From contig NZ_OBMT01000004.1 of NCBI RefSeq assembly GCF_900217815.1, forward strand, positions 1 through 64,000: a stretch of 64,000 nucleotides of DNA, given 5' to 3'. Positions within the stretch are counted from its first letter, which is position 1; each line of letters begins with the position of its first letter. This DNA comes from Rhodobacter maris. Lineage in GTDB: Bacteria; Pseudomonadota; Alphaproteobacteria; Rhodobacterales; Rhodobacteraceae. The notes under the pieces were generated by a model. It made no database searches and was not told where the DNA came from. It saw only the letters and a program-made list of their open reading frames with translations. This document shows positions 1 to 64,000 of the stretch, in pieces. Made by a program: the position numbers and the translations under genes.

Positions 1-171
1 GCCGAACATCGCGCCCGACCCTTTGAGCGTATGCATGGCGCGAAAGCTCGCATCGACAAGATCGCGGTTTTGCGGATCCTGCCCGAGATCGAGCAAGGTC
101 TGTTCAAGCGTTTCCAGAAGGTCGCGCGCCTCCTGCCGGAAGGTTTCCGTCGGATCGGGTGCGCCGCTCAT
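1..171 (-). CDS. cheA: CheA-type chemotaxis histidine kinase, N-terminal fragment (cut by window edge)
   Basis: Only the first 57 residues are inside the window. They form the start of an Hpt (histidine phosphotransfer) domain: an acidic amphipathic helix (residues 10-30), then FRAMHTLKGSGAMFG, where His47 sits in the AMHTLKGS motif that is autophosphorylated in CheA proteins. The ATG overlaps the TGA of the upstream cheY-like gene (ATGA), so the two are translationally coupled. In the family, CheA passes phosphate from this His to CheY-type regulators under receptor control. The kinase core is not visible, so a free-standing Hpt protein cannot be excluded, but the cheY neighbour favours CheA. 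Confidence 0.75.
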   Translation of the reverse strand, partial: MSGAPDPTETFRQEARDLLETLEQTLLDLGQDPQNRDLVDASFRAMHTLKGSGAMFG

Positions 172-536
172 GCCCCGGCCACCTTCTTGACCACGGCGAG
201 CAATTGTTCAGGCCGGAACGGCTTCGAAATCCAGCCGGTTGCGCCCGCCTCGCGAGCCTCGCGCTTGAGCGCGTCATCGGTCTCGGTGGTCAGGAACACG
301 ATCGGCACCCCGGCACTTTTGGGCGAGGCGCGATATTTGCGGATGAATTCAAGCCCGTTCATGCCGGGCATGTTGAGATCGGTGACCACTGCGTCGACCC
401 GATTGGCGACAGCTTTCGAGTAACCGTCCGACCCGTCGCAGGCTTCGATCACCCGGTAGCCCGCCGAGCTGAGCGTATGGGAAACCATCTGCAAAACAGA
501 GGGAGAATCGTCGATCGTAAGGATCGTTTTCGTCAT
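168..536 (-). CDS. cheY: CheY-type single-domain response regulator
   Basis: This is a 122-residue stand-alone receiver domain, the usual CheY length. The acidic pair Asp9-Asp10, the phosphorylation site Asp53 (in VVTDLNMPGMNG), Thr83 (FLTTE) and Lys105 (SKPF) are all present, so it should accept phosphate. There is no output domain, so it probably acts by binding a partner such as the flagellar switch. It overlaps the downstream cheA start by four bases and lies 27 bp after the STAS gene on the same strand, so the three genes probably form one chemotaxis transcript. Rhodobacter relatives carry several CheY paralogs; which one this is cannot be told here. Confidence 0.93.
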   Translation of the reverse strand: MTKTILTIDDSPSVLQMVSHTLSSAGYRVIEACDGSDGYSKAVANRVDAVVTDLNMPGMNGLEFIRKYRASPKSAGVPIVFLTTETDDALKREAREAGATGWISKPFRPEQLLAVVKKVAGA

Positions 537-563
537 GACATTTGTCCTTGGAAGGGATTTCGG

Positions 564-872
564 TCAGGCCGCTTGCACGGCAGCGGGCAGCGTCATGCCG
601 GCACGGGAAAATGCATTGACGCAGGCGCAGGATTCCGGCGCGATCAGGGTGAACCCTTTTCCCTGCTCCGCAGCATGCCGGGACGCGGCCGCAAGCACTT
701 GCAGGGCAGAGACATGCATGGAGACAGCGTGGGATGCGTCGACCACAACGGGCCCACCGCACTCGAATGCTCGAAGCAGGCTGGCGTACAATTCGGAGGC
801 ATCACGCAGGCCGACTTCCTCGGCCAGCATAATCGTATCGAGCGCAGAAGAAACTCGAGTCTCGTTGGACAT
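564..872 (-). CDS. Small STAS-domain protein of the chemotaxis cluster
   Basis: This is a 102-residue protein with a STAS-like pattern: a hydrophobic strand PVVVDAS (residues 41-47), a helix SALQVLAAASRHA (55-67), then a strand and a C-terminal helix. STAS domains include SpoIIAA-type anti-sigma antagonists and occur beside chemotaxis genes in Rhodobacterales. Where SpoIIAA-like proteins have D-S/T-S/A-G-L, this one reads His53-Val54-Ser55-Ala56-Leu57, so the phosphorylatable Ser/Thr seems replaced by Val. It is the first gene of the run leading into cheY and cheA. A role as a signalling adaptor is inference from context. Confidence 0.7.
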   Translation of the reverse strand: MSNETRVSSALDTIMLAEEVGLRDASELYASLLRAFECGGPVVVDASHAVSMHVSALQVLAAASRHAAEQGKGFTLIAPESCACVNAFSRAGMTLPAAVQAA

Positions 873-1430
873 CTGATTTTCCGGTCAAGAGGAACACGAC
901 AATGGATCGAGACAGGCTCGCTTCCGCCTCGCATTTGTGGCATCAGATGTTAATTTCTGGCGAATTATGCCTATGAAATTTACCATTTCCTGCAAAAATG
1001 ACGCAGAATGACGCAGTCGGGGACTTGCTGGAATGCCCTCGGCCAGAATGCGCTTGGCGTCACGATGCTGGGCGGGATGATTTCGGCAACGGTCCCGGCC
1101 GTGGTCTTCGTGCCGGTCTTCTTCCCCTTCGTGATGTGCCTGACCGGTAACGCGCGTCGCATGGCCCCTGCCGACCGGCCACCGGGCTGGTCGGCCCCAG
1201 CACAGCAACCGTGAAGGCAAACGAAGCTCCGCTCTACGTGGTATTTTGCATATGCAATTCTGCGCTGTGGGGAGGCTGCTCCTCGTTCTCTGTGACGGCG
1301 TTTGGCCATGCTGCGCCCCGAACGATCGGCAGATCAGGACTGCGCACGCCTCTCGCTGCGAAAGGCATCCGCGGCAGCTTTGGATGACTGCGCCAGAGCG
1401 GCTGGAGGCGGTTCAGGCCCGGTGCGCCCG
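873..1430. other. Gap with a decayed gene remnant
   Basis: No intact gene was found in this stretch between the STAS gene and the SH3 lipoprotein. The only recognisable content is the RND-pump tail listed separately. Base composition around 940-1010 is more AT-rich than the surroundings, as expected of decayed or promoter sequence ahead of the minus-strand chemotaxis genes. Confidence 0.5.
1008..1214 (+). pseudogene. Remnant of an RND efflux transporter C-terminus
   Basis: The reading frame opens with ALGVTMLGGMISATVPAVVF followed by VPVFFPFV. This matches the end of HAE/AcrB-type RND pumps, where the last transmembrane segment follows a Gly-Gly-Met turn and ends in FVPVFF. Only about 40 residues resemble the family, against roughly 1,040 in an intact pump, and no upstream frame continues it. 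It is therefore a leftover of a deleted or rearranged pump gene. The ATG at 1008 has no evident ribosome-binding site. The match is from recognition of the motif, not a search. Confidence 0.55.
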
Positions 1431-1709
1431 TCAGCGATGCGCGAGATACTCCGCCGAAACATATCCCGAAACATTGGGCCTGTCGGTGAGGGACACCCGG
1501 CACCAGACTTTGCCTGCCTTTGTCACACAGGCGCCACGCGTGAGGCGCGTTCCGTCGGGCAGGCCGAGGATGATCTTGTGATCGAGGCCCGGGCCGTCGC
1601 GCAGCTTCAGAAGATCATCCGGCCCCGCGCCTTTGACCACGGCGCCGTTGCCGGGCGCGCAGCCGGTGGCGATCAGGAGGGCGAAGAGGACGGCAAGATG
1701 AAGTCGCAT
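1431..1709 (-). CDS. Small lipoprotein with bacterial SH3-like domain
   Basis: This is a 92-residue predicted lipoprotein. The start at 1709 gives a clean signal sequence (MRLHLAVLFALLIATGC) with lipobox IATGC; a longer frame upstream would bury it. After the Cys and a short linker, residues about 30-92 look like an SH3_3 domain: LLKLRDGPGLDHKIILGLPDG and GKVWCRVSL..GYVSAEYL. Such domains in secreted bacterial proteins usually bind peptidoglycan peptides. Two further cysteines (in GACVTKAGKVWCRV) could form a disulfide. It stands alone between a LysR gene and decayed sequence, and its specific role is unknown. Confidence 0.75.
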   Translation of the reverse strand: MRLHLAVLFALLIATGCAPGNGAVVKGAGPDDLLKLRDGPGLDHKIILGLPDGTRLTRGACVTKAGKVWCRVSLTDRPNVSGYVSAEYLAHR

Positions 1710-1879
1710 GATCTGTCCTGTCGGGTTTTCCCCTGCATAGAATATCTTCGGGCGCGAAGAAAGCCGGGCAGCACCGGTCTTTACCGGAACAGTCTCTGCA
1801 AGCGGGGGACGCAGGTGCAGGAGGCGGCGATGGGGGGCGTGAAAAGCGGGAGCGGGTGGTAGGGCGGCGCCCTCAGCCC

Positions 1880-2776
1880 TCAGCCCGCCGCCTCCCGGCC
1901 GATCCAGTCGCAAAAGGCGCGGGCCTTTCGGGGCGCATCGAGGCGGCGGACTGCCACATAAGAGAGCCCCGAGGGAAGGAAGCCGAAGGGCGCCACCAGC
2001 CGCCCCGCGGCGAGGTCGTCGGCCACATGCGGCTCGGGGGCGATTGCGGCGCCAAGCCCGGCGGCGGCAGCCTCGAGCAGGAAATAGAAATGTTCGTAAG
2101 CGGTGCCGCCCTCATGCACCGCGCAGCCGCTGCGGGCGCCCCAATCGGCCCAGGCGCCGGGCCGGGTGCGGGCCCAGAGCCGTGGCGCGCGGATCAGATC
2201 GGCGGGGCTGCGCAACGCCAGCCTCGCGGCCAGTGCGGGGGCGAGCACCGGGCCGAACCGCTCGGCAAAAAGCGTCGTGACATGGGTTCCCGCGGGCAGG
2301 TCGTGGTCGGTCACCCGGATCGCGACATCGTAGCGGCCCCGGCTGAAATCGCAGGGCGCATCGGATTGCGAGAGCCGCACCTCGAGGCCGGGATGGGCGG
2401 TCGCAAACCGGCCAAGCCGCGGGATCAGCCAGCGCAGCGTGAAGGTGCCAAGGCAGGAGACATCGAGCACGCCCCCCGCATCCGCACGCAGCATGGCAAC
2501 GCCCGCCTCGATCTCACGAAAGCCGCGGGAGAGGTGCTGGGCCAAGGCGACGCCCGTCTCGGTCGGCACAAGGCCGCTTGGGCTGCGCGTCATCAGCTGC
2601 GTACCGAAGCTGTCTTCCAGCAGCCGCACCTGTCGGCTGATCGCGCCATGGGTGACGCCAAGTTCCTCGGCAGCTCGGGTCATGCGGCCGTGACGGATCG
2701 CAGCCTCGAAGGCGCGCAGGGCGGTGAGGGGCGGAAAGGACACGGGCGGCACCGGGTGGCTGTGAGATTTACTCAC
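1880..2776 (-). CDS. LysR-family transcriptional regulator (GcvA-like)
   Basis: This 298-residue protein has normal LysR length. The winged HTH spans about residues 15-75 (PPLTALRAFEAAIRHGRMTR then AAEELGVTHGAISRQVRLLE), and the effector-binding domain follows from about residue 100. The PPLTALRAFEAA opening and the W/P-rich effector domain are typical of the GcvA/AmpR subgroup. It is transcribed away from the DUF1127 gene with only 57 bp between the two starts. LysR proteins usually control such a divergent neighbour, so the DUF1127 gene is the likely target (inference). The effector is unknown. Confidence 0.88.
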   Translation of the reverse strand: MSKSHSHPVPPVSFPPLTALRAFEAAIRHGRMTRAAEELGVTHGAISRQVRLLEDSFGTQLMTRSPSGLVPTETGVALAQHLSRGFREIEAGVAMLRADAGGVLDVSCLGTFTLRWLIPRLGRFATAHPGLEVRLSQSDAPCDFSRGRYDVAIRVTDHDLPAGTHVTTLFAERFGPVLAPALAARLALRSPADLIRAPRLWARTRPGAWADWGARSGCAVHEGGTAYEHFYFLLEAAAAGLGAAIAPEPHVADDLAAGRLVAPFGFLPSGLSYVAVRRLDAPRKARAFCDWIGREAAG

Positions 2777-2833
2777 ATCAATCTGGCCCAGAGATCGTTT
2801 GTCAAGGCGGTTGCACCGGGGCAGGTTTCGCTC

Positions 2834-3073
2834 ATGTCACAGGCTCTCCCTCCACCCCCCCCCGTCGAAGACCCCGCGCCCTGCCCTCCGGAGCGGGTTC
2901 GCCGCGTCGCGCCTCTGCCGCCGACGCAACGCGTCACGCTCTGGTTTCGGCGCGCCCGCACCCGCGCGCATCTCGCCCAACTCGGGGCAGAGGCGTTGCG
3001 CGACATCGGGGTGACCGAGGCGGAGCGCCGCGCCGAATGCGGGCTGTGGTTCTGGCGCGGCATGGATCGCTGA
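2834..3073 (+). CDS. DUF1127-domain small protein
   Basis: This is a 79-residue basic protein. The C-terminal half (RARTRAHLAQLGAEALRDIG then VTEAERRAE) is the DUF1127/YjiS signature, L..L....L.DIG......E, found in many small alphaproteobacterial proteins linked to stress, metabolism and RNA effects. The N-terminus is Pro-rich (LPPPPPVEDPAPCPP) and is encoded by a run of nine C residues at 2855-2863, which could slip and shift the frame. It is divergent from the LysR gene 57 bp away. The start at 2834 was chosen because a longer frame upstream would run through the regulator. The specific function is unknown. Confidence 0.78.
   Translation: MSQALPPPPPVEDPAPCPPERVRRVAPLPPTQRVTLWFRRARTRAHLAQLGAEALRDIGVTEAERRAECGLWFWRGMDR
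2855..2863 (+). repeat. Poly-C tract (9 C) inside the DUF1127 gene
   Basis: Nine consecutive C residues encode the N-terminal prolines, eight codons into the gene. A gain or loss of one base would shift the frame and truncate the product. Confidence 0.8.
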
Positions 3074-3629
3074 CGCGCGCGGCGGATCGGGCACCATCCA
3101 GGCTTCCCGCGTTTGGCCCTCCCTCCCGTCACGCGCGCGGCACCGTCAGTCGCACCGCCAGTCGCATTGTCATCAACACCTGCCGCTCTTGCGCTGCCCG
3201 CTCCAGCCTTGCCCGGGTCGGCGCAGAGACCGGCGCGCCGATGAAGCCTTGGTGAGATCGCCGATCATCGCCGCAGGCGAGGTGATCGATCCTGCGTGGT
3301 TAGCAGCATGGAGGCCGGGGCACGACCGCGCAACAGGGCCCGGCACAGCCGCGAGTCGCCCCGGCTCAGGGGGTTGGTGGCAGTAAGCACGAAGCCAGCG
3401 CTGTAACGCCAGTGCGGCCAATGTTTTCAGCAGCTCTCAGCCTGCTTTCGAGAACGTCAGTGCAGTTCTCGCAGCTCGGGCATCTCTGAATGAAGGCATC
3501 TGTTGAAGTCTCCAGGCGTTCTCTCGGCAAAGAGACTGGTTACGACATGTGTGGAAAACATATGTGGGGGAGCGGCCCCAATTCCGTCAAGGCATTAATT
3601 TTAAGGCAAAATATATGACGCGAAGGAAC
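3074..3629. other. Intergenic stretch left of the island, no gene recognised
   Basis: Short frames occur on both strands but none has recognisable domains, a good start or family-like composition. The last 200 bp, including 3540-3629, are AT-richer than the surrounding chromosome. Before the island inserted, this stretch would have lain directly downstream of tRNA-Ser. Confidence 0.5.
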
Positions 3630-3643
3630 TGGCGGAAGCGGTG
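3630..3643. repeat. Left attachment-site repeat (copy of tRNA-Ser 3' end)
   Basis: TGGCGGAAGCGGTG matches positions 13182-13195 exactly and in the same orientation. Read on the minus strand it is the acceptor-stem 3' strand plus CCA of tRNA-Ser. Bases on either side of the 14-mer differ between the two copies. Confidence 0.75.
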
Positions 3644-3762
3644 ACTGCCATTGCATGTTCCGGATGTTTCTGGGGGCTTCCAAATAATCCCATAAATAAA
3701 AGGGTCTTACGGCCTTTCATTGTCCACGCTGTTCCACCATCTTCCTTGTTGATCCACGTTCA

Positions 3763-3785
3763 GGTGGGGGACAAAATGGGGGATA
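3763..3785 (+). promoter_or_regulatory. Paired integrase arm-type repeat overlapping the integrase ribosome-binding site
   Basis: Two copies of a G5-containing box lie in tandem: GGTGGGGGACA then AATGGGGGATA. They are preceded by TCCACGTTCA. A near-identical arrangement (TCCACGTTTAGGTGGGGGAT, then CGTGGGGGATAA) lies at the other end of the island, 13103-13138. The second box ends four bases before the integrase ATG and its GGGGGA doubles as the Shine-Dalgarno sequence. Integrase binding here could therefore also block its own translation or transcription (inference). Confidence 0.6.
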
Positions 3786-3789
3786 CAAA

Positions 3790-5112
3790 ATGGCCAAGGA
3801 AGGAATTCGGAGACCGGAAAAGGCGCTGTCGCCCCGTTTTGTGGAGACCGTGACAGCACCCGGCAAGCACTTCGACGGGAACGGCTTGTTTCTTCGGGTG
3901 CAGGCGAACGGATCGAAGCAATGGGTGCAACGCATCGTCATTCGTGGCAAGCGTTGCGAGCTTGGCTTGGGAAGTCCCCCGGCGATCTCCCTTGCAACTG
4001 CCCGCAAGCTGGCCTTGGAAAACCGGGGCAAGGCGATGCTCGGGGGTGATCCGTTGCAGGATCGGCGCGAGGCTCGGGCCGGGCTGACCTTTGCCGAGGC
4101 GAAGGAAAAGTATCTGGCGGCGAAGCTGGATGAATTCCGCAACGACAAGCACCGCAAGCAATGGGAAGCCACGCTTGAAACCTACGCAATCCCGACGCTC
4201 GGGCCGAAGCGGGTTTCGGAAATTTCGGTGCAGGACGTGTTGAAGGTGCTGGAACCGATCTGGCAGGGCAAAACCGAAACCGCATCACGCCTGCGCGGGC
4301 GGATCGAAAGCGTGCTGTCGTGGGCGACGGTGGCCGGGCACCGCGTGGGCGACAACCCCGCCCGATGGAAGGGCAACCTTTCGGAGCTTCTGCCCAAGGT
4401 CGCCAAGGTTGCGAAGTCCGAAAATCAGCCTGCGCTTGCCTTGGCCGATGTGCCGCGCTGGTGGGCCGATCTGGCCCTGCGCGAGGGCATGGCGGCGCGG
4501 GCGCTCGAATTCCTGACCCTGACTGCCGCCAGATCGGGCGAAGTGCGCGGCATGACGTGGGATGAACTCGACTTCGGTGTATCGGACAAAACCGACGCAA
4601 CCGACGAAACCCCCGTTGCGACACTCGCGACTTCTGCGACATGGACCGTTCCCGCGTCTCGAATGAAGAACGGGCGGGAACATCGGGTGGCCCTGACCCC
4701 CGAGGCGGTGGCGATCTTGAAACGTCTGCCACGGCGATCTGACTCGCCTTTCGTGTTTCCCGCGCCGATGGGGGGTGCATTGTCCGACATGACGATTTCT
4801 GCCGTGATGCGGCGGATGCAGGAAACCGAAAGCAAGGCAGGCCGCCCCGGTTATCTAGACCCTCGCAACAAGCGCCCCGCCGTGCCGCACGGGCTGCGCT
4901 CGACCTTCCGGCAATGGGCCGCCGAACGGGGCTATCCGCGCGACATGGCCGAAATAGCCTTGGCGCACTTCATCGGCTCTGACGTGGAGCGGGCCTATCA
5001 GCGATCCGACATGCTCGAACGGCGGCGGGTGATGATGGCTGCTTGGGCGCGCTTCCTGAGCGGTGAGGCAGGTGTTGAAACGGTGCTGGCATTTGCAGGA
5101 TCGACGCGTTGA
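3790..5112 (+). CDS. int: P4-type tyrosine recombinase (island integrase)
   Basis: This 440-residue integrase has the P4/CP4-57 layout. An N-terminal DUF4102-like arm-binding domain spans about residues 5-95 (DGNGLFLRVQANGSKQWVQR), followed by a core-binding SAM-like domain (about 100-200) and the catalytic domain (about 220-420). The catalytic set is complete: Arg248 (AARSGE), Lys293 (MKNG), His367 and Arg370 (HGLR), His393 (ALAH) and Tyr403 (AYQRS). It should excise and integrate the element at tRNA-Ser. The catalytic domain contains a three-residue-periodic insert (TDATDE...ATLATSATW, about 265-284) encoded by 9-bp DNA repeats that recur inverted at 8312-8341. A second small repeat (KVAKVAK) lies at about 203-209. 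Confidence 0.95.
   Translation: MAKEGIRRPEKALSPRFVETVTAPGKHFDGNGLFLRVQANGSKQWVQRIVIRGKRCELGLGSPPAISLATARKLALENRGKAMLGGDPLQDRREARAGLTFAEAKEKYLAAKLDEFRNDKHRKQWEATLETYAIPTLGPKRVSEISVQDVLKVLEPIWQGKTETASRLRGRIESVLSWATVAGHRVGDNPARWKGNLSELLPKVAKVAKSENQPALALADVPRWWADLALREGMAARALEFLTLTAARSGEVRGMTWDELDFGVSDKTDATDETPVATLATSATWTVPASRMKNGREHRVALTPEAVAILKRLPRRSDSPFVFPAPMGGALSDMTISAVMRRMQETESKAGRPGYLDPRNKRPAVPHGLRSTFRQWAAERGYPRDMAEIALAHFIGSDVERAYQRSDMLERRRVMMAAWARFLSGEAGVETVLAFAGSTR
4396..4422 (+). repeat. 9-bp tandem repeat within integrase gene
   Basis: Three 9-mers in register: AAGGTCGCC, AAGGTTGCG, AAGTCCGAA. They encode the KVAKVAKSE stretch of the linker before the catalytic domain. They share a 9-bp period with the repeats at 4582 and 4619. 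Confidence 0.55.
4582..4611. repeat. 30-bp iteron-like repeat, copy A (inverted copy at 8312-8341)
   Basis: On the plus strand it reads as 9-mers GGACAAAAC, CGACGCAAC, CGACGAAAC with flanking bases. Its reverse complement matches 8312-8341 at 29 of 30 positions. Here it is in frame and encodes SDKTDATDET inside the integrase catalytic domain. Confidence 0.8.
4619..4640. repeat. Second cluster of CGAC repeats, 9-bp phase
   Basis: CGAC occurs at 4619, 4628 and 4637, exactly 9 bp apart, directly after copy A, where CGAC lies at 4593 and 4602. It encodes ATLATSAT. Confidence 0.55.
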
Positions 5113-5434
5113 TGGCGACTGATCGGCAATTGGCAGAAGCTATCGGCTTGCTCAAGCCCCTGCTGGAATCCTGAAGCCCTTGACGTGGCCAAATCGTGAA
5201 CGGACAATACGCCATGTTCCACCCGGACATGAGTGGAATGTCTACTAGCCTCGAACCGGATAGAAGAGACTAGCATCGAACAGGAGCAAGATCGGAGAGG
5301 CCCCAACGCACGATTGCAACGCGCGAAGGGGCCGGGTGTAAGGGTTGAACCGCCTCACACACCCTTTCTGGTCTGAGTCGCTACTTTTCGCAACTGCGAA
5401 GATTGCGGCAATTTTGACAATGAAAGGAACGACC
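5113..5434. other. Intergenic region between integrase and AlpA-like gene
   Basis: No gene is seen. The 3' part is AT-richer and holds two adjacent dyads (listed separately), as expected of the control region for the AlpA-to-restriction gene run. Confidence 0.5.
5387..5412. promoter_or_regulatory. Two adjacent dyad symmetries upstream of the AlpA-like gene
   Basis: TTCGCA-AC-TGCGAA (5387-5400) is a perfect 6-2-6 palindrome, and ATTGC-G-GCAAT (5402-5412) is a perfect 5-1-5 palindrome. They sit 23 to 48 bp before the proposed start. This is suitable spacing for an operator bound by AlpA or by the HTH protein of the island. Function is inferred. Confidence 0.45.
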
Positions 5435-5620
5435 TTGGCAGAAGCCATACTGAGACGAACCGCAGTTGAACATCGCACCGGGCTTGCCCGATCGACGATT
5501 TACGATTGGATGAAGCGGGGCCTGTTCCCGAAACCCGTTGCGCTTGGCGCGCGGCTGGTGGGGTGGCGCGAAAGCGACATTCAGGCATGGCTCGCCGCCC
5601 GCGAACCGAAAGCCCTCTGA
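5435..5620 (+). CDS. AlpA-family regulator / excisionase-like protein
   Basis: This is a 61-residue single-domain MerR-like winged helix: ILRRTAVEHRTGLARSTIYD then WMKRGLFPKPVALGARLVGW..SDIQAWL. These are the hallmarks of AlpA, which activates integrase expression or assists excision in P4-like elements. The TTG at 5435 was preferred because GAAAGGA lies six bases before it. An ATG at 5420 (66 residues) has no such site. It is the first gene after the dyad-rich control region and leads a run of tightly packed genes, so it may control island replication and excision together. Confidence 0.85.
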   Translation: MAEAILRRTAVEHRTGLARSTIYDWMKRGLFPKPVALGARLVGWRESDIQAWLAAREPKAL

Positions 5621-5624
5621 CAAC

Positions 5625-5885
5625 ATGGCAGGCGATCGAATTCCAAGCCCGGTGGACCTTTCCAACGGGGCAGGTGGGCTTTGCCATGCGTTAGCGGCGG
5701 GCTTCAACACCTTCGCGGCCAGCGCCTCGCGCGGCATATCGGGATTGCTGGCCCAGCGCCTCGCGATCCTCGCAGCGATTGATCCTCTGGCCCTTGCGGC
5801 TCTGGTGCCGATCGGCGGGCAACTGGTGGGGGCTGTCCTTTCCACTGTGCAAGGGGGGCGGCAATTATGGATGCGCAATCCTTGA
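5625..5885 (+). CDS. Small Ala/Leu-rich hypothetical protein
   Basis: This is an 86-residue frame starting four bases after the AlpA-like stop and overlapping the next gene by 19 bp. It is rich in Ala, Gly and Leu with a mildly hydrophobic centre (GLLAQRLAILAAIDPLALAA then LVPIGGQLVGAVL), which could be one or two weak membrane helices or an amphipathic bundle. I recognise no family. Tight packing in the operon supports it being translated, but composition alone cannot exclude a chance frame. Confidence 0.45.
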   Translation: MAGDRIPSPVDLSNGAGGLCHALAAGFNTFAASASRGISGLLAQRLAILAAIDPLALAALVPIGGQLVGAVLSTVQGGRQLWMRNP

Positions 5886-6745
5886 CCCGTTCCCTGGGTG
5901 GGAAGTGGCATGGCCGATATGGCACCTGTGCTTGCCCGGTTTGCCAGCCCGCACGCCGCAGGGGGCAGGACGCCCTGACCCTTGCCGATGGCACAAAGGG
6001 GCTTCTCGCCCATTGCAAACGCCTTAGTTGCGGCTTCGGTGACATTTTGGCGGCGGCTGGGGTTTCCGCTGGCAGCTACTCCCCCCCGGATGCCGAGACG
6101 CTGGCCCGATACGATGCCGAGCGGCGGGCCGAAGCCGAAAGGCGCGAACGCCAGGCAAGGGCGCTATGGGGCGAGGCAAAGCCGATCGCAGGAACGGTGG
6201 CCGAAACCTATCTGCGCAAGCGCCGCATCGGCTGCGATCTGCCCCCGGTGCTGCGCTTCCACCCCGAGGCGTGGCACGGGGCGACCGCCCGGCGATTGCC
6301 CGCACTGGTGGCGCTTGTTGAGGGCGGCGACGGCTTCGCGGTGCATCGCACCTATCTGCGCCCGGACGGTTTGGGCAAGGCCGAGGTGGACCCAGCCAAG
6401 GCGATGCTTGGGGCAGTCGCGGGCGGCGCTGTGCGGCTCGCCCAAGGGCCTGCGCGGCTGGTGCTGGCCGAGGGCATAGAAACTGCGCTGTCGCTTGCCT
6501 GCGGACTTCTGGATGGCCCGGCGACGATCTGGGCCGCGCTTTCGACATCGGGCCTGCGCGGGCTGCGGTTGCCCGCTCGACCAGGGCAGCTAACGATCGC
6601 CTGCGACGGCGACACCGCAGGCCGCGCGGCGGCGCTCGCACTTGCCGAGCGCGCGCACGAGCTGGGCTGGGACGTGGGCACCCTCGATCCCGGCGACGGG
6701 GCCGACTTCAACGACATTCTGACCGGAAAGGCGGTGCTGACATGA
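5867..6745 (+). CDS. Toprim-domain primase-like protein (P4 primase zinc-finger type)
   Basis: This 292-residue protein has an N-terminal zinc finger: C23-x2-C26 and Cys50/Cys55, in the CACPVC...HCKRLSC pattern of P4-type primases. A charged helical linker (about 75-110) and a C-terminal Toprim domain follow. The Toprim acidic residues are present: Glu202 in LAEGIETALSL, and Asp247-Gly-Asp249 in ACDGDTAGR. It lacks a helicase, which the overlapping downstream DUF3987 protein may supply. Together they resemble a split primase-helicase for replicating the excised island (inference). The stop overlaps the next start (ATGA). Confidence 0.85.
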   Translation: MDAQSLTRSLGGKWHGRYGTCACPVCQPARRRGQDALTLADGTKGLLAHCKRLSCGFGDILAAAGVSAGSYSPPDAETLARYDAERRAEAERRERQARALWGEAKPIAGTVAETYLRKRRIGCDLPPVLRFHPEAWHGATARRLPALVALVEGGDGFAVHRTYLRPDGLGKAEVDPAKAMLGAVAGGAVRLAQGPARLVLAEGIETALSLACGLLDGPATIWAALSTSGLRGLRLPARPGQLTIACDGDTAGRAAALALAERAHELGWDVGTLDPGDGADFNDILTGKAVLT

Positions 6746-8241
6746 ACGCGCGACCGCAAGAAATCCCGTTCAACCCGAGCTGGCCAGCACCCGACTTGCG
6801 TTTGCTTCGGTCCGATCTGCCGCCCGCCCCCGAATTGCCTGTTGCCGAAGTGCTCAAACCGCGCTTGGCCAGATGGGTGGCCAATGCCGCCCAGGCGAAA
6901 GGGGCGCCTGCCGATTATGTTTTCGCAGCGCTTCTGACCGTTGCCGCTTCGGTCATCGGCAATTCCCGATGGGTGACGATCTGGGAAGATTGGAGCGAAC
7001 CGCCGATGATCTGGGCAATGTGCATTGGTTTGCCCAGCGCGGGCAAAAGCCCTGCGATTGACGCCCTTTTGCAACCGCTTCGCAAAGTCGAACGCCCGAT
7101 GCGCGAAGCGGCAAAAGCCGAACGCAAGGCTTGGGAAGAACGGGCGGAAATCGCCAAACTTGCCGAACAGACATGGAAGGAAGCGGCAAAGTTGGCGATC
7201 AAAGCGGGCGAAACGCCCCCGGATCGACCGAAAAGCTGCGATGCGGGGCCGCCCCCGCATGTTCCCCGGCTGGTGGTCAATGATGGCACGATTGAAAAGC
7301 TGGGCGCGATCTTGGCGCAGCAACCGCGCGGCACTCTGCAAATGCGCGACGAACTGGCCGGATGGCTCGAAGGGATGCAACGCTATGCAGCCGGGGGCAC
7401 CGACCGCCCGTTTTGGCTCGAAGCCTTCGGGGGCCGCGACTTCACGGTGGAACGGATGGGGCGGGAACCGCTGACCATTTCCCGGCTTTCCATTTGTGTG
7501 CTGGGCGGAATTCAGCCTGACCGCCTGAAAAGCCTGCTTTTCAAAGCCGACGATGACGGGCTTTTGGCCCGCTTTCTGCCGATCTGGCCCGATCCCGCCC
7601 CCTTGTGCCGCCCATTGAACGGGGCGGGGGCGGCGGAAATGGAAGCGATATTGGCGCGGCTCTTGTCGCTTGAAATGGTGACCGACGAAACCGGCGAAAA
7701 GCGCCCGTGGTTTGTGCACTTTTCCGAATCCGCCCGTGACCTGATGCAGGAATTCCGAAAAACCGAACGCGTCTGGGAAGCTGATGTCGAGGGGCTTTTG
7801 CTGTCCTTCATCGGCAAGTTGCCGGGGCTTGCTGCGCGTTTGGCGCTGGTGCTGGCCTATCTCGACTGGGCGGCGGATGATTCCGGGGAACCGCGCGAAA
7901 TCACGGTAGAGCACTTTGGCCGGGCCGCGCATCTGGTGGAAGCCTATCTGTTGCCGATGGCACGGCGGGCCTATGCCGATGCCGCTACGCCGAAACCGCT
8001 TCGGGCTGCGCGACGGCTCTTGGCGATCTTGCGCAAAGAGAACTGGAATCGCTTCACGTCGCGCGATGTGCTGCGGCTTGACCGCGCGGGGCTTGCCACG
8101 GCGGCGGAACTCGACCCCGCATTGGTGATATTGACCGAGGGCGATTGCATCCGCGCCATCGAACAGCCCGCCAATCCGAAAGGTGGAAGGCCCCCCCGGC
8201 AATTCGCGGTGAACCCGGCTGTTTTCGGGGGGCCTCAATGA
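6742..8241 (+). CDS. DUF3987-domain ATPase (island replication protein)
   Basis: This 499-residue protein has DUF3987 features. There is a P-loop-like motif GLPSAGKSP at residues 96-104 and a conserved MRDELAGWLEGMQRY stretch at about 200. A TerL/RepA-like ATPase core and a helical C-terminus with a possible winged helix (LLAILRKENWNRFTSRDVLR) follow. DUF3987 proteins commonly lie next to Toprim proteins in satellites and integrative elements and are thought to act in replication. It overlaps the genes on both sides by four bases, so it is translated with them. Confidence 0.85.
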   Translation: MNARPQEIPFNPSWPAPDLRLLRSDLPPAPELPVAEVLKPRLARWVANAAQAKGAPADYVFAALLTVAASVIGNSRWVTIWEDWSEPPMIWAMCIGLPSAGKSPAIDALLQPLRKVERPMREAAKAERKAWEERAEIAKLAEQTWKEAAKLAIKAGETPPDRPKSCDAGPPPHVPRLVVNDGTIEKLGAILAQQPRGTLQMRDELAGWLEGMQRYAAGGTDRPFWLEAFGGRDFTVERMGREPLTISRLSICVLGGIQPDRLKSLLFKADDDGLLARFLPIWPDPAPLCRPLNGAGAAEMEAILARLLSLEMVTDETGEKRPWFVHFSESARDLMQEFRKTERVWEADVEGLLLSFIGKLPGLAARLALVLAYLDWAADDSGEPREITVEHFGRAAHLVEAYLLPMARRAYADAATPKPLRAARRLLAILRKENWNRFTSRDVLRLDRAGLATAAELDPALVILTEGDCIRAIEQPANPKGGRPPRQFAVNPAVFGGPQ

Positions 8242-8549
8242 CGCGATGGTTGCAAGCCGCAAAGCAAGCCGCACCTTCAAATTCCGAAGGCATCAATCCC
8301 GACCTGAAGCCGGTTTCGTCGGTTGTGTCGGTTTTGTCCGAAGGGCAGCCCCCTGTCGGACCGCCCCCCGAGACCTTCCCCTATGGCTCCGCCTGCGACC
8401 TTGGGCTTTCGCCGCGCACCTGGGCGGGCCGTGTCGTTTCCTTGGCCGATTGGCGCGGGCTGACAGATTGGGAGCGGCACGGGCCTCATGGGAAGCACTG
8501 GAACGGCAACACCCGCCAATGGGAACCGAGCGAAGGCGGCGCGGCGTGA
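8238..8549 (+). CDS. Hypothetical island protein containing the inverted 30-bp repeat
   Basis: This 103-residue protein overlaps the DUF3987 stop and the next start by four bases each, so it is almost certainly translated. The N-terminal third is low complexity (PVSSVVSVLSEGQPPVGPPP) and is encoded by the 30-bp repeat at 8312-8341. The C-terminal part (LSPRTWAGRVVSLADWRGLT then DWERHGPHGKHWNGNTRQW) is Trp/His-rich and looks folded. Similar small proteins with such a WERHGP...W ending occur after DUF3987 genes in Rhodobacterales islands (recollection). No function is known. Confidence 0.65.
   Translation: MTRWLQAAKQAAPSNSEGINPDLKPVSSVVSVLSEGQPPVGPPPETFPYGSACDLGLSPRTWAGRVVSLADWRGLTDWERHGPHGKHWNGNTRQWEPSEGGAA
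8312..8341. repeat. 30-bp iteron-like repeat, copy B (inverted copy of 4582-4611)
   Basis: It reads as 9-mers GTTTCGTCG, GTTGTGTCG, GTTTTGTCC on the plus strand. It matches the reverse complement of 4582-4611 at 29 of 30 positions. It encodes VSSVVSVLS here. Confidence 0.8.
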
Positions 8550-9064
8550 CCGGGGCAGAACTCGCGGCGATCCGAAAGGCGGCGGGGTTGTCTCAAACCG
8601 TGCTCGCCCGACGCGCGGGCATTGGGCGCCATGCGGTTTCATATTGGGAGAACAGGCCGCAGGTTGACCTTCGCGCGTGGGCAGTTGAGCGCATGGCCGA
8701 GGTGATCGACTTGCCGAAGAAACCCGCTCTGGGCTGGCGTTTGCGCGCGCCTTGGGAACGGGCTTTGGAAGCGCAAGCCGAGGCGGCTTTCATCGCATAC
8801 GCTTTGCGGCTCAAGGCCCGCTGCGATGCCGCCGCCGCAAGGCGCCGCGTGATCTGCGGCGCCATGACGCGCAAGGGAACAGCTTGCCGGTGCCTGAGCG
8901 AACCGGGAAAGCGGCGGTGCAAGTTTCACGGCGGCAAAAGCACTGGCGCACGAACCCCCGAGGGGCTGGACCGCATCCGCGAAGCGCAACGGCGGCGCTG
9001 GGCGAAGTGGCGGGCCGAGCAATTGAAAAACAATCAAGCCAAGCCTCGCGACATGGGCTGTTAG
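8546..9064 (+). CDS. XRE-type HTH protein with C-terminal Cys/His (HGGxSTG) module
   Basis: This is 172 residues from a GTG start that overlaps the previous stop (GTGA). Residues 1-55 form an XRE-like helix-turn-helix (AELAAIRKAAGLSQTVLARR then AGIGRHAVSYWEN). After a helical linker, residues 103-145 carry the C-x9-C-x-C..C-x2-HGGKSTGARTPEG motif, a small metal-finger module seen alone in many phage and island proteins. Fusion to an HTH suggests DNA binding by both ends. It directly precedes the restriction-modification gene, whose start is preceded by a palindrome, so it is a candidate regulator of that gene (inference). Confidence 0.7.
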   Translation: MTGAELAAIRKAAGLSQTVLARRAGIGRHAVSYWENRPQVDLRAWAVERMAEVIDLPKKPALGWRLRAPWERALEAQAEAAFIAYALRLKARCDAAAARRRVICGAMTRKGTACRCLSEPGKRRCKFHGGKSTGARTPEGLDRIREAQRRRWAKWRAEQLKNNQAKPRDMGC

Positions 9065-9219
9065 ACGGGAAATCAACCGGCTTGGCCTCGGGCGCTGTCG
9101 GGTTTCTGGGCCAATACGCGCGCGCGTGGGGGTGGGGTTTTACGTCTTGCCGGATTATCTCCGGTCTCTACGCGAGGCGCCCCTTGCACGAATCCCTTTC
9201 GCTTTTCGCCCTCACATTG

Positions 9220-9233
9220 CAAGAATGTTCTTG
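9220..9233. promoter_or_regulatory. Perfect 14-bp palindrome before the restriction enzyme gene
   Basis: CAAGAA-TG-TTCTTG lies 20 bases upstream of the TTG start. Its place in the 189-bp gap after the HTH gene suits an operator that holds restriction enzyme expression in check. Binding is inferred. Confidence 0.45.
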
Positions 9234-9253
9234 GGCAGGATGGGAACAGCACC

Positions 9254-12200
9254 TTGCAGATCGAAGATTTTATTGAGCGTTGGAAACATTCGGGCGGCAG
9301 CGAACGCGCCAATTTCCAGACCTTCGCGAATGAATTGTGCGAGGTGCTGGGCCTGCCCCGGCCCGCCCCGGCAACCGAGGCCACGCAGGCCAATTCCTAT
9401 TGCTTCGAACATCCCGTGACCTTCATTCACACGGGCGCCCAATCGCGCGGCTTCATCGACCTTTACCGCGCGGGCCATTTCGTCATGGAAGCCAAACAGG
9501 GCACCGATGCCGCGCGCGAGGATGACGCCCAACCCGCCCTGATCCCCGATCTGCCCGGCCCGACCCGCAAGGGCCACGGCACCCGAGGCAGCAAACGCTG
9601 GGATGACACCATGTTGCGCGCCCGCGCCCAGGCCGATGGCTACGCCCGCGCGGTCTCGCGCAAGGATGGCTGGCCGCCGTTCTTGCTGGTGGTGGACGTG
9701 GGCCACGTCATCGAAGTCTATGCCGATTTCTCGGGGCAGGGGCAGGGCTACACCCAATTCCCCGATGGCAACCGCTATCGCATCCGCCTAGACGATCTGC
9801 GCGACGAAAAGACCCGCGAGAGACTGCGCGCGATCTGGACCGATCCCCACGCGCTCGACCCCGCCAAGATCGCCGCCAAGGTCACCCGCGAAGTGGCTGA
9901 TCGGCTGGCCGCGCTGGGCCGATCCTTCGACGGGCAGGGCCATGAACCCGATACCGTGGCCCGCTTCCTGATGCGCTGCCTGTTCACCATGTTTGCCGAA
10001 GATGTGGAATTGATCCCGCTGGGCAGCTTTTCCGAGCTTCTGCACCGCCTGCGCGGCCACCCCGAACATGCAGCCCCCACGCTCAAAGCCCTTTGGGCGA
10101 CGATGAACACGGGCGGCTTTTCCCCGGTCCTGACCGCCGATCTCAAACGCTTCAACGGTGGGCTTTTCAAGGATGCCGAGGCGCTGCCTCTGACCGAGGT
10201 GCAACTGTCGCTGTTGATCGACGCCGCAGGCCGCGATTGGCGCGAGGTTGAACCCGCGATCTTCGGCACCCTTCTTGAACGCGCCCTCGATAAGCGCCAG
10301 CGTCACAAGCTGGGCGCCCATTACACGCCGCGCGCCTATGTCGAACGGCTGGTGGTGCCCACGATCATCGACCCCCTGCGCGCCGATTGGCGCGATGTGC
10401 AGGCCGCCGCCATCACCCTTGCCGCCCAGGGCAAACAGGATGAAGCCCGCGAAGCCGTGCGCGCCTTCCACACCCGGCTTTGCGAAATCAAGGTGCTCGA
10501 TCCCGCCTGCGGCTCGGGCAACTTCCTTTACGTCGCCCTTGAGCTAATGAAGCGGCTTGAAGGCGAGGTGACCGACCTCTTGCACGATCTGGGCGAGGAA
10601 CAAACCGCCCTCGCGCTGGCCGGTCATACCGTGGACCCGCACCAATTCCTTGGCCTCGAAGTCAACCCCTGGGCGGCAGCGGTGGCCGAGCTGGTGCTGT
10701 GGATCGGCTATCTGCAATGGCACTTCCGCACCCACGGCAAGGCCAGCCCCGCCGAACCCGTGCTGCGCGATTTCCACAATATCGAGAACCGCGACGCGGT
10801 GCTGACATGGGACGGCACTCGCCCCCGGTGTGACACCTCGGGCGCCCCCGTCACCCGCTGGGATGGCACCACCACTACCCGCCACCCGGTGACCGGCGAC
10901 GAAGTGCCCGACCCGCAGGCCCGCATTGCCGTGCTCGACTATCTCAAACCCGCCCCCGCGAAATGGCCCGAGGCCGATTTCATCGTCGGCAACCCGCCCT
11001 TCATCGGCGACAAGCGGATGCGCGAGGCTTTGGGAGAAGGGTATTCCGAGGCTTTGCGAGAGGCTTACCCGACCATTCCGCAAAGCGCGGATTTCGTCAT
11101 GTTCTGGTGGCACAAGGCGGCGCTGGCCGCGCGCGCCTTCAAACCCGCGACCGAGAAAGCCCGCGCCAAGGGCACCCGCCGTTTTGGCTTCATCACCACC
11201 AATTCGCTGCGCCAGACCTTCAATCGTCGGGTGTTGGAACCGCATCTGAACGACCCGAAAACGCCGCTGTCCCTTGCCTTCGCGATCCCCGACCACCCCT
11301 GGGTGGATGCTGGCGACGGGGCGGCGGTGCGCATTGCCATGACGGTGGCCGAGGCGGGCAAGGCACCGGGGCGGTTGGGCACGGTGACCGAGGAAGCGAA
11401 AGGGCGATACGAGGCCGAAGGCCGCCCGGTGCGCTTCGAGGTGGAAAAGGGCAAGGTCTTTGCCGATCTGCGTATCGGCGCGGATGTGGCGGGCGCAGTG
11501 CCGCTTAAGGCGAATGATGCAATTTCCTCAAATGGCGTGATGTTGGCCGGGGAGGGATTTATTGTTTCGCCATCGGAGGCCCAATCGCTTGGGCTAGGTT
11601 CTGTCAAAGGGCTTGAGCAGCACATCAGACCATACAGAAATGGGCGAGACCTGACCGCAAGCCCCCGAGGTGTGATGGTTATCGACTTGCTGGGATTGGA
11701 ACAAACTGAGGTGAAAGACCGTTTCCCCCTCGTTTTTCAACACCTCTTGGATAAGGTGAAGCCCATTCGGGACGAGAACAAGCGGCCTTCATTCGTGAAA
11801 AGGTGGTGGATCTTCGGGGAACCCCGTAAAGGCATACGTCCTGCGCTGAACAGTCTCACGCGATACATCGCAACTGTTGAAACGACCAAGCACAGGCTGT
11901 TTCAGTTTTTGCCGGTAGCCACGCTGCCAGATCACATGCTGATTGCCATTGCCCTTGATGACGCCGCCGCGCTGGCCGTTCTGTCGTCGCGCTTTCACGT
12001 CATCTGGGCGTTGACCGCTGGCGGGCGTCTCGGGTTTGGCAACGATCCGCGTTACAACAAATCCAAATGCTTCAACCCCTTTCCTTTCCCCGATCCGACC
12101 GAGGCGCAGAATACCCGCCTGCGCGCTCTGGGCGAGCAACTGGACGCGCATAGGAAGGCGCAGCAAAAAGCCCACCCCAAGCTGACCCTGACCGGCATGT

Positions 12201-12721
12201 ATAACGTGCTCGAAAAGCTGCGCGCGGGCGAACGCATCGAAGGCAAGGACCGCGAAATTTACGACCAGGGCCTTGTGGGCATTTTGAAAGACCTGCACGA
12301 CCAGATCGACGCCGCCGTTGCCGAGGCTTACGGCTGGCCGCTGGACCTGTCCGAGGATGACATTCTGCACCGGCTGGTTGCGCTCAACCGCGAACGGGTG
12401 GCCGAGGAAGCGCGCGGGCATATCCGCTGGCTGCGCCCCGAGTATCAAAACCCCGCTGGCCGGGTAGCCGTGGCCAAGGGCGAACAAACCGCGCTCGACA
12501 TTGGCCCCGCCGACACCGCCGCCAAGGACGCATGGCCGAAAAACCTGCCCGAGCAGATTGCCGCCGTGCGCGCCGCGCTGACCGATCTGGGCACCGCGAC
12601 CCCCGAGCAAGTGGCCCGCCACTTCCACCGGGGCCGCGCCGCTTCGGTGCAACCGCTTCTCGAAAGCCTGACCGCGCTTGGCCAGGCCCGACTCGTGGAA
12701 GGCGGCCAATTCGCTGCCTGA
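9254..12721 (+). CDS. Single-chain type IIL/IIG restriction-modification enzyme (MmeI-like)
   Basis: This 1155-residue protein combines nuclease and adenine methyltransferase. The N-terminal PD-(D/E)xK site is Asp69 (GFIDLY) and Glu79-x-Lys81 (EAKQG); the D-x9-ExK spacing is the same as in MmeI. A helical linker follows (about 200-380). Methyltransferase motif I is DPACGSGNF (416-424) and motif IV is NPPF (580-583), which points to N6-adenine methylation. Residues about 760-1010 should be the target-recognition domain, with a helical C-terminus. It starts with TTG, preceded by a CAGGATGGG region. No separate methylase or specificity subunit is nearby, so it acts alone. It is the only cargo gene of the island and probably blocks incoming phage. 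Confidence 0.9.
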   Translation: MQIEDFIERWKHSGGSERANFQTFANELCEVLGLPRPAPATEATQANSYCFEHPVTFIHTGAQSRGFIDLYRAGHFVMEAKQGTDAAREDDAQPALIPDLPGPTRKGHGTRGSKRWDDTMLRARAQADGYARAVSRKDGWPPFLLVVDVGHVIEVYADFSGQGQGYTQFPDGNRYRIRLDDLRDEKTRERLRAIWTDPHALDPAKIAAKVTREVADRLAALGRSFDGQGHEPDTVARFLMRCLFTMFAEDVELIPLGSFSELLHRLRGHPEHAAPTLKALWATMNTGGFSPVLTADLKRFNGGLFKDAEALPLTEVQLSLLIDAAGRDWREVEPAIFGTLLERALDKRQRHKLGAHYTPRAYVERLVVPTIIDPLRADWRDVQAAAITLAAQGKQDEAREAVRAFHTRLCEIKVLDPACGSGNFLYVALELMKRLEGEVTDLLHDLGEEQTALALAGHTVDPHQFLGLEVNPWAAAVAELVLWIGYLQWHFRTHGKASPAEPVLRDFHNIENRDAVLTWDGTRPRCDTSGAPVTRWDGTTTTRHPVTGDEVPDPQARIAVLDYLKPAPAKWPEADFIVGNPPFIGDKRMREALGEGYSEALREAYPTIPQSADFVMFWWHKAALAARAFKPATEKARAKGTRRFGFITTNSLRQTFNRRVLEPHLNDPKTPLSLAFAIPDHPWVDAGDGAAVRIAMTVAEAGKAPGRLGTVTEEAKGRYEAEGRPVRFEVEKGKVFADLRIGADVAGAVPLKANDAISSNGVMLAGEGFIVSPSEAQSLGLGSVKGLEQHIRPYRNGRDLTASPRGVMVIDLLGLEQTEVKDRFPLVFQHLLDKVKPIRDENKRPSFVKRWWIFGEPRKGIRPALNSLTRYIATVETTKHRLFQFLPVATLPDHMLIAIALDDAAALAVLSSRFHVIWALTAGGRLGFGNDPRYNKSKCFNPFPFPDPTEAQNTRLRALGEQLDAHRKAQQKAHPKLTLTGMYNVLEKLRAGERIEGKDREIYDQGLVGILKDLHDQIDAAVAEAYGWPLDLSEDDILHRLVALNRERVAEEARGHIRWLRPEYQNPAGRVAVAKGEQTALDIGPADTAAKDAWPKNLPEQIAAVRAALTDLGTATPEQVARHFHRGRAASVQPLLESLTALGQARLVEGGQFAA

Positions 12722-13102
12722 CCGGGGGCGCCGAATCTTTGAGGCGTCAACCTGCCCAGACCGGCACCACGACGCACGCAGGGAAAAAATCGGCCCGTTT
12801 GAATAACGCGGGGGGGCTTCAATCTTGGAGCAGTCAGACAGAGAACCGGCGCGCTCCGTAAAATTCTCGCGCGGAAGAAACTGAGGCAGTTTTCCGGGTG
12901 GGGGGCATATGATCTCTGGGGCTACGCACGGAGGACCGGCTGCCTTCCCGCCGCTCGAACGCTAACGCAGTTTTTCGCCCTCACGCGCGCGCAGGGGGGG
13001 GCGGTTGCGCCGATCGGGGCCGCTTGGCCTCGATCCCCGCTCAAAGTCCCCGCCCGTCACAAGACAGAATTCGGTCGGACTTTTCCGGCACGATCCGGGG
13101 CA
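12722..13102. other. Right end of the island, no gene recognised
   Basis: This is about 380 bp after the restriction enzyme stop with only short, low-quality frames. No terminator hairpin with a U-tract was found. Confidence 0.5.
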
Positions 13103-13138
13103 GTCCACGTTTAGGTGGGGGATAACGTGGGGGATAAG
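13103..13138 (+). promoter_or_regulatory. Right-end integrase arm-type repeat
   Basis: GTCCACGTTTAGGTGGGGGA followed by TAACGTGGGGGATAA closely copies 3752-3785 in the same orientation. It lies 44 bp inside the right attachment repeat. It pairs with the left arm site and supports the predicted island ends. Confidence 0.6.
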
Positions 13139-13181
13139 ATTTCGCCTTATTCAACCATTTCAAGTACTTAATGTGCATAAT

Positions 13182-13195
13182 TGGCGGAAGCGGTG
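13182..13195. repeat. Right attachment-site repeat within tRNA-Ser 3' end
   Basis: TGGCGGAAGCGGTG is identical to 3630-3643. It covers CCA, the discriminator base and the 3' acceptor strand of the tRNA. Confidence 0.75.
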
Positions 13196-13271
13196 GGATT
13201 CGAACCCACGGAGGGGTCTCCCCCTCGCTGGTTTTCAAGACCAGAGCCTTAAACCACTCGGCCACGCTTCC
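13182..13271 (-). tRNA. tRNA-Ser (anticodon UGA), reads UCA
   Basis: The 90-nt cloverleaf includes an encoded CCA. The acceptor stem is GGAAGCG/CGCTTCC with discriminator G. The D-arm is GCCGAGTGGTTTAAGGC and the anticodon stem-loop is CTGGT-CTTGAAA-ACCAG. A long class II variable arm (CGAGGGGGAGACCCCTC) is typical of serine tRNAs, and the T-arm is GTGGG-TTCGAAT-CCCAC. The gene remains complete after island insertion because the element supplies the same 14 bases at its 3' end. Confidence 0.96.
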
Positions 13272-13473
13272 AATCCGCTCGCCCTAGCCGCTCTCACGCG
13301 ATTCTGAAAGCCTCGGCGTGGCGAAAACGCGCCCCGCGTCCCCGGGCGGCTTTTCTTGCCGGATTTGAACCTGTAAGCTTGCGCCGAACGCCCGCAGCCT
13401 GCCGCCGCGGTCAAATAATGCGAGCCGGGCGCTGGTCAGGGGGCGCACCGGCGCCAAAAAGGGGCACTGGAGC

Positions 13474-14367
13474 ATGTCGTATTCGATCCGCTGGATCTGG
13501 GCTGTCGCAGCCGTGGCGGCGCTCGCCGGCTGTCAGGAGGGCACGCAGCCCTTCGGCTTTCTCAAGGGCGCGCCGAAAGAGGAAAGTGGTGCCGTGCCGG
13601 AAGCCACCTCGGCGCGGATCGTCGAACGCGATGTCGAGGCGCCCGAGGTGTTCTCGGCCGAGGAAGCCGCGCTCTGGGACGGACGCCCCTCTCTCGGCGG
13701 TGTCTGGGTCGCCCATCCGGGCGTGAAGGACCCCGAGCGGGTGATCATCCGCAACCCGGCGAACGGCAAGTTCGTGATCGGCGCATTGTTCCGGCGCGAG
13801 CGCGACAATCCGGGGCCGAAACTGCAGGTCTCTTCCGATGCGGCGGCCGCGCTTGATGTGCTCGCGGGCGCGCCGACCAAGCTCTCCGTCGTCGCGCTGC
13901 GCCGCGAAGAAACGCCCGAAGACCCGGCCGCGACGGAACCGGCGGCTCCCGAGGGCCGCCTGCCCGCCGCAGAGACGATTGCCGCCGCGCCGCTCGCGGC
14001 GCCTTCCGAACCCGGCACGCCACCGAAACCGGCGCACGATATTGCCGCAAGCGCCGGGGCGGCGATTGCCGCAGCCGAAGCAAGCCCGCCTGCGCAACCC
14101 GCCCCCAAACCTGCGCCCGCCAAACCGGCTGCGGGCAGCAAGATGTTTGTGCAGATCGGCATTTTCTCCACCGAGGCGAATGCCCAGCGCGCCTCCGAGC
14201 AACTCTCGAAAGCGGGCGTGATTGCCACGATCCGCACCGAGAAGAGCCAGGGCAAGACTTTCTGGAGCGTCGTGGCCGGGCCTGCGGCCTCGCGCGGAGA
14301 CCGTGACGCGCTGATCCGCAAGATCAAATCCGTCGGTTATGCCGACGCCTATCCCGTTTCGAAATGA
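13474..14367 (+). CDS. SPOR-domain lipoprotein
   Basis: This 297-residue protein has a signal sequence and lipobox (VAALAGC, Cys at about 20). A conserved domain (about 60-150, LWDGRPSLGGVWVAHPGVKD) follows and resembles the first part of RlpA-like SPOR proteins. A long Ala/Pro-rich linker (about 150-225) leads to a C-terminal SPOR domain (about 226-297, FVQIGIFSTEANAQRASEQL ending VGYADAYPV). SPOR domains bind septal peptidoglycan lacking stem peptides, so it probably acts at division sites. It lies 13 bp before the DD-carboxypeptidase gene, a likely partner in wall remodelling. Confidence 0.85.
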   Translation: MSYSIRWIWAVAAVAALAGCQEGTQPFGFLKGAPKEESGAVPEATSARIVERDVEAPEVFSAEEAALWDGRPSLGGVWVAHPGVKDPERVIIRNPANGKFVIGALFRRERDNPGPKLQVSSDAAAALDVLAGAPTKLSVVALRREETPEDPAATEPAAPEGRLPAAETIAAAPLAAPSEPGTPPKPAHDIAASAGAAIAAAEASPPAQPAPKPAPAKPAAGSKMFVQIGIFSTEANAQRASEQLSKAGVIATIRTEKSQGKTFWSVVAGPAASRGDRDALIRKIKSVGYADAYPVSK

Positions 14368-14380
14368 GGTTTTCGGCCCG

Positions 14381-15556
14381 ATGACGCTCGTCCGACCGCT
14401 CCTTCGCCTTGTCCTGCTCGTCAGCGTGCTCCTTGCCGCGCTTCCCGCCGCCGCCTTCGAGACCCGCGCCCGGGCCGCATGGGTCTATGACCTCACGGCG
14501 CAGACCGTGCTTTTGGAAAAGAACGCCGATGTCGCGCTGCCGCCCGCCTCGATGTCGAAGCTGATGACGCTGAACATGTTGTTCGAAGCGCTCCGCGAGG
14601 GCCGGGTGACGCTTGACACGACTTTCGCCGTCACCACCCGCGCCAAGCAGATGGGCGGCTCGACGATGTTTCTGAACGAGATGGACCGGCCCAGCGTGCG
14701 CGAGCTGATGCAGGGGATCGCGATCAACTCCGGCAACGATGCCTGCGTGGTGGTGGCCGAGGGGCTCGCGGGCTCCGAAGAGGCCTTTGCACAGCGCATG
14801 TCCGAGCGGGCGCCGCAACTGGGCATGACGCAATCGAGCTTTGCCAATGCCTCGGGCTGGCCGCATCCGAACCAGCGCATGTCGATGCATGATCTGGGGG
14901 TGCTTGCCGTGCGCCTGATCACGCAATTCCCGGAATATTATCCGCTCTTTGCGGAAACGACCTACAATTACAAGAACCGTGCCCCCGCCAATGCGCACAA
15001 CCGCAACCCGCTTCTGAAGATCGCCGCGGCCGACTGGCATGCCGACGGGCTGAAAACCGGCCATACCGAAGAGGCGGGCTACGGCCTCGTAGGCTCCGCG
15101 GTGATGGGCAACCGCCGGATCGTTTTCGTGCTCTCGGGCCTCGGCTCGGAAGCCGAGCGCGCGCAGGAGGCCGAGGCGGTGGCGAACTGGGCATTCCGGC
15201 AATTCGTGCTGAAAACCGTGGCGGAAAAGGGCACACGGCTGGCCGAGGCACCGGTCTGGCTCGGGGCACAATCCCATGTCGGGCTTGCGCCCGCGGAGGA
15301 TGTGGCGCTGCTGCTTCCTGCGGGGGCCGCGGCAGGCGTGACGGCCCAGGCCGTCTTTGATGCGCCCCTCACCGCGCCGGTTGCCGCGGGAGCGACGGTC
15401 GGGCGGCTCGAGATCGCCGTGCCGGGGTTTGACGCGCCGCGCGTGGTGCCGCTGGTGGCCGAGGCAGAGGTCCCTTCGGGCGGCTTTCTGACCCGCTTCA
15501 CCTCGGCGGCGCTGCGGCTCTTTGAACGCGCCGTGGCGATGACCGCCAGCAGCTGA
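14381..15556 (+). CDS. D-alanyl-D-alanine carboxypeptidase (PBP5/DacA family)
   Basis: This 391-residue periplasmic penicillin-binding protein has a signal peptide ending at about AAA-FE. The three active-site motifs are intact: Ser57-x-x-Lys60 (SMSK), Ser117-Gly-Asn119 (SGN) and Lys225-Thr-Gly227 (KTG). The C-terminal PBP5-type beta domain (about 270-370) precedes a terminal amphipathic helix (FLTRFTSAALRLFERAVAMT), which anchors these enzymes to the inner membrane. It trims the terminal D-Ala of peptidoglycan stem peptides. The start at 14381 was chosen over 14339 because it gives a normal signal peptide and avoids overlap with the SPOR gene. Three bases separate it from tmk. Confidence 0.93.
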   Translation: MTLVRPLLRLVLLVSVLLAALPAAAFETRARAAWVYDLTAQTVLLEKNADVALPPASMSKLMTLNMLFEALREGRVTLDTTFAVTTRAKQMGGSTMFLNEMDRPSVRELMQGIAINSGNDACVVVAEGLAGSEEAFAQRMSERAPQLGMTQSSFANASGWPHPNQRMSMHDLGVLAVRLITQFPEYYPLFAETTYNYKNRAPANAHNRNPLLKIAAADWHADGLKTGHTEEAGYGLVGSAVMGNRRIVFVLSGLGSEAERAQEAEAVANWAFRQFVLKTVAEKGTRLAEAPVWLGAQSHVGLAPAEDVALLLPAGAAAGVTAQAVFDAPLTAPVAAGATVGRLEIAVPGFDAPRVVPLVAEAEVPSGGFLTRFTSAALRLFERAVAMTASS

Positions 15557-15559
15557 GCG

Positions 15560-16183
15560 ATGTTCATCACCTTCGAGGGGATCGACGGATCGGGCAAATC
15601 CACCCAGGCGCGGCTCCTTGCGGAAGCGCTCGGGGCGGCGGGGCACAGCGTCGTGCGCACGCGCGAGCCCGGCGGCAGCCCCGGCGCGGAAGAAATTCGC
15701 GCGCTGGTGTTGCAGGGCGATCCCGAACGCTGGTCGGCCGAGACCGAAATCCTTCTCTTCACCGCGGCGCGGCGCGACCATCTCGAACGTACGATCACCC
15801 CCGCGCTTGCTGCCGGAAACGTTGTGGTATGCGACCGCTTCGCAGACAGCACCCGGATGTATCAGGGGCTCTCGCGCGGGGATCTGCGCGCGCAGGTTGA
15901 TGCCCTGCACCGGCTGATGATCGGGCGCGAGCCGGACCTCACCTTCCTGATCGACATCGACCCCGCGGTGGGACTCTCCCGCGCCAAGGGGCGGCAGGGC
16001 CATGAGGAGCGGTTCGAGGATATGGGGCTTGGCATGCAGACGCAGATGCGGGCGGGGTTTCTCGCGCTCGCAAAAGAATTTGCGCCCCGGTTCCGGGTGA
16101 TCGACGGCGCCCGCCCGGCCGAGGTCGTTGCCGCCGAGGTGCGCGCTCTCGCAACCGCAGCACTTGAGGCGCGCGGGCAATGA
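15560..16183 (+). CDS. tmk: Thymidylate kinase
   Basis: This 207-residue enzyme converts dTMP to dTDP with ATP. It has the P-loop GIDGSGKST (7-15), the DR(F) motif in VVVCDRFADSTRMYQG and the TREPGGSPGAEEIR substrate-binding segment. The length is normal. It overlaps the holB start by four bases, a common tmk-holB arrangement, and probably belongs to one transcript running from the SPOR gene to the AEC transporter. Confidence 0.97.
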   Translation: MFITFEGIDGSGKSTQARLLAEALGAAGHSVVRTREPGGSPGAEEIRALVLQGDPERWSAETEILLFTAARRDHLERTITPALAAGNVVVCDRFADSTRMYQGLSRGDLRAQVDALHRLMIGREPDLTFLIDIDPAVGLSRAKGRQGHEERFEDMGLGMQTQMRAGFLALAKEFAPRFRVIDGARPAEVVAAEVRALATAALEARGQ

Positions 16184-17295
16184 GCACGACCGACTTCCCT
16201 GACCCGACCGCGGTCGAGGGCGCACCGCACCCGCGCCAGACCGCACGGCTTTACGGGCAGGAGCACGCCGAACAGGCCTTTCTGGAGGCCTTCACCTCTG
16301 GCCGCCTGCATCACGCCTGGATGCTCACCGGCCCGCGCGGCGTGGGCAAGGCCACCCTCGCCTGGCGCATCGCGCGGTTTTTGCTCACGCAACCGCTTGA
16401 AGAGGGCGGCGGGCTCTTTGGCGCCCCCGAACCGCCGCGCAACCTTGACGCCGACCCCGAGCATCCGGTGTGCCGCCGCATCCTGGCCGAGGCCGAACCG
16501 CGCATCTTTCATCTCAAACGTGGGCTCAACAGCACCAAAAGCGCGCTTTCGGAGGACATCCGGGTTGAGGAGGTGCGCAAGCTCACCTCTTTCCTGCATC
16601 TCTCGGCGGCGGATGGCGGGCGCCGCGTGGTGGTGATCGACGCCGCCGACGAGCTTGCCACCGCGGGCGCCAATGCGCTTTTGAAACTGCTCGAAGAGCC
16701 GCCGCCGCTTGTCACCTTTCTGCTCGTCACGCACCAGCCCGCCCGGCTTTTGCCCACAATCCGCTCGCGCTGCCGCGAGTTGCGGCTCACCACCCTGCCG
16801 CCCGAAGAGCTCGCGCTGGCCCTCAGCGCCGCCGAGGCAGAGGTGAGCGCAGAGCAAACCCTTGCGCTCTCGGCACTTGCGGGGGGCTCGGTGGGGGAGG
16901 CGCTGCGGCTGATCAACCTCGACGGGCTTGAAAGCTACACCGCGCTCGTGACGCTTTTCGCCCCGTTGCCGCGGCTGGAGCGCCCCCGCGCCTGGGCCTT
17001 GGCGGAATCGGTGACCGGGCGGGCCAATGAGCCGCGGTTTGATCTGATGTTGCGGCTGATCGACCTGTTCCTGTCCCGGCTCGCGCGCGCGGGGCTGACC
17101 GGCCCGCCGATGCCCGAGGCGGCGCCGGGCGAGGCAAAGCTGATGGCCCGGCTCTCCCCCGATGGCGCGGCCGCACTGAAATGGGCCGGGCTGCATCAGG
17201 ATCTGGGCGCGCGCGCGCGTCACGGCAAGGCGGTCAATCTTGACCCCGCCGCGCTGGTCATGGATATGGTGTTGGCAATCAACGCCGCCCCCTAG
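16180..17295 (+). CDS. holB: DNA polymerase III subunit delta'
   Basis: This 371-residue AAA+ clamp-loader subunit has a P-loop GPRGVGKA (51-58), a LKLLEEPPP motif at about residue 168, and an arginine-finger-like SRC (TIRSRCRELRL). It lacks the CxxCxxC zinc cluster of gamma/tau but keeps the delta' layout. It helps load the beta clamp at the replication fork. It is coupled to tmk by ATGA and followed by a TatD gene, the standard holB neighbourhood. Confidence 0.93.
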   Translation: MSTTDFPDPTAVEGAPHPRQTARLYGQEHAEQAFLEAFTSGRLHHAWMLTGPRGVGKATLAWRIARFLLTQPLEEGGGLFGAPEPPRNLDADPEHPVCRRILAEAEPRIFHLKRGLNSTKSALSEDIRVEEVRKLTSFLHLSAADGGRRVVVIDAADELATAGANALLKLLEEPPPLVTFLLVTHQPARLLPTIRSRCRELRLTTLPPEELALALSAAEAEVSAEQTLALSALAGGSVGEALRLINLDGLESYTALVTLFAPLPRLERPRAWALAESVTGRANEPRFDLMLRLIDLFLSRLARAGLTGPPMPEAAPGEAKLMARLSPDGAAALKWAGLHQDLGARARHGKAVNLDPAALVMDMVLAINAAP

Positions 17296-17310
17296 CGGCA
17301 GGAGAGAGAC

Positions 17311-18105
17311 GTGACCACCCTGCCCCGTATCGTCGACAGCCACTGCCATCTCGATTTCCCCGAACTGAGCGCGGAACTGCCCGAGGTGATCGCCCGCGCC
17401 AAGGCCGCGGGCGTGACGCGGATGGTGACGATCTGCACCCGGCTGCGGTCCGTGCCGCAGGTGCGCGCGATTGCCGAGGCCCATGAGGGCGTGTTCTGGG
17501 CTGCGGGCACGCATCCGATGAGCGCCGCCGAGGAGCCGATGGCGACGCTCGAAGAGCTTGTCGCCCTCGCCCACCATCCGAAATTCGTCGGCATCGGCGA
17601 GACCGGGCTCGATTACCATTACACCGCCGACAGCGCCGAGGTGCAGAAGGTTTCGCTGCGCCTGCATATCGAAGCCGCGCAAGAGACCGGGCTGCCGCTC
17701 ATCATCCATTCGCGCGCCGCCGATGAGGATATGGCCGCGATCCTGACCGAGGGCATGAAGCGCAAGCCCTATGCTTGCGTGATGCATTGCTTTTCGTCGG
17801 GCGCGGCGCTTGCGCAAACGGCCATCGAGCTTGGCTTCTATCTCTCGATGTCGGGCGTCGCCACCTTCCCCAAAAGCGGCGAGATCCGCGAGATCTTCGC
17901 CCAAGTGCCGCTGGAGCGCGTGCTCGTCGAGACCGACAGCCCCTATCTCGCCCCGCCGCCCCATCGCGGGCGGCGCAATGAGCCGGCCTTCACCGTCCAT
18001 ACCGCCAAGGTCGGCGCCGAGGTGTTTGGCCTGAGCTTCGAGGCGTTCGCCGCCGCCACCACCGCCAATTTCGAGCGGCTTTTTGCGAAGGCCTGCCATG
18101 GCTGA
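17311..18105 (+). CDS. TatD-family metal-dependent hydrolase
   Basis: This is a 264-residue TIM-barrel hydrolase. Metal ligands are clear: HCHLD at the N-terminus (VDSHCHLDFPEL), GETGLDYHY, IIHSRAADED, MHCFSSGA and the terminal ETDSPYLAPPPHRG. TatD/YcfH enzymes are divalent-metal deoxyribonucleases or related phosphoesterases. It starts 15 bp after holB and overlaps the next gene by eight bases. Confidence 0.94.
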   Translation: MTTLPRIVDSHCHLDFPELSAELPEVIARAKAAGVTRMVTICTRLRSVPQVRAIAEAHEGVFWAAGTHPMSAAEEPMATLEELVALAHHPKFVGIGETGLDYHYTADSAEVQKVSLRLHIEAAQETGLPLIIHSRAADEDMAAILTEGMKRKPYACVMHCFSSGAALAQTAIELGFYLSMSGVATFPKSGEIREIFAQVPLERVLVETDSPYLAPPPHRGRRNEPAFTVHTAKVGAEVFGLSFEAFAAATTANFERLFAKACHG

Positions 18106-18901
18106 CCGGCTCCGCTTCACCATCCTCGGTTGCGGCTCCTCGGGCGGCGTGCCGCGGATCGGCGGGCATTGGGGCGAATGTGACCCGAAGAACCCGAAAA
18201 ACCGCCGCACGCGCTGCTCGATGCTCGTCGAGCGCGTGGGCGCCGCGGGCATTACCCGGGTGCTGATCGATACCTCGCCCGACATGCGCGAACAGCTGTT
18301 GCGCGCCGAGATCGCGACGCTCGATGCGGTGGCCTTCACCCATCCCCATGCCGATCACCTGCACGGGCTCGACGACATTCGCCAGATCACCTTCAACATG
18401 CGCGCGCGGCTGCCGGTCTGGGCCGATGCGCCCACCACGGATGCGCTGATCAACCGCTTTGGCTATGCCTTCGTGCAGCCTGCGGGCAGCGACTACCCGC
18501 CCATTTGCGATCTGCACGAGATCGAGGGACCCTTCAGCGTGCAGGGCGCCGGCGGGCGGATCGATTTCGTTCCCTTCAAGGTGGAACACGGCAATATCCC
18601 GGCGCTTGGCTTCCGGGTGGGGGGGCTCGCCTATCTGCCCGATGTCTCGGCGATCCCGGAGCCTGCCTGGGCCGCGCTCGAGGGGCTCGACTGCTGGGTG
18701 CTCGACGCGCTGCGCCGCAAGCCGCATCCGAGCCACGCCCATCTTGCGCTTTCGCTCGCATGGATCGCGCGCGCGCAGCCCAAAAACGCCGTGCTCACCA
18801 ATATGCATATCGACCTCGACCACAGCGATGTTGAGGCGGAAACCCCCGATCATATCCGCGCCGCCTATGATGGCATGGTGCTGGAGCTGCCCGCGCCATG
18901 A
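18098..18901 (+). CDS. MBL-fold metallo-hydrolase (PhnP-like)
   Basis: This 267-residue metallo-beta-lactamase-fold protein contains the HPHADHLHGLDD zinc-binding motif (HxHxDH) at about residue 82. It opens with TILGCGSSGGVPRIG and ends with NMHIDLDH, matching the PhnP/phosphodiesterase branch often found after holB-tatD in alphaproteobacteria. It probably hydrolyses a cyclic phosphodiester, but the physiological substrate is unknown. The start at 18098 overlaps the TatD stop, and the stop overlaps the next start (ATGA). Confidence 0.9.
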   Translation: MADRLRFTILGCGSSGGVPRIGGHWGECDPKNPKNRRTRCSMLVERVGAAGITRVLIDTSPDMREQLLRAEIATLDAVAFTHPHADHLHGLDDIRQITFNMRARLPVWADAPTTDALINRFGYAFVQPAGSDYPPICDLHEIEGPFSVQGAGGRIDFVPFKVEHGNIPALGFRVGGLAYLPDVSAIPEPAWAALEGLDCWVLDALRRKPHPSHAHLALSLAWIARAQPKNAVLTNMHIDLDHSDVEAETPDHIRAAYDGMVLELPAP

Positions 18902-19848
18902 GCGGGCTCATCGATGTCATCCTGCCGGTCTTTCTGGTGCTCGGCTTCGGCTATCTGGTGGTCTGGAAAGGGCTCTTTTCCGAAAGCGCGGTCGACGGGC
19001 TGATGCGCTTTGCGCAGAATTTTGCCGTACCTGTGTTGCTTGCGCGCTCGATCGCCAAGCTCGACCTTGGCGCGAGCTACGATTTCGGGCTGATGGTGAG
19101 CTTTTACGCGGGCGCGCTGATCTCCTTTGTCATCGGCGCGGGTGCGGCACGGCTCTGGCTGCGCCGCACCGGCCCGGATGCGGTGGCGATCGGCTTTGCC
19201 TGCCTGTTCTCCAACTCGCTCCTCCTCGGCATCCCGATCACGGAGCGCGCCTACGGGCACGATGCGCTTGCGGGCAACTTTGCCATCATCTCGATCCATT
19301 CGCCGTTTCTCTACACGATCGGCATTGTCGCGATGGAGGCCGTGCGCAGTCATGGCACGGGCGCGGGGCTGAGCCGCGTCGGGCTCAATGCGCTGATGGG
19401 CGTTTTGCGCACGCCGCTCGTGATCGGTATCCTGACGGGCTTCACGATTCAGGCGGGGCAGGCGCTCACCGGCATGGTGCTGCCCGCCCCGGTCTGGTCT
19501 GCGATGGACATGATCGCGGGCGCGGCACTGCCTGCGGCGCTCTTTGGCCTTGGCGGGGTGCTGGTACGCTATCGCCCCGAGGGCGACGGGCGCGCGATTG
19601 CCATGGTCACCACGCTTTCGCTGATCCTGCATCCGGGCATCGCCTATCTGCTCGGCCATTTCGTCTTCGATCTCGGCACGCCCGCGCTGCGCTCGGCGGT
19701 GCTCACCGCAGCGATGGCGCCGGGCGTGAACGCCTATCTCTTCTCCAACATGTATGGCGCGGCGCGGCGCGTGGCCGCCTCAAGCGTGCTCGTCGCCACC
19801 GCGGGCTCGATCCTGACGATCTCGTTCTGGCTCGCGCTCCTGCCCTGA
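18898..19848 (+). CDS. AEC-family (auxin efflux carrier-like) transporter
   Basis: This 316-residue membrane protein has about ten hydrophobic segments in two halves. It begins LIDVILPVFLVLGFGYLVVW and contains the family's NSLLLGIP and PGVNAYLFSNMYG stretches in transmembrane helices 4 and 9. Bacterial AEC/MdcF members move small carboxylates or similar anions; the substrate here is unknown. It is the last gene of the run, with no evident terminator afterwards. Confidence 0.88.
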   Translation: MSGLIDVILPVFLVLGFGYLVVWKGLFSESAVDGLMRFAQNFAVPVLLARSIAKLDLGASYDFGLMVSFYAGALISFVIGAGAARLWLRRTGPDAVAIGFACLFSNSLLLGIPITERAYGHDALAGNFAIISIHSPFLYTIGIVAMEAVRSHGTGAGLSRVGLNALMGVLRTPLVIGILTGFTIQAGQALTGMVLPAPVWSAMDMIAGAALPAALFGLGGVLVRYRPEGDGRAIAMVTTLSLILHPGIAYLLGHFVFDLGTPALRSAVLTAAMAPGVNAYLFSNMYGAARRVAASSVLVATAGSILTISFWLALLP

Positions 19849-20005
19849 CCGCGCAGCCCCCCCAGGCTCCTAAAATTGCCAAATCTTTTCTGAGCCGACT
19901 TAACCGTCGTTTCAGGGAAGATCGTCAATATCCGTTGCGGGGGACTCCGCGCGGATCTGGACATCCGCATCGATGAGAGATTGAGGCGATGAGCCGGGGG
20001 CAAGA

Positions 20006-22720
20006 ATGACGACCTGGACGATCCAGGGCTTTAGCGGATCGGATCTGATCATCGCCGAGGGCGGCAGCACCCTCTCGGTGGGGTCGAACTTCATGCTCGA
20101 TCCAACCTGGGACGCCTCGACAGATGCCACCAGCTACACATTTACTGACCCGGACGACACCAACCTTTCCGGTGACAACCTCAACAACGAACATGGCAAC
20201 GACGGCAACCAGACGATCAACGTCTATGATTCCTCGGGTACGCTGATCCATTCGGGGCAGGTCTATATCGAGGACTCGGCGGTCTTCACCGCGCCCGACG
20301 GCTCCTCGATCACGCTTTACACGCTTGAGGTCAACGGCGTCGTTGTCGGAACCGTCACCTCGGCGCCGCTGGTGCCGGGCGTCACGTATCATGTTACCGC
20401 AATCAACGACGTCACGACGGGGCCGCTCTATACCGCGCTCGCCTCGACCACGTATGACCCTGACCTGGCCAATACCGTCACCGGAGGTGATTACGCAGAT
20501 TCGATCACGGGCGGCGCGGGAAACGACACGATCACCACAGGCGCCGGATCGGACACGATCGACGGCGGCACCGGCAATGACTCGATCCAGTTCGGCACCG
20601 GCGGCGATTCCGTGCATGGCGGCGACGGCAACGATTACATCGACGATTACGCAGGCTCGACCGGATACGTTTACAACGACACGCTTTATGGCGATGCGGG
20701 GAATGACACGATCTTTGCCGGATCGGGCAACGATTATGTCGATGGCGGCGCCGACAATGACAACATCTACGGCGAGGATGGCAACGACACGCTGCTGGGC
20801 GGGGCGGGCTGCGACTGGATCGAGGGCGGCGCGGGAGCTGACAGCATCGACGGCGGCACCGGCACGGACATCATTCTGGGCGGCGACGGCAACGACACGA
20901 TCCATGGCGGCGATGGTGCCGATTACCTCGCCGGCAACACCGGCAACGATGTGCTTTATGGCGAAGCCGATGCCGACCGGTTCTATTTCGAAAACGGTTG
21001 GGGCTCTGATACGGTCTATGGCGGCTCGACGACCACCGCCGGGGGCGTTGATCTCGATACGCTCGATTTCAGCTATGACACGGTCAGCGGCGTCTCGGTC
21101 ACCTTCACCGACTGGGAAGACGGCACCGCCACCGATGGCACCAGCACGGTTACTTTCGACAATATCGAGGGCATCTACGGCACTGCCTTCGGCGATACGA
21201 TCAATGCCTCTGCCGATGGCTCGGGGCTGACACTCGACGGTCAGGCGGGCAATGACAGCATCATCGGCGGCTCGGGGGACGACTGCATCCTCGGCGGAGC
21301 GGGCGATGACACGATCTTCTCGGGCTTCGGCAATGACACTGTCTATGGCGGCGACGGCAATGATTCCATCGACGACAAGTCCGGCGTTCTGGCCGAAACC
21401 TACACCAACTACGTCGATGCAGGCGCGGGCAATGACACGGTGTTCACCGGCGGCGGCTCGGATACGATCCTGGGCGGTGAGGGCGATGACCAGCTCCATG
21501 CCGAGGCGGGAGATGACCTTGTCTATGGCGGAGCCGGGGCCGATACGCTCTGGGGGAACGAGGGCGCCGATACGCTCTGGGGCGGCGATGGCGCAGATTC
21601 GATCCTCGGCGGGATCGGCGACGACCTGATCTATGGCGAGGCCGGAAACGACACGATCACCGGGGGCGACGGGGCCGACAGCATCAGCGGCGGTGCCGAT
21701 AACGATGTGATCACCGGCGATCTGGGCGATGATACGCTCGCGGGCGGCACCGGCGCGGATACGCTGACGGGCGGCACCGGGGCGGACACCTATGTGATGT
21801 CGGATGGCGACGGCGCCGATACCGTCACCGATTTCGACATGACGATGGTGTCGGGGCTGACCACCGACCAGTTCGATGTCAGCGGCCTGAAAGATGCAGA
21901 AGGCAATCCCGTCAACGTCTGGGATGTCACGGTCGACAGCGACGAGCAGGGCAATGCCGTGCTGTTCTTCCCCGATGGCACCTCGGTCACTCTCATCGGT
22001 GTCTCGAAGACCAGCGTGAACACGGCGCCGATGCTCCACGCCATGGGCATTCCCTGCCTCGTCGCGGGGAGCCCGGTGGCAACGCCGCGCGGCCCGGTGG
22101 CGGTGGAGCAACTTGTTCCGGGCGATCTGGTGATCACCGCCTCGGGGGCAGCCGAACCGGTGCTCTGGACCGGGGCGCGCGCGGTCACCGCGGCGGAGAT
22201 GGCGGCCGATCCGCGGCTTCTGCCGGTGGAAATCGGCGCGGGGCGGCTCGGCAATGCCGCACCGGTGCGACTTTCGGCGCTCCATGCCGTGCATGTGCCC
22301 GCGCGCGGCGGCGCGCTCGCGCGGGCGGGGCATATGGCGGCAACAGGCTGGGGCGGGGCGCGGATCCTGCACGGGCTGGCGCGGCAGGAGGCCGGGCTGC
22401 GCTATCATCATTTGCTTTTGCCTCGCCATGCGCTGATCTCGGTGGCGGGGCTCTGGGTGGAAAGCTTCTGGCCCGGGCGACAGGGGCTGGCGGGGCTCGA
22501 TCCGGCTTCAAGGACACGGTTGATTCGCGCTCGCCCGCAGCTCGCACAGGTGCTCTGGGGCGGCGCCAGTGTCGCAGCCTGCTACTCGCAGCCCGCAGCG
22601 CCGTTTTTAAGGCGCCGAGAAATTGATCGTGCGGCATGTTCGAACTGGTCGCTCCTTGCCCGCGAGAAGCCGCATTCGGACGGTTTCCAAGCCTCGTCCG
22701 GGCAGGCATCAACTCTGTGA
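20006..22720 (+). CDS. RTX calcium-binding repeat protein with C-terminal Hint domain
   Basis: This 904-residue secreted-type protein has three parts. Residues about 1-155 are a beta-rich N-terminal domain found in Rhodobacterales Hint proteins. Residues about 158-600 carry roughly 34 GGxGxD-type nonapeptides in two blocks (158-325 and 410-600), separated by a beta segment (about 335-405), and should bind calcium. Residues about 685-840 form a Hint_2 domain, starting at the Cys of IPCLVAGSPVATPRGPVAVE and including RHALISVAGLWVESF. There is no N-terminal signal peptide, consistent with type I secretion. A 60-residue basic tail follows. No ABC/HlyD exporter genes lie beside it, so export may use machinery elsewhere. 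Confidence 0.88.
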   Translation: MTTWTIQGFSGSDLIIAEGGSTLSVGSNFMLDPTWDASTDATSYTFTDPDDTNLSGDNLNNEHGNDGNQTINVYDSSGTLIHSGQVYIEDSAVFTAPDGSSITLYTLEVNGVVVGTVTSAPLVPGVTYHVTAINDVTTGPLYTALASTTYDPDLANTVTGGDYADSITGGAGNDTITTGAGSDTIDGGTGNDSIQFGTGGDSVHGGDGNDYIDDYAGSTGYVYNDTLYGDAGNDTIFAGSGNDYVDGGADNDNIYGEDGNDTLLGGAGCDWIEGGAGADSIDGGTGTDIILGGDGNDTIHGGDGADYLAGNTGNDVLYGEADADRFYFENGWGSDTVYGGSTTTAGGVDLDTLDFSYDTVSGVSVTFTDWEDGTATDGTSTVTFDNIEGIYGTAFGDTINASADGSGLTLDGQAGNDSIIGGSGDDCILGGAGDDTIFSGFGNDTVYGGDGNDSIDDKSGVLAETYTNYVDAGAGNDTVFTGGGSDTILGGEGDDQLHAEAGDDLVYGGAGADTLWGNEGADTLWGGDGADSILGGIGDDLIYGEAGNDTITGGDGADSISGGADNDVITGDLGDDTLAGGTGADTLTGGTGADTYVMSDGDGADTVTDFDMTMVSGLTTDQFDVSGLKDAEGNPVNVWDVTVDSDEQGNAVLFFPDGTSVTLIGVSKTSVNTAPMLHAMGIPCLVAGSPVATPRGPVAVEQLVPGDLVITASGAAEPVLWTGARAVTAAEMAADPRLLPVEIGAGRLGNAAPVRLSALHAVHVPARGGALARAGHMAATGWGGARILHGLARQEAGLRYHHLLLPRHALISVAGLWVESFWPGRQGLAGLDPASRTRLIRARPQLAQVLWGGASVAACYSQPAAPFLRRREIDRAACSNWSLLAREKPHSDGFQASSGQASTL

Positions 22721-22815
22721 CACCCTGTCGGAAATGACGGTTGAAATCTCGCAAAGGCACTGTTTTAGTTGCCGCACGGGAGCAAACGAACCAGAAAAAT
22801 CACGGGGAGCCCGCA

Positions 22816-23919
22816 TTGACTGCTGTACCGACCGACGAAGGCTTCGTCGTCTTCGACCATGTCCAGAAGAGCTATGACGGCGAAACCCTCGTCGTCAAAG
22901 ATCTCAATCTGTCGATCGCCAAGGGCGAATTTCTGACCATGCTCGGCCCCTCGGGCTCGGGCAAGACCACCTGCCTGATGATGCTGGCGGGGTTCGAGAC
23001 GGCGACGAACGGGCGCATCCTGCTCGATGGCACCAACATCAACGAAATGCCGCCGCACAAGCGCGGCATTGGCATGGTGTTCCAGAATTACGCGCTTTTT
23101 CCGCATATGACGGTGGGCGAGAACCTCGCCTTCCCGCTTGAGGTGCGGGGCATGGGCAAGGCCGAGCGCGAGGCCAAGGTGATGCGCGCGCTCGACATGG
23201 TGCAGATGGGCAAATTTGCCAACCGTCGCCCGGCCCAGCTTTCGGGCGGCCAGCAGCAACGGATCGCGCTTGCCCGTGCGCTGGTGTTTGACCCGAGCCT
23301 CGTTTTGATGGACGAACCGCTCGGCGCGCTCGACAAGCAGCTGCGCGAACATATGCAGTTCGAAATCAAGCACTTGCATGAGACGCTCGGGATCACCGTT
23401 GTCTATGTGACGCATGATCAGGGCGAAGCGCTGACGATGTCGGACCGCGTTGCGGTGTTTAACGACGGTCGGATCCAGCAGCTGGCGCCCCCCGACGAGC
23501 TTTACGAACGCCCGAAAAACAGCTTCGTGGCGCAATTCATCGGCGAGAACAACAAGCTGCCCGGCACGGTCGAGGAACTTGACGACGAGAAATGCCTCGT
23601 GCGGCTCGAAACCGGGGAGATGATCGACGCCACGCCCGTCAACATTCGCCACAAGGGCCAGCAGACGCTGGTCTCGATCCGCCCCGAACGGGTCGAGTTC
23701 AAGCCCGAGATGATGCCGCCGGGCGCCCATATGATCGAGGCCGAAGTGCTTGAGGTGATCTACATGGGCGACATTTTCCGCACCCGGATGCGGGTTGCCG
23801 GGACCACCGATTTCGTGATGAAATCGCGCAACACCATTGGTCAGACCAAGCTCAAGCCCGGCGAGCGGCTGAAGATCGGCTGGCACCCGGCGGATGCGCG
23901 CGCGCTCGATCCGATGTGA
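22816..23919 (+). CDS. ABC transporter ATPase, polyamine-type (PotA-like)
   Basis: This is 367 residues from the TTG at 22816, chosen because GGGGAG lies seven bases upstream. An in-frame ATG 75 bp earlier adds a non-homologous tail. Walker A is GPSGSGKTT, the signature is LSGGQQQR and Walker B is [11 protein letters not shown] with the D-loop; a TOBE-type regulatory domain follows from about 240. It powers the importer formed with the following binding protein and two permeases. It is close to PotA/spermidine-putrescine ATPases, but opine or thiamine-like substrates cannot be excluded. Confidence 0.9.
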
Positions 23920-23980
23920 AGATGCGGCCCGGGCCGCCGCCGGTCGGGCCGGCGCGGCACAAGGGGCCGAAGAGCTGCCG

Positions 23981-24018
23981 ACACCGGCGGACCCTGACGG
24001 AGAAGGGTCAACCGGTGT
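23981..24018 (+). promoter_or_regulatory. Two-part hairpin between ATPase and binding-protein genes
   Basis: The outer stem is ACACCGG/CCGGTGT and the inner stem is GACCCT/AGGGTC, 85 bases before the binding-protein ATG. There is no U-tract. It may be an RNA-processing or partial-termination element that separates levels of the two messages (inference). Confidence 0.5.
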
Positions 24019-24103
24019 GCACAAGACGACAGCAGACAAGATGCAAAGCGGGGGCACATCCGCAAGCATCACGAAGACCCGCAATCAACAAGGGAGTAAC
24101 CAA

Positions 24104-25177
24104 ATGAAGAAACTTCTGGTCCTGAGCACCGCTCTGGTCGCCACGGGCTTTGCCGCGCAAGCGCAAGAGCTCAACGTGGTGTCCTGGGGTGGCGCCTATA
24201 CCGTCAGCCAGGTCGAGGCCTATCACAAGCCCTTCACCGAAATGACCGGCATCAAGATCAACTCGATCGACGCCGACAACCCCGCCGCCCCGGTGAAGGC
24301 GCAGGCCGAAGCCGGCAACGTTTCGATCGACCTCGCCGACGTGGAACTCTCCGACGCGATCAAGATGTGCGACGAGGGCCTGCTGGCCGAGATCGACCCG
24401 TCGATCCTGCCCCCCGCCCCCGATGGCACCCCCGCGACCGAAGACTTCGTGCCGGGCGCGATTCAGGATTGCGCCGTGGCGAACATCGTCTGGGCGACCG
24501 TGATCGCCTATGACAAGACCAAGGTCGGCGACACCCCGCCCACCACGGTTGGCGATTTCTTCGACACCGCCAAATATCCGGGCAAACGCGGCCTGCTGAA
24601 ATCGGCCAAGCGCACGATGGAACTCGCGCTCTATGCCGATGGCGTGGCTCCCGAAGAAATCTATGACGTGCTGGGCACCGACGAAGGCGTGAAACGCGCG
24701 CTCGCCAAACTCGACACGATCAAGGGCGACATCGTCTGGTGGGAAGCCGGCGCGCAACCGCCGCAACTTCTTGCCGATGGCGAGGTGGTGATGACGAACG
24801 GCTATAACGGCCGCTTCTTCGCCGCCGAAGTTGCCGAGGGCAAACCTTTCGGCACCGTCTGGGACGGCTCGTACATGGATTACGACCTCTGGGTGATCCC
24901 GAAAGACGCGCCGCACAAGGAAGATGCGATGAAGTTCCTCGCCTTCTCCACAGACACCCAGCGCCTTGCCGATCAGGCGAAATGGATCTCCTACGGTCCG
25001 GCCCGCAAATCGTCGAACGCGCTTGTCGGCCTCTATCAGGACGGCAAGACCGAGATGGCGCCCTACATGCCGACCAACCCGGCAAACATGATGTCGCCGA
25101 TCTGGACCGATCCGACCTTCTGGGCGGATCACGACACCGAACTGAACGAGAAGTTCAACGCCTGGCTGGCGAGCTGA
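24104..25177 (+). CDS. ABC transporter periplasmic binding protein, polyamine-type (PotD-like)
   Basis: This 357-residue protein has a signal peptide (MKKLLVLSTALVATGFAAQA). The mature part begins ELNVVSWGGAYTVSQVEAYH, typical of spermidine/putrescine-family binding proteins, with the conserved late motifs YDLWVIPKDAPHKEDAMKFL and YMPTNPANM. AGGGAG lies seven bases before the start. The gene is bracketed by strong hairpins (23981-24018 and 25193-25240), which would favour a high level of this protein relative to the membrane parts. It binds the substrate and delivers it to the permeases. Confidence 0.9.
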   Translation: MKKLLVLSTALVATGFAAQAQELNVVSWGGAYTVSQVEAYHKPFTEMTGIKINSIDADNPAAPVKAQAEAGNVSIDLADVELSDAIKMCDEGLLAEIDPSILPPAPDGTPATEDFVPGAIQDCAVANIVWATVIAYDKTKVGDTPPTTVGDFFDTAKYPGKRGLLKSAKRTMELALYADGVAPEEIYDVLGTDEGVKRALAKLDTIKGDIVWWEAGAQPPQLLADGEVVMTNGYNGRFFAAEVAEGKPFGTVWDGSYMDYDLWVIPKDAPHKEDAMKFLAFSTDTQRLADQAKWISYGPARKSSNALVGLYQDGKTEMAPYMPTNPANMMSPIWTDPTFWADHDTELNEKFNAWLAS

Positions 25178-25192
25178 TCGTCTGACCACCGC

Positions 25193-25240
25193 GGGCGGGG
25201 GCAACCCCGCCCGATCTCCCCGCCGCATCCCCTGCGGCGG
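25193..25240 (+). promoter_or_regulatory. Tandem hairpins after the binding-protein gene
   Basis: Hairpin 1 is GGGCGGGG-GCAA-CCCCGCCC (25193-25212) and hairpin 2 is CCGCCGCA-TCCCC-TGCGGCGG (25220-25240). Both are perfect 8-bp stems without U-runs. In binding-protein operons such structures protect the upstream message from 3' decay. That role is inferred here. Confidence 0.6.
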
Positions 25241-25267
25241 CGGTATTCCTATTGACCGGGGAACCGA

Positions 25268-26533
25268 ATGACCGACGCAACTCTCCCTACTCCCTCCGGG
25301 CCGCTGACCACTGCCGATGGCCGCCCGCTCAAGGCTGCGCTCGCCGCCTCGCTCGCGGTGCGCCGCCGCCGTGCGCTGATGCTTGTTGCGCCGCTCTTTC
25401 TGTTTATCCTGATCAGCTTCATCGTGCCGATCGGCCAGATGCTGTTCAAATCCATCTACAATGACGGGTTCTCGAAGAATGCGCCTGCGCTGGTGCAATG
25501 GTTCGATGAGCACCCCAAGGGGTCGGAGATCGACGAAAGCGCCTATGCCGCGCTCCGATCGGACCTGATCCTGATGCGCGAACAAAAAACCGCCGGCGAA
25601 GCGGGCACCCGGATCAACTACGACATCTCCGGCACACGCTCGCTTTTCACCGGTGCGGCACGCAAGGCAGAGAAGCTGGAGCCGCCTTACAAAGAGGCCT
25701 TCATCGCGCTCGACAAGGACTGGGGCAACCCGAATGTCTGGCGCGCGTTGCGCTCGGCCGCGAACCCGTTCACGATCGATTTCTATCTCGCCGCCAATGA
25801 CATGACGCGCGACGAAACCGGCGCAATCACCGCCGTTCCCAAAGATCAGCAGGTCTACAAGAAACTGATGGGGCGCACGCTCATGCTCTCGATCGAGATC
25901 ACAGCGCTTTGCCTGCTGCTCGGTTTCCCGATCGCGCATCTGCTCGCCACCCTGCCGATGCGCAAGGCAATGCTGCTGATGATCTTCGTGCTCTTGCCGT
26001 TCTGGACCTCGCTTCTGGTGCGCACCACCTCCTGGATGGTGCTGTTGCAAAGCCAGGGGGTGCTCAACGATGTCTTCGTCTGGCTCGGGGTGATCGGCGA
26101 GGATGGGCGTATTCAGATGATCTACAACGAGATGGGCACGATCATCGCGATGACGCATATCCTTTTGCCGTTCACGATCCTGCCGCTTTACTCGGTGATG
26201 AAGACGATCCCGCCCTCCTATGTGCGGGCCGCCCGCTCGCTTGGCGCCACCTCATGGACGGCGTTCCGCCGGGTCTACCTGCCGCAAACGCTGCCGGGCG
26301 TCGGCGCGGGGGGGCTTTTGGTGTTCATTCTGGCGATGGGCTATTACATCACCCCGGCCCTCGTCGGCGGTGCGGATGGCCAAATGATCTCCAACATGAT
26401 CGCCTTCCACATGCAGAAATCGCTCAACTGGTCGCTTGCGGCCGCCCTTGCCGCACAGCTCCTTGTTGTCGTGCTGATCTTCTTCTGGATCTACGACAAG
26501 CTCGTCGGCATCGACAAGATGAAGCTCGGCTGA
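25268..26533 (+). CDS. ABC transporter permease, PotB-like
   Basis: This 421-residue inner-membrane protein has one N-terminal transmembrane helix (about 37-60), a long periplasmic insert (about 60-190) and then five helices. The EAA-type loop RAARSLGATSWTAFRRVYLP (about 322-341) contacts the ATPase. The large insert between helices 1 and 2 makes it longer than E. coli PotB, as in many alphaproteobacterial polyamine/opine permeases. It pairs with the next gene. Confidence 0.92.
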   Translation: MTDATLPTPSGPLTTADGRPLKAALAASLAVRRRRALMLVAPLFLFILISFIVPIGQMLFKSIYNDGFSKNAPALVQWFDEHPKGSEIDESAYAALRSDLILMREQKTAGEAGTRINYDISGTRSLFTGAARKAEKLEPPYKEAFIALDKDWGNPNVWRALRSAANPFTIDFYLAANDMTRDETGAITAVPKDQQVYKKLMGRTLMLSIEITALCLLLGFPIAHLLATLPMRKAMLLMIFVLLPFWTSLLVRTTSWMVLLQSQGVLNDVFVWLGVIGEDGRIQMIYNEMGTIIAMTHILLPFTILPLYSVMKTIPPSYVRAARSLGATSWTAFRRVYLPQTLPGVGAGGLLVFILAMGYYITPALVGGADGQMISNMIAFHMQKSLNWSLAAALAAQLLVVVLIFFWIYDKLVGIDKMKLG

Positions 26534-26545
26534 GAGGACGAACCG

Positions 26546-27496
26546 ATGGCCCTACCCGTCTATGCAAGCCCGCTCGAAAAGCTCTGGCATTATGCCTATC
26601 TGGTGCTCTGCGCGCTGATCTTCGTGTTCCTGATCGCGCCGATCATCATCATCATTCCTTTGAGCTTCAACGCCGAGCCCTATTTCACCTTCACCGACAA
26701 GATGCTGACCTTCGACCCCGAAGGATACTCGCTGCGCTGGTATGACAAGCTGATCACCTTCGGCATGGCCGAGCCCGATGCCCCACGCAACATGGCCTTC
26801 TGGCTCGATTTCTGGCACAATGCGACCTGGATGCAGGTGGCGAAAAACTCGGTGATCATCGGCGTTTGCGCCACGGTGCTCTCGGCCGGGCTCGGCACGG
26901 TGGCGGCGCTTGGCCTCACCCGGCCCGAGATGCCGTTCCGCAAACAGATCACCGCCGTGCTGATCTCGCCGATGATCGTGCCGATCATCATCTCGGCGAC
27001 GGGCATGTTCTTCTTCTACTCCGGCAAATGGGTGCCGAACGTCGGCCCGGATGGCTTCGAATGGGGGCGCCTCGCGGGCACCTATGCGGGGATCATCCTC
27101 GCGCATGCCGCGCTTGGCATCCCCTTCGTGATCATCACCGTCACCGCGACGCTCTCGGGCTTTGATCAATCGCTCGTGCGCGCCGCCGCCTCGCTCGGCG
27201 CGAACCCGCGCACGGCCTTCTTCCGGGTGGTGATGCCGCTGATCATGCCGGGCGTGATCTCGGGCGGGCTCTTCGCTTTTGTCACTTCGTTTGACGAGGT
27301 GGTGGCGGTGCTGTTCATCGCCGACCACACCCAGCAAACGATCCCGCGGCAGATGTGGAACGGCATTCGCGAGCAGATCTCGCCTGCGATCCTCGCCGTG
27401 GCGACGCTCCTCGTGTTGCTGTCGATCTCAATGCTGACCGTGCTTGAACTGCTGCGCCGCCGCTCGGAACGGCTCCGCGGCATGACCCCGAGCTGA
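26546..27496 (+). CDS. ABC transporter permease, PotC-like
   Basis: This 316-residue inner-membrane protein has six predicted helices. The ATPase-contact loop RAAASLGANPRTAFFRVVMP lies about two thirds in. It starts 12 bp after the first permease and completes the importer, giving two different permeases, one ATPase and one binding protein. A terminator hairpin follows at 27525-27550. Confidence 0.93.
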   Translation: MALPVYASPLEKLWHYAYLVLCALIFVFLIAPIIIIIPLSFNAEPYFTFTDKMLTFDPEGYSLRWYDKLITFGMAEPDAPRNMAFWLDFWHNATWMQVAKNSVIIGVCATVLSAGLGTVAALGLTRPEMPFRKQITAVLISPMIVPIIISATGMFFFYSGKWVPNVGPDGFEWGRLAGTYAGIILAHAALGIPFVIITVTATLSGFDQSLVRAAASLGANPRTAFFRVVMPLIMPGVISGGLFAFVTSFDEVVAVLFIADHTQQTIPRQMWNGIREQISPAILAVATLLVLLSISMLTVLELLRRRSERLRGMTPS

Positions 27497-27524
27497 TCGG
27501 ACGGCACGGCCCAAAAGAAACGCA

Positions 27525-27550
27525 AGAGGGGGCGCCAGCCCCCTCTTTTC
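27525..27550 (+). terminator. Rho-independent terminator of the ABC importer operon
   Basis: AGAGGGGGC-GCCA-GCCCCCTCTTTT lies 29 bases after the permease stop. It has a perfect GC stem followed by a T-run. Confidence 0.85.
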
Positions 27551-27707
27551 ATTTGTCGGCGGCGGCACCTCAGCCTTGCCCCTGTTCCCTATGATCAGCG
27601 CTCCCGCTTCGGCGCAAACCTGCCGCAGTATGCCCGAAGCATCCCGCGCGTGACCGGCGAAGAGCCATCGCACCGCGTCAAAACTTCGCCGCGCCCCCAC
27701 GCCATGC

Positions 27708-27733
27708 AAAAGGGGCGCTGGAGCGCCCCTTTG
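27708..27733 (-). terminator. Terminator of the minus-strand peptidoglycan-binding gene
   Basis: Read on the minus strand, GGGGCGCTCCAGCGCCCCTT is followed by TTG, about 22 bases after the stop of the 27755-29536 gene. Confidence 0.8.
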
Positions 27734-27754
27734 AAGAGTGTTCTGGCCTGTTCT

Positions 27755-29536
27755 TCAGGGCTGGGTCGGCAGTTGCGCCGCGCCGGTGGCGACCATGTTG
27801 GCCGCCCCCGCCGCCAGCCCGGCGAGGCCCGCAAGCCCGCCCGGAGCCGATTGCGTCGAGACGGTCGCCGCCGATGCGGAGGCCGGGATCGCAGGTGCGG
27901 TTGCGCTCGGGGCCGCCACCGGCACCGGCAGCATCGGCACCAGGCTCGCACGGCCGTTGAGCGCCATCGAGGCCTTCTTGATCAGCCCGGCGCGGTCCGC
28001 CTGCTCGGGCAGGAACACCGGCGTCTGGCCGACAGAGAGCGCGTTGCCGCTCAGATCATACCAGTCGAGCGCCAGATCGGGATGCGCCTCAAGGCCAACG
28101 CCCGAGGTCAGGTGGTGCCCCAGCATTTCGGCATAGACCATCTGCCCGGCCCCGGTCAGCACCAGCGCCGAAGCAATCGCCACTTCCGGCTCGTCCAGCC
28201 CGTAGCCCATCGACAGGCAGACTTTCGAGGTCGAGACGAGCTGATCTTGCGACATCCCCGATTGCGCGATCCAGCCCTGGATCGAGGCGATCATGTCGTC
28301 GCGCGGCGTGGTCGTCAGCAGCGCCACCTGATCCTTCAGCGCAGCGCCGAAGCCGCGGCATTGCGTGGCGATCTGCTCGGGCGTGAAGCCCTGGATCTGC
28401 TTGCCGATTGCCTCGCCATCGGCCTTGGCCGCGGCGGAGACGGCACAGAACTGCTCGCCGAGCGCCTGCCCCGGATCAGAGAGCATGGCCACCGTCTGCG
28501 GCCCGCCGAAAGATCCGGTCTTCGCGCTCACACCCGCGCAATAGCTCGTCAAAGTCACCTTCGGCGGCACGATTGCAGCGCCGAAACTGGGCAGCGCGGT
28601 CGCCGGCGCCGGCGCGGCCGGTTGCGCCGCCATCACTGTTGGCGGCAGCGGCGCGGTGGGCATCGGAAGCGGCGCCGGCGTTGCGGCCATCATCGCACCA
28701 TCCTGCTTCACTTCGCACAGCCCGTGCGAGCAGGAGAAGGAGGCCGGCGTCGCATTGGCGAGCTGGAAATCGTTGCGCTGATAGCCCTGCGGTGTCGAGG
28801 CGAACACCCGCACCGTGCAGGCCGGGCCGTTGCACCAGAAGCCTGAGCCGGTGACCGAGGTATCGATCATGTAGTCTGTCCGACCGTCCGCATTCATGTC
28901 GGCAAGCTGCACGAAGCCCGCGCGCTGCATCAGTTGCATCGGCTCGACATTGGTGTTGCGCGCAATCTCGAACACCGCCTCCGAGACCTCGGGCGGCAAC
29001 CCGCCGATCGTGCCCCCCGCATAGCCCGCGGGCGCCGTGCCCGGCCCGCCGCCGATCATCTGGTCACGCTGTGCCAGCAGCATGCCCCGGATCCCCTGCG
29101 GGCTCGTCGAGATGATGTTTTGCACCTGCGGCCCGCCAAGCTGGGCGCGGTTATAGGCGGTCACGAGAATGTTGCGCTCCATCTCGGTGAGCTGGCCGGT
29201 CGCCGGATAGCCGAGCAGCGCCTGATATTGCGAGATCGCGGCGCGCGATTTGGAACCCAGAACACCATCGGGCGTGCCCACCGGATAGCCGAAGTAATTG
29301 AGCGAGTTCTGCACTTCGCGGTTCCGCTCGCGGGTCGCCGAGGAAACCGAAGAGGTCGACCGGCGCACCGTCGTGCGCGGCTGGTGGCTGCGGTTCGCTT
29401 CGTTGATGATGGCGGCGCCGATCATCCCGCCGATCAGGCCGCCGACGACATCGCCGCCACCAGCAAGCACCGGCGTGCTGCCGGTGATCCCAACGCTCAG
29501 GGCGAGAAAACTTGTGAGCAAGTGACGGGTTTTCAT
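27755..29536 (-). CDS. Secreted protein with peptidoglycan-binding domain
   Basis: This 593-residue protein has a signal peptide (MKTRHLLTSFLALSVGITGS) and a glycine-zipper stretch (GGDVVGGLIGGMIGAAII, about 28-45) that may insert in a membrane. A PG_binding_1-like domain spans about 75-130 (VQNSLNYFGYPVGTPDGVLG). Then come an Asp-rich DMNADGRTDYMID segment (about 225-240) resembling a calcium-binding VCBS/FG-GAP unit, a Pro/Ala linker and a C-terminal domain with several Cys residues. The last 60 residues are Ala-rich low complexity. The start at 29536 gives a normal signal peptide. It is transcribed alone and its role in the envelope is unknown. Confidence 0.75.
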   Translation of the reverse strand: MKTRHLLTSFLALSVGITGSTPVLAGGGDVVGGLIGGMIGAAIINEANRSHQPRTTVRRSTSSVSSATRERNREVQNSLNYFGYPVGTPDGVLGSKSRAAISQYQALLGYPATGQLTEMERNILVTAYNRAQLGGPQVQNIISTSPQGIRGMLLAQRDQMIGGGPGTAPAGYAGGTIGGLPPEVSEAVFEIARNTNVEPMQLMQRAGFVQLADMNADGRTDYMIDTSVTGSGFWCNGPACTVRVFASTPQGYQRNDFQLANATPASFSCSHGLCEVKQDGAMMAATPAPLPMPTAPLPPTVMAAQPAAPAPATALPSFGAAIVPPKVTLTSYCAGVSAKTGSFGGPQTVAMLSDPGQALGEQFCAVSAAAKADGEAIGKQIQGFTPEQIATQCRGFGAALKDQVALLTTTPRDDMIASIQGWIAQSGMSQDQLVSTSKVCLSMGYGLDEPEVAIASALVLTGAGQMVYAEMLGHHLTSGVGLEAHPDLALDWYDLSGNALSVGQTPVFLPEQADRAGLIKKASMALNGRASLVPMLPVPVAAPSATAPAIPASASAATVSTQSAPGGLAGLAGLAAGAANMVATGAAQLPTQP

Positions 29537-29695
29537 GACTCTCTCCAAATCTTGGCCCCGGGGCGGTGTTGCGGAGGGAGGCCACACTCCCCGACGCTGC
29601 ACCCGACGCAGATCAAACCTGCGTGAGTTTCTCGCAAGAATCGGGCTTGAGGCAAGCGATTTGTTCTTTTAGGTCGGATGCAAAGGAAAACGCCC

Positions 29696-30391
29696 ATGCC
29701 CGAATGGATCCGCTCCGAAACCCCCGTGCCCTATCCGGAAGCGCTCGCCGTCATGGAGGCGCGCGTCGCGGCGATTGCCGCGGGCACCGCCGACGAGGCC
29801 CTGTGGTTTCTGGAACATCCGACGCTTTACACCGCGGGAACCTCGGCGCGGCGCGAGGATCTGGTCGAACCCGACCGCTTTCCGGTTTATGCCGCCGGGC
29901 GCGGCGGACAATATACCTATCACGGGCCGGGCCAGCGGGTGGTCTATGTGATGCTCGATCTGAACCGGCGCGGCCGCGATGTGCGTCGCTTCGTGCAGGC
30001 GCTGGAAACCTGGGTGATCGCGGCGCTCGCAGAGTTCAACGTGAGGGGCGAGATCCGCGAGGGGCGCGTCGGTGTCTGGGTGAGCCGCCCCGAAAAGGGG
30101 ATCGGCCCCGATGGGCATATCCGCGAAGACAAGATCGCCGCGATCGGCGTCAAACTGCGCCGCTGGGTCAGCTTTCACGGTCTCTCGATCAATGTCGACC
30201 CCGATCTGAGCCATTTCTCCGGCATCATTCCTTGCGGCATCCGCGAGCATGGGGTGACCTCGCTCGTCGATCTCGGCCTGCCGGTGCAGATGGAAGACCT
30301 CGATCTCGCCCTCGAGGCGCGGTTCGAAACGACGCTCGGCGCCTTGCAGCCTTCGGGCCAACCCAAGGATATAGTCACCAACAGGTCATAA
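29696..30391 (+). CDS. lipB: Octanoyl-[acyl carrier protein]:protein N-octanoyltransferase
   Basis: This 231-residue cytoplasmic enzyme transfers octanoyl from ACP to lipoyl domains, the first step of lipoate synthesis. The signature [20 protein letters not shown], the catalytic Lys in [10 protein letters not shown] and the catalytic Cys in [10 protein letters not shown] are present. AAAGGA eight bases before 29696 favours this ATG over one at 29678. It is the plus-strand gene before cycA, about 110 bp away. Confidence 0.95.
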
Positions 30392-30504
30392 TGGGAGATG
30401 CGCGACCATTTGCCCTGTGGTATTGGGATGGGTGGGCACCAAGACTGCCTGGTGATCCCGGCGGAGCCGGGCAACAAAGCATCAAACAGACCAAGGATCC
30501 AGCG

Positions 30505-30918
30505 ATGAAGATCAGCCTCTACGCCACCCTCGCCGCGTTCGTTCTGGCCACGCCCGCGCTCGCCGGGGGCGATGCCGCCAAGGGCGAGAAAGAATTCTCG
30601 AAATGCAAGGCCTGCCACTCGATCATCGCCCCCGACGGGACCGAGATCGTGAAAGGCGCCAAGGTCGGCCCAAACCTCTACGGCGTGGTCGGCCGCACCG
30701 CGGGCACCTATCCGGACTTCGCCTACAAAGACTCGATCGTCGCGCTCGGCCAGACCGGCTTTGCTTGGAGCGAAGACGAAATCGCGGAATACGTGAAAGA
30801 TCCGGGGAAATTCCTCAAGGCCAAGCTCGACGACAAGAAAGCCAAGACCGGCATGGCGTTCAAACTCGCCAAGGGCGGCGAAGACGTCGCGGCCTATCTC
30901 GCCTCGGTCGCGCAATAA
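30505..30918 (+). CDS. cycA: Cytochrome c2
   Basis: This 137-residue precursor has a signal peptide ending ALA-GGDAAKG. The heme-binding CKACH (Cys34, Cys37, His38) and the axial ligand Met117 (TGMAFKLAKGG) are at the expected spacing. The sequence closely resembles R. capsulatus cytochrome c2 in length and most motifs. It carries electrons in the periplasm between the cytochrome bc1 complex and the photosynthetic reaction centre or cytochrome oxidase, and is a strong marker for a Rhodobacter-type host. A clear terminator follows. Confidence 0.96.
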   Translation: MKISLYATLAAFVLATPALAGGDAAKGEKEFSKCKACHSIIAPDGTEIVKGAKVGPNLYGVVGRTAGTYPDFAYKDSIVALGQTGFAWSEDEIAEYVKDPGKFLKAKLDDKKAKTGMAFKLAKGGEDVAAYLASVAQ

Positions 30919-30941
30919 GATCCTGCGCCTCGGCGCAAAAG

Positions 30942-30971
30942 AGGCCCGGTCGCTTGCCGACCGGGCCTTTT
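30942..30971 (+). terminator. Rho-independent terminator after cycA
   Basis: AGGCCCGGTCG-CTTG-CCGACCGGGCCTTTT is a near-perfect 11-bp GC stem with a T-run, 23 bases after the stop codon. Confidence 0.9.
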
Positions 30972-31080
30972 GCTGTCCGAAAGGAGACCGTTGCGCCGGA
31001 GCGGCCCCGACCGCACCCTTTTGACGATGTGAAACAGCCGCGGGAGAGTCGCCCCCTCCTCGACCGACTGGAAGCGGGCT

Positions 31081-31533
31081 TCAGCTCAGCCGCGCTTTCA
31101 CCATCGGCCCGACCGCACCGAAATCCATCTGCCCGGTATGGGCGGCCTTGAGCTCTGCCATCACTCGGCCCATGTCGCGGATCGACTCCGCGCCAAGCTT
31201 CTCGATCGCCGCTGAAACCGCCGCCTCTACCTCTTCGGGCGTGAGCTGGCGTGGCAGGAATTCCTCGATCACCGCCACCTCGGCGAGTTCCTTTTCGGCG
31301 AGCTCAAGCCGCCCGCCCTCCTCATAGGCGCGCGCCGATTCCTGACGCTGCTTCACCATCTTGCCCAGAATCGCGAGAATCTCCGCATCGCCCACTGTGG
31401 CGCCATCACCCGCACCGCGCAGCGCGATCTCGCGATCCTTGATCGCCGCATTGATCAGGCGCAGCGTCGAAAGCCGCGCCGCCTCCTTGGCTTTCATCGC
31501 CTCTTTCAGCGCCGATGCCAGCTTTTCGCGCAT
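31081..31533 (-). CDS. GatB/YqeY-domain protein
   Basis: This 150-residue protein has the YqeY layout: a helical N-terminus (KLASALKEAMKAKEAARLST then LRLINAAIKDREI) and the C-terminal GatB-tail helical domain (EEFLPRQLTPEEVEAAVSAA). YqeY resembles the tRNA-binding tail of GatB, but its own function is not settled. The start at 31533 was chosen because the longer frame adds an unrelated Cys-rich segment. It is divergent from carA, a very common neighbour order in alphaproteobacteria. Confidence 0.92.
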   Translation of the reverse strand: MREKLASALKEAMKAKEAARLSTLRLINAAIKDREIALRGAGDGATVGDAEILAILGKMVKQRQESARAYEEGGRLELAEKELAEVAVIEEFLPRQLTPEEVEAAVSAAIEKLGAESIRDMGRVMAELKAAHTGQMDFGAVGPMVKARLS

Positions 31534-31702
31534 GCCCCTGCCTATCCCTGAGTGCTCTTGACACCACTCTAGCCCGAAGCGCCGCCCCGCACAACTGCGG
31601 CAAAATACTGATTTCATTGAATTTCATCATTTATCCAAAAGCCTTGACGCCCCCCGCCGCGCCCCGTAGGTTCGGCCGGATTTTGCCCCGGGGAGTCGCG
31701 CC

Positions 31703-32863
31703 ATGCCCATCAGCCACCAGCCGTCGGAAAAACCCACCGCGCTGATCGCCACCGCAGACGGGCAGTTGTTCTACGGGCGCGGTTTCGGTGCCACCGGCGA
31801 AACGGTGGCGGAGCTCGTCTTCAACACCGCAATGACCGGCTATCAGGAGATCATGACCGACCCCTCTTACGCCGGGCAGGTCGTCACCTTCACCTTCCCC
31901 CATGTCGGCAACGTGGGCGTGACCCCGGAGGATGACGAGACCGCCGAGCCGGTCGCCGCCGGGCTGGTGGTGAAATGGGATCCGACCGAGCCCTCGAACT
32001 GGCGCGCGGCGGAAAACCTCGTTGGCTGGCTGGAAAAACGCGGCCGGATCGGGGTTGGCGGCATCGACACGCGCCGGCTCACCCGGGCGATCCGCCAACA
32101 GGGCGCGCCGCATGTGGCGATGGCACACAACCCCGACGGCGTCTTCGACATCGAGGCGCTGGTGAGGAAGGCGCGCGAGTGGAAAGGGCTTGTGGGCCTT
32201 GACCTCGCCAAGGATGTCACCTGCGCGCAAAGCTACCACTGGGACGAGCAACGCTGGGCCTGGCCCGATGGCTATACCAAACGCTCGGAACCCGGTTTCA
32301 AAGTCGTCGCCATCGACTATGGCGCAAAACGCAACATCCTGCGCTGCCTCGCCTCGGCGGGCTGTGACGTGACCGTGCTGCCCGCCACCGCGACGGCGGA
32401 AGAGGTGCTCGCGCTCAAACCGGAGGGCGTGTTCCTCTCGAACGGACCGGGCGATCCGGCGGCGACGGGGGAATATGCGGTGCCGATGATCCAGGGCGTG
32501 CTGGAAACCGAACTCCCGGTGTTCGGGATCTGCCTTGGTCACCAGATGCTCGCGCTCGCGCTTGGTGCGAAGACGATCAAGATGAACCACGGCCACCATG
32601 GCGCGAACCATCCGGTGAAGGACATCACCACCGGCAAGGTCGAGATCACCTCGATGAACCACGGTTTTGCCGTCGATGCGCAAACCCTGCCCAAAGGCGT
32701 TACCGAGACCCATGTGAGCCTGTTCGATGGGTCCAATTGTGGCATCGCGCTTGAGAATCGCCCGGTATTTTCGGTGCAATATCACCCCGAGGCGAGCCCC
32801 GGACCACAAGACAGCTACTATCTCTTCGAACGTTTCGCCGCCGCCATGGCCGCGCGCCGCTGA
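31703..32863 (+). CDS. carA: Carbamoyl-phosphate synthase small subunit
   Basis: This 386-residue glutaminase subunit supplies ammonia to CarB for carbamoyl phosphate, feeding pyrimidine and arginine synthesis. The N-terminal CPSase_sm domain (about 10-150) is followed by a class I glutamine amidotransferase with the nucleophile Cys277 (GICLGHQM) and the HPE of VQYHPEASPGP. It is divergent from the YqeY gene with 169 bp between. carB is not in this window. A hairpin follows the stop. Confidence 0.97.
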   Translation: MPISHQPSEKPTALIATADGQLFYGRGFGATGETVAELVFNTAMTGYQEIMTDPSYAGQVVTFTFPHVGNVGVTPEDDETAEPVAAGLVVKWDPTEPSNWRAAENLVGWLEKRGRIGVGGIDTRRLTRAIRQQGAPHVAMAHNPDGVFDIEALVRKAREWKGLVGLDLAKDVTCAQSYHWDEQRWAWPDGYTKRSEPGFKVVAIDYGAKRNILRCLASAGCDVTVLPATATAEEVLALKPEGVFLSNGPGDPAATGEYAVPMIQGVLETELPVFGICLGHQMLALALGAKTIKMNHGHHGANHPVKDITTGKVEITSMNHGFAVDAQTLPKGVTETHVSLFDGSNCGIALENRPVFSVQYHPEASPGPQDSYYLFERFAAAMAARR

Positions 32864-32869
32864 AACCGG

Positions 32870-32900
32870 TTTCAACGCGCCAGACTGCGGCGCGTTGAAA
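32870..32900 (+). terminator. Hairpin after carA
   Basis: TTTCAACGCGCC-AGACTGC-GGCGCGTTGAAA is a perfect 12-bp stem starting six bases after the stop. The T-run is weak, so termination may be partial or Rho-assisted. Confidence 0.65.
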
Positions 32901-32973
32901 TAGCTGAAGATTTCGCGAAAACACCCGAAATCGTCGCCGCCCCTCCGAAAGGATAGGGCGACGATCTTTGGTA

Positions 32974-32989
32974 TTAACGCATTCTTAAC
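32974..32989 (+). promoter_or_regulatory. CtrA-type binding site TTAA-N7-TTAAC
   Basis: TTAACGCATTCTTAAC matches the full CtrA consensus and lies 51 bases upstream of the glycosyltransferase ATG. It sits within a larger dyad, ATCTTTGGT (32964-32972) and ACCAAAGAT (32988-32996). CtrA controls motility and gene-transfer-agent-linked genes in Rhodobacter, so control of this gene by CtrA is a reasonable inference. Confidence 0.6.
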
Positions 32990-33039
32990 CAAAGATCCGC
33001 ACCCTGAAGGCAGAACGGTGGTTCGGTGACGAGGGCAGA

Positions 33040-35157
33040 ATGCGGGACGCGGCGGAACGCAAGGTGATCCATGCCGACTTCGGCGCCGCACGGCGTGCGC
33101 AGGCCGCAAAGCTTGCCCGGCCGATGCTCGCGGCGGAGGCTTCCCCCTCTTCTCCCCCTCCCCAGACCGCCCCGTCGCAAACCGCCCCGTCGCAAACCGC
33201 GACCGCTGCAGCCGCCCCGCGCCCGCAGCCGGGCCGCAAGCCGCTCGGACAGATCCTGCTCGAGATGGAGGCAGTGGCACCGGGCGATCTTCTGAAAGCG
33301 GTGACGTTGCGGGCGCGCCAACAGGTGCGGCTGGGCGATATCCTGCTGGCGCATGACTGGGTCAGCGAGGCCGATCTGATGGCGGCGCTCGCGCGGCAAT
33401 GGAAGGCTGCCGTGGTCGATCTGATCGCCGAGCCGCCCGACCCGCGGCTGATCGACAGGCTCGGGGCCGAAGCCTGCCTGACGGGGGCGCTCCTGCCCTG
33501 GCGCAGGGTTGGCGGGCTCACGCTGATCGCCACGGCCCGGCCGGACGATTTTGCCCGCGCCCGCGCCTTCCTGCCCCCCGGGTTCGAACCCTGCCGGATG
33601 GTGCTTGCCCCCGAGCGCGACATCCACACCGCCCTTCTTTGCCGACGCCAGACCGCGTTGATCCGGCGCGCGGAGATCCGTGTCGATCCGGCGCAGAGCT
33701 GCCGCACCCGCAACGAACGGCGCGCCGCATGGCTCGCCCTGGGCGCGGTACTCGGCCTCGGGCTCGGCCTTGCCCTTGCCCCGGTCGCGGTCTTCGGGCT
33801 GCTCTTCTTCTGGGCGATCGTCACGCTCTTTGCCACGATGGGGCTGAAGATTGCCGCCGCCGTCGCGGAATATCTGGCGCTGCGCCACCGCGCGCCGCCG
33901 CGGGCGCTGTGCGCGTCTTTGCGCGGGCCGCAAGCGGCGCTGCCGATGATCTCGATCCTCGTACCGCTTTTTCAGGAGCGCGACATTGCCGCCCGGCTCA
34001 TCGAGCGGCTTGGACGCCTGCACTATCCGCGCGAGTTGCTCGACATCCTGCTCGTCGTCGAGGAGGCCGATACCACCACCCGCGACGCGCTCGCCACCAC
34101 CACGCTGCCGCATTGGATGCGGGTTGTTTCCGTGCCCGGCGGGCCGATCCGCACCAAGCCGCGCGCGCTGAACTATGCCCTGAACTTCTGCCGCGGCACG
34201 ATTGTCGGCGTTTATGATGCCGAGGACCGCCCGGACCCCGATCAACTGCATGTGGTGGCGCGCCGCTTCGCCGAGAGCCCGCCCGAGGTGGCCTGCCTGC
34301 AGGGCATTCTCGATTATTACAATCCCCGCACCAACTGGCTCGCACGCTGTTTCACCATCGAATATGCGGTATGGTTCCGCGCCGTGCTGCCGGGGCTGGC
34401 GCGGCTCGGCCTCGTCGTGCCGCTGGGCGGCACGACGCTCTTCTTCCGCCGCGAGGCGCTTGAGAATCTCGGGGGATGGGACGCCCACAATGTCACGGAA
34501 GACGCCGATCTCGGTCTACGCCTCGCCCGGTTCGGCTATCGCACCGAGCTCATCGCCACGGTCACCGGAGAAGAGGCAAACTGCCGGGCGCTGCCCTGGG
34601 TGAAGCAGCGTTCGCGCTGGCTTAAAGGCTATGCCATGACCTGGGCCGTGCATATGCGCGCCCCGCGCAGATTATGGCGCGACCTCGGACCCTGGCGTTT
34701 TTTGGGCGTGCAGGTGCTGATCCTTGGCACGCTGTCGCAATATCTGCTCGCGCCGGTCCTGTGGAGTTGCTGGGCAATTCTGTTCGGCTTCTGGCACCCG
34801 GTCGCGGCACTGCTCTCGCCGCAACTGGAGACGCTTCTCCTGCTCAGCTTCGTGATGGCCGAACTCGTCAATATCGCGGTCGGCGCCTGGGCGGTGCGCG
34901 GGCCAACGCATCGTCACCTGATCCCCTGGGTGCCGAGCCTGCATGTCTATTTTCCGCTCGGTGCGCTCGCGGGCTGGAAAGCGATCTACGAAGTGATCAC
35001 CAAGCCCTTTTATTGGGACAAGACTGCGCATGGGCTCTTTGACCGCGTCCCGGGGCGCCCGCACCGGTCGCATTCTGTGCTTGTCGCACGCATCGCCGCG
35101 GCGGCCAGACGCTCCCCGGCACCGGCACGCACCGCGCTTGCGCCGCAGATCGACTGA
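33040..35157 (+). CDS. Membrane glycosyltransferase (GT2) with GspE/MshE N-terminal-type domain
   Basis: This 705-residue protein has a disordered N-terminus with Ala/Pro/Thr/Gln repeats (about 28-68). An MshEN/T2SSE_N-type domain follows at about 69-180 (GQILLEMEAVAPGDLLKAVT and GDILLAHDWVSEADLMAALA). Two transmembrane helices (about 227-275) precede a GT2 domain with D393-AED396, TED488 and the Q523-xx-R526-W527 motif of processive synthases. Further membrane helices lie at about 550-650. MshEN domains bind cyclic di-GMP in several proteins, so this may be a c-di-GMP-controlled polysaccharide synthase (inference). A CtrA-like box precedes it. Product and polymer are unknown. Confidence 0.85.
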   Translation: MRDAAERKVIHADFGAARRAQAAKLARPMLAAEASPSSPPPQTAPSQTAPSQTATAAAAPRPQPGRKPLGQILLEMEAVAPGDLLKAVTLRARQQVRLGDILLAHDWVSEADLMAALARQWKAAVVDLIAEPPDPRLIDRLGAEACLTGALLPWRRVGGLTLIATARPDDFARARAFLPPGFEPCRMVLAPERDIHTALLCRRQTALIRRAEIRVDPAQSCRTRNERRAAWLALGAVLGLGLGLALAPVAVFGLLFFWAIVTLFATMGLKIAAAVAEYLALRHRAPPRALCASLRGPQAALPMISILVPLFQERDIAARLIERLGRLHYPRELLDILLVVEEADTTTRDALATTTLPHWMRVVSVPGGPIRTKPRALNYALNFCRGTIVGVYDAEDRPDPDQLHVVARRFAESPPEVACLQGILDYYNPRTNWLARCFTIEYAVWFRAVLPGLARLGLVVPLGGTTLFFRREALENLGGWDAHNVTEDADLGLRLARFGYRTELIATVTGEEANCRALPWVKQRSRWLKGYAMTWAVHMRAPRRLWRDLGPWRFLGVQVLILGTLSQYLLAPVLWSCWAILFGFWHPVAALLSPQLETLLLLSFVMAELVNIAVGAWAVRGPTHRHLIPWVPSLHVYFPLGALAGWKAIYEVITKPFYWDKTAHGLFDRVPGRPHRSHSVLVARIAAAARRSPAPARTALAPQID
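33166..33200 (+). repeat. 15-bp tandem repeat in the glycosyltransferase gene
   Basis: ACCGCCCCGTCGCAA occurs twice in tandem, followed by the first five bases of a third copy. It encodes TAPSQTAPSQT in the disordered N-terminal region. The copy number may vary without breaking the frame. Confidence 0.75.
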
Positions 35158-35159
35158 CC

Positions 35160-35795
35160 TCAGGGATGCTCGCCGCGGCTCTCCGCGTCGAGCTTCAGCC
35201 GGGTCTCGAAGGCCTGCGAAATGTGCGTGCGCAACGCCAGCGCAGCCCCCTCCTCGTCGCTGGCACGGATCGCATCGACAATCGCCTGATGCTCGTCGAG
35301 CGCCCGCGCGCCGCGCCCTTCGGCGGCAAGCGACGTGGTGGCCAGAAGCGCCATCGAGCGATGCACAAGGTCAAGCTGCTGCACCAGGTAGCGATTGTGC
35401 GAGGCAAGATGCAATTGGTGATGGAAGCGCTTGTTCGCCCGGGCCAGCGCGACAGGGTCGTTTTGCTGGCCGCGGTCAAGATCGATCATCTCCTGCAGCA
35501 CCCGGATCTCTTCGGGGGCGGCATGTTTGGCGGCAAGCCGCGCCGCCAGCGCCTCAAGTTCCGCGCGCACCACATAAAGCTCGGCCAGCTGGTTGTGATC
35601 GAGCGAGGCGACGATCAGCGAGCGCCCGTCCCGCGCCAGCATCGCCTGGGTCTCGAGCCGCTGCATCGCTTCGCGCACAGGCGTGCGGGAGACGCCGAAG
35701 CGCTCGGCAAGCTCCGATTCCACCAGCCGGTCGCCAGGCCGGTAAAGCCCCGCGTCAATCGCTTCGAGGATCAGCGTATAGGCATCCTTCTGCAT
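35160..35795 (-). CDS. GntR-family regulator (FadR/FCD subfamily)
   Basis: This 211-residue regulator has an N-terminal winged HTH (about 5-65, YRPGDRLVESELAERFGVSR then TPVREAMQRLE). The C-terminal FCD domain is all helical (about 75-205), with metal-binding candidates in NKRFHHQLHLASHN and DEHQAIVDAI. FCD regulators usually respond to carboxylates. The start at 35795 removes an unrelated upstream extension. It converges on the glycosyltransferase gene with a two-base gap and is divergent from the HAD gene, its nearest candidate target. Confidence 0.9.
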   Translation of the reverse strand: MQKDAYTLILEAIDAGLYRPGDRLVESELAERFGVSRTPVREAMQRLETQAMLARDGRSLIVASLDHNQLAELYVVRAELEALAARLAAKHAAPEEIRVLQEMIDLDRGQQNDPVALARANKRFHHQLHLASHNRYLVQQLDLVHRSMALLATTSLAAEGRGARALDEHQAIVDAIRASDEEGAALALRTHISQAFETRLKLDAESRGEHP

Positions 35796-35950
35796 CGCAT
35801 TCCGGCCTTTCGTGCTGCACTCGCATTGTATGCCGCGGTATGCGCAAACCCGGCGCCGCCAACTTAGGCGAGCCATCGCCCCGTGACAAGCCGCCACAGG
35901 CGCAAAATCCCCCGCTTGCACGCCCTGCCCCGCCCGATTAGCCTCGCGCC

Positions 35951-36610
35951 ATGCCGCATGCCATCTTTTCCCATGTCGCGCACTGGGTGTTCGACCTCGA
36001 CAACACGCTTTACCCGCCAAGCGCGCGGCTGTTCGACCAGATCGAACGCCGGATGACGGATTATGTCGCCCGGGTGCTCGATGTGCCCGAAGACGAGGCG
36101 AACCATCTGCGCGACCATTACTGGCGGCTTTACGGCACCACCTTGGCCGGGCTGATGCACGAGCACGGCGTCGCCCCCGGCCCCTATCTGGCCGAGGTGC
36201 ATGACATCGATTTTGGCGTGCTCACTCCTGACCCGGAGCTGCGTGCGGCCATTGCCGATCTGCCGGGGCAAAAGATCGTCTTCACCAATGGCTCGGCACC
36301 CTATGCCGAGCAGGTGCTGGCGGCGCGCGGGCTCTCAGGGCTGTTTGACGGCGTGTTCGGCGTCGAGCATGCCGAATATCATCCCAAACCGCATCCCGAG
36401 GCTTTCGCCGCGGTCTTTGCCAAAGCGGGCCTCACCCCGGCCCGCGCCGCGATGTTCGAGGATGATCCGCGCAATCTTGCCGTGCCGCACGGGCTTGGCA
36501 TGCGCACGGTCCATGTCGCCCCCGCCCCCGCGCCCGCACCGCATATCGAGCATCACACCGCCGATCTGCCGCAGTTCCTGCGCTCGCTTCACGCGCCGCG
36601 CCACCACTGA
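35951..36610 (+). CDS. HAD-family pyrimidine 5'-nucleotidase-like phosphatase
   Basis: This 219-residue HAD hydrolase has the nucleophile motif VFDLDNTLYPP (DxDxT), motif II FTNGSAPYAEQVL, the Lys in HPKPHPEAF and motif IV MFEDDPRNL. It matches the SDT1/Phm8-like pyrimidine 5'-nucleotidase subgroup that dephosphorylates UMP or CMP. The C-terminus has a Pro/Ala/His stretch (APAPAPHIEHH). It is divergent from the GntR regulator. Confidence 0.9.
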   Translation: MPHAIFSHVAHWVFDLDNTLYPPSARLFDQIERRMTDYVARVLDVPEDEANHLRDHYWRLYGTTLAGLMHEHGVAPGPYLAEVHDIDFGVLTPDPELRAAIADLPGQKIVFTNGSAPYAEQVLAARGLSGLFDGVFGVEHAEYHPKPHPEAFAAVFAKAGLTPARAAMFEDDPRNLAVPHGLGMRTVHVAPAPAPAPHIEHHTADLPQFLRSLHAPRHH

Positions 36611-36718
36611 ACGGGCTTCAAATTCTATATACTGTATTGCCAGAAAACTGTTTCATTTTGTCGCATGCCATTGTATGCAATGCCCCGGTGTCAGGGAGAC
36701 ACCCACGGGAGAATCGCC

Positions 36719-36940
36719 ATGACCATGACCACCGCCGACACCGGCATGCTTTCGTCCGCCTCGCATGGGCATGACGAAAAGAAAGATTACACCCTCGCCA
36801 TGTATCTGATTGCCGCCGTGGTGATCGGCGTTGTGGCGGCCGCCGTTGTGACGATGGGCCTGGGCGGTCTCATTCTCTGCGGCGTCGGCGCGACCTGGTT
36901 CATGCTCGCGCTTCTCGTGGTGATGACCGCAGGCGGCTGA
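36719..36940 (+). CDS. Small two-helix membrane protein, paralog A
   Basis: This 73-residue protein has a polar N-terminus (residues 1-25, rich in Thr, Ser and His) and two close hydrophobic segments (about 27-47 and 50-70). The pattern TLAMYLIAAVVIG...GVGATWFMLALLVVM is repeated in the next gene (37123-37302). GGGAGAATCGCC precedes the ATG. The upstream 100 bp are AT-rich, and a terminator lies directly after it, so it is probably a single-gene transcript. I recognise no named family. Confidence 0.7.
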   Translation: MTMTTADTGMLSSASHGHDEKKDYTLAMYLIAAVVIGVVAAAVVTMGLGGLILCGVGATWFMLALLVVMTAGG

Positions 36941-36958
36941 GCCCCCGCGCATCCCTTG

Positions 36959-36990
36959 AAAAAGACCCGGGCCTCGGCCCGGGTCTTTTG
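36959..36990 (+). terminator. Rho-independent terminator after small membrane protein A
   Basis: AAAGACCCGGGCC-TCG-GCCCGGGTCTTTTG has a 12-bp stem with A- and T-runs, so it may work in both directions. Confidence 0.88.
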
Positions 36991-37122
36991 TTTCACCGGC
37001 CCCGCCCCGCTCCGCACCTGTGATCCGCGACGATCTGCGACATGGTCAAATCGCCGCATTTGAGTCAATTATTCATATATTATTTATCCATGAATACCTG
37101 CCGCGCAGGGGAGGAAACGATC

Positions 37123-37302
37123 ATGAGCGCTACGGAAACGTCTTCGGTCAAGGGCACGCTTGTCATGTATCTGGTCGCGCTGATCATCATCGGCGGCGCG
37201 GTGGCGGGCTTCCTGATGGGCGGCATCGGCATGATGACGCTCTGGTTCGTCGGGCTCACCTTCTTCATGCTCGCGCTGATGGTGGTGATGTCGATCGCCT
37301 GA
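37123..37302 (+). CDS. Small two-helix membrane protein, paralog B
   Basis: This is a 59-residue paralog of the previous small protein: TLVMYLVALIIIG...FVGLTFFMLALMVVM aligns with it without gaps across both hydrophobic segments. It lacks the long polar N-terminus. GGGGAGGAAACGATC gives a good ribosome-binding site. Its upstream region (37055-37090) is strongly AT-rich. Separated from paralog A by a terminator, it seems to have its own promoter. The function is unknown. Confidence 0.7.
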   Translation: MSATETSSVKGTLVMYLVALIIIGGAVAGFLMGGIGMMTLWFVGLTFFMLALMVVMSIA

Positions 37303-37367
37303 CACCCGCAAGCGATTGACATGGCGGCCGGGCAGGCCATCTTTGGGCAAAGCTCAGGGAGAGTGCC

Positions 37368-38582
37368 ATGCATGAAACAACCGCGCCGCGGCCGCAAACC
37401 GATGTTCTGATTTCCGGCGGTGGCGTCGCGGGGCTTGTTGCCGCCGCCGCCTTCGGCTCGGCGGGGTTCACTACGGTCTGTGTCGACCCTGCCCCCCCGG
37501 TGACGGAAGAAGGGGCAGCGGGCGCGGATATGCGCACCACCGCCTTCCTGCACCCCTCGCGCGCGGTGCTGGAGCGCGCCGGGCTCTGGGGACGGCTTGC
37601 GCCCCATGCGGCCGCGCTCCAGATCATGCGCATCATCGACGCGGGCGGCGAAACGCCAAAAGCGCGCCTCGTACGGGATTTCGACGCCGCCGATCTCTCG
37701 GAAGAGCCCTTCGGCTGGAACTTCCCGAACTGGCTTTTGCGCCGCGAGATGGTGGCGCGCCTCGCCGAACTGCCGCTCGTCGACTTCCGCCCCGGCGTGG
37801 CGACGGTTGGGCTCGTGACGAATGAAAGCGGCGCAGAGGTGCGGCTCTCGGATGGCTCGCGGGTCACGGCAAAGCTCGTGATCGGCGCAGACGGGCGCAA
37901 CTCCTTCATCCGCGAGGCGGCCGGGATCGGCGTGAAGACCACGCATTACGGGCAAAAGGCGCTTGTCTGCGCCGTCACCCACCCGAAACCGCATGAGAAT
38001 GTGTCAACCGAGATCCACCGCTCGGGCGGCCCGTTCACGCTGGTGCCGCTCCCCGACCGCGACGGGGTGCCCTCCTCCGCGATCGTCTGGATGGAGCGGG
38101 GGCCCGAGGCGGAACGGCTCGCCGCCCTCCCTGCGCCAGAGTTCGAGGCGGCGATGACCGAGCGCTCGACCGGCGTGCTCGGCCCGCTCAGCCTCGTCAC
38201 CCGCCGCGCGCTCTGGCCGATGATGACGCAGATCGCCTGCACCTTCGCGGGCGCGCGCGTGGCGCTGCTGGCCGAGGCCGCGCATGTGATCCCGCCGATC
38301 GGGGCGCAGGGGCTGAACATGAGCCTTGCGGACCTCGCCTGCCTGCTTGATCTGGCCGAGGCCGACCCGGCGCATCTGGGCGAAGCCGCGATGCTCGCCA
38401 CCTATACGCGGCGGCGCTGGCCCGAAGTGAAGGCGCGCGAGATCGGCATCGATCTTCTCAACCGCGCCTCGATGCTGGAACCGCGCCCGCTGCGCGATCT
38501 GCGCGCGGGCGCGCTCGGCGCGCTTTACGCGTTCAAGCCCGTGCGCAAAACACTGATGAAGGCGGGGCTCGGTCTGCGCTGA
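37368..38582 (+). CDS. UbiH/UbiF-family FAD-dependent hydroxylase
   Basis: This 404-residue flavoprotein monooxygenase has the FAD dinucleotide fold LISGGGVAGLVAAAAFGSAG at the N-terminus, the GADGRNS motif at about 178 and the late FAD motif LLAEAAHVIPPIGAQGLNMS. These enzymes hydroxylate the ubiquinone ring, and alphaproteobacteria carry several variants with different ring positions. Which carbon is modified cannot be told here. The usual G-D of the late motif is replaced by E-A, which is seen in this subgroup. It converges on urtE. Confidence 0.85.
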   Translation: MHETTAPRPQTDVLISGGGVAGLVAAAAFGSAGFTTVCVDPAPPVTEEGAAGADMRTTAFLHPSRAVLERAGLWGRLAPHAAALQIMRIIDAGGETPKARLVRDFDAADLSEEPFGWNFPNWLLRREMVARLAELPLVDFRPGVATVGLVTNESGAEVRLSDGSRVTAKLVIGADGRNSFIREAAGIGVKTTHYGQKALVCAVTHPKPHENVSTEIHRSGGPFTLVPLPDRDGVPSSAIVWMERGPEAERLAALPAPEFEAAMTERSTGVLGPLSLVTRRALWPMMTQIACTFAGARVALLAEAAHVIPPIGAQGLNMSLADLACLLDLAEADPAHLGEAAMLATYTRRRWPEVKAREIGIDLLNRASMLEPRPLRDLRAGALGALYAFKPVRKTLMKAGLGLR

Positions 38583-38632
38583 GGCGCAGACCGGTTTCTT
38601 CGCTTCGGACCGACAAAAAAGAAGCGGGGGGA

Positions 38633-38663
38633 GTCCGCTTGCGGACGGGGGGCAGCGCCCCCC
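38633..38663. repeat. Rhodobacterales-type intergenic repeat / convergent terminator
   Basis: GTCCGC-TT-GCGGAC (38633-38646) is followed by GGGGGG-CAGCG-CCCCCC (38647-38663), ending at the urtE stop. From memory, this kind of GGGGGAGTCCG..GGGGGCAGCGCCCCC arrangement is frequent between genes in this order. It could end both converging transcripts. Confidence 0.55.
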
Positions 38664-39358
38664 TACACGCTCACCACGTCGCGCAACGCCTCGCGGGAGA
38701 GGCTCTCTTTCGTGCCCCCCATCGCCACCGCGCCGCGCTTGAGCACATAGAACCGGTCCCCCAGATCATGCGCGAAATCGAAATATTGCTCCACCAGAAC
38801 GATCGCCATCCCCTTGGTATCACGCAGATATTTGATCACGCGACCGATCTGCTGGATGATGTTGGGCTGAATCCCTTCCGTCGGCTCGTCAAGCAGCAGG
38901 AGCTTCGGCTTCATCAGCATCGCGCGGGCAATGGCAAGTTGCTGCTGCTGGCCGCCTGAGAGATCGCCGCCGCGACGGTTGAGGAATTCCTTCAGGATCG
39001 GAAACAAGTCATAGATCTCGTCAGGGATGAACCGCTCCGAGCGCGGCAGCACCGCAAAGGCGGTTTCCATATTTTCGCGCACGGTCAGAAGCGGGAAGAT
39101 CATCCGCCCCTGCGGCACATAGCCAAGGCCGCGCCGGGCCATCGCCTGCGGCGGCACGCGCCCCACCGTCTCACCATCCAGCGTGAGGCGGCCCCCCGAG
39201 CGCGGATGCGCCCCGGCAATCGCCTTGAGAAGCGAGGTCTTGCCCACGCCATTCGTGCCCATGATGCAGGTGACTTCCCCCGCCCGCGCCTCGATGTCGA
39301 TGCCATAAAGGATCTGCGAGCCGCCGTAATGGAGCGTAAGCCCCTCTGTTTTCAGCAT
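38663..39358 (-). CDS. urtE: Urea ABC transporter ATPase UrtE
   Basis: This 231-residue ATPase of the LivF type has Walker A GTNGVGKTS, the signature DLSGGQQQQLAIARA and Walker B LLLLDEPTEGIQP. EGIQP and VLVEQYFDFA are typical of UrtE rather than branched-chain amino acid LivF. The start at 39358 abuts urtD with one base between. It works with UrtD to drive urea uptake and is the last gene of the urt run. Confidence 0.95.
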   Translation of the reverse strand: MLKTEGLTLHYGGSQILYGIDIEARAGEVTCIMGTNGVGKTSLLKAIAGAHPRSGGRLTLDGETVGRVPPQAMARRGLGYVPQGRMIFPLLTVRENMETAFAVLPRSERFIPDEIYDLFPILKEFLNRRGGDLSGGQQQQLAIARAMLMKPKLLLLDEPTEGIQPNIIQQIGRVIKYLRDTKGMAIVLVEQYFDFAHDLGDRFYVLKRGAVAMGGTKESLSREALRDVVSV

Positions 39359-39359
39359 T

Positions 39360-40100
39360 TCATCGCCCCAAATAAACTTCGATGACCTGTTGGTTTGCCG
39401 TGACATGATCAAGCGAGCCCTCGGCCAGCACAGAGCCCTCATGCAGCACGGTGACCTTGCAGTTGAGCCGGCGCACAAAATCCATGTCATGCTCGACCAC
39501 AACGACGGCATGGGTTTTGGCAAGCTCCACGAGCAGCGTTGTGGTTTGCTCGCGCTCGGCCAGCGTCATGCCCGCGGCAGGCTCATCCACCAGCAAAAGC
39601 CGCGGCTCCTGCGCGAGCAGCATGCCGATTTCGAGCCATTGCTTCTGCCCGTGCGACAATTCCCCGGATTTGCGCGAGAGGCTGTCGCCGAGCCCCACCT
39701 GCACCGCCAAGGCCTCAACCCGCGCATGATCCGCGGCGGCGGGCTTCCAGAGCAGCACCCGCCACGGGCTGCGGTGCGCTTTTAGCGCCATCATCAGGTT
39801 TTCTGCCACGGTCTGATCTTCGAACACGGTCGGGCGCTGGAACTTGCGCCCCACACCCGCTCGCGCGATCTGCGCCTCATCGAGCCGCAACAGATCAATC
39901 GAGCGCTCGCCCCAGAGCACCCTGCCCTCGTCGGGCCGGGTCTTGCCGGTGACGATATCCATGAAGGTGGTCTTGCCCGCACCATTCGGCCCGATCACCG
40001 CGCGCAGCTCTGCCGCGCCAATCGAGAAGGAGAGGTTGTTGATCGCGCGAAAGCCGTCAAAGGTGACGGAGATCCCGGACACTTCGAGCAGCCCGCTCAT
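39360..40100 (-). CDS. urtD: Urea ABC transporter ATPase UrtD
   Basis: This 246-residue LivG-type ATPase has Walker A GPNGAGKTT, the signature LSHGQKQWLEIGMLLAQEP and Walker B LLLVDEPAAGMT. The KQWLEIGM form of the signature is characteristic of UrtD. It overlaps the urtC stop by four bases. Its partner is UrtE. Confidence 0.96.
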   Translation of the reverse strand: MSGLLEVSGISVTFDGFRAINNLSFSIGAAELRAVIGPNGAGKTTFMDIVTGKTRPDEGRVLWGERSIDLLRLDEAQIARAGVGRKFQRPTVFEDQTVAENLMMALKAHRSPWRVLLWKPAAADHARVEALAVQVGLGDSLSRKSGELSHGQKQWLEIGMLLAQEPRLLLVDEPAAGMTLAEREQTTTLLVELAKTHAVVVVEHDMDFVRRLNCKVTVLHEGSVLAEGSLDHVTANQQVIEVYLGR

Positions 40101-41323
40101 TCCTGTGCCTCCCGCTCCTGAAGCGCGCCCTCATTCGGCCCGAGCGGCGCGCCGCGGCGTGAAGGCGGGCGCAGCCCCGTGAGCAGATCGACAAGGCCCG
40201 AAAGCCCCTTCGGCGCGAAGAGCGTGACAAGCACGAAGGAAAGGCCCAAGAGCACCTGCCACCAATCGACCCATTTGACGATGTAAAAACCGAGGTTGAG
40301 ATCGGGGGCGCGCCCCCCGGTGAACCAGGTCGAGACGAGCGAGACGAAGGCAGCCCCGAGCACCGCGCCCCAAAGTCGCCCCCGCCCGCCGATCGCCACC
40401 CAGACAGCCAGATAGATCGAGGCGATGGGGGCGATCTCGGCGGGATTGATGATGCCCGCCTGCGGGTAATAGAGCGCGCCCGCGATGGCCGCTATAAGGG
40501 CGGTGAGGGTGAAGACGAAGAGCTTGTAGCCCTCGACCGGGTAGCCCAGAAAGCGCACCCGCGCCTCGTCATCGCGGATCGCGCGCATCACCGAGCCGAA
40601 CTTGCCCGAAACGATGAAGGTCGCGGCGAGATAACCGAGCCCGAGCGCGAGCGCCGAGGCCCAGAGGAACCAGACCGAGAGCCGGTCTTGCCCGGCCCAG
40701 GCAAGGCCCGGAATGTTTTGCAGCCCCGACAGCCCGTTGTTGCCGCGCAGGCCCGAGTCGTTCTGGAAGAGATAAAGCGCAAGCGCGAGCGTCATCGCCT
40801 GGGTCAGGATCGAGAGATAAACTCCGGTAACGCGGGCGCGGAAGGCCAGCCAGCCGAACACGAGGGCGAGCAGCCCCGGCACGATCAGCACCAGCGCAAG
40901 CTGGGCGGGCAAAGAGCCCGCAAAGGCCCAGACGGCGGGCATTTCAGACGTGCCCACAACGCCAAAGATCTGCGTGGCAATCGCGTCGTTCAGCTCTTGC
41001 GGCGTCATCGGCAGACCGGCGGCGGAAGAGAGCACGATATCGCGGGTGCGCGCATACATCAGCCACATGCCGACCATGTAGCCGCCAAGCCCGAAAAAGG
41101 CGAAATGGCCGAGCGAGAGAATGCCCATATAGCCCCAGACGAGATCCATCGCGAGGGCGATGAGGCACAGGCAGAGTGTTTTGCCGAGCGTCTTCACCAT
41201 CGAGGTCGAGACGAGGTCGAGCCCGTAGGCGTTGGAAAGAACCGTCACCACAAGCGTGAAGATTGACAGGGCCAGAAGGAAGATCAGCACCGAGGGGTTG
41301 CGGGAGAGAAAGCCTTGGGTCAT
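40097..41323 (-). CDS. urtC: Urea ABC transporter permease UrtC
   Basis: This 408-residue LivM-type inner-membrane permease has about ten hydrophobic segments. The ATPase-contact region VMRAIRDDEARVRFLGYPVE is conserved, and a polar C-terminal tail follows. The start at 41323 begins a normal hydrophobic N-terminus; the longer frame reads through a GC-rich repeat. About 94 bp containing that repeat separate it from urtB. Confidence 0.94.
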   Translation of the reverse strand: MTQGFLSRNPSVLIFLLALSIFTLVVTVLSNAYGLDLVSTSMVKTLGKTLCLCLIALAMDLVWGYMGILSLGHFAFFGLGGYMVGMWLMYARTRDIVLSSAAGLPMTPQELNDAIATQIFGVVGTSEMPAVWAFAGSLPAQLALVLIVPGLLALVFGWLAFRARVTGVYLSILTQAMTLALALYLFQNDSGLRGNNGLSGLQNIPGLAWAGQDRLSVWFLWASALALGLGYLAATFIVSGKFGSVMRAIRDDEARVRFLGYPVEGYKLFVFTLTALIAAIAGALYYPQAGIINPAEIAPIASIYLAVWVAIGGRGRLWGAVLGAAFVSLVSTWFTGGRAPDLNLGFYIVKWVDWWQVLLGLSFVLVTLFAPKGLSGLVDLLTGLRPPSRRGAPLGPNEGALQEREAQE

Positions 41324-41344
41324 GCGCGGGCCTCCGGCCGGGCG

Positions 41345-41365
41345 CCGGGGGCTTCGCGCCCCCGG
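41345..41365. repeat. GC-rich hairpin repeat between urtB and urtC
   Basis: CCGGGGGC-TTCGC-GCCCCCGG has an 8-bp perfect stem. It is flanked by CCCCCGCGGGATATTTGAAG, which with the stem resembles a widespread intergenic repeat of Rhodobacterales genomes (recollection). It may lower read-through from urtAB into urtCDE. Confidence 0.55.
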
Positions 41366-41417
41366 ACCCCCGCGGGATATTTGAAGCAAGATGAAAGCGC
41401 GCGGGATGTTTGCATGA

Positions 41418-43403
41418 TCAATCTCCCGCGGCGCGGCCCTTGAGCGCGATGATGCCGCGCGGCCGGAACTGGATGAAAACGATGATGAAGAGGATCATAT
41501 AGGTCTGGGCGGCGAGCGTGTTCGAGGGGTTGAGGGCCTCGATCCCCTTTTGCAAGCCCCCCACAAGCGCGGCGCCCGCGAGCGTGCCCCAGATATTGCC
41601 GACACCGCCGACCACCACCGTCATGAAACTCTGCACGATGTAATCGGCGCCGAGCTCGGAAGTGACCTTGGCGAAAAGCCCGATCGCAACCCCCGCGATG
41701 CCCGCGATGCCCGAGCCAAGCCCGAAGGTGAGCATGTTGATGCGGTCCGGATTGATGCCCATCGAGGCCGCCATCGAGGGGTTTTGGGTCACCGCCCGCA
41801 CCTCGAGCCCGAGCCGCGTGCGGTTCATCACGAAGAGAAAAAGGCCGAGGAAGACGAGCGCCAGCACGAAGATCGCGATGCGGATATAGCTGATGCCGAC
41901 GATGTCGTTGAGCACCCAGGCGCCATCGAGCCATTCGGGCGCGGTCAGCGGGCGGGCCTGCGTGCCGAAGATGTTCTTGAAGAGCTGTTGCAGCGCGATC
42001 GAGATCCCGAAGGTGGCGAGCAGCGTTTCGAGCGGGCGACGCAGCAGGTGGCGGATGACGAGCCGCTCCATCGCCACACCGGCGGCAAAGGTGACGGCGA
42101 AGGCGAGCGGCAGCGCGACGAGGATCGAGATCGTGTAGTCGGATATATGCTGCTGCACCACATAGCCGGTGTAGGCGCCCATGGTGATGAACTCGCCATG
42201 CGCCATGTTGATCACCCGCATCACCCCGAAGGTGACGGCGAGGCCGATGGCGGCCAGAAAATAGATCGAGGCAAGCGAAAGCGCATCGAGCGCGAGATCG
42301 GCGCCATGCATGGCATCGACCTTGAGCGAGACAGACTTCAGGGCCGAAGCGGCGGCGGCGGTGACGGCGGCATCCGGCTCGGCATAGATATCGGCATAAC
42401 GATGCGCGGCGACACTCTGTGCGACTTCGTCATCGGTGGCCGCCGCGGGGACGGCGCCCGCGCCTTCGAGCGCGGTATAGGCGGCGTCGCGGCGGGCGGG
42501 CGTGTCGAGATCTGCGAGCGGAATGCCTGCGACCGCCCCGTTTTCAATATGCGCCTCAAGCGCCGCGCGCAGATCGGCGCGGGTGAGGCGCGCGGGCGCG
42601 CGGCCCTCCGCCACAAGGAGGTCATAGGCCTCTTCGGCGGAAAAGCCGGGCTTGCCGGGGCGCAGCTCGGCCGCGACATTCCCCTCGGGGGCGGCGTTAA
42701 ACGCCTGGCGCTTGGTGGCGAGAAGCGGGTTCAGCGCAGCGCGGAAATCGAGGCCCAGATCGGCGCCAAAACCCTCAATCGCCGCCACGCGGGCGGCGGG
42801 ATCCGTGCCAAAGCGGATCGTCAGAAGGCCAAGCATCCGTTCTTTCTGGGCGCGGATTGCTGGATCTGGTTCGTCGGCAATCGCGGCGGCGAGCGGCTCG
42901 AGATGTTGCGGCCCGCCATCGCGGGACAGTGCCGTCAGCGCGGCCTGACGTTTGGCGATATCGGGATCGGAAAGCTGAAACCGGATCAGCGCAGCGGCGA
43001 TCAGCCCGCGCACCCCGGCATTGGGTTTGATCTCGGAGATCTCGGCGCGCGGCGCCTCGCCCGCATCCGCACCGGTAACGGGATCAAAGAGCGCATAGCC
43101 CGCGCCCGCCTTTTTCACCCGGAAGATCGCGCCATCGGATTTGCGGCTCCCGAGCGCCTTGTCGGCCCAGGCTTCCAGAAAATCCGGCGCGCCCGGCCCC
43201 GCCTTGCCAAGCGCGGCGATCACCGGGGCAATGCTCTGGCGCGAGGGTTTGGCAATATCGGCCTTGTGCTCCGCAATCACCGCGGCCAGCCCGCTTGCGG
43301 GTGCCTCGGCGGCAACGGGGGAGGGCTCTGAGGGGGCATCCTGCGCGCACAAAGGCGCGCTCAGGGCAAGGCTGGCGGCCAGCGCCAGAAGCAAGCGTCG
43401 CAT
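41418..43403 (-). CDS. urtB: Urea ABC transporter permease UrtB
   Basis: This 661-residue protein has a signal-like N-terminus (MRRLLLALAASLALSAPLCA) and a large soluble, helix-rich periplasmic domain (about 25-365). A LivH-type permease with about eight membrane segments follows (about 370-660), including GLAVTFGVMRVINMAHGEFI and EVRAVTQNPSMAASMGINPD. The N-terminal region is a known feature of UrtB but is long here. It forms the urea channel with UrtC. Confidence 0.93.
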   Translation of the reverse strand: MRRLLLALAASLALSAPLCAQDAPSEPSPVAAEAPASGLAAVIAEHKADIAKPSRQSIAPVIAALGKAGPGAPDFLEAWADKALGSRKSDGAIFRVKKAGAGYALFDPVTGADAGEAPRAEISEIKPNAGVRGLIAAALIRFQLSDPDIAKRQAALTALSRDGGPQHLEPLAAAIADEPDPAIRAQKERMLGLLTIRFGTDPAARVAAIEGFGADLGLDFRAALNPLLATKRQAFNAAPEGNVAAELRPGKPGFSAEEAYDLLVAEGRAPARLTRADLRAALEAHIENGAVAGIPLADLDTPARRDAAYTALEGAGAVPAAATDDEVAQSVAAHRYADIYAEPDAAVTAAAASALKSVSLKVDAMHGADLALDALSLASIYFLAAIGLAVTFGVMRVINMAHGEFITMGAYTGYVVQQHISDYTISILVALPLAFAVTFAAGVAMERLVIRHLLRRPLETLLATFGISIALQQLFKNIFGTQARPLTAPEWLDGAWVLNDIVGISYIRIAIFVLALVFLGLFLFVMNRTRLGLEVRAVTQNPSMAASMGINPDRINMLTFGLGSGIAGIAGVAIGLFAKVTSELGADYIVQSFMTVVVGGVGNIWGTLAGAALVGGLQKGIEALNPSNTLAAQTYMILFIIVFIQFRPRGIIALKGRAAGD

Positions 43404-43464
43404 GGGAGATCCCGACTGGAGGGAGGGGGCCGCAGGGCCCCCTCCGGTAGGGTTGGCAATCGGC

Positions 43465-44757
43465 TCAGTAGTTCGATTTCAGCTGCACGCAGGTCTTGGT
43501 TTCGGTGTTGTACATGCCGCAATGGAGATCTTTCCAATCCGACTCGAGCACCGCAGATTCCGGCAGATAATCGGTCCAGGCGTCGCCCGGCACCGGATCG
43601 GTTTGCGAGATGATGTCGAACTGGCCATCTTCCTTGATCTCGCCGATCAGCACCGGCTTGGTCAGGTGGTGGTTGGGCAGCATCGTCGCGGTGGAGCCGG
43701 TGAGGTTCGGGAAATCCTGGCCGATCATCGCCGCTTCCACAGCGTCGGTCCCGGTGGAGCCCGCTTTCTCGACCGCATTCACCCACATGTTGAAGCCGAT
43801 ATAGGTGGCCTCCATCGGGTCGTTCGTGACCTTGTTCTCGCCCATCCGCGCTTTCCAGGCCTTGATGAACTCTTCGTTCGCGGGGCTTTCGGCGCTCTCG
43901 AAGTAGTTCCAGGCGGCAAGCTGGCCGACGAGGTTCTTCAGATCGCCTTCACCGAGACCCGAAAGCTCTTCCTCACCCACCGAGAACGCCACCACGGGGA
44001 TGTCTTCGGCGGTGATGCCGGAGGCCGCGAGCTCCTTGTAAAAGCCGATGTTGGCATCGCCGTTGATCGTCGAGATCACGCCGACCTTCTTGCCGTCGGC
44101 GCCCAGCGCCTTCACATCCGCCACGATCTTCGACCAGTCGCTATGGCCGAAGGGGGTGTAGTTGACGAAGATGTCTTCCTTGGCGATGCCCTTCGATTGC
44201 AGATAGGCCTCAAGGATGTTGTTCGTGGTGCGCGGGTAGACATAGTCGGTGCCGAGCAGTGCGAATTTCTGCACACCAAGCTCGTCGAGGAAATAATCCA
44301 CCGCCGGGATCGCCTGCTGGTTCGGCGCCGCACCGGTGTAGAACACGTTGTACGAGCTTTCCTCGCCCTCGTACTGCACCGGGTAGAACAGCAGCCCGTT
44401 GAGTTCCTCAAGCACCGGCAGCACCGATTTGCGGCTCACCGAAGTCCAGCAGCCGAAGATCACATCGACCTTGTCGACCGAGATCAACTCGCGCGCCTTT
44501 TCGGCAAAGAGCGGCCAATCCGACGCCGGGTCGACCACGACGGCCTCAAGCTTCTTGCCCAGCACGCCGCCCTTGGCATTCTGCTCGTCGATCAGCATCA
44601 GGACGGTGTCCTTGAGCGTGGTTTCCGAGATCGCCATCGTGCCGGAGAGCGAATGCAGCACACCCACCTTGATCGTATCGCCTTCGGCCATCGCCATGCC
44701 GGCGGTGAGCACGAGCCCCAGCGCGGCCCCCGAAAGCAGTTTCCCAATCCCTGTCAT
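43465..44757 (-). CDS. urtA: Urea ABC transporter substrate-binding protein UrtA
   Basis: This 430-residue periplasmic binding protein has a signal peptide (MTGIGKLLSGAALGLVLTAG). The mature start DTIKVGVLHSLSGTMAISET and the motifs FGCWTSVSRKSVLPV and DYVYPRTTNNIL are UrtA hallmarks. It binds urea at low concentration. GGAGGAATGCG precedes the ATG. It lies 219 bp downstream of ureG, with a terminator-like hairpin between, so urt genes probably have their own promoter. Confidence 0.96.
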   Translation of the reverse strand: MTGIGKLLSGAALGLVLTAGMAMAEGDTIKVGVLHSLSGTMAISETTLKDTVLMLIDEQNAKGGVLGKKLEAVVVDPASDWPLFAEKARELISVDKVDVIFGCWTSVSRKSVLPVLEELNGLLFYPVQYEGEESSYNVFYTGAAPNQQAIPAVDYFLDELGVQKFALLGTDYVYPRTTNNILEAYLQSKGIAKEDIFVNYTPFGHSDWSKIVADVKALGADGKKVGVISTINGDANIGFYKELAASGITAEDIPVVAFSVGEEELSGLGEGDLKNLVGQLAAWNYFESAESPANEEFIKAWKARMGENKVTNDPMEATYIGFNMWVNAVEKAGSTGTDAVEAAMIGQDFPNLTGSTATMLPNHHLTKPVLIGEIKEDGQFDIISQTDPVPGDAWTDYLPESAVLESDWKDLHCGMYNTETKTCVQLKSNY

Positions 44758-44808
44758 CGCATTCCTCCGTTTCGCGCCTCGGAACGGGCGCCGCGGTGTT
44801 GATTACTG

Positions 44809-44823
44809 GCGGGTCACACCCGC
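44809..44823. promoter_or_regulatory. Palindrome upstream of urtA
   Basis: GCGGGT-CAC-ACCCGC is a perfect 6-3-6 dyad 52 bases before the urtA start. It is a possible operator for nitrogen-responsive control, but no protein can be assigned from sequence. Confidence 0.35.
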
Positions 44824-44913
44824 GTGATGAGGAGAGCCGGGGCCTTTGAGGACGGCAAGATTCGGGCCGAGCGGAAACAGGTCACGGCGAAGATTTGCCC
44901 GCAAAACAAGCAA

Positions 44914-44943
44914 ACGCCCGGCTCTTGCGCAAGAACCGGGCGT
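44914..44943 (-). terminator. Terminator after ureG
   Basis: On the minus strand the stem ACGCCCGGTTCTTGCG pairs with CGCAAGAGCCGGGCGT and is followed by TTGCTTGTTTTG. It lies about 33 bases after the ureG stop and separates ure from urt. Confidence 0.8.
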
Positions 44944-44976
44944 CATCGATATAAAGAGCGCAGGTTTCTTGCGGGG

Positions 44977-45603
44977 TCACCCGGGAATCGGCGCAAGCTC
45001 AAGCCCGCCCTCCCGCAGCAAGAAAGCGACCACCTCGTCGAGGCCCACACCGTTTTTCAGCTCGGCCATCACATAGGGCCGCGCCCCGCGTGCGCGTTTC
45101 GTGTCTTCCTCCAGCAACACCGGATCAACGCCGACATAGGGCGCGAGGTCGATCTTGTTGACGACGAGAAGGTCCGACCGGGCAAGCCCCGGACCCCGTT
45201 TGCGCGGAATGTCCTGCCCGGCGGCCGTGTCGATCACATAGATCGTCAGATCGGCCAGTTCCGGGCTGAAGGTGGCGGCGAGGTTGTCCCCGCCCGACTC
45301 GATCAGCACGAGATCGAGATCGGGGATCTCTTTCGTCAGCTCGGCAATGGCGGCAAGGTTGATCGAGGCATCCTCCCGGATTGCCGTATGCGGGCAGCCC
45401 CCGGTCTCGACGCCGCGAATGCGCGTTGCGGGCAACACCTGCGCGCGCATCAGCGCCTCGGCATCCTCGCGGGTGTAAATATCATTCGTGACCACAGCCA
45501 TCGAGAGCCGATGCGCCAGAGCCCGGCAGAGCTGTTCGGTCAGCGTGGTCTTGCCCGCACCGACCGGGCCGCCGATGCCGACACGCAAAGGTCCATGGGT
45601 CAT
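44977..45603 (-). CDS. ureG: Urease accessory GTPase UreG
   Basis: This 208-residue SIMIBI GTPase has a P-loop [12 protein letters not shown], a metal-binding CPH (in [17 protein letters not shown]), the [13 protein letters not shown] switch region and the guanine-specificity NKID. It delivers nickel to apo-urease together with UreD, UreF and UreE, using GTP. It overlaps the ureF stop by four bases. Confidence 0.97.
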
Positions 45604-46241
45604 GTCTTGAAGATCCTCACATCGAGCGTTTCATGAGCCGCCGATTGCAGATCGGCGCGGACGGCGGATTGCGCCAGATCGGCGCGGGTCGCGGTGGCGG
45701 CCCTTTGTGCGATTTGTGCAATGAGCGGGTGCAGCGCGGCCAGAACCCGTTGTCCGGCAGATTGCCCCAAAGGGATAAATCTGACCCCGGCAGAAACGAG
45801 GTTTGAGGCAAAGGAATGCTGAAAAAGGGCAATCACCTGTTCGGGCGGAAGCCCCAGTCCGCGCGCGGCTTCGGCCAGAGCAAGCGGCAGCGGCATCGGC
45901 TTTGTGCAAGTGCTGGTCATCTCGGCCCGCGCCCGCGCGAAAGCCGCGCCCTGCTCTTCGGTCTCTTTCAGACGCTCTGCCGTGCCCGCAAGCGCGCGCG
46001 CCAGATCACACAACGTTGCAAGATCCTCGCCCCGCAAACCACAGGCCAGCAGCACCGCATCATTCCAGCCCGCGCCATGCGCGAGAATATCGCTGAGCCA
46101 ATCCGCAAGCTTGGCTTCCGAGGTCACGTCGCCTGCCACCACGGCCGCCTCAAGCCCGTGGCTGTAGGCGAAGGCGCCGGTCGGGAAAGCGGGTGAAAGC
46201 CATTGCACAAGGCGCAACAGCGCCAGATCAGCCGTGGGCAT
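45600..46241 (-). CDS. ureF: Urease accessory protein UreF
   Basis: This is a 213-residue all-helical protein starting [20 protein letters not shown] then [11 protein letters not shown], the standard UreF opening. Conserved [19 protein letters not shown] and the C-terminal segment that contacts UreD/UreG are present. It acts as activator in the UreDFG complex. The start at 46241 fits family length; an ATG at 46271 would add ten residues. Both overlap the 3' end of ureE. Confidence 0.93.
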
Positions 46242-46710
46242 GGAAGGCGCCGGCGCTGTGGCCATGTTCATGCCCCATCGTGCGCCCCATGCCGTAGGCA
46301 CCGCTTTCCGGGCGGAACGGCTCCATCCGCTTCTCGACGCGCGCCCCAAGCCCCTTCAGCATCGCTTCGAGCACGTGATCGTCGCGGATCACCAGCCGCG
46401 CGGGCTCGATCTGGCACGGCGTGTGGCGGTTGCCGATATGCCAGGCAAGGCGGGTGAGATCCCCGGTGATCCCCAGAACCGGTTCAAGCGCGCAGCGCAC
46501 CTCGATCAGGCTGCCATCCTCCAGCGCGAAGGCCTCGCCGCCAGTGAGGTTGGTCACCTCTTCCAGATCCACCAGAAAATCGGCGCCGGAAGCCGCCACC
46601 AGCCGCTTGCGGCGCAAAAACCGCCCCTCGTAATCAAGCGCCACATGATCTGCCGCGCCCGACCAGCTTCCCGCCGCCAGAACCCGTGTCGCCCGCCGCA
46701 TCAGCGCCAT
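46228..46710 (-). CDS. ureE: Urease accessory nickel chaperone UreE
   Basis: This 160-residue protein has the UreE N-terminal domain (about 10-75) and metal-binding domain (about 78-140, including WHIGNRHTPCQIE). A His-rich tail, [15 protein letters not shown], should bind nickel. GGAG eight bases before 46710 supports this start. It supplies nickel to UreG. It is the first gene after the antisense ORF that interrupts the urease cluster, so ureEFG may be transcribed from a separate promoter. Confidence 0.95.
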   Translation of the reverse strand: MALMRRATRVLAAGSWSGAADHVALDYEGRFLRRKRLVAASGADFLVDLEEVTNLTGGEAFALEDGSLIEVRCALEPVLGITGDLTRLAWHIGNRHTPCQIEPARLVIRDDHVLEAMLKGLGARVEKRMEPFRPESGAYGMGRTMGHEHGHSAGAFHAHG

Positions 46711-46787
46711 GATTTTCTCCGTCTTTAGAGTTTTCTTAAACATGAACGGGCAGCATGAGTGCAACCCACCCAGAACGGGAGCCCCAG

Positions 46788-47102
46788 ATGCAGCCGCAGA
46801 CCGCCGCCGAAGAACTCACCCTGATCCGTGCCGAAATCGCCCGGCTGCGCGCCCGCGAGGCCGAGCTTGCCGAAGTGGTGCTGCGCACCGCCGCCCTGCC
46901 GCGGGTGACGCGGATGCAGACCAAACCGCTTGTAAGCAAGCGCGAGCGCGTGTTCGACCCGCGCCTCCTGCCCGCCGAGATCCTCCTCGACCCGGCCTAC
47001 AGCCGCGAAAAGATCACCGGCACCACGACCGAAGCGCCCCGCCAAGAGCCGCACCGGATGCAGGTTTCGGCGCCGCTTCAGGCGCGCTTTGGCAGCCATT
47101 GA
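46788..47102 (+). CDS. Hypothetical protein antisense within the urease cluster
   Basis: This is a 104-residue plus-strand gene between ureE (divergent, 77 bp away) and ureC (convergent, three bases). GGGAG six bases upstream favours the ATG at 46788 over 46755. The N-terminal half is a charged helix likely to form a coiled coil (TAAEELTLIRAEIARLRARE then AELAEVVLR). The rest is basic and Pro-rich (LLPAEILLDPAYSREKITGT). I recognise no family. Its placement means ureC read-through would cross it in antisense. Confidence 0.65.
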   Translation: MQPQTAAEELTLIRAEIARLRAREAELAEVVLRTAALPRVTRMQTKPLVSKRERVFDPRLLPAEILLDPAYSREKITGTTTEAPRQEPHRMQVSAPLQARFGSH

Positions 47103-47105
47103 GGC

Positions 47106-48811
<1,706 letters not shown>

Positions 48812-48812
<1 letters not shown>

Positions 48813-49117
48813 CAGAGGTCTCCCATCACTTTGGCGTTGAAGCCGAACACGCGGCGGTTGCCGCCGAGCTGCACAAGGCGCACCTCGCGCGACTGGCCGG
48901 GTTCAAAGCGCACCGCCGTTCCCGCGGCAATATCAAGACGGTAGCCGCGGGCCGCGGCGCGGTCGAAGCTCAGGCCGGGGTTCGTTTCGGCAAAGTGGTA
49001 ATGCGAGCCCACCTGCACCGGGCGGTCTCCGGTATTGGCGACCATCAGCGTGATCGCTTCGGCACCTTCGTTGAGGGTGAGATCGCCTTCTGCGGGAAAG
49101 ATTTCTCCGGGAATCAT
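48812..49117 (-). CDS. ureB: Urease beta subunit
   Basis: This 101-residue small subunit starts [20 protein letters not shown] and contains the conserved [18 protein letters not shown] and [18 protein letters not shown] segments. It shares one base with the ureC start and lies nine bp after ureA. It is structural and contacts the nickel-site flap of UreC. Confidence 0.97.
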
Positions 49118-49126
49118 CAGTTTACC

Positions 49127-49429
49127 TCAGCGGATCGGATGGTGGACGGTGACGAGCTTGGTACCGTCGGGGAAGGTCGCCTCGACCTGAATCGAATGGA
49201 TCATCTCGGGGATGCCCTCCATGCACTGCTCGCGGGTGATGACCGAGGCGCCCGCCTCCATCAGATCGGCGACGGAGCGGCCCTCACGGGCGCCCTCAAC
49301 CACGAAATCCGAAATGATCGCAATCGCTTCGGGGTGGTTCAGTTTCACCCCCCGCGCCAGCCGGTTGCGCGCCACCATGGCGGCGAGGCTGACGAGCAGC
49401 TTTTCCTTTTCGCGCGGTGTCAGGTTCAT
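49127..49429 (-). CDS. ureA: Urease gamma subunit
   Basis: This 100-residue subunit starts [20 protein letters not shown] and ends [15 protein letters not shown], the family signature. It forms the trimer interface of the enzyme with UreB and UreC. It lies nine bp after the ureD stop on the same strand. Confidence 0.97.
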
Positions 49430-49438
49430 CGCTTTTCC

Positions 49439-50251
49439 TCAGGTTTGCCAGACGCGCGGCGGCGGGGCGCCCCGGCGCAGCGCGTGCATCAGTTTCAAAA
49501 TCTGTTTGCGCAGCGGCCAGCCATCTTCGGCCAGAAGCCGCACCACGCATTTGCCATCAAAGCCCGAAGCCGCCGCCTCGACGCCGGGTTCGGTGAGCGC
49601 CGCGCGCACGGCGCCAACCGCATCTTCGGCGCCCGATGCGCATAAAACAAGCGTCGCAAAGGCACGGGCGCGGCCCAGCAGCGCAGAGCGCGGGCCCTTT
49701 GCGATGATGTCGGAGTTCAGCAGGAGCGGCTCGAAAAACACAACCTTTCCGGCACGCTCAATCCGCCGAATGTCGGAAAAGTGCAGGTTGTTCACCGCCT
49801 CCCCCATCGCCAGACGGCCCAGGATCACCGCTTCGAGCATCAGACAGCCCGCGTCCGGCGCGAGGCGGATCGTGGTCTCGCGGGCAAGGTTCGAGCGGTC
49901 AAACAAGATCGTTTCCTGCGGCAGCCAATCGAGCCATGCGCCCGCGCCAAGCGCATGCGTCACGGCCACTTTGGCCGCCTCGCCCTCGGCGCGATAGGCG
50001 CGCTCTGCCGCTTGCGTGGTTGCCACGGCCCGGGTGCCGCCGTCGAGATCGAGACGATAGGAGAGCGTATCGCCCGATGTAAGCCCGCCCGAGGTGTTGA
50101 GAAACACCACCTCAGGCACATCGCGCACGTGGGGAAGAAGCGCCTTGGCTGAACCTTGCTGGCGCAGGCCTTTCAGTCGCGCAGCCTCGAAGCGCACGGC
50201 CGCAAGACCATGGCTGCGCTGAGGACGAAGGGGGCGCGCGGTATCGAACAT
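49439..50251 (-). CDS. ureD: Urease accessory protein UreD
   Basis: This 270-residue scaffold protein contains the UreD motifs LNTSGGLTSGD, TTQAAERAYRA and WLPQETILFDRS. It binds apo-urease and passes nickel through its internal tunnel with UreF and UreG. The start at 50251 excludes a 56-residue upstream extension with no similarity. It leads the ureDABC transcript, with 136 bp of promoter region before it. Confidence 0.95.
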   Translation of the reverse strand: MFDTARPLRPQRSHGLAAVRFEAARLKGLRQQGSAKALLPHVRDVPEVVFLNTSGGLTSGDTLSYRLDLDGGTRAVATTQAAERAYRAEGEAAKVAVTHALGAGAWLDWLPQETILFDRSNLARETTIRLAPDAGCLMLEAVILGRLAMGEAVNNLHFSDIRRIERAGKVVFFEPLLLNSDIIAKGPRSALLGRARAFATLVLCASGAEDAVGAVRAALTEPGVEAAASGFDGKCVVRLLAEDGWPLRKQILKLMHALRRGAPPPRVWQT

Positions 50252-50387
50252 TGGAACCTCGCCCCGATCTGAGCAGATTTGCGCCAAGGGTCCATGCGGC
50301 TGCGTTGAGAAGGGGCGCACAGGCTCGCTAGCCCCCTCATCTCGCACAAAATTACACCGACATGCGCGCAAAGTAAGCCGAATTGAA

Positions 50388-50842
50388 TCAGCCGAGCGGC
50401 CCGGGCCGTCGCTCCTCACTCAACATCACATTCGCCTCGATCTGCCCGACACCCGGCAGGGTCATGATCCGCCGCCGCAGCACGCGCTCGAAATCGGCGA
50501 TGTCACGCGCCACCACCTTGAGGCGGTAATCGAACCGGCCCAGCACGTGCTGAACTACCTGCACCTCCGGGATCGCCTGCACCGCGCGCTCGAAATCCTC
50601 GAACGAAATCCGCCCCTTGATCGCGAGCTTGATGCCAAGGAACACGGTCACGCCGAACCCCAGCGCCTGCGCATCGAGCACAAGGCGGCGCCCCGCGAGC
50701 ACTCCCGCCTCTTCCAGACGCTTCACCCGCCGCCAGGCCGCCGGCTGCGACAGGCCGAAGCGGCGGCCAAGCGCCCCCGCCCCCAGAGTCGCATCGGCGG
50801 CAAGCGCATGCAGGATCGCCCGGTCGGTATCATCCAGCGCGA

Positions 50843-50846
<4 letters not shown>
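50388..50846 (-). CDS. Lrp/AsnC-family regulator (second of pair)
   Basis: This 152-residue regulator has an N-terminal HTH (LDDTDRAILHALAADATLGA then ALGRRFGLSQPAAWRRVKRL) and a C-terminal RAM ligand domain (about 70-145, EVQVVQHVLGRFDYRLKVVA). It overlaps the first Lrp gene by four bases. The pair is divergent from ilvC, so amino-acid-responsive control of branched-chain synthesis is a reasonable guess. Confidence 0.93.
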
Positions 50847-52448
<1,602 letters not shown>

Positions 52449-52468
52449 TTATGTCCTCCTGACAGGAG

Positions 52469-52494
52469 CGGGGGCGGGTTTCGGCTCGCCCCCG
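52469..52494 (+). terminator. Hairpin after ilvC
   Basis: CGGGGGCG-GGTTTCGGCT-CGCCCCCG is a perfect 8-bp stem 20 bases after the stop, with only a weak T-run. Confidence 0.6.
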
Positions 52495-52615
52495 TTCACC
52501 CCTCCGATGAGGCCCCGGCGGGCCGGACCCGCCCGGGGCCAGCGATGCCCCCCTTTTCTCGCGGCGCGAACGCGCCATCTTGAAGGCTGCACCTGCGGCC
52601 ATGAACGGGGAAGGC

Positions 52616-53902
52616 ATGAGCTCTGTCTGGAAATGGAACCTGCGCCAGATCGGACGCCAGATCTGGGTGCCGATCGCGGCCTTTGCGGCGCTCGGGCTTG
52701 CCACGGCGGGCGGCGCGGTTTTGGCAAAACCCTTCGTTCCGGCGGAGCTGGGGTTGAAGATCGGCGCCGAGTCCGTGGGCACGCTGCTCGAGATCCTCGC
52801 CTCCTCGATGCTCACCGTCACCACTTTCTCGCTGTCGATCATGCTTTCGGCCTTTGCCTCGGCGGCAGGCTCGGCCACGCCGCGCGCGATCAAGCTGATG
52901 CAGGAGGATGATGTCTCCCGCTCGGTGCTCGCCACGTTCATGGGGGTGTTCATCTTTGCGCTCGCCGGGCTGATCGGGCTGCAAAGCGGCATCTACGATG
53001 CCTCAGGGCGGCTTGTGCTGTTTGTGGTGACGCTCGCCGTGGTGGCCGCTGTGGTGGTGCAGCTGGTGCGCTGGATCGGGCATCTGGCGGATTTCGGGCG
53101 GCTGGGCGACACGCTCACCCGGCTTGAGGCGGCGGCGGATACCGCCTTGGCGGACCGGCTTGCAACGCCCTTTCTGGGCGGGCAGCGCCTCACCCCGACA
53201 GAGGCGCGGCATCCCGGTCAGGTGATCCGGGCGCCCACAACGGGTTATCTGCAAACAATTGACATGAAAGGGATAGAAGGGGCTGCCAAGCTTGCGGGCA
53301 CACGCATCGCCATCACCGTCCTGCCCGGCCATTTCCTGCATCAGGCGGCGCCGGTCGCGCATTGCCTGAGTGACACATCGCTCGACGAAAACACCGCAAA
53401 ATTCATCGCCTCACGGTTTATCGTCGCCGAGGCCCGGACGTATGAGCAAGATCCGCGCTTTGGCGTTCTGGCGCTCACCGAGGTGGCGTCGCGCGCGCTC
53501 TCGCCCGCGGTGAACGACCCCGGCACCGCCATCGACATTCTGGGCCGGCAAGTCCGGGTGCTCTCGCGCTGGCGCACGCGGCCCGAGCCGGTGGTGCTCT
53601 ACTCAAGCCTCTCGGTGGCCGAACTCAGCCTTGCCGACATGATGACAGATGCCTTTGCCGCCATCGCCCGCGACGCTGCGGGGCTGATCGAGGTGCAGAT
53701 AAGGCTGCAGAAGATGCTGATCGCGCTTCATGACATCGACCCCGCGCTCTTTGGCCCGGAGGCGCGGGCGCTCTCGGACCGCGCGCTTGCCCTCGCCGAG
53801 GCGGCCCTCGTCTATGCGCCCGACGCGGAGGTTTTGCGAGCCTTGAACGCCACGCTCCATGCCCGCACTTTGCCTGCGGATGCCCGGCACCAGAGCACCT
53901 GA
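52616..53902 (+). CDS. DUF2254-domain membrane protein
   Basis: This 428-residue protein has four N-terminal hydrophobic segments (about 15-150) with the DUF2254 motif TLLEILASSMLTVTTFSLSI then MLSAFASAAGSATPRAI. A soluble C-terminal domain follows (about 190-420), including ALTEVASRALSPAVNDPGTA. GGGGAAGG five bases before 52616 fixes the start. The family is widespread but has no established function. It is followed by a small membrane protein 60 bp on. Confidence 0.88.
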   Translation: MSSVWKWNLRQIGRQIWVPIAAFAALGLATAGGAVLAKPFVPAELGLKIGAESVGTLLEILASSMLTVTTFSLSIMLSAFASAAGSATPRAIKLMQEDDVSRSVLATFMGVFIFALAGLIGLQSGIYDASGRLVLFVVTLAVVAAVVVQLVRWIGHLADFGRLGDTLTRLEAAADTALADRLATPFLGGQRLTPTEARHPGQVIRAPTTGYLQTIDMKGIEGAAKLAGTRIAITVLPGHFLHQAAPVAHCLSDTSLDENTAKFIASRFIVAEARTYEQDPRFGVLALTEVASRALSPAVNDPGTAIDILGRQVRVLSRWRTRPEPVVLYSSLSVAELSLADMMTDAFAAIARDAAGLIEVQIRLQKMLIALHDIDPALFGPEARALSDRALALAEAALVYAPDAEVLRALNATLHARTLPADARHQST

Positions 53903-53962
53903 GCCACGCTTGCGGGGGCGGCGGTTTTGCGGCAGGGTCGCGCACGAACACGGGAGGAAGCG

Positions 53963-54331
53963 ATGAGCGAACTGAACGAGGAGCAACTTGCCGCGCTGGA
54001 GCGGGAGCGCGCGCAGATCTTCATGCCGCGCTGGTTTGGCGATCTCCTTGGCGCAAGGCTCAGCTTTGGCGATACGTTCTGGCTCGGGCTGTTCGGCGTT
54101 TTGATGTTTGTCGTGCCCGGCGTGGTGCTGATTTCGGGGCTGCTCTATGCGCAGGCCACAGCGCTCATGGTGCCGTTCCTGAAGCTGATCGCGGGGCTCT
54201 ATTCGCTCTGGGCGCTGTTGATCTTGCGCGCGCTGATCACGCGCGGGGGCCGCGGCGGCTGGGCCGTCACCGGCTATGTGCTCACGGTGATGATCGCGGC
54301 GGGGGCGCTCCTGACCGCCGCGACGCTCTGA
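53963..54331 (+). CDS. Small membrane protein of unknown function
   Basis: This 122-residue protein has an acidic helical N-terminus (MSELNEEQLAALERERAQIF) and three hydrophobic segments (about 38-65, 68-90 and 96-120). GGGAGGAAG precedes the ATG. It is probably co-transcribed with the DUF2254 gene and ends one base before the convergent glmM stop. No family is recognised. Confidence 0.7.
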   Translation: MSELNEEQLAALERERAQIFMPRWFGDLLGARLSFGDTFWLGLFGVLMFVVPGVVLISGLLYAQATALMVPFLKLIAGLYSLWALLILRALITRGGRGGWAVTGYVLTVMIAAGALLTAATL

Positions 54332-54332
54332 G

Positions 54333-55679
54333 TCACGCGGTTTCGCGCGCCACCGCAGCAACGATCCCGGCCACGGTTTCTTGCAACAAGCCCTCGTCCT
54401 CGCATTCCGCCATCACCCGGATGAGCGGTTCTGTCCCCGATTTGCGGATCAGGATCCGGCCTTTTCCGGCGATCCGCGCCTCCGCCGCAGCAATCACATT
54501 TTGCACGTTCTCGGCCTCAAGCGGGGCTTGGCCAGCCTGATAACGCACATTTTGCAACATCTGCGGCACGGTCTCGAATTGCGCGACCAGTTCCGAGGCG
54601 GGCCGGCCAGTTTCCGCCATCGCGGCGAGGAACTGCAACCCCGCCATCAGCCCGTCGCCAGTGGTGGCAAAATCGGTCATCACGATATGGCCCGATTGCT
54701 CGCCCCCAAGGTTGAAGCCGCCCGCGCGCATCCGCTCCACAACGTAGCGGTCGCCTACCGCGGTGCGTTCAAGCCCGAGCCCGTGCCCCTGCAAAAACCG
54801 CTCCAACCCGAGGTTCGACATCACCGTGGCCACCAGCGCCCCCCCGCGCAGCCGCCCGGCCTCGGCCCAGCGCGCGGCGAAAAGCGCCATGATCTGGTCG
54901 CCATCCGCCACCCGGCCCCGCTCGTCGAGGATCATCACCCGGTCAGCATCGCCATCAAGCGCAATGCCGAGATCCGCACCATGCGCCACCACCGCCTCGG
55001 CCGCCGTCTGCGTATGGGTCGAGCCGCAATTTTCGTTGATGTTCAACCCGTCGGGTGCCACCCCCAGCGAGACGACTTCGCAGCCAAGCTCCCAGAGCAC
55101 CTGCGGCGCGGCCTTGTAGGCGGCGCCATGCGCGCAATCGACCACGACCTTGAGGCCCGAGAGCCGGTCACGCGCCGGGAAGGTGGTTTTGGCATATTCG
55201 ACATAGCGGCCGAGCCCGTCGTCGATGCGCCGCGCCCGGCCGATGTTGTGCGGCTGTGCAAGCCGGATCTCGCCCGCGACAATCGCCTCGATTTCCGCCT
55301 CGGCCTCATCGGAAAGCTTGAAGCCATCGGGCCCGAAGAACTTGATGCCGTTATCTTTTGCCGGGTTGTGGCTGGCCGAGATCATGATGCCCAGATCGGC
55401 GCGCATCGAGCGGGTGAGATAGCCCACGGCGGGGGTGGGCACGGGGCCCAGAAGCAGCACGTTCATCCCCGTGGAGGTGAGCCCGGCGGTGAGCGCGTTT
55501 TCGAGCATGTAGCCCGAAAGCCGCGTGTCCTTGCCAATCACCACGCGATGCCCGTTGCGGCCATCCCGGCGGAAATAGCGCCCCGCAGCCGCGCCAAGGC
55601 GCAGCGCGAGTTCCGCCGTCATCGGCGCGGTATTGGCCTCGCCGCGCACCCCGTCGGTGCCGAAAAGCTTCCGGGTCAT
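54333..55679 (-). CDS. glmM: Phosphoglucosamine mutase
   Basis: This 448-residue enzyme interconverts glucosamine-6- and -1-phosphate for UDP-GlcNAc and peptidoglycan synthesis. The phosphoserine loop [16 protein letters not shown], the metal-binding [12 protein letters not shown] and the sugar-binding GGEQSGHI are intact, with the C-terminal phosphate-binding [12 protein letters not shown]. It starts within the folP stop (four-base overlap), an order common in alphaproteobacteria. Confidence 0.97.
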
Positions 55680-56692
55680 GCTGTGTAACCTCTTGTTATT
55701 GAACCGTATAGACGGATGCCTTGGGCGATCTCCGCGACGTCGTGCACGCGGTGCATCTGCACCCCTTGGGCGATTGCGGCAAGCGTGACGGCGAGCGTAC
55801 CGGGCGCGCGGGCCTCAGCTTCGGGGGCGCCGCCAATCGTGCCAATGAAGCGCTTGCGCGAGACGCCCAGCAGGAGCGGACAGCCAAGCCCATGAAACAG
55901 GCTCAGGCCGCGCAGAAGCGCGAGATTATGATCGAGCGTCTTGCCAAAGCCGATGCCGGGGTCGAGCAAAACCCGGGCGCGGGCAATGCCGGTCGCCTCG
56001 GCCGCCGCAAGCCTTTCGGCAAGGTGGTCGTAAACATCGAGCAATACATCGTCGTAAGCAGGCGCGGCCTGCATCGTTTCGGGCCGGCCCTGCGCATGCA
56101 TCAGGCAGAGCGCGGCATCGGTGCGGGCCACCGTGGCGGCCATCGCCGGGTCAAAGAGCATCGCCGAAACATCGTTGACGAGCCCCGCCCCCGCCAATAC
56201 CGCCGCCGCCGCAACCGGCGCCTTGCGCGTATCAATCGAGATCGGCGCGGGGAAGGCTTGCGCCACAAGCGCGGCGATCACCGGGGCGGTGCGGGAAATC
56301 TCTTCTTCAACAGGAACTTCTGCGGCACCCGGGCGGGTGGATTCGCCCCCGATATCGAGCATGTCCGCGCCCGCGGCGAGAAGTGTTTGCGCCCGGGCGC
56401 GCGCCGCTTCCGGCGCATCGAACTTCCCGCCATCGGAAAAACTGTCGGGCGTGACGTTGAGGATGCCCATGATCGAGGGGCGGTCAAAACTGACACCCGC
56501 CAGCGCGGAACGCGGCGCGGTGAGGCGGGCGAGGACTTCGGCGGGCAGATCGGCCGCGGGCATCCGCCCCTGCGATCCGGCACGGGAGAGCACTTCGACC
56601 GTGTCGAACCAGCACCAGCCTCCGGCGAGCGAAAACGCCCCCGCTGGGCGAGCGACATCGGTCTGGGCGATGGGGCGATAATAAAGCATCAT
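55676..56692 (-). CDS. folP: Dihydropteroate synthase
   Basis: This 338-residue TIM-barrel enzyme joins p-aminobenzoate to the pterin in folate synthesis. [17 protein letters not shown], the [11 protein letters not shown] loop and the late GVSRKRFIG are present. An N-terminal extension of about 65 residues precedes the barrel, as in other Rhodobacterales. It lies 48 bp after folB and overlaps glmM. Confidence 0.96.
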
Positions 56693-56740
56693 GCGCCTGT
56701 CTTGGCGCGCCGGGGCGAGCTTGGCAAGGTCAAGGAGAGG

Positions 56741-57655
56741 TTAACCCGCGACGCTGGCGAGCGGCACGCGACTTCCCGCCGGAGCTGAAACATCGCCGTG
56801 AAGCTCAAGCCTTGTGGCCGCCATCTGCTCGGCGAGCCAGAGGATCAGGTTGCCCGCCTCGCGCACCGCGCCCTTCGGCCCGTCGACCGCGTCGAGCACG
56901 AGCTTCGAGGGCGCCCAGACCACCATCTGCCCGTTGCGCATCGCCCAGTCGATCTCGGTGCGGGTGGCCACCACCACGCAACGCGGATCGCGCGCGGCCA
57001 GCACCCAGGCGTTCTGCTCGATCGCCAGCAGGTCGATGCGGCGCTGGGTCGGGCGGTGCCCGGTTTCGGGCGGCGCCACATCGGGCATGCCCACAGCCAG
57101 AATCACTGGCGCACCGGAAGCGGCCAACCGGTCGAGCCGGGCGGCAAGATCGGGCGCGGTGATCACCGCATTCGAGAGATATGCCACGATCGGATGCAAC
57201 GCGCTCGACTCCTCGTCGAGCGTGTGGGTGGGGGCCGAGGCGCGCGCCCGCACGATCTCAACGCCAAGCGCGCCGGGGCCGCGGTCGAGTTTTTCGATGC
57301 GGATGAACACTCGCATCGCGCGCGGCTCGAAAAGGATCCGCTCCGCCACCCGTTCGGCCAGCGTTTCCAGCAGGTTGAGCCGCTCGGCGGCCAATTCGGC
57401 GGCAATCGCCTCGGTGATGCGGTCATAGGAGAGGATGCGGTCGACATCATCCTCAAGCGGCCCGGCCTCCGGCCGCACCTCGACGACAACGTTGAAATTC
57501 AGCCGCTGGCTGTGGCCGCGTTCCTGCTGGAAAGCGCCGATATCGGCCTCTACCACATGGTCACGCAGGCTGATCCGGTCGCGCGGATCAGCGGGCGCGG
57601 AGGCCAGCGCACGCTCTTCAGGATGGGCGAAGGCAAGGGAAGTGTCGGATGTCAT
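56741..57655 (-). CDS. folB: Dihydroneopterin aldolase fused to a C-terminal domain
   Basis: This 304-residue protein is more than twice the usual 120 residues of FolB. Residues about 25-150 form the FolB domain (DRISLRDHVVEADIGAFQQE, ILSYDRITEAI, NLLETLAERVAERIL). Residues about 165-300 form a second domain (VAYLSNAVITAPDLAARLDR through ILWLAEQMAATRLELHGDVS) that I do not recognise and that is not needed in ordinary FolB. It cleaves dihydroneopterin in folate synthesis. It leads the folB-folP-glmM run. Confidence 0.88.
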   Translation of the reverse strand: MTSDTSLAFAHPEERALASAPADPRDRISLRDHVVEADIGAFQQERGHSQRLNFNVVVEVRPEAGPLEDDVDRILSYDRITEAIAAELAAERLNLLETLAERVAERILFEPRAMRVFIRIEKLDRGPGALGVEIVRARASAPTHTLDEESSALHPIVAYLSNAVITAPDLAARLDRLAASGAPVILAVGMPDVAPPETGHRPTQRRIDLLAIEQNAWVLAARDPRCVVVATRTEIDWAMRNGQMVVWAPSKLVLDAVDGPKGAVREAGNLILWLAEQMAATRLELHGDVSAPAGSRVPLASVAG

Positions 57656-57738
57656 CGGGCCGCCTTTTTGCCCCTGATATAGAAAAAGGGCGGGCCGGAG
57701 CCCACCCCGAAACGTCATTTGCGGCCGCGCTTGCGACG

Positions 57739-58464
57739 TCAGTTGAGCGCAGTCTGCGCGAGCAAGCCATCGGCAGTTTGCTCCGGGCGGCGGTAGAAGG
57801 TATGCCCGCCGATCCGTACCGTCTGCTCGAACCGCTTCGCCCAAGCGGGCTTCACGGCGCGGGTATGGAAAAAGGTGGCGCCGTCCGTCAGCGCGCGCGG
57901 CGCGCCATCGAGCATGGCGCGGGCGATACGCGCGGCGCGGTCCCAGGCGACGCGGTCGCCAATCCGGTCCGAGCGGCCGTCGCAGGTCCAGCTGAACTGG
58001 CATCCCTGGCTCGAGCCCTGTTTCACCACACCACAGACCGTGCGCGGAAAGCGCGGATCGTCGACCCGGTTGAGCACCACTTCGGCCACGGCGACCTGGC
58101 CCGGAATGCCCTCGCCGCGGGCTTCGTGATAAAGCGTCTGGGCGAGGCATTGAAATTGCGCGTCGCCCGAGGGCTGAGGCTGGGCCGCGAGCCATGTGGC
58201 GGTTATTTCGGCGGGTTTTTCATCGCGTTTGCGCGACCAGGGCCAGAAGCCACGGCGCGCCTTGGGCGCCTCCGTCAGGGCTTCTACCCGCTCTGCGGGA
58301 ACCTGTTCGAGCCCGGTGCGCTCCTGAACCAGAAGCGCCATGAGCCCTTGTTCGGGCACCTGGGTCGGATCGTTCGACTGGCTTACCGTCGTATCGGCAC
58401 GCGAGCCTCCGGCGAGGGCGAGGAGGATCAGCGCTCCCCCTGTCCAGCTTTTCAGCACTGACAT
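57739..58464 (-). CDS. SleB-type cell wall hydrolase
   Basis: This 241-residue exported protein has a signal peptide (MSVLKSWTGGALILLALAGG). A linker precedes a Hydrolase_2/SleB domain (about 110-225) with the catalytic motif CLAQTLYHEARGEGIPGQVA and the late WDRAARIARAMLDG and TFFHTR segments. SleB-like enzymes are lytic transglycosylases of peptidoglycan. The start at 58464 gives a normal signal peptide. An inverted repeat lies just upstream. Confidence 0.88.
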   Translation of the reverse strand: MSVLKSWTGGALILLALAGGSRADTTVSQSNDPTQVPEQGLMALLVQERTGLEQVPAERVEALTEAPKARRGFWPWSRKRDEKPAEITATWLAAQPQPSGDAQFQCLAQTLYHEARGEGIPGQVAVAEVVLNRVDDPRFPRTVCGVVKQGSSQGCQFSWTCDGRSDRIGDRVAWDRAARIARAMLDGAPRALTDGATFFHTRAVKPAWAKRFEQTVRIGGHTFYRRPEQTADGLLAQTALN

Positions 58465-58472
58465 GGTTTTCT

Positions 58473-58525
58473 TTCGATAAGTGCAATCGCCCCGGCACAA
58501 GCCGCGACGCAGGGGGCTTATCGAA
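58473..58525. promoter_or_regulatory. Long inverted repeat upstream of the SleB-type gene
   Basis: TTCGATAAG (58473-58481) and CTTATCGAA (58517-58525) are perfect 9-bp arms separated by 35 bases, starting nine bases before the ATG. It could fold the leader message or bind a dimeric regulator. Confidence 0.45.
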
Positions 58526-58707
58526 GATGGGCAAAGATGTCCACAAAGCAAAACCGCGCAGAAACTCTCACCGCTAAAAAGCGGCGAAAATCCGCGCAAA
58601 TCTCGGGGCGACTCCCTCGCTGTCCCTATAGTCTGCGACTAATCGTATCGAGAAAGAATTACCAGAGCCTTTGTTTCATTAACCCTGATTTTACCCCTTT
58701 GCGCCGT

Positions 58708-61245
58708 TCAGAATCGGTTGCGCGGCGCGAGCAAGGCGAAATGTGCGGCAGCCAGGCGCGCGACCGGCACGCGAAAAGGCGAACAGGACACATAGTCAAA
58801 CCCGGCAGCGCGACAGAAGGCGATCGACTCGGGGTTGCCGCCATGTTCGCCGCAGACCGAGATCGTCACATCCTTGCGCGCGGCCTTGCCCCGCGAGGCC
58901 CCCATCAGCAAAAGCTCCCCCACCCCCTCGACATCGAGAATGTGGAACGGGTCTTCGGCATAGACATGCTGATTGACATAGGCCGACATGAACCGCCCCG
59001 CATCGTCGCGCGAAAGCCCATAGGTCATCTGCGTCAGGTCGTTCGTCCCGAAGCTGAGGAAATGCGCATGTTCGGCAATCTCGCCCGCGCGCAGCGCCGC
59101 GCGCGGCGTTTCCACCATCACGCCAAGGCGATAGGCAAAATCGGTCTTCATCTCGGTGCGCACGGCCGCCGCCACCGCGTCGATGCGGGTTTTGACAATC
59201 TCCACCTCGCGCGCGGCGGAAACAAGCGGGATCATCACCTCGGGCACCACGGGCGCGCCGCGGCGCGAGGCCTCCACCGTCGCCTCGAAGATCGCACGCG
59301 CCTGCATGTCGTAGATTTCGGGCACGGTGAGGCCGAGCCGTACGCCGCGCATCCCCAGCATCGGGTTGAATTCGGAAAGCGCCTCGACCCGGCGCGACAC
59401 TTCCGAGAGCGAGCGGCCAAGCGCCTCGGCGAGCTCGCGCATCCCCTCACGGTCATGGGGAAGGAATTCATGCAGCGGCGGGTCGAACAGGCGAATGCAG
59501 ACCGGCTGGCCCGCCATGATGTCAAACAGCGTGATGAAGTCGGCGCGCTGCATCGGCAGCAGGCGTTCGAGCGCGATGCGCCGGTCCGTCGGCGTATCGG
59601 CAAAGATCATCTCGCGCATCACCGTGAGCCGGTCCTCGTCAAAGAACATGTGCTCGGTGCGACACAGCCCAATGCCATCGGCATCGAACATCCGCGCGGT
59701 GCGGGCATCGTCGGGCGTGTCGGCATTCGCGCGGATGCCAATGTCGCACACCGTTTCCGCCCAGCGCAAAAGCGTGCGGAAGCCGTCATCCAGCGCGGGT
59801 TCGAGCATTTCGGCCGCCCCCGAGAGCACCTCGCCATTGGTGCCGTCAACGGTGATCAGCTCACCCTCGGAAAAGCTCTGCCCGCCCGGGCCGCGCAGCA
59901 CCTTTTCGCGCCCCGAGATCTGGATCTCCGAGCAGCCGACGATGCAGGGAAGCCCGAGCCCGCGCGCGATCACCGCGGCGTGGGAGGTCATGCCGCCACG
60001 CTCGGTGAGCACAGCGACGGCGGCATGCATGCCGCGAATATCCTCCGGCCCGGTCTCGCGGCGCACGAGAATGCAGGGCTCGCCGCGCGCCGCCGAGGCC
60101 TGCGCGGCGGTGGCGGTAAAGACGATCCGCCCGACCGCGGCGCCCGGCGAGGCGGCGATGCCACGGGCAAAAGGCTCGCGCGGCGCGCGCGGGTCGACCT
60201 GATAGTGCAAAAGCTCGGAGAGCGCGCGCGGCTCAACGCGCAAAAGCGCCTCCTCGCGCGGGATCACCCCATCCTCGGCTAGCGCCACGGCGATTTTCAC
60301 CGCGGCACGGGAAGAGCGCACCACGCGCAGCGCATCAATCACCGCAACGCGCCCCCCCTCGACGGTGAACTCCACCTGCATCTCCTCGCGCAGCTTCGCG
60401 CGGCAGACCGCGCCATAGCCACGCAGCTCGGCAAAGACATCGGGCGCAAGTTCCTCAAGCGAGGGGCCACGCGGGTCGCGGGTGAGATAGAACGTGTCCT
60501 GCGCATTGCGCCGCCCCTGGCTCTGGCCGCGGAACCGCCCGGTGATGCGCGGGGCGCCGGTGACGCTGTCGACAAACTGCATCGTCCCCGAGCCGGAAAT
60601 CCCCGGGCCGATGCCCAGCGCCATGCGCTGCACCAAAAGCCCCAGCACCGCATCGGGCGGCGCGCCCTTCGCCTGCCGCAAAAGCCGCGCCGTTGTGCCC
60701 TCCCAGGCGCGCGCCATCGAGCGCAGCACCTCGGCAAGCTGGCGCGCGGGCGCTTGCGGGAAGGGCTCATCGGTCTCGCTTTCAAACGCGGCGAGCGCCG
60801 CGGCAAGCGCCCCCGGCCCCGGGCCGCCGTGGAACATGTCCGGGTCAAGGCGCGCGACATGAATGGCGTAGCTCTGCACGAAGCGCAGGTAGAGCGCATC
60901 CGCCGCCTCCTGCCCGTGGCTTGCGACAAGCTTTTGATGCATCGCATCGTTCATGCCGACATTCAGCACGGTGCCCGGCCCGCCCCATTCGGGGTTTTCG
61001 GGGGAGGAGCGCACGGAAACGAGGAAATCCGGGCCGAAATGTGCGGCGATGCGCGCCGTGTCCGGCATCACGCCCGCCGCAATCGCCCGCACCGTCTCGA
61101 CCGGCAGCGCCACGGTCGCCGGCACCGGCAGATCGAGCCGGATCAACCGTTGCAGGCATTTCGCGCGCCAGCCATGGCGCGCGGCCTTCACTTCGGCTGC
61201 GGGCGTGAGTTCAACGAACTCGCTCACATCGGCAATCTTCTGCAT
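58708..61245 (-). CDS. ppdK: Pyruvate phosphate dikinase-like protein with degenerate ATP-grasp domain
   Basis: This 845-residue protein is slightly shorter than typical PPDK (about 870-890). The phosphohistidine domain is intact (GGMTSHAAVIARGLGLPC), as are the C-terminal PEP/pyruvate barrel (IGLCRTEHMFFDEDRLTVMR, FGTNDLTQMTYGLSRDD) and the catalytic Cys in CGEHGGNPES. The N-terminal ATP-grasp half is divergent: the GGKG loop reads HGWRAKC, the GEDVVAG(I/V)R region reads GQSQGRRNAQD, and the MLQTR-type strand reads VIDALR. It may not use ATP as classical PPDK does. It lies 87 bp downstream of glyS on the same strand. Confidence 0.85.
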   Translation of the reverse strand: MQKIADVSEFVELTPAAEVKAARHGWRAKCLQRLIRLDLPVPATVALPVETVRAIAAGVMPDTARIAAHFGPDFLVSVRSSPENPEWGGPGTVLNVGMNDAMHQKLVASHGQEAADALYLRFVQSYAIHVARLDPDMFHGGPGPGALAAALAAFESETDEPFPQAPARQLAEVLRSMARAWEGTTARLLRQAKGAPPDAVLGLLVQRMALGIGPGISGSGTMQFVDSVTGAPRITGRFRGQSQGRRNAQDTFYLTRDPRGPSLEELAPDVFAELRGYGAVCRAKLREEMQVEFTVEGGRVAVIDALRVVRSSRAAVKIAVALAEDGVIPREEALLRVEPRALSELLHYQVDPRAPREPFARGIAASPGAAVGRIVFTATAAQASAARGEPCILVRRETGPEDIRGMHAAVAVLTERGGMTSHAAVIARGLGLPCIVGCSEIQISGREKVLRGPGGQSFSEGELITVDGTNGEVLSGAAEMLEPALDDGFRTLLRWAETVCDIGIRANADTPDDARTARMFDADGIGLCRTEHMFFDEDRLTVMREMIFADTPTDRRIALERLLPMQRADFITLFDIMAGQPVCIRLFDPPLHEFLPHDREGMRELAEALGRSLSEVSRRVEALSEFNPMLGMRGVRLGLTVPEIYDMQARAIFEATVEASRRGAPVVPEVMIPLVSAAREVEIVKTRIDAVAAAVRTEMKTDFAYRLGVMVETPRAALRAGEIAEHAHFLSFGTNDLTQMTYGLSRDDAGRFMSAYVNQHVYAEDPFHILDVEGVGELLLMGASRGKAARKDVTISVCGEHGGNPESIAFCRAAGFDYVSCSPFRVPVARLAAAHFALLAPRNRF

Positions 61246-61332
61246 TCCGGCTGGTCCCTGTCCTCGGCGGGCAGGATAGGCTTCCTGCCGCGCCGCGCAA
61301 GTGTGAACGGAACGTAACAGCCGCTTTGGGGC

Positions 61333-63564
61333 TCAGCCTTCGAGCTTGGTCAGATCGGCGACGGACAGGCAGATCTGACGGATGCGCGACAAAAGATTGA
61401 GCCGGTTGCGCCGCACGATCTGGTTTTCGGCGTTGATCTGCACCGCGGTGAAAAACGCGTCGATCGGGGAGCGGAGTTTTGCCATCTCGGCCATCGCTTC
61501 TGCGAAGGCTTCGGCCTGCATCGCCGGGGCCAGCGCCGCCTCGGCGGCATCGAGCGCGGCAAAGAGCGCGCGTTCCGCGTCGCTTTCGGCAAATTTGGGA
61601 TCGGCGCCGTAGCTGTATTCCACCCCGTCCTTCGCCTCGGCCTGCGTCAGGATGTTGTTCGCCCGCTTGAAACCCTGCAACAGGTTGGTGCCGTCTTCGG
61701 TCTTGAGGAAGGCCGAAAGCGCCTCGGCGCGTTTGACGACAAGGGTGAGATCGTCATTGCCCGGCATGGCCAAGACGGCGTCGATCACATCATGACGGAT
61801 GCCCTCGTCTTTCAGGAACACCTTGAGGCGGTCATGGAAGAAGGAGAGGAGGTCATCGCACTTCGTCATTCCTTCGTTAATGGCGATATTAGTCAACTCG
61901 TCACTCATGTGGACCGCCGCAGCCTCGATTGACTTTTGAGCGAGGCTCGCTTCACGTGGGAAGCCAAGGCTCTTAATCGTTTCAATCGCACTGCGAGCCA
62001 GCAATCCCTTACCTTGAGTTTTGATCGAGATCAGATGACCAAGCATAGGAATGAAGAATTGCATCCTCATTCCGACTCTCATTCCATTCTCAAGCACCAG
62101 CCGGATCACCCCCAGCGCGGCGCGGCGCAGCGCGAAGGGGTCTTTCGAGCCGGTGGGCTTTTCGTCAATCGCCCAGAAACCCGTCAGCGTGTCGATCTTG
62201 TCGGCCAGCGCCACGGCGACCGAGACCGGCTCGGAGGGCACGGCATCCGAGGGGCCAAGCGGCGAGTAATGATCCTTGCAGGCGGCGGCGACCGGTTCGG
62301 GCAGCCCCGCGGCGCGGGCATAGTAGCTGCCCATCAGGCCCTGAAGCTCCGGGAATTCGCCCACCATCGCGGAGCGCAGGTCAGACTTCACCACCCGCGC
62401 AGCCTCCGCCGCAAGGTCGGGCTGGGCGCCGACATGGGGCGCGATCTCGCGCGCGAGCGCCTCGATCCGGGCGATCCGCGCGGCCTGGCTCCCGAGCTTG
62501 TTGTGGAAAGTGACATTGGCGAGCCCCGCGCCCATGCCTTCGAGCCCCTCGGTCTTCACCACGCGCAGATCATGCTCCCAAAAGAAGCGCGCATCTGAAA
62601 GCCGTGCCGACAGCACTTTCTGATTGCCTTTCAGGATCGTTGCGCCGTGGTCGGCGGTCTCGCGGTTGGCAACCGTCACAAAGCCCTCGATCCGGCCCGT
62701 TTTCGGGTTTTTGACCGAGAAGAACTTCTGGTGTTCCTTCATCGAGGTTTGCAGCACCTCGGGCGGCAGGTGCAAAAAGTCTTCCGCAATCGCGCCCATC
62801 AGCGCGACCGGGCATTCGACCAGCCCCGCCACCTCGGCAAGCAGCCCCTTGTCCTCGACAAGCTCAAGGCCCTGCGCAAAGGCGAGCTGGCTTGCATCAT
62901 GCCAGATGATCTCTGCGCGCTCGGCGGGGTCGAGCACGACCTTGGCGGCCTTCAATTTCGCTGCGTAATCCTCGAAATTCGTGACCGAAAAGCGCGCGGG
63001 CGCCATGAAGCGGTGGCCGGCGGTCGTGTCCCCCGCGGCAATACCCTCCACCTCAAGCGGCACGACCTCCGTGCCCGCCTCGGAAGAGAGGATGCAGAGG
63101 ATCGAATGCAGCGGGCGCACCCATTTCAGCGTGCCATTGCCCCAGCGCATCGACTTTGGCCAAGGGAAATTGCGGATCGTCCGGTCAAGCACTTCGGCGA
63201 TGATCTCGGGCGCCTTGCGGCCCGGTTTCTCGATCAGAGCAAACCAGACCTCGCCCTTTTTATCGGCGCGTTTTTCAAGCTGATCGAGGCGGAGCCCGGT
63301 CGCGCGCAAAAACCCTTCGATCGCCTTTTCGGGGGCGGAGACGGAGGGGCCCTTGCGTTCTTCCTGAAGCGTCGGGCTTTCGGCGGTGAGGTCGGTCAGC
63401 ACCAGCGTCAGCCGCCGCGGCGTGGAAAACGCCTCCGCATGGCCATAGGTGAGCCCGGCTTCGACAAGCCCGTCGGTGACGAGTTTTTTCAGCGCCTCGC
63501 GCGCCGCGCCCTGCATGCGGGCGGGGATTTCTTCGGAGAAAAGTTCGATCAGAAGCTCGGGCAT
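61333..63564 (-). CDS. glyS: Glycyl-tRNA synthetase beta subunit
   Basis: This 743-residue subunit of the bacterial alpha2-beta2 enzyme starts MPELLIELFSEEIPARMQGA, the family opening. It contains the tRNA-contact region EVLQTSMKEHQKFFSVKNPK and a C-terminal DALR-like anticodon domain. It binds tRNA-Gly while the alpha subunit activates glycine. The start shares one base with the stop of the upstream small gene. glyQ is expected beyond the right edge. Confidence 0.97.
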   Translation of the reverse strand: MPELLIELFSEEIPARMQGAAREALKKLVTDGLVEAGLTYGHAEAFSTPRRLTLVLTDLTAESPTLQEERKGPSVSAPEKAIEGFLRATGLRLDQLEKRADKKGEVWFALIEKPGRKAPEIIAEVLDRTIRNFPWPKSMRWGNGTLKWVRPLHSILCILSSEAGTEVVPLEVEGIAAGDTTAGHRFMAPARFSVTNFEDYAAKLKAAKVVLDPAERAEIIWHDASQLAFAQGLELVEDKGLLAEVAGLVECPVALMGAIAEDFLHLPPEVLQTSMKEHQKFFSVKNPKTGRIEGFVTVANRETADHGATILKGNQKVLSARLSDARFFWEHDLRVVKTEGLEGMGAGLANVTFHNKLGSQAARIARIEALAREIAPHVGAQPDLAAEAARVVKSDLRSAMVGEFPELQGLMGSYYARAAGLPEPVAAACKDHYSPLGPSDAVPSEPVSVAVALADKIDTLTGFWAIDEKPTGSKDPFALRRAALGVIRLVLENGMRVGMRMQFFIPMLGHLISIKTQGKGLLARSAIETIKSLGFPREASLAQKSIEAAAVHMSDELTNIAINEGMTKCDDLLSFFHDRLKVFLKDEGIRHDVIDAVLAMPGNDDLTLVVKRAEALSAFLKTEDGTNLLQGFKRANNILTQAEAKDGVEYSYGADPKFAESDAERALFAALDAAEAALAPAMQAEAFAEAMAEMAKLRSPIDAFFTAVQINAENQIVRRNRLNLLSRIRQICLSVADLTKLEG

Positions 63565-63989
63565 TACTGGGTCCCCGCAAGGTCGCTTGGTTGTTGCCAG
63601 ACATAGGCCCGGCCATCGGGATAGACGGCGACAACGCGGTCAACGCCGGGGGCGATGTCGCGCGCGCTCAAAAAGGCGACCGCCGCGCCGGTGGCGAGAT
63701 CAGCCCCGATCCGGCCCGCATCGTAGCAGGCAAAGCCGGGCGGGGCCGAAAGCGGATGGGCGGCGTCGTAAATCGTGAAGGTCTCGGTCAGAAGGCCGAG
63801 GCTCAGGGGGGTGCGGAAACAGGCGCGAAAGTCGATGGGCGCGCTTTGCTCCCCCACCGCCTGCCAGTTCTCCGAAAGGATCGGCTCGGGCCGCCCGGTG
63901 ATGAGCGAGGTCAGCTCCACCGTTTGCGGCACCGCAGCCGCCGCCGCCCCGGCAAAGACGAGGCCGAGAGGGAATGCGGCGTGTCTCAC
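63564..63989 (-). CDS. Small exported protein between glyQ and glyS position (DUF6446-like)
   Basis: This is 141 residues from a GTG that overlaps the stop of the gene upstream (GTGA). The N-terminus is hydrophobic (FPLGLVFAGAAAAAV), a signal or anchor. The conserved part (DFRACFRTPLSLGLLTETFT, then IYDAAHPLSAPPGFACYDAG, ending VVAVYPDGRAYVWQQ) resembles a small Rhodobacterales family I recall as DUF6446 beside glyS. Its two Cys residues may pair. The function is unknown. Confidence 0.6.
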   Translation of the reverse strand: MRHAAFPLGLVFAGAAAAAVPQTVELTSLITGRPEPILSENWQAVGEQSAPIDFRACFRTPLSLGLLTETFTIYDAAHPLSAPPGFACYDAGRIGADLATGAAVAFLSARDIAPGVDRVVAVYPDGRAYVWQQPSDLAGTQ

Positions 63990-64000
63990 GCCTCGGCCTC
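63986..64000 (-). CDS. C-terminal end of an upstream gene (possibly glyQ), cut by window edge
   Basis: Only four codons (Glu-Ala-Glu-Ala) and a TGA are visible. The stop overlaps the GTG of the next gene. glyQ is expected by gene order, but the sequence is too short to identify. Confidence 0.3.
   Translation of the reverse strand, partial: EAEA

What the first reader, a model, noticed from the sequence alone, without database searches (positions are those of the whole stretch)
4582..8341. 30-bp iteron-like sequence embedded twice, inverted, in two coding genes of the island
Positions 4582-4611 (in the integrase gene) and 8312-8341 (in a small gene) are reverse complements at 29 of 30 bases. 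Each is three 9-bp units with a GTCG core, and more 9-bp-phased units lie at 4396-4422 and 4619-4640. Because 9 bp is three codons, the repeats stay in frame in either orientation (TDATDE in one, SSVVSV in the other). Unrelated proteins sharing inverted DNA suggests selection on the DNA, not the protein. It could be iterons for the Toprim/DUF3987 replication module, a recombination or regulator site, or a short mobile palindromic unit that inserts in frame.
Basis: partly seen in the sequence, partly recalled or inferred. Interest (0 to 1): 0.72.

Follow-up and report, generated by a model that had tools for sequence, protein, structure and literature searches.

The report
Origin-like repeats hidden in integrase gene
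A small mobile island carries two matching sets of short DNA repeats, one written into its integrase gene and one just after its replication-helicase gene; related islands show that the two sets change together, so they look like the two halves of a replication-start site rather than chance or protein repeats.

Summary
4582-4611 and 8312-8341 are reverse complements at 29 of 30 bases. They are two arms of three 9-bp iterons; a second iteron type lies at 4618-4641. The 4396-4422 units are not supported.

In a sample of DUF3987 helicase genes not chosen for the motif, 38 of 55 have 9-bp arrays near or after the stop codon: 28 as inverted pairs, 10 as single arms. Upstream, in-gene and shuffled controls give 0 or 1. 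Cores differ between islands, both arms change together, and arm spacing follows a ~10.8-bp helical period. The arrays track DUF3987 better than AlpA, primase or integrase.

When the local partner arm is missing, it lies inside the integrase gene with the same core in 8 of 9 islands, the window included.

Best explanation: iterons of an origin recognised by the DUF3987 helicase, as in SaPI/PICI/Cch2 origins, here split so that half the site sits in the integrase coding sequence. Binding and origin function are inferred, not shown. A genome-wide mobile palindrome is unlikely: the arms are all but unique to this island in its genome.

The parts
3630..3643 (.). left copy of a 14-bp direct repeat (probable attL)
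   Evidence: identical to 13182-13195, the 3' end of tRNA-Ser
3790..5112 (+). tyrosine integrase (Arm-DNA-bind_3, Phage_int_M, Phage_integrase)
   Evidence: Pfam
4582..4611 (-). distal arm: three 9-bp iterons of GTCGG type (4585-4611 reads GGTTTCGTCGGTTGCGTCGGTTTTGTC on the minus strand), inside an insert of the integrase
   Evidence: same place in L125
4618..4641 (-). second distal arm: three 9-bp iterons of TGTCGC type (GCGACA, GCGACT, GCGACA on the plus strand)
   Evidence: only 3-unit array of 8 cores in 64 kb at that criterion; same place in L269, whose own post-DUF3987 arrays are of this type
5345..5620 (+). AlpA-family regulator/excisionase
   Evidence: Phage_AlpA 5e-20
5867..6745 (+). 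primase-like protein (DUF7146, Toprim_3)
6742..8241 (+). DUF3987 AAA+ helicase; predicted C-terminal winged helix about 7993-8238
   Evidence: Pfam 3.6e-69, PHROG helicase, model pLDDT 81, MCM/ORC/Cch-like fold matches
8238..8549 (+). small gene (MTRWLQAA...), start overlaps the DUF3987 stop (ATGA)
   Evidence: no family
8312..8341 (+). proximal arm: three 9-bp iterons of GTCGG type, about 70 bp after the DUF3987 stop
8546..9064 (+). HTH_31 regulator
9254..12721 (+). MmeI-like restriction-modification cargo
13182..13195 (.). right copy of the 14-bp direct repeat, at the 3' end of tRNA-Ser(TGA) (probable attR)

Best explanation
The two arms are iterons, that is recognition sites, for the island's DUF3987 replicative helicase, and together form a split origin of replication. 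In most relatives that have arrays, two inverted arrays of 9-bp units stand side by side just after the DUF3987 gene, on the same face of the DNA helix. I infer that two DUF3987 oligomers bind them through the C-terminal winged helix, face each other and open the DNA, and that the Toprim primase starts synthesis on the excised circle. In this island and some kin one array lies instead in a permissive loop of the integrase gene. The initiator would then either bridge the two arms by looping 3.7 kb of DNA or use two sites, which could also tie integrase transcription to replication. Shown: the arrays, their place, pairing, helical phasing, joint change of core, and link to DUF3987. Inferred: binding, origin activity, looping and any effect on the integrase.
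For: Place: 28 of 55 DUF3987 loci have an inverted pair of 9-bp arrays between 60 bp before and 440 bp after the stop, against 0 of 51 upstream, 0 of 55 inside and 0 of 165 shuffles; periods 7, 10 and 11 give 0 and period 8 gives 1. With single arms the count is 38 of 55; single-array test 36 of 55 downstream against 1 of 49 upstream, 0 of 55 inside, 0 of 55 shuffles. Phasing: 56 arm gaps lie at 11-13, 21-24, 30 (one), 33-34 and 54-55; R=0.91 at period 10.8, jitter null at most 0.49 and 0.51; with ten more hairpins read from viral contigs n=66, R=0.89, null at most 0.46. Diversity: cores TGTCGC, TGTAGC, AATAGC, ATTAGC, AATCGG, GGCTAA, TGCGAA, GTCRGTT, each shared by both arms. Split: 8 of 9 islands without a local partner have one of the same unit in the integrase (20-25 of 27 positions; control windows at most 19), 413-525 nt before the integrase ORF end (five of them first seen); 7 of the 8 were aligned and have it in one loop. 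Prediction: G060, with only a proximal arm, has the partner between int and alpA on another contig. Cognate protein: Mantel rho 0.46 and 0.42 for the DUF3987 core and C-terminal 95 residues, 0.25 int, 0.15 AlpA, -0.05 Toprim, n=26. Fold: MCM/ORC and SCCmec Cch helicase, C-terminal winged-helix order. Precedent read in passages: SaPI Rep and Cch2 recognise iterons just downstream of their own gene by the C-terminal domain (PMC7581432); PICI origins have two iteron sets 3' of the initiator gene (PMC6092414).
Against: No binding or replication data. 17 of 55 DUF3987 loci show no array, nor does E. coli K-12 yfjI. By the strict pair test only 6 of 27 loci picked by homology to the window protein and 16 of 31 of the remaining set pass, and in that last set 1 of 29 in-gene controls passes too. 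L308 has a single arm and no integrase partner. The same prediction made for G325 (70% complete genome) was not borne out: no clear partner arm was found. L273's integrase score (20) is only just above its controls (19). No clear AT-rich melting region: site AT 0.416 against island 0.395, higher in 30 of 46, unlike PICI origins. The Mantel test does not single out the winged helix (partial 0.07 against 0.22 for the rest of DUF3987). Three gaps fall off the helical grid or near its edge (L172 and L194 at 30, L179 at 67). The bare 22-mer also occurs away from DUF3987: 64 of the 80 listed genome loci have no DUF3987 ORF. A related satellite type was reported to replicate by rolling circle (PMC10803314 passages). 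Islands are related (L266 and L267 nearly so), so counts are not all independent.
Confidence: 0.68

Rival explanations
1. Operator/regulator sites: AlpA, the HTH_31 protein or the small-gene product binds the arrays to control int and the replication operon (9-bp boxes like those of P2 Cox, recalled).
For: AlpA-type factors bind direct repeats (recalled); distal arms lie in int or between int and alpA.
Against: Core type follows DUF3987, hardly AlpA (rho 0.15, p 0.06). Arrays persist where no small gene of the M-RWL kind is seen after DUF3987 (L005, L009, L035, L037, L130). Arrays also follow DUF3987 on plasmids (Bartonella L204, Acinetobacter L207) with no AlpA-named gene annotated in the stretch fetched. 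The proximal arrays lie after the DUF3987 gene.
Confidence: 0.14
2. Arm-type sites of the tyrosine integrase (its Arm-DNA-bind_3 domain), used in excision and integration.
For: Integrase has an arm-binding domain; one arm lies in its gene; rho 0.25, p 0.004 for int.
Against: The arms are about 0.95 kb and 4.7-4.9 kb from the att repeats. Weaker link than DUF3987; the window integrase is 78% identical to that of L269 although their post-DUF3987 cores differ. Arrays also follow DUF3987 on plasmids with no integrase annotated in the stretch fetched.
Confidence: 0.06
3. RNA element: the inverted arms form an RNA hairpin (attenuator, terminator) or pair two mRNAs.
For: In most relatives that have arrays the arms could form a hairpin with a short loop.
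Against: Gap lengths follow the DNA helical period. In split islands the arms are 3.7-11 kb apart. No run of T follows the window's proximal arm.
Confidence: 0.05
4. Mobile palindromic unit that inserts in frame, like Rickettsia palindromic elements (recalled).
For: In-frame insert in one integrase loop; a further arm in the DUF3987 gene of L008.
Against: All but confined to the island in its genome; other cores occupy the same places in kin, matched between int and DUF3987.
Confidence: 0.03
5. Chance or protein-level repeats.
For: 9-bp repeats give 3-residue repeats; 64 of 80 motif loci are not beside a DUF3987 ORF, several of those inspected being simple coding repeats.
Against: Controls near zero; opposite strands and unrelated proteins change together; the frame of the left arm in the small gene differs between homologs (TKPTKP or DKTDTTDE).
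Confidence: 0.02

Closest known systems
SaPI / PICI replication origins (Rep or Pri-Rep with iterons 3' of the gene)
   Same: helicase-initiator of a mobile island, primase beside it, iteron sets immediately 3' of the helicase gene (PMC7581432 and PMC6092414, passages read)
   Different: helicase is DUF3987, not DUF927 or D5-type; 9-bp units in helically phased inverted sets; no clear AT-rich centre; one set may lie in the integrase gene
SCCmec Cch2 and its putative origin (three AAGTG iterons)
   Same: three iterons just downstream of the helicase gene, bound by its C-terminal domain (PMC7581432, passages)
   Different: 5-nt iterons in one direct-repeat set; other helicase family; nothing in a recombinase gene was described in the passages read
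PICMI satellites of Vibrio (int-alpA-primase with DUF3987)
   Same: int, AlpA and a DUF3987 protein in a small island; deletion of prim lowers circular copies (PMC10803314, passages)
   Different: the words iteron, palindrom and inverted do not occur in the main text held; integrates at fis, this island at tRNA-Ser
P4 satellite ori and crr
   Same: two separated sites kilobases apart for one primase-helicase (recalled)
   Different: neither site lies in the integrase gene, and the protein is the fused alpha protein (recalled)

Membership tests
SaPI/PICI-type iteron origin | iterons immediately 3' of the replicative helicase/initiator gene | tested here: met
   proximal arm about 70 bp after the DUF3987 stop; 38 of 55 DUF3987 loci
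SaPI/PICI-type iteron origin | two iteron sets | tested here: met
   pairs in 28 of 55; in the window the second set lies in int
SaPI/PICI-type iteron origin | AT-rich region between the sets | tested here: not met
   site AT 0.416 against island 0.395, 30 of 46 higher; gaps are often only 11-24 bp
SaPI/PICI-type iteron origin | AAA+ helicase with C-terminal DNA-binding domain | tested here: met
   prediction only: model pLDDT 81 with winged-helix order at 418-490; Foldseek to MCM, ORC, Cch 5dgk, E 5e-4 to 8e-3 and low TM-scores
SaPI/PICI-type iteron origin | initiator binds the iterons and drives replication | not testable with these tools
   needs EMSA and replicon assay
PICI | phage-induced excision and packaging | not testable with these tools
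   no induction data; no terS sought
PICMI | int, AlpA and DUF3987 genes with insertion next to fis | tested here: not met
   gene set present, but the att repeat lies at tRNA-Ser
Dispersed palindromic element (RPE-like) | many copies at unrelated genomic places | tested here: not met
   4 of 5 near matches in 3.83 Mb are the two window sites

The most novel reading that the evidence does not exclude
A family of satellite-like islands writes half of its replication origin into the coding sequence of its own integrase. The integrase loop is re-coded when the island changes helicase type, so the two half-sites stay matched and the integrase gene acts as a sensor or brake: when the initiator bridges the arms, replication starts and integrase transcription is blocked. 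The window integrase, which holds an inherited TGTCGC array beside a newly acquired GTCGG array matching its present helicase, would be a snapshot of such a swap.
Probability: 0.33. Interest if true: 0.88.

Novelty: new variant of a known kind. Interest (0 to 1): 0.8.

Why it matters
DUF3987 genes were found in 59 of 398 genomes of the phylum sample and 101 of 390 of the order sample, but no recognition site for them was found in the library searched: DUF3987 with iteron gave 0 papers, and 10 papers hold DUF3987 at all. This survey gives a predictable, sequence-diverse, helically phased site for many of them, hence a candidate origin map of many islands and a ready set of initiator-site pairs for specificity studies. 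The integrase-embedded arm is an unusual case of one gene carrying what looks like the DNA site of another gene's product, with the protein loop tracking a DNA code.

Tried and rejected
Mobile palindrome: disfavoured by the genome search. RNA hairpin: disfavoured by helical phasing and the split sites. 4396-4422 units: not supported. A motif-independent inverted-repeat score was less sensitive than the 9-bp array test: 9 of 56 downstream at or above 14, against 3 of 55 upstream, 1 of 56 inside and 0 of 336 shuffles. In some searches the DUF3987 frame was picked crudely; one search replaced them with an HMM-based frame and 55 usable loci. A class-wide scan of 385 genomes with the strict arm pattern hit only the window's genome and one other, not examined further. 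Viral scans: of 34 loci, 11 have a DUF3987 ORF; the others looked by eye like chance matches or hairpins beside other genes. E. coli K-12 CP4-57 yfjI: no array. In one search, 9 of 55 islands had no strong array and were set aside. The cut between 18 and 19 for a local mate is mine; of 13 islands at or below 18 I set aside L279, L289 and L293 (local pairs seen as L212, L225, L231) and L136 (doubtful array), leaving 9; L314 at 19 is borderline. In one search, of 11 fetched loci five had an integrase and arrays; L274 had a weak integrase hit but no array at the criterion, L270's integrase is cut off, and L271, L272, L275 and L276 gave no integrase hit.
Full report
Observation. The inverted repeat is at the stated places with 29 of 30 bases complementary. 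It is the strongest inverted repeat of the window (score 27; 10 shuffles of 64 kb reach at most 21; one of 60 shuffles of the 7-kb region reached 24, the next 20). In the host genome it is confined to the two sites, apart from one place with two mismatches. The units at 4396-4422 are not supported; those at 4618-4641 are real but of a different core.

Setting. The island runs from a 14-bp direct repeat at 3630-3643 to its copy at 13182-13195, the 3' end of tRNA-Ser. It holds an integrase, AlpA, a Toprim primase, a DUF3987 helicase, a small gene overlapping the DUF3987 stop, an HTH regulator and an MmeI-like restriction-modification gene. This is the gene set of PICMI satellites (int, alpA, DUF3987; PMC10803314, passages read), but at another site.

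What relatives show. A scan of the species-genome collection for a 22-base core gave 87 stretches, 80 listed. I inspected 25 loci; 16 of the 80 carry a DUF3987 ORF, and 64 do not. In 14 of these 16 (not L008 and L015) the core is half of a pair: an arm GACNNAACY x2-5, a short gap, then an arm RGTTNNGTC x2-3. The pair usually lies right after DUF3987 (in L027 about 1.1 kb further), in the small gene or, where no such gene is seen (L005, L009, L035, L037, L130), outside it. In 394 genomes of the family the exact core occurs in 2, both on a contig with a DUF3987 gene, about 0.14 and 2.2 kb away. In the second, G174, the DUF3987 gene appears to have an internal deletion.

Sample not chosen by motif. 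The best Pfam DUF3987 matches from 390 order genomes and 398 phylum genomes gave 56 loci, 55 usable. 28 have an inverted pair of 9-bp arrays between 60 bp before and 440 bp after the stop. Controls: 0 of 51 upstream, 0 of 55 inside, 0 of 165 shuffles; periods 7, 10 and 11 give 0 and period 8 gives 1. By the same strict test 6 of 27 loci chosen by homology to the window protein and 16 of 31 of the remaining set pass; there, controls are 0 of 22 and 0 of 23 upstream, 0 of 25 and 1 of 29 inside. Ten more of the 55 have a single array; 17 have none. The cores differ widely (TGTCGC, TGTAGC, AATAGC, ATTAGC, AATCGG, GGCTAA, TGCGAA, GTCRGTT), yet the arms of one locus share the core. E. coli K-12 yfjI shows none. 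In viral contigs, 7 of 10 long ORFs chosen next to such a match are DUF3987.

Phasing. In one register the 56 gaps fall at 11-13, 21-24, 30 (one), 33-34 and 54-55. The resultant length is 0.91 at 10.8 bp, and the largest value in 5000 jittered sets is 0.49 (0.51 in the repeat). Adding ten viral hairpins first left out (10, 10, 12, 12, 22, 22, 30, 32, 44, 67) gives 0.89 with n=66, null at most 0.46. Same-face placement of two inverted arrays points to two protein assemblies meeting on duplex DNA, and away from an RNA hairpin.

Split islands. Some loci have only the right arm after DUF3987. Of 11 such regions fetched, five had an integrase and arrays, and in all five the left arm, with the same core, lies inside the integrase gene; in L274 (weak integrase hit) no array passed, and in the other five the integrase was cut off or not found. 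A systematic pass over 55 islands found 46 with a strong array. Thirty-six of these have a local partner, nine lack it by my reading and one is doubtful. Eight of the nine have it in the integrase with 20-25 of 27 positions matching (controls at most 19), 413-525 nt before the integrase ORF end; L308 does not. Seven of the eight were aligned, and the insert is in the same loop in all seven; L008 has an insert there too, L053 a short one, and the nine other aligned integrases none. Three further islands with a local pair have an additional arm in or just after int (L134, L279, L288). Of two genomes for which I predicted a distal partner, G060 has it between int and alpA on another contig, while G325 (70% complete) shows no clear one.

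The window as a snapshot. Its integrase is 78% identical to that of L269, whose integrase arm and post-DUF3987 arms are TGTCGC type. The window integrase has a TGTCGC array at that place and, directly before it, a GTCGG array that matches its own post-DUF3987 arm. L134 likewise has a GTCGG arm followed by a TGTAGC arm after int, and the L008 integrase holds GAATTAACC x3, a unit like that of L129. This looks like helicase-module exchange followed by acquisition of the matching arm; the order of events is inferred.

Which protein reads it. Over 26 islands with all proteins in hand, distance between units correlates with DUF3987 distance (0.46 core, 0.42 C-terminal 95 residues; none of 500 permutations reached either), less with the integrase (0.25, p 0.004), barely with AlpA (0.15, p 0.06), and not with the primase (-0.05). 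The partial test does not separate the winged helix from the rest of DUF3987. The structure model (mean pLDDT 81, 14 sequences) has a C-terminal helix-strand-helix-helix-strand-strand order typical of a winged helix. Fold matches are MCM, ORC and the SCCmec helicase Cch, with modest E-values and low TM-scores. No solved relative was found by sequence.

Comparison with the known. Passages read in PMC7581432 state that SaPI Rep helicases recognise, by their C-terminal domain, an origin of short iterons directly downstream of their gene, and that Cch2 binds such repeats after its own gene. PMC6092414 states that PICI origins lie 3' of the initiator gene with two iteron sets flanking an AT-rich region. 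The arrays here fit that kind of site for a different helicase family, without a clear AT-rich centre. PMC5862659 (passages) predicts DUF3987 to be a helicase of mobile elements. Searches for DUF3987 with iteron, DUF3987 alone, YfjI with CP4-57 and iterons with integrase gene and related words listed no paper that, by its listing, describes such a site for DUF3987.

Verdict. A real DNA-level feature, most likely a split iteron origin of the DUF3987 replication module, one half of which is written into the integrase gene. New variant of a known kind; binding and replication remain to be shown.

Noticed in passing
window 9254-12721: MmeI-like restriction-modification gene as island cargo (MmeI N, helicase spacer, methylase and TRD domains).
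   Followed up: no
L205 (Sulfitobacter plasmid), about 90-140 bp after the DUF3987 stop: Perfect 17-bp inverted repeat CCTTGCCTTCCTCCGCC with a 19-bp loop after DUF3987, not clearly 9-bp periodic.
   Followed up: no
L206 (Rhodovastum phage-plasmid) and L143: Two distant DUF3987 loci share a long inverted repeat like TGTCGACAATGTCGCTTGCGCG with a 30-50 bp loop after the gene.
   Followed up: partly
L141, after DUF3987: Arms in everted order (TTTTGTCAGT... then ...ACTGACAAAA), opposite to the usual order.
   Followed up: no
L178 around 2554-2660: A GTCGG-type inverted array follows a Prim-Pol protein without a DUF3987 hit, so other primase-helicases may use the same kind of site.
   Followed up: no
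L185 293-4525: 1411-residue ORF without a Pfam hit directly beside a GTCAG-type hairpin in a viral contig.
   Followed up: no
L142 / L015 (Sulfitobacter G174), L142 10611-11000: DUF3987 gene apparently with an internal deletion, its N-terminus running into the end of the small gene; the arms on both sides are kept.
   Followed up: no
L269, L273, L302, L284, L288 after DUF3987: Several islands have two same-direction right arms 56-76 bp apart after DUF3987.
   Followed up: no
G000:C19:149221-150381: A second integrase, 54% identical to the window one, elsewhere in the host genome.
   Followed up: no
L207 (Acinetobacter plasmid) 4590-4660: ACTGACAAA hairpin directly after a YfjI-family gene on a plasmid.
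   Followed up: partly
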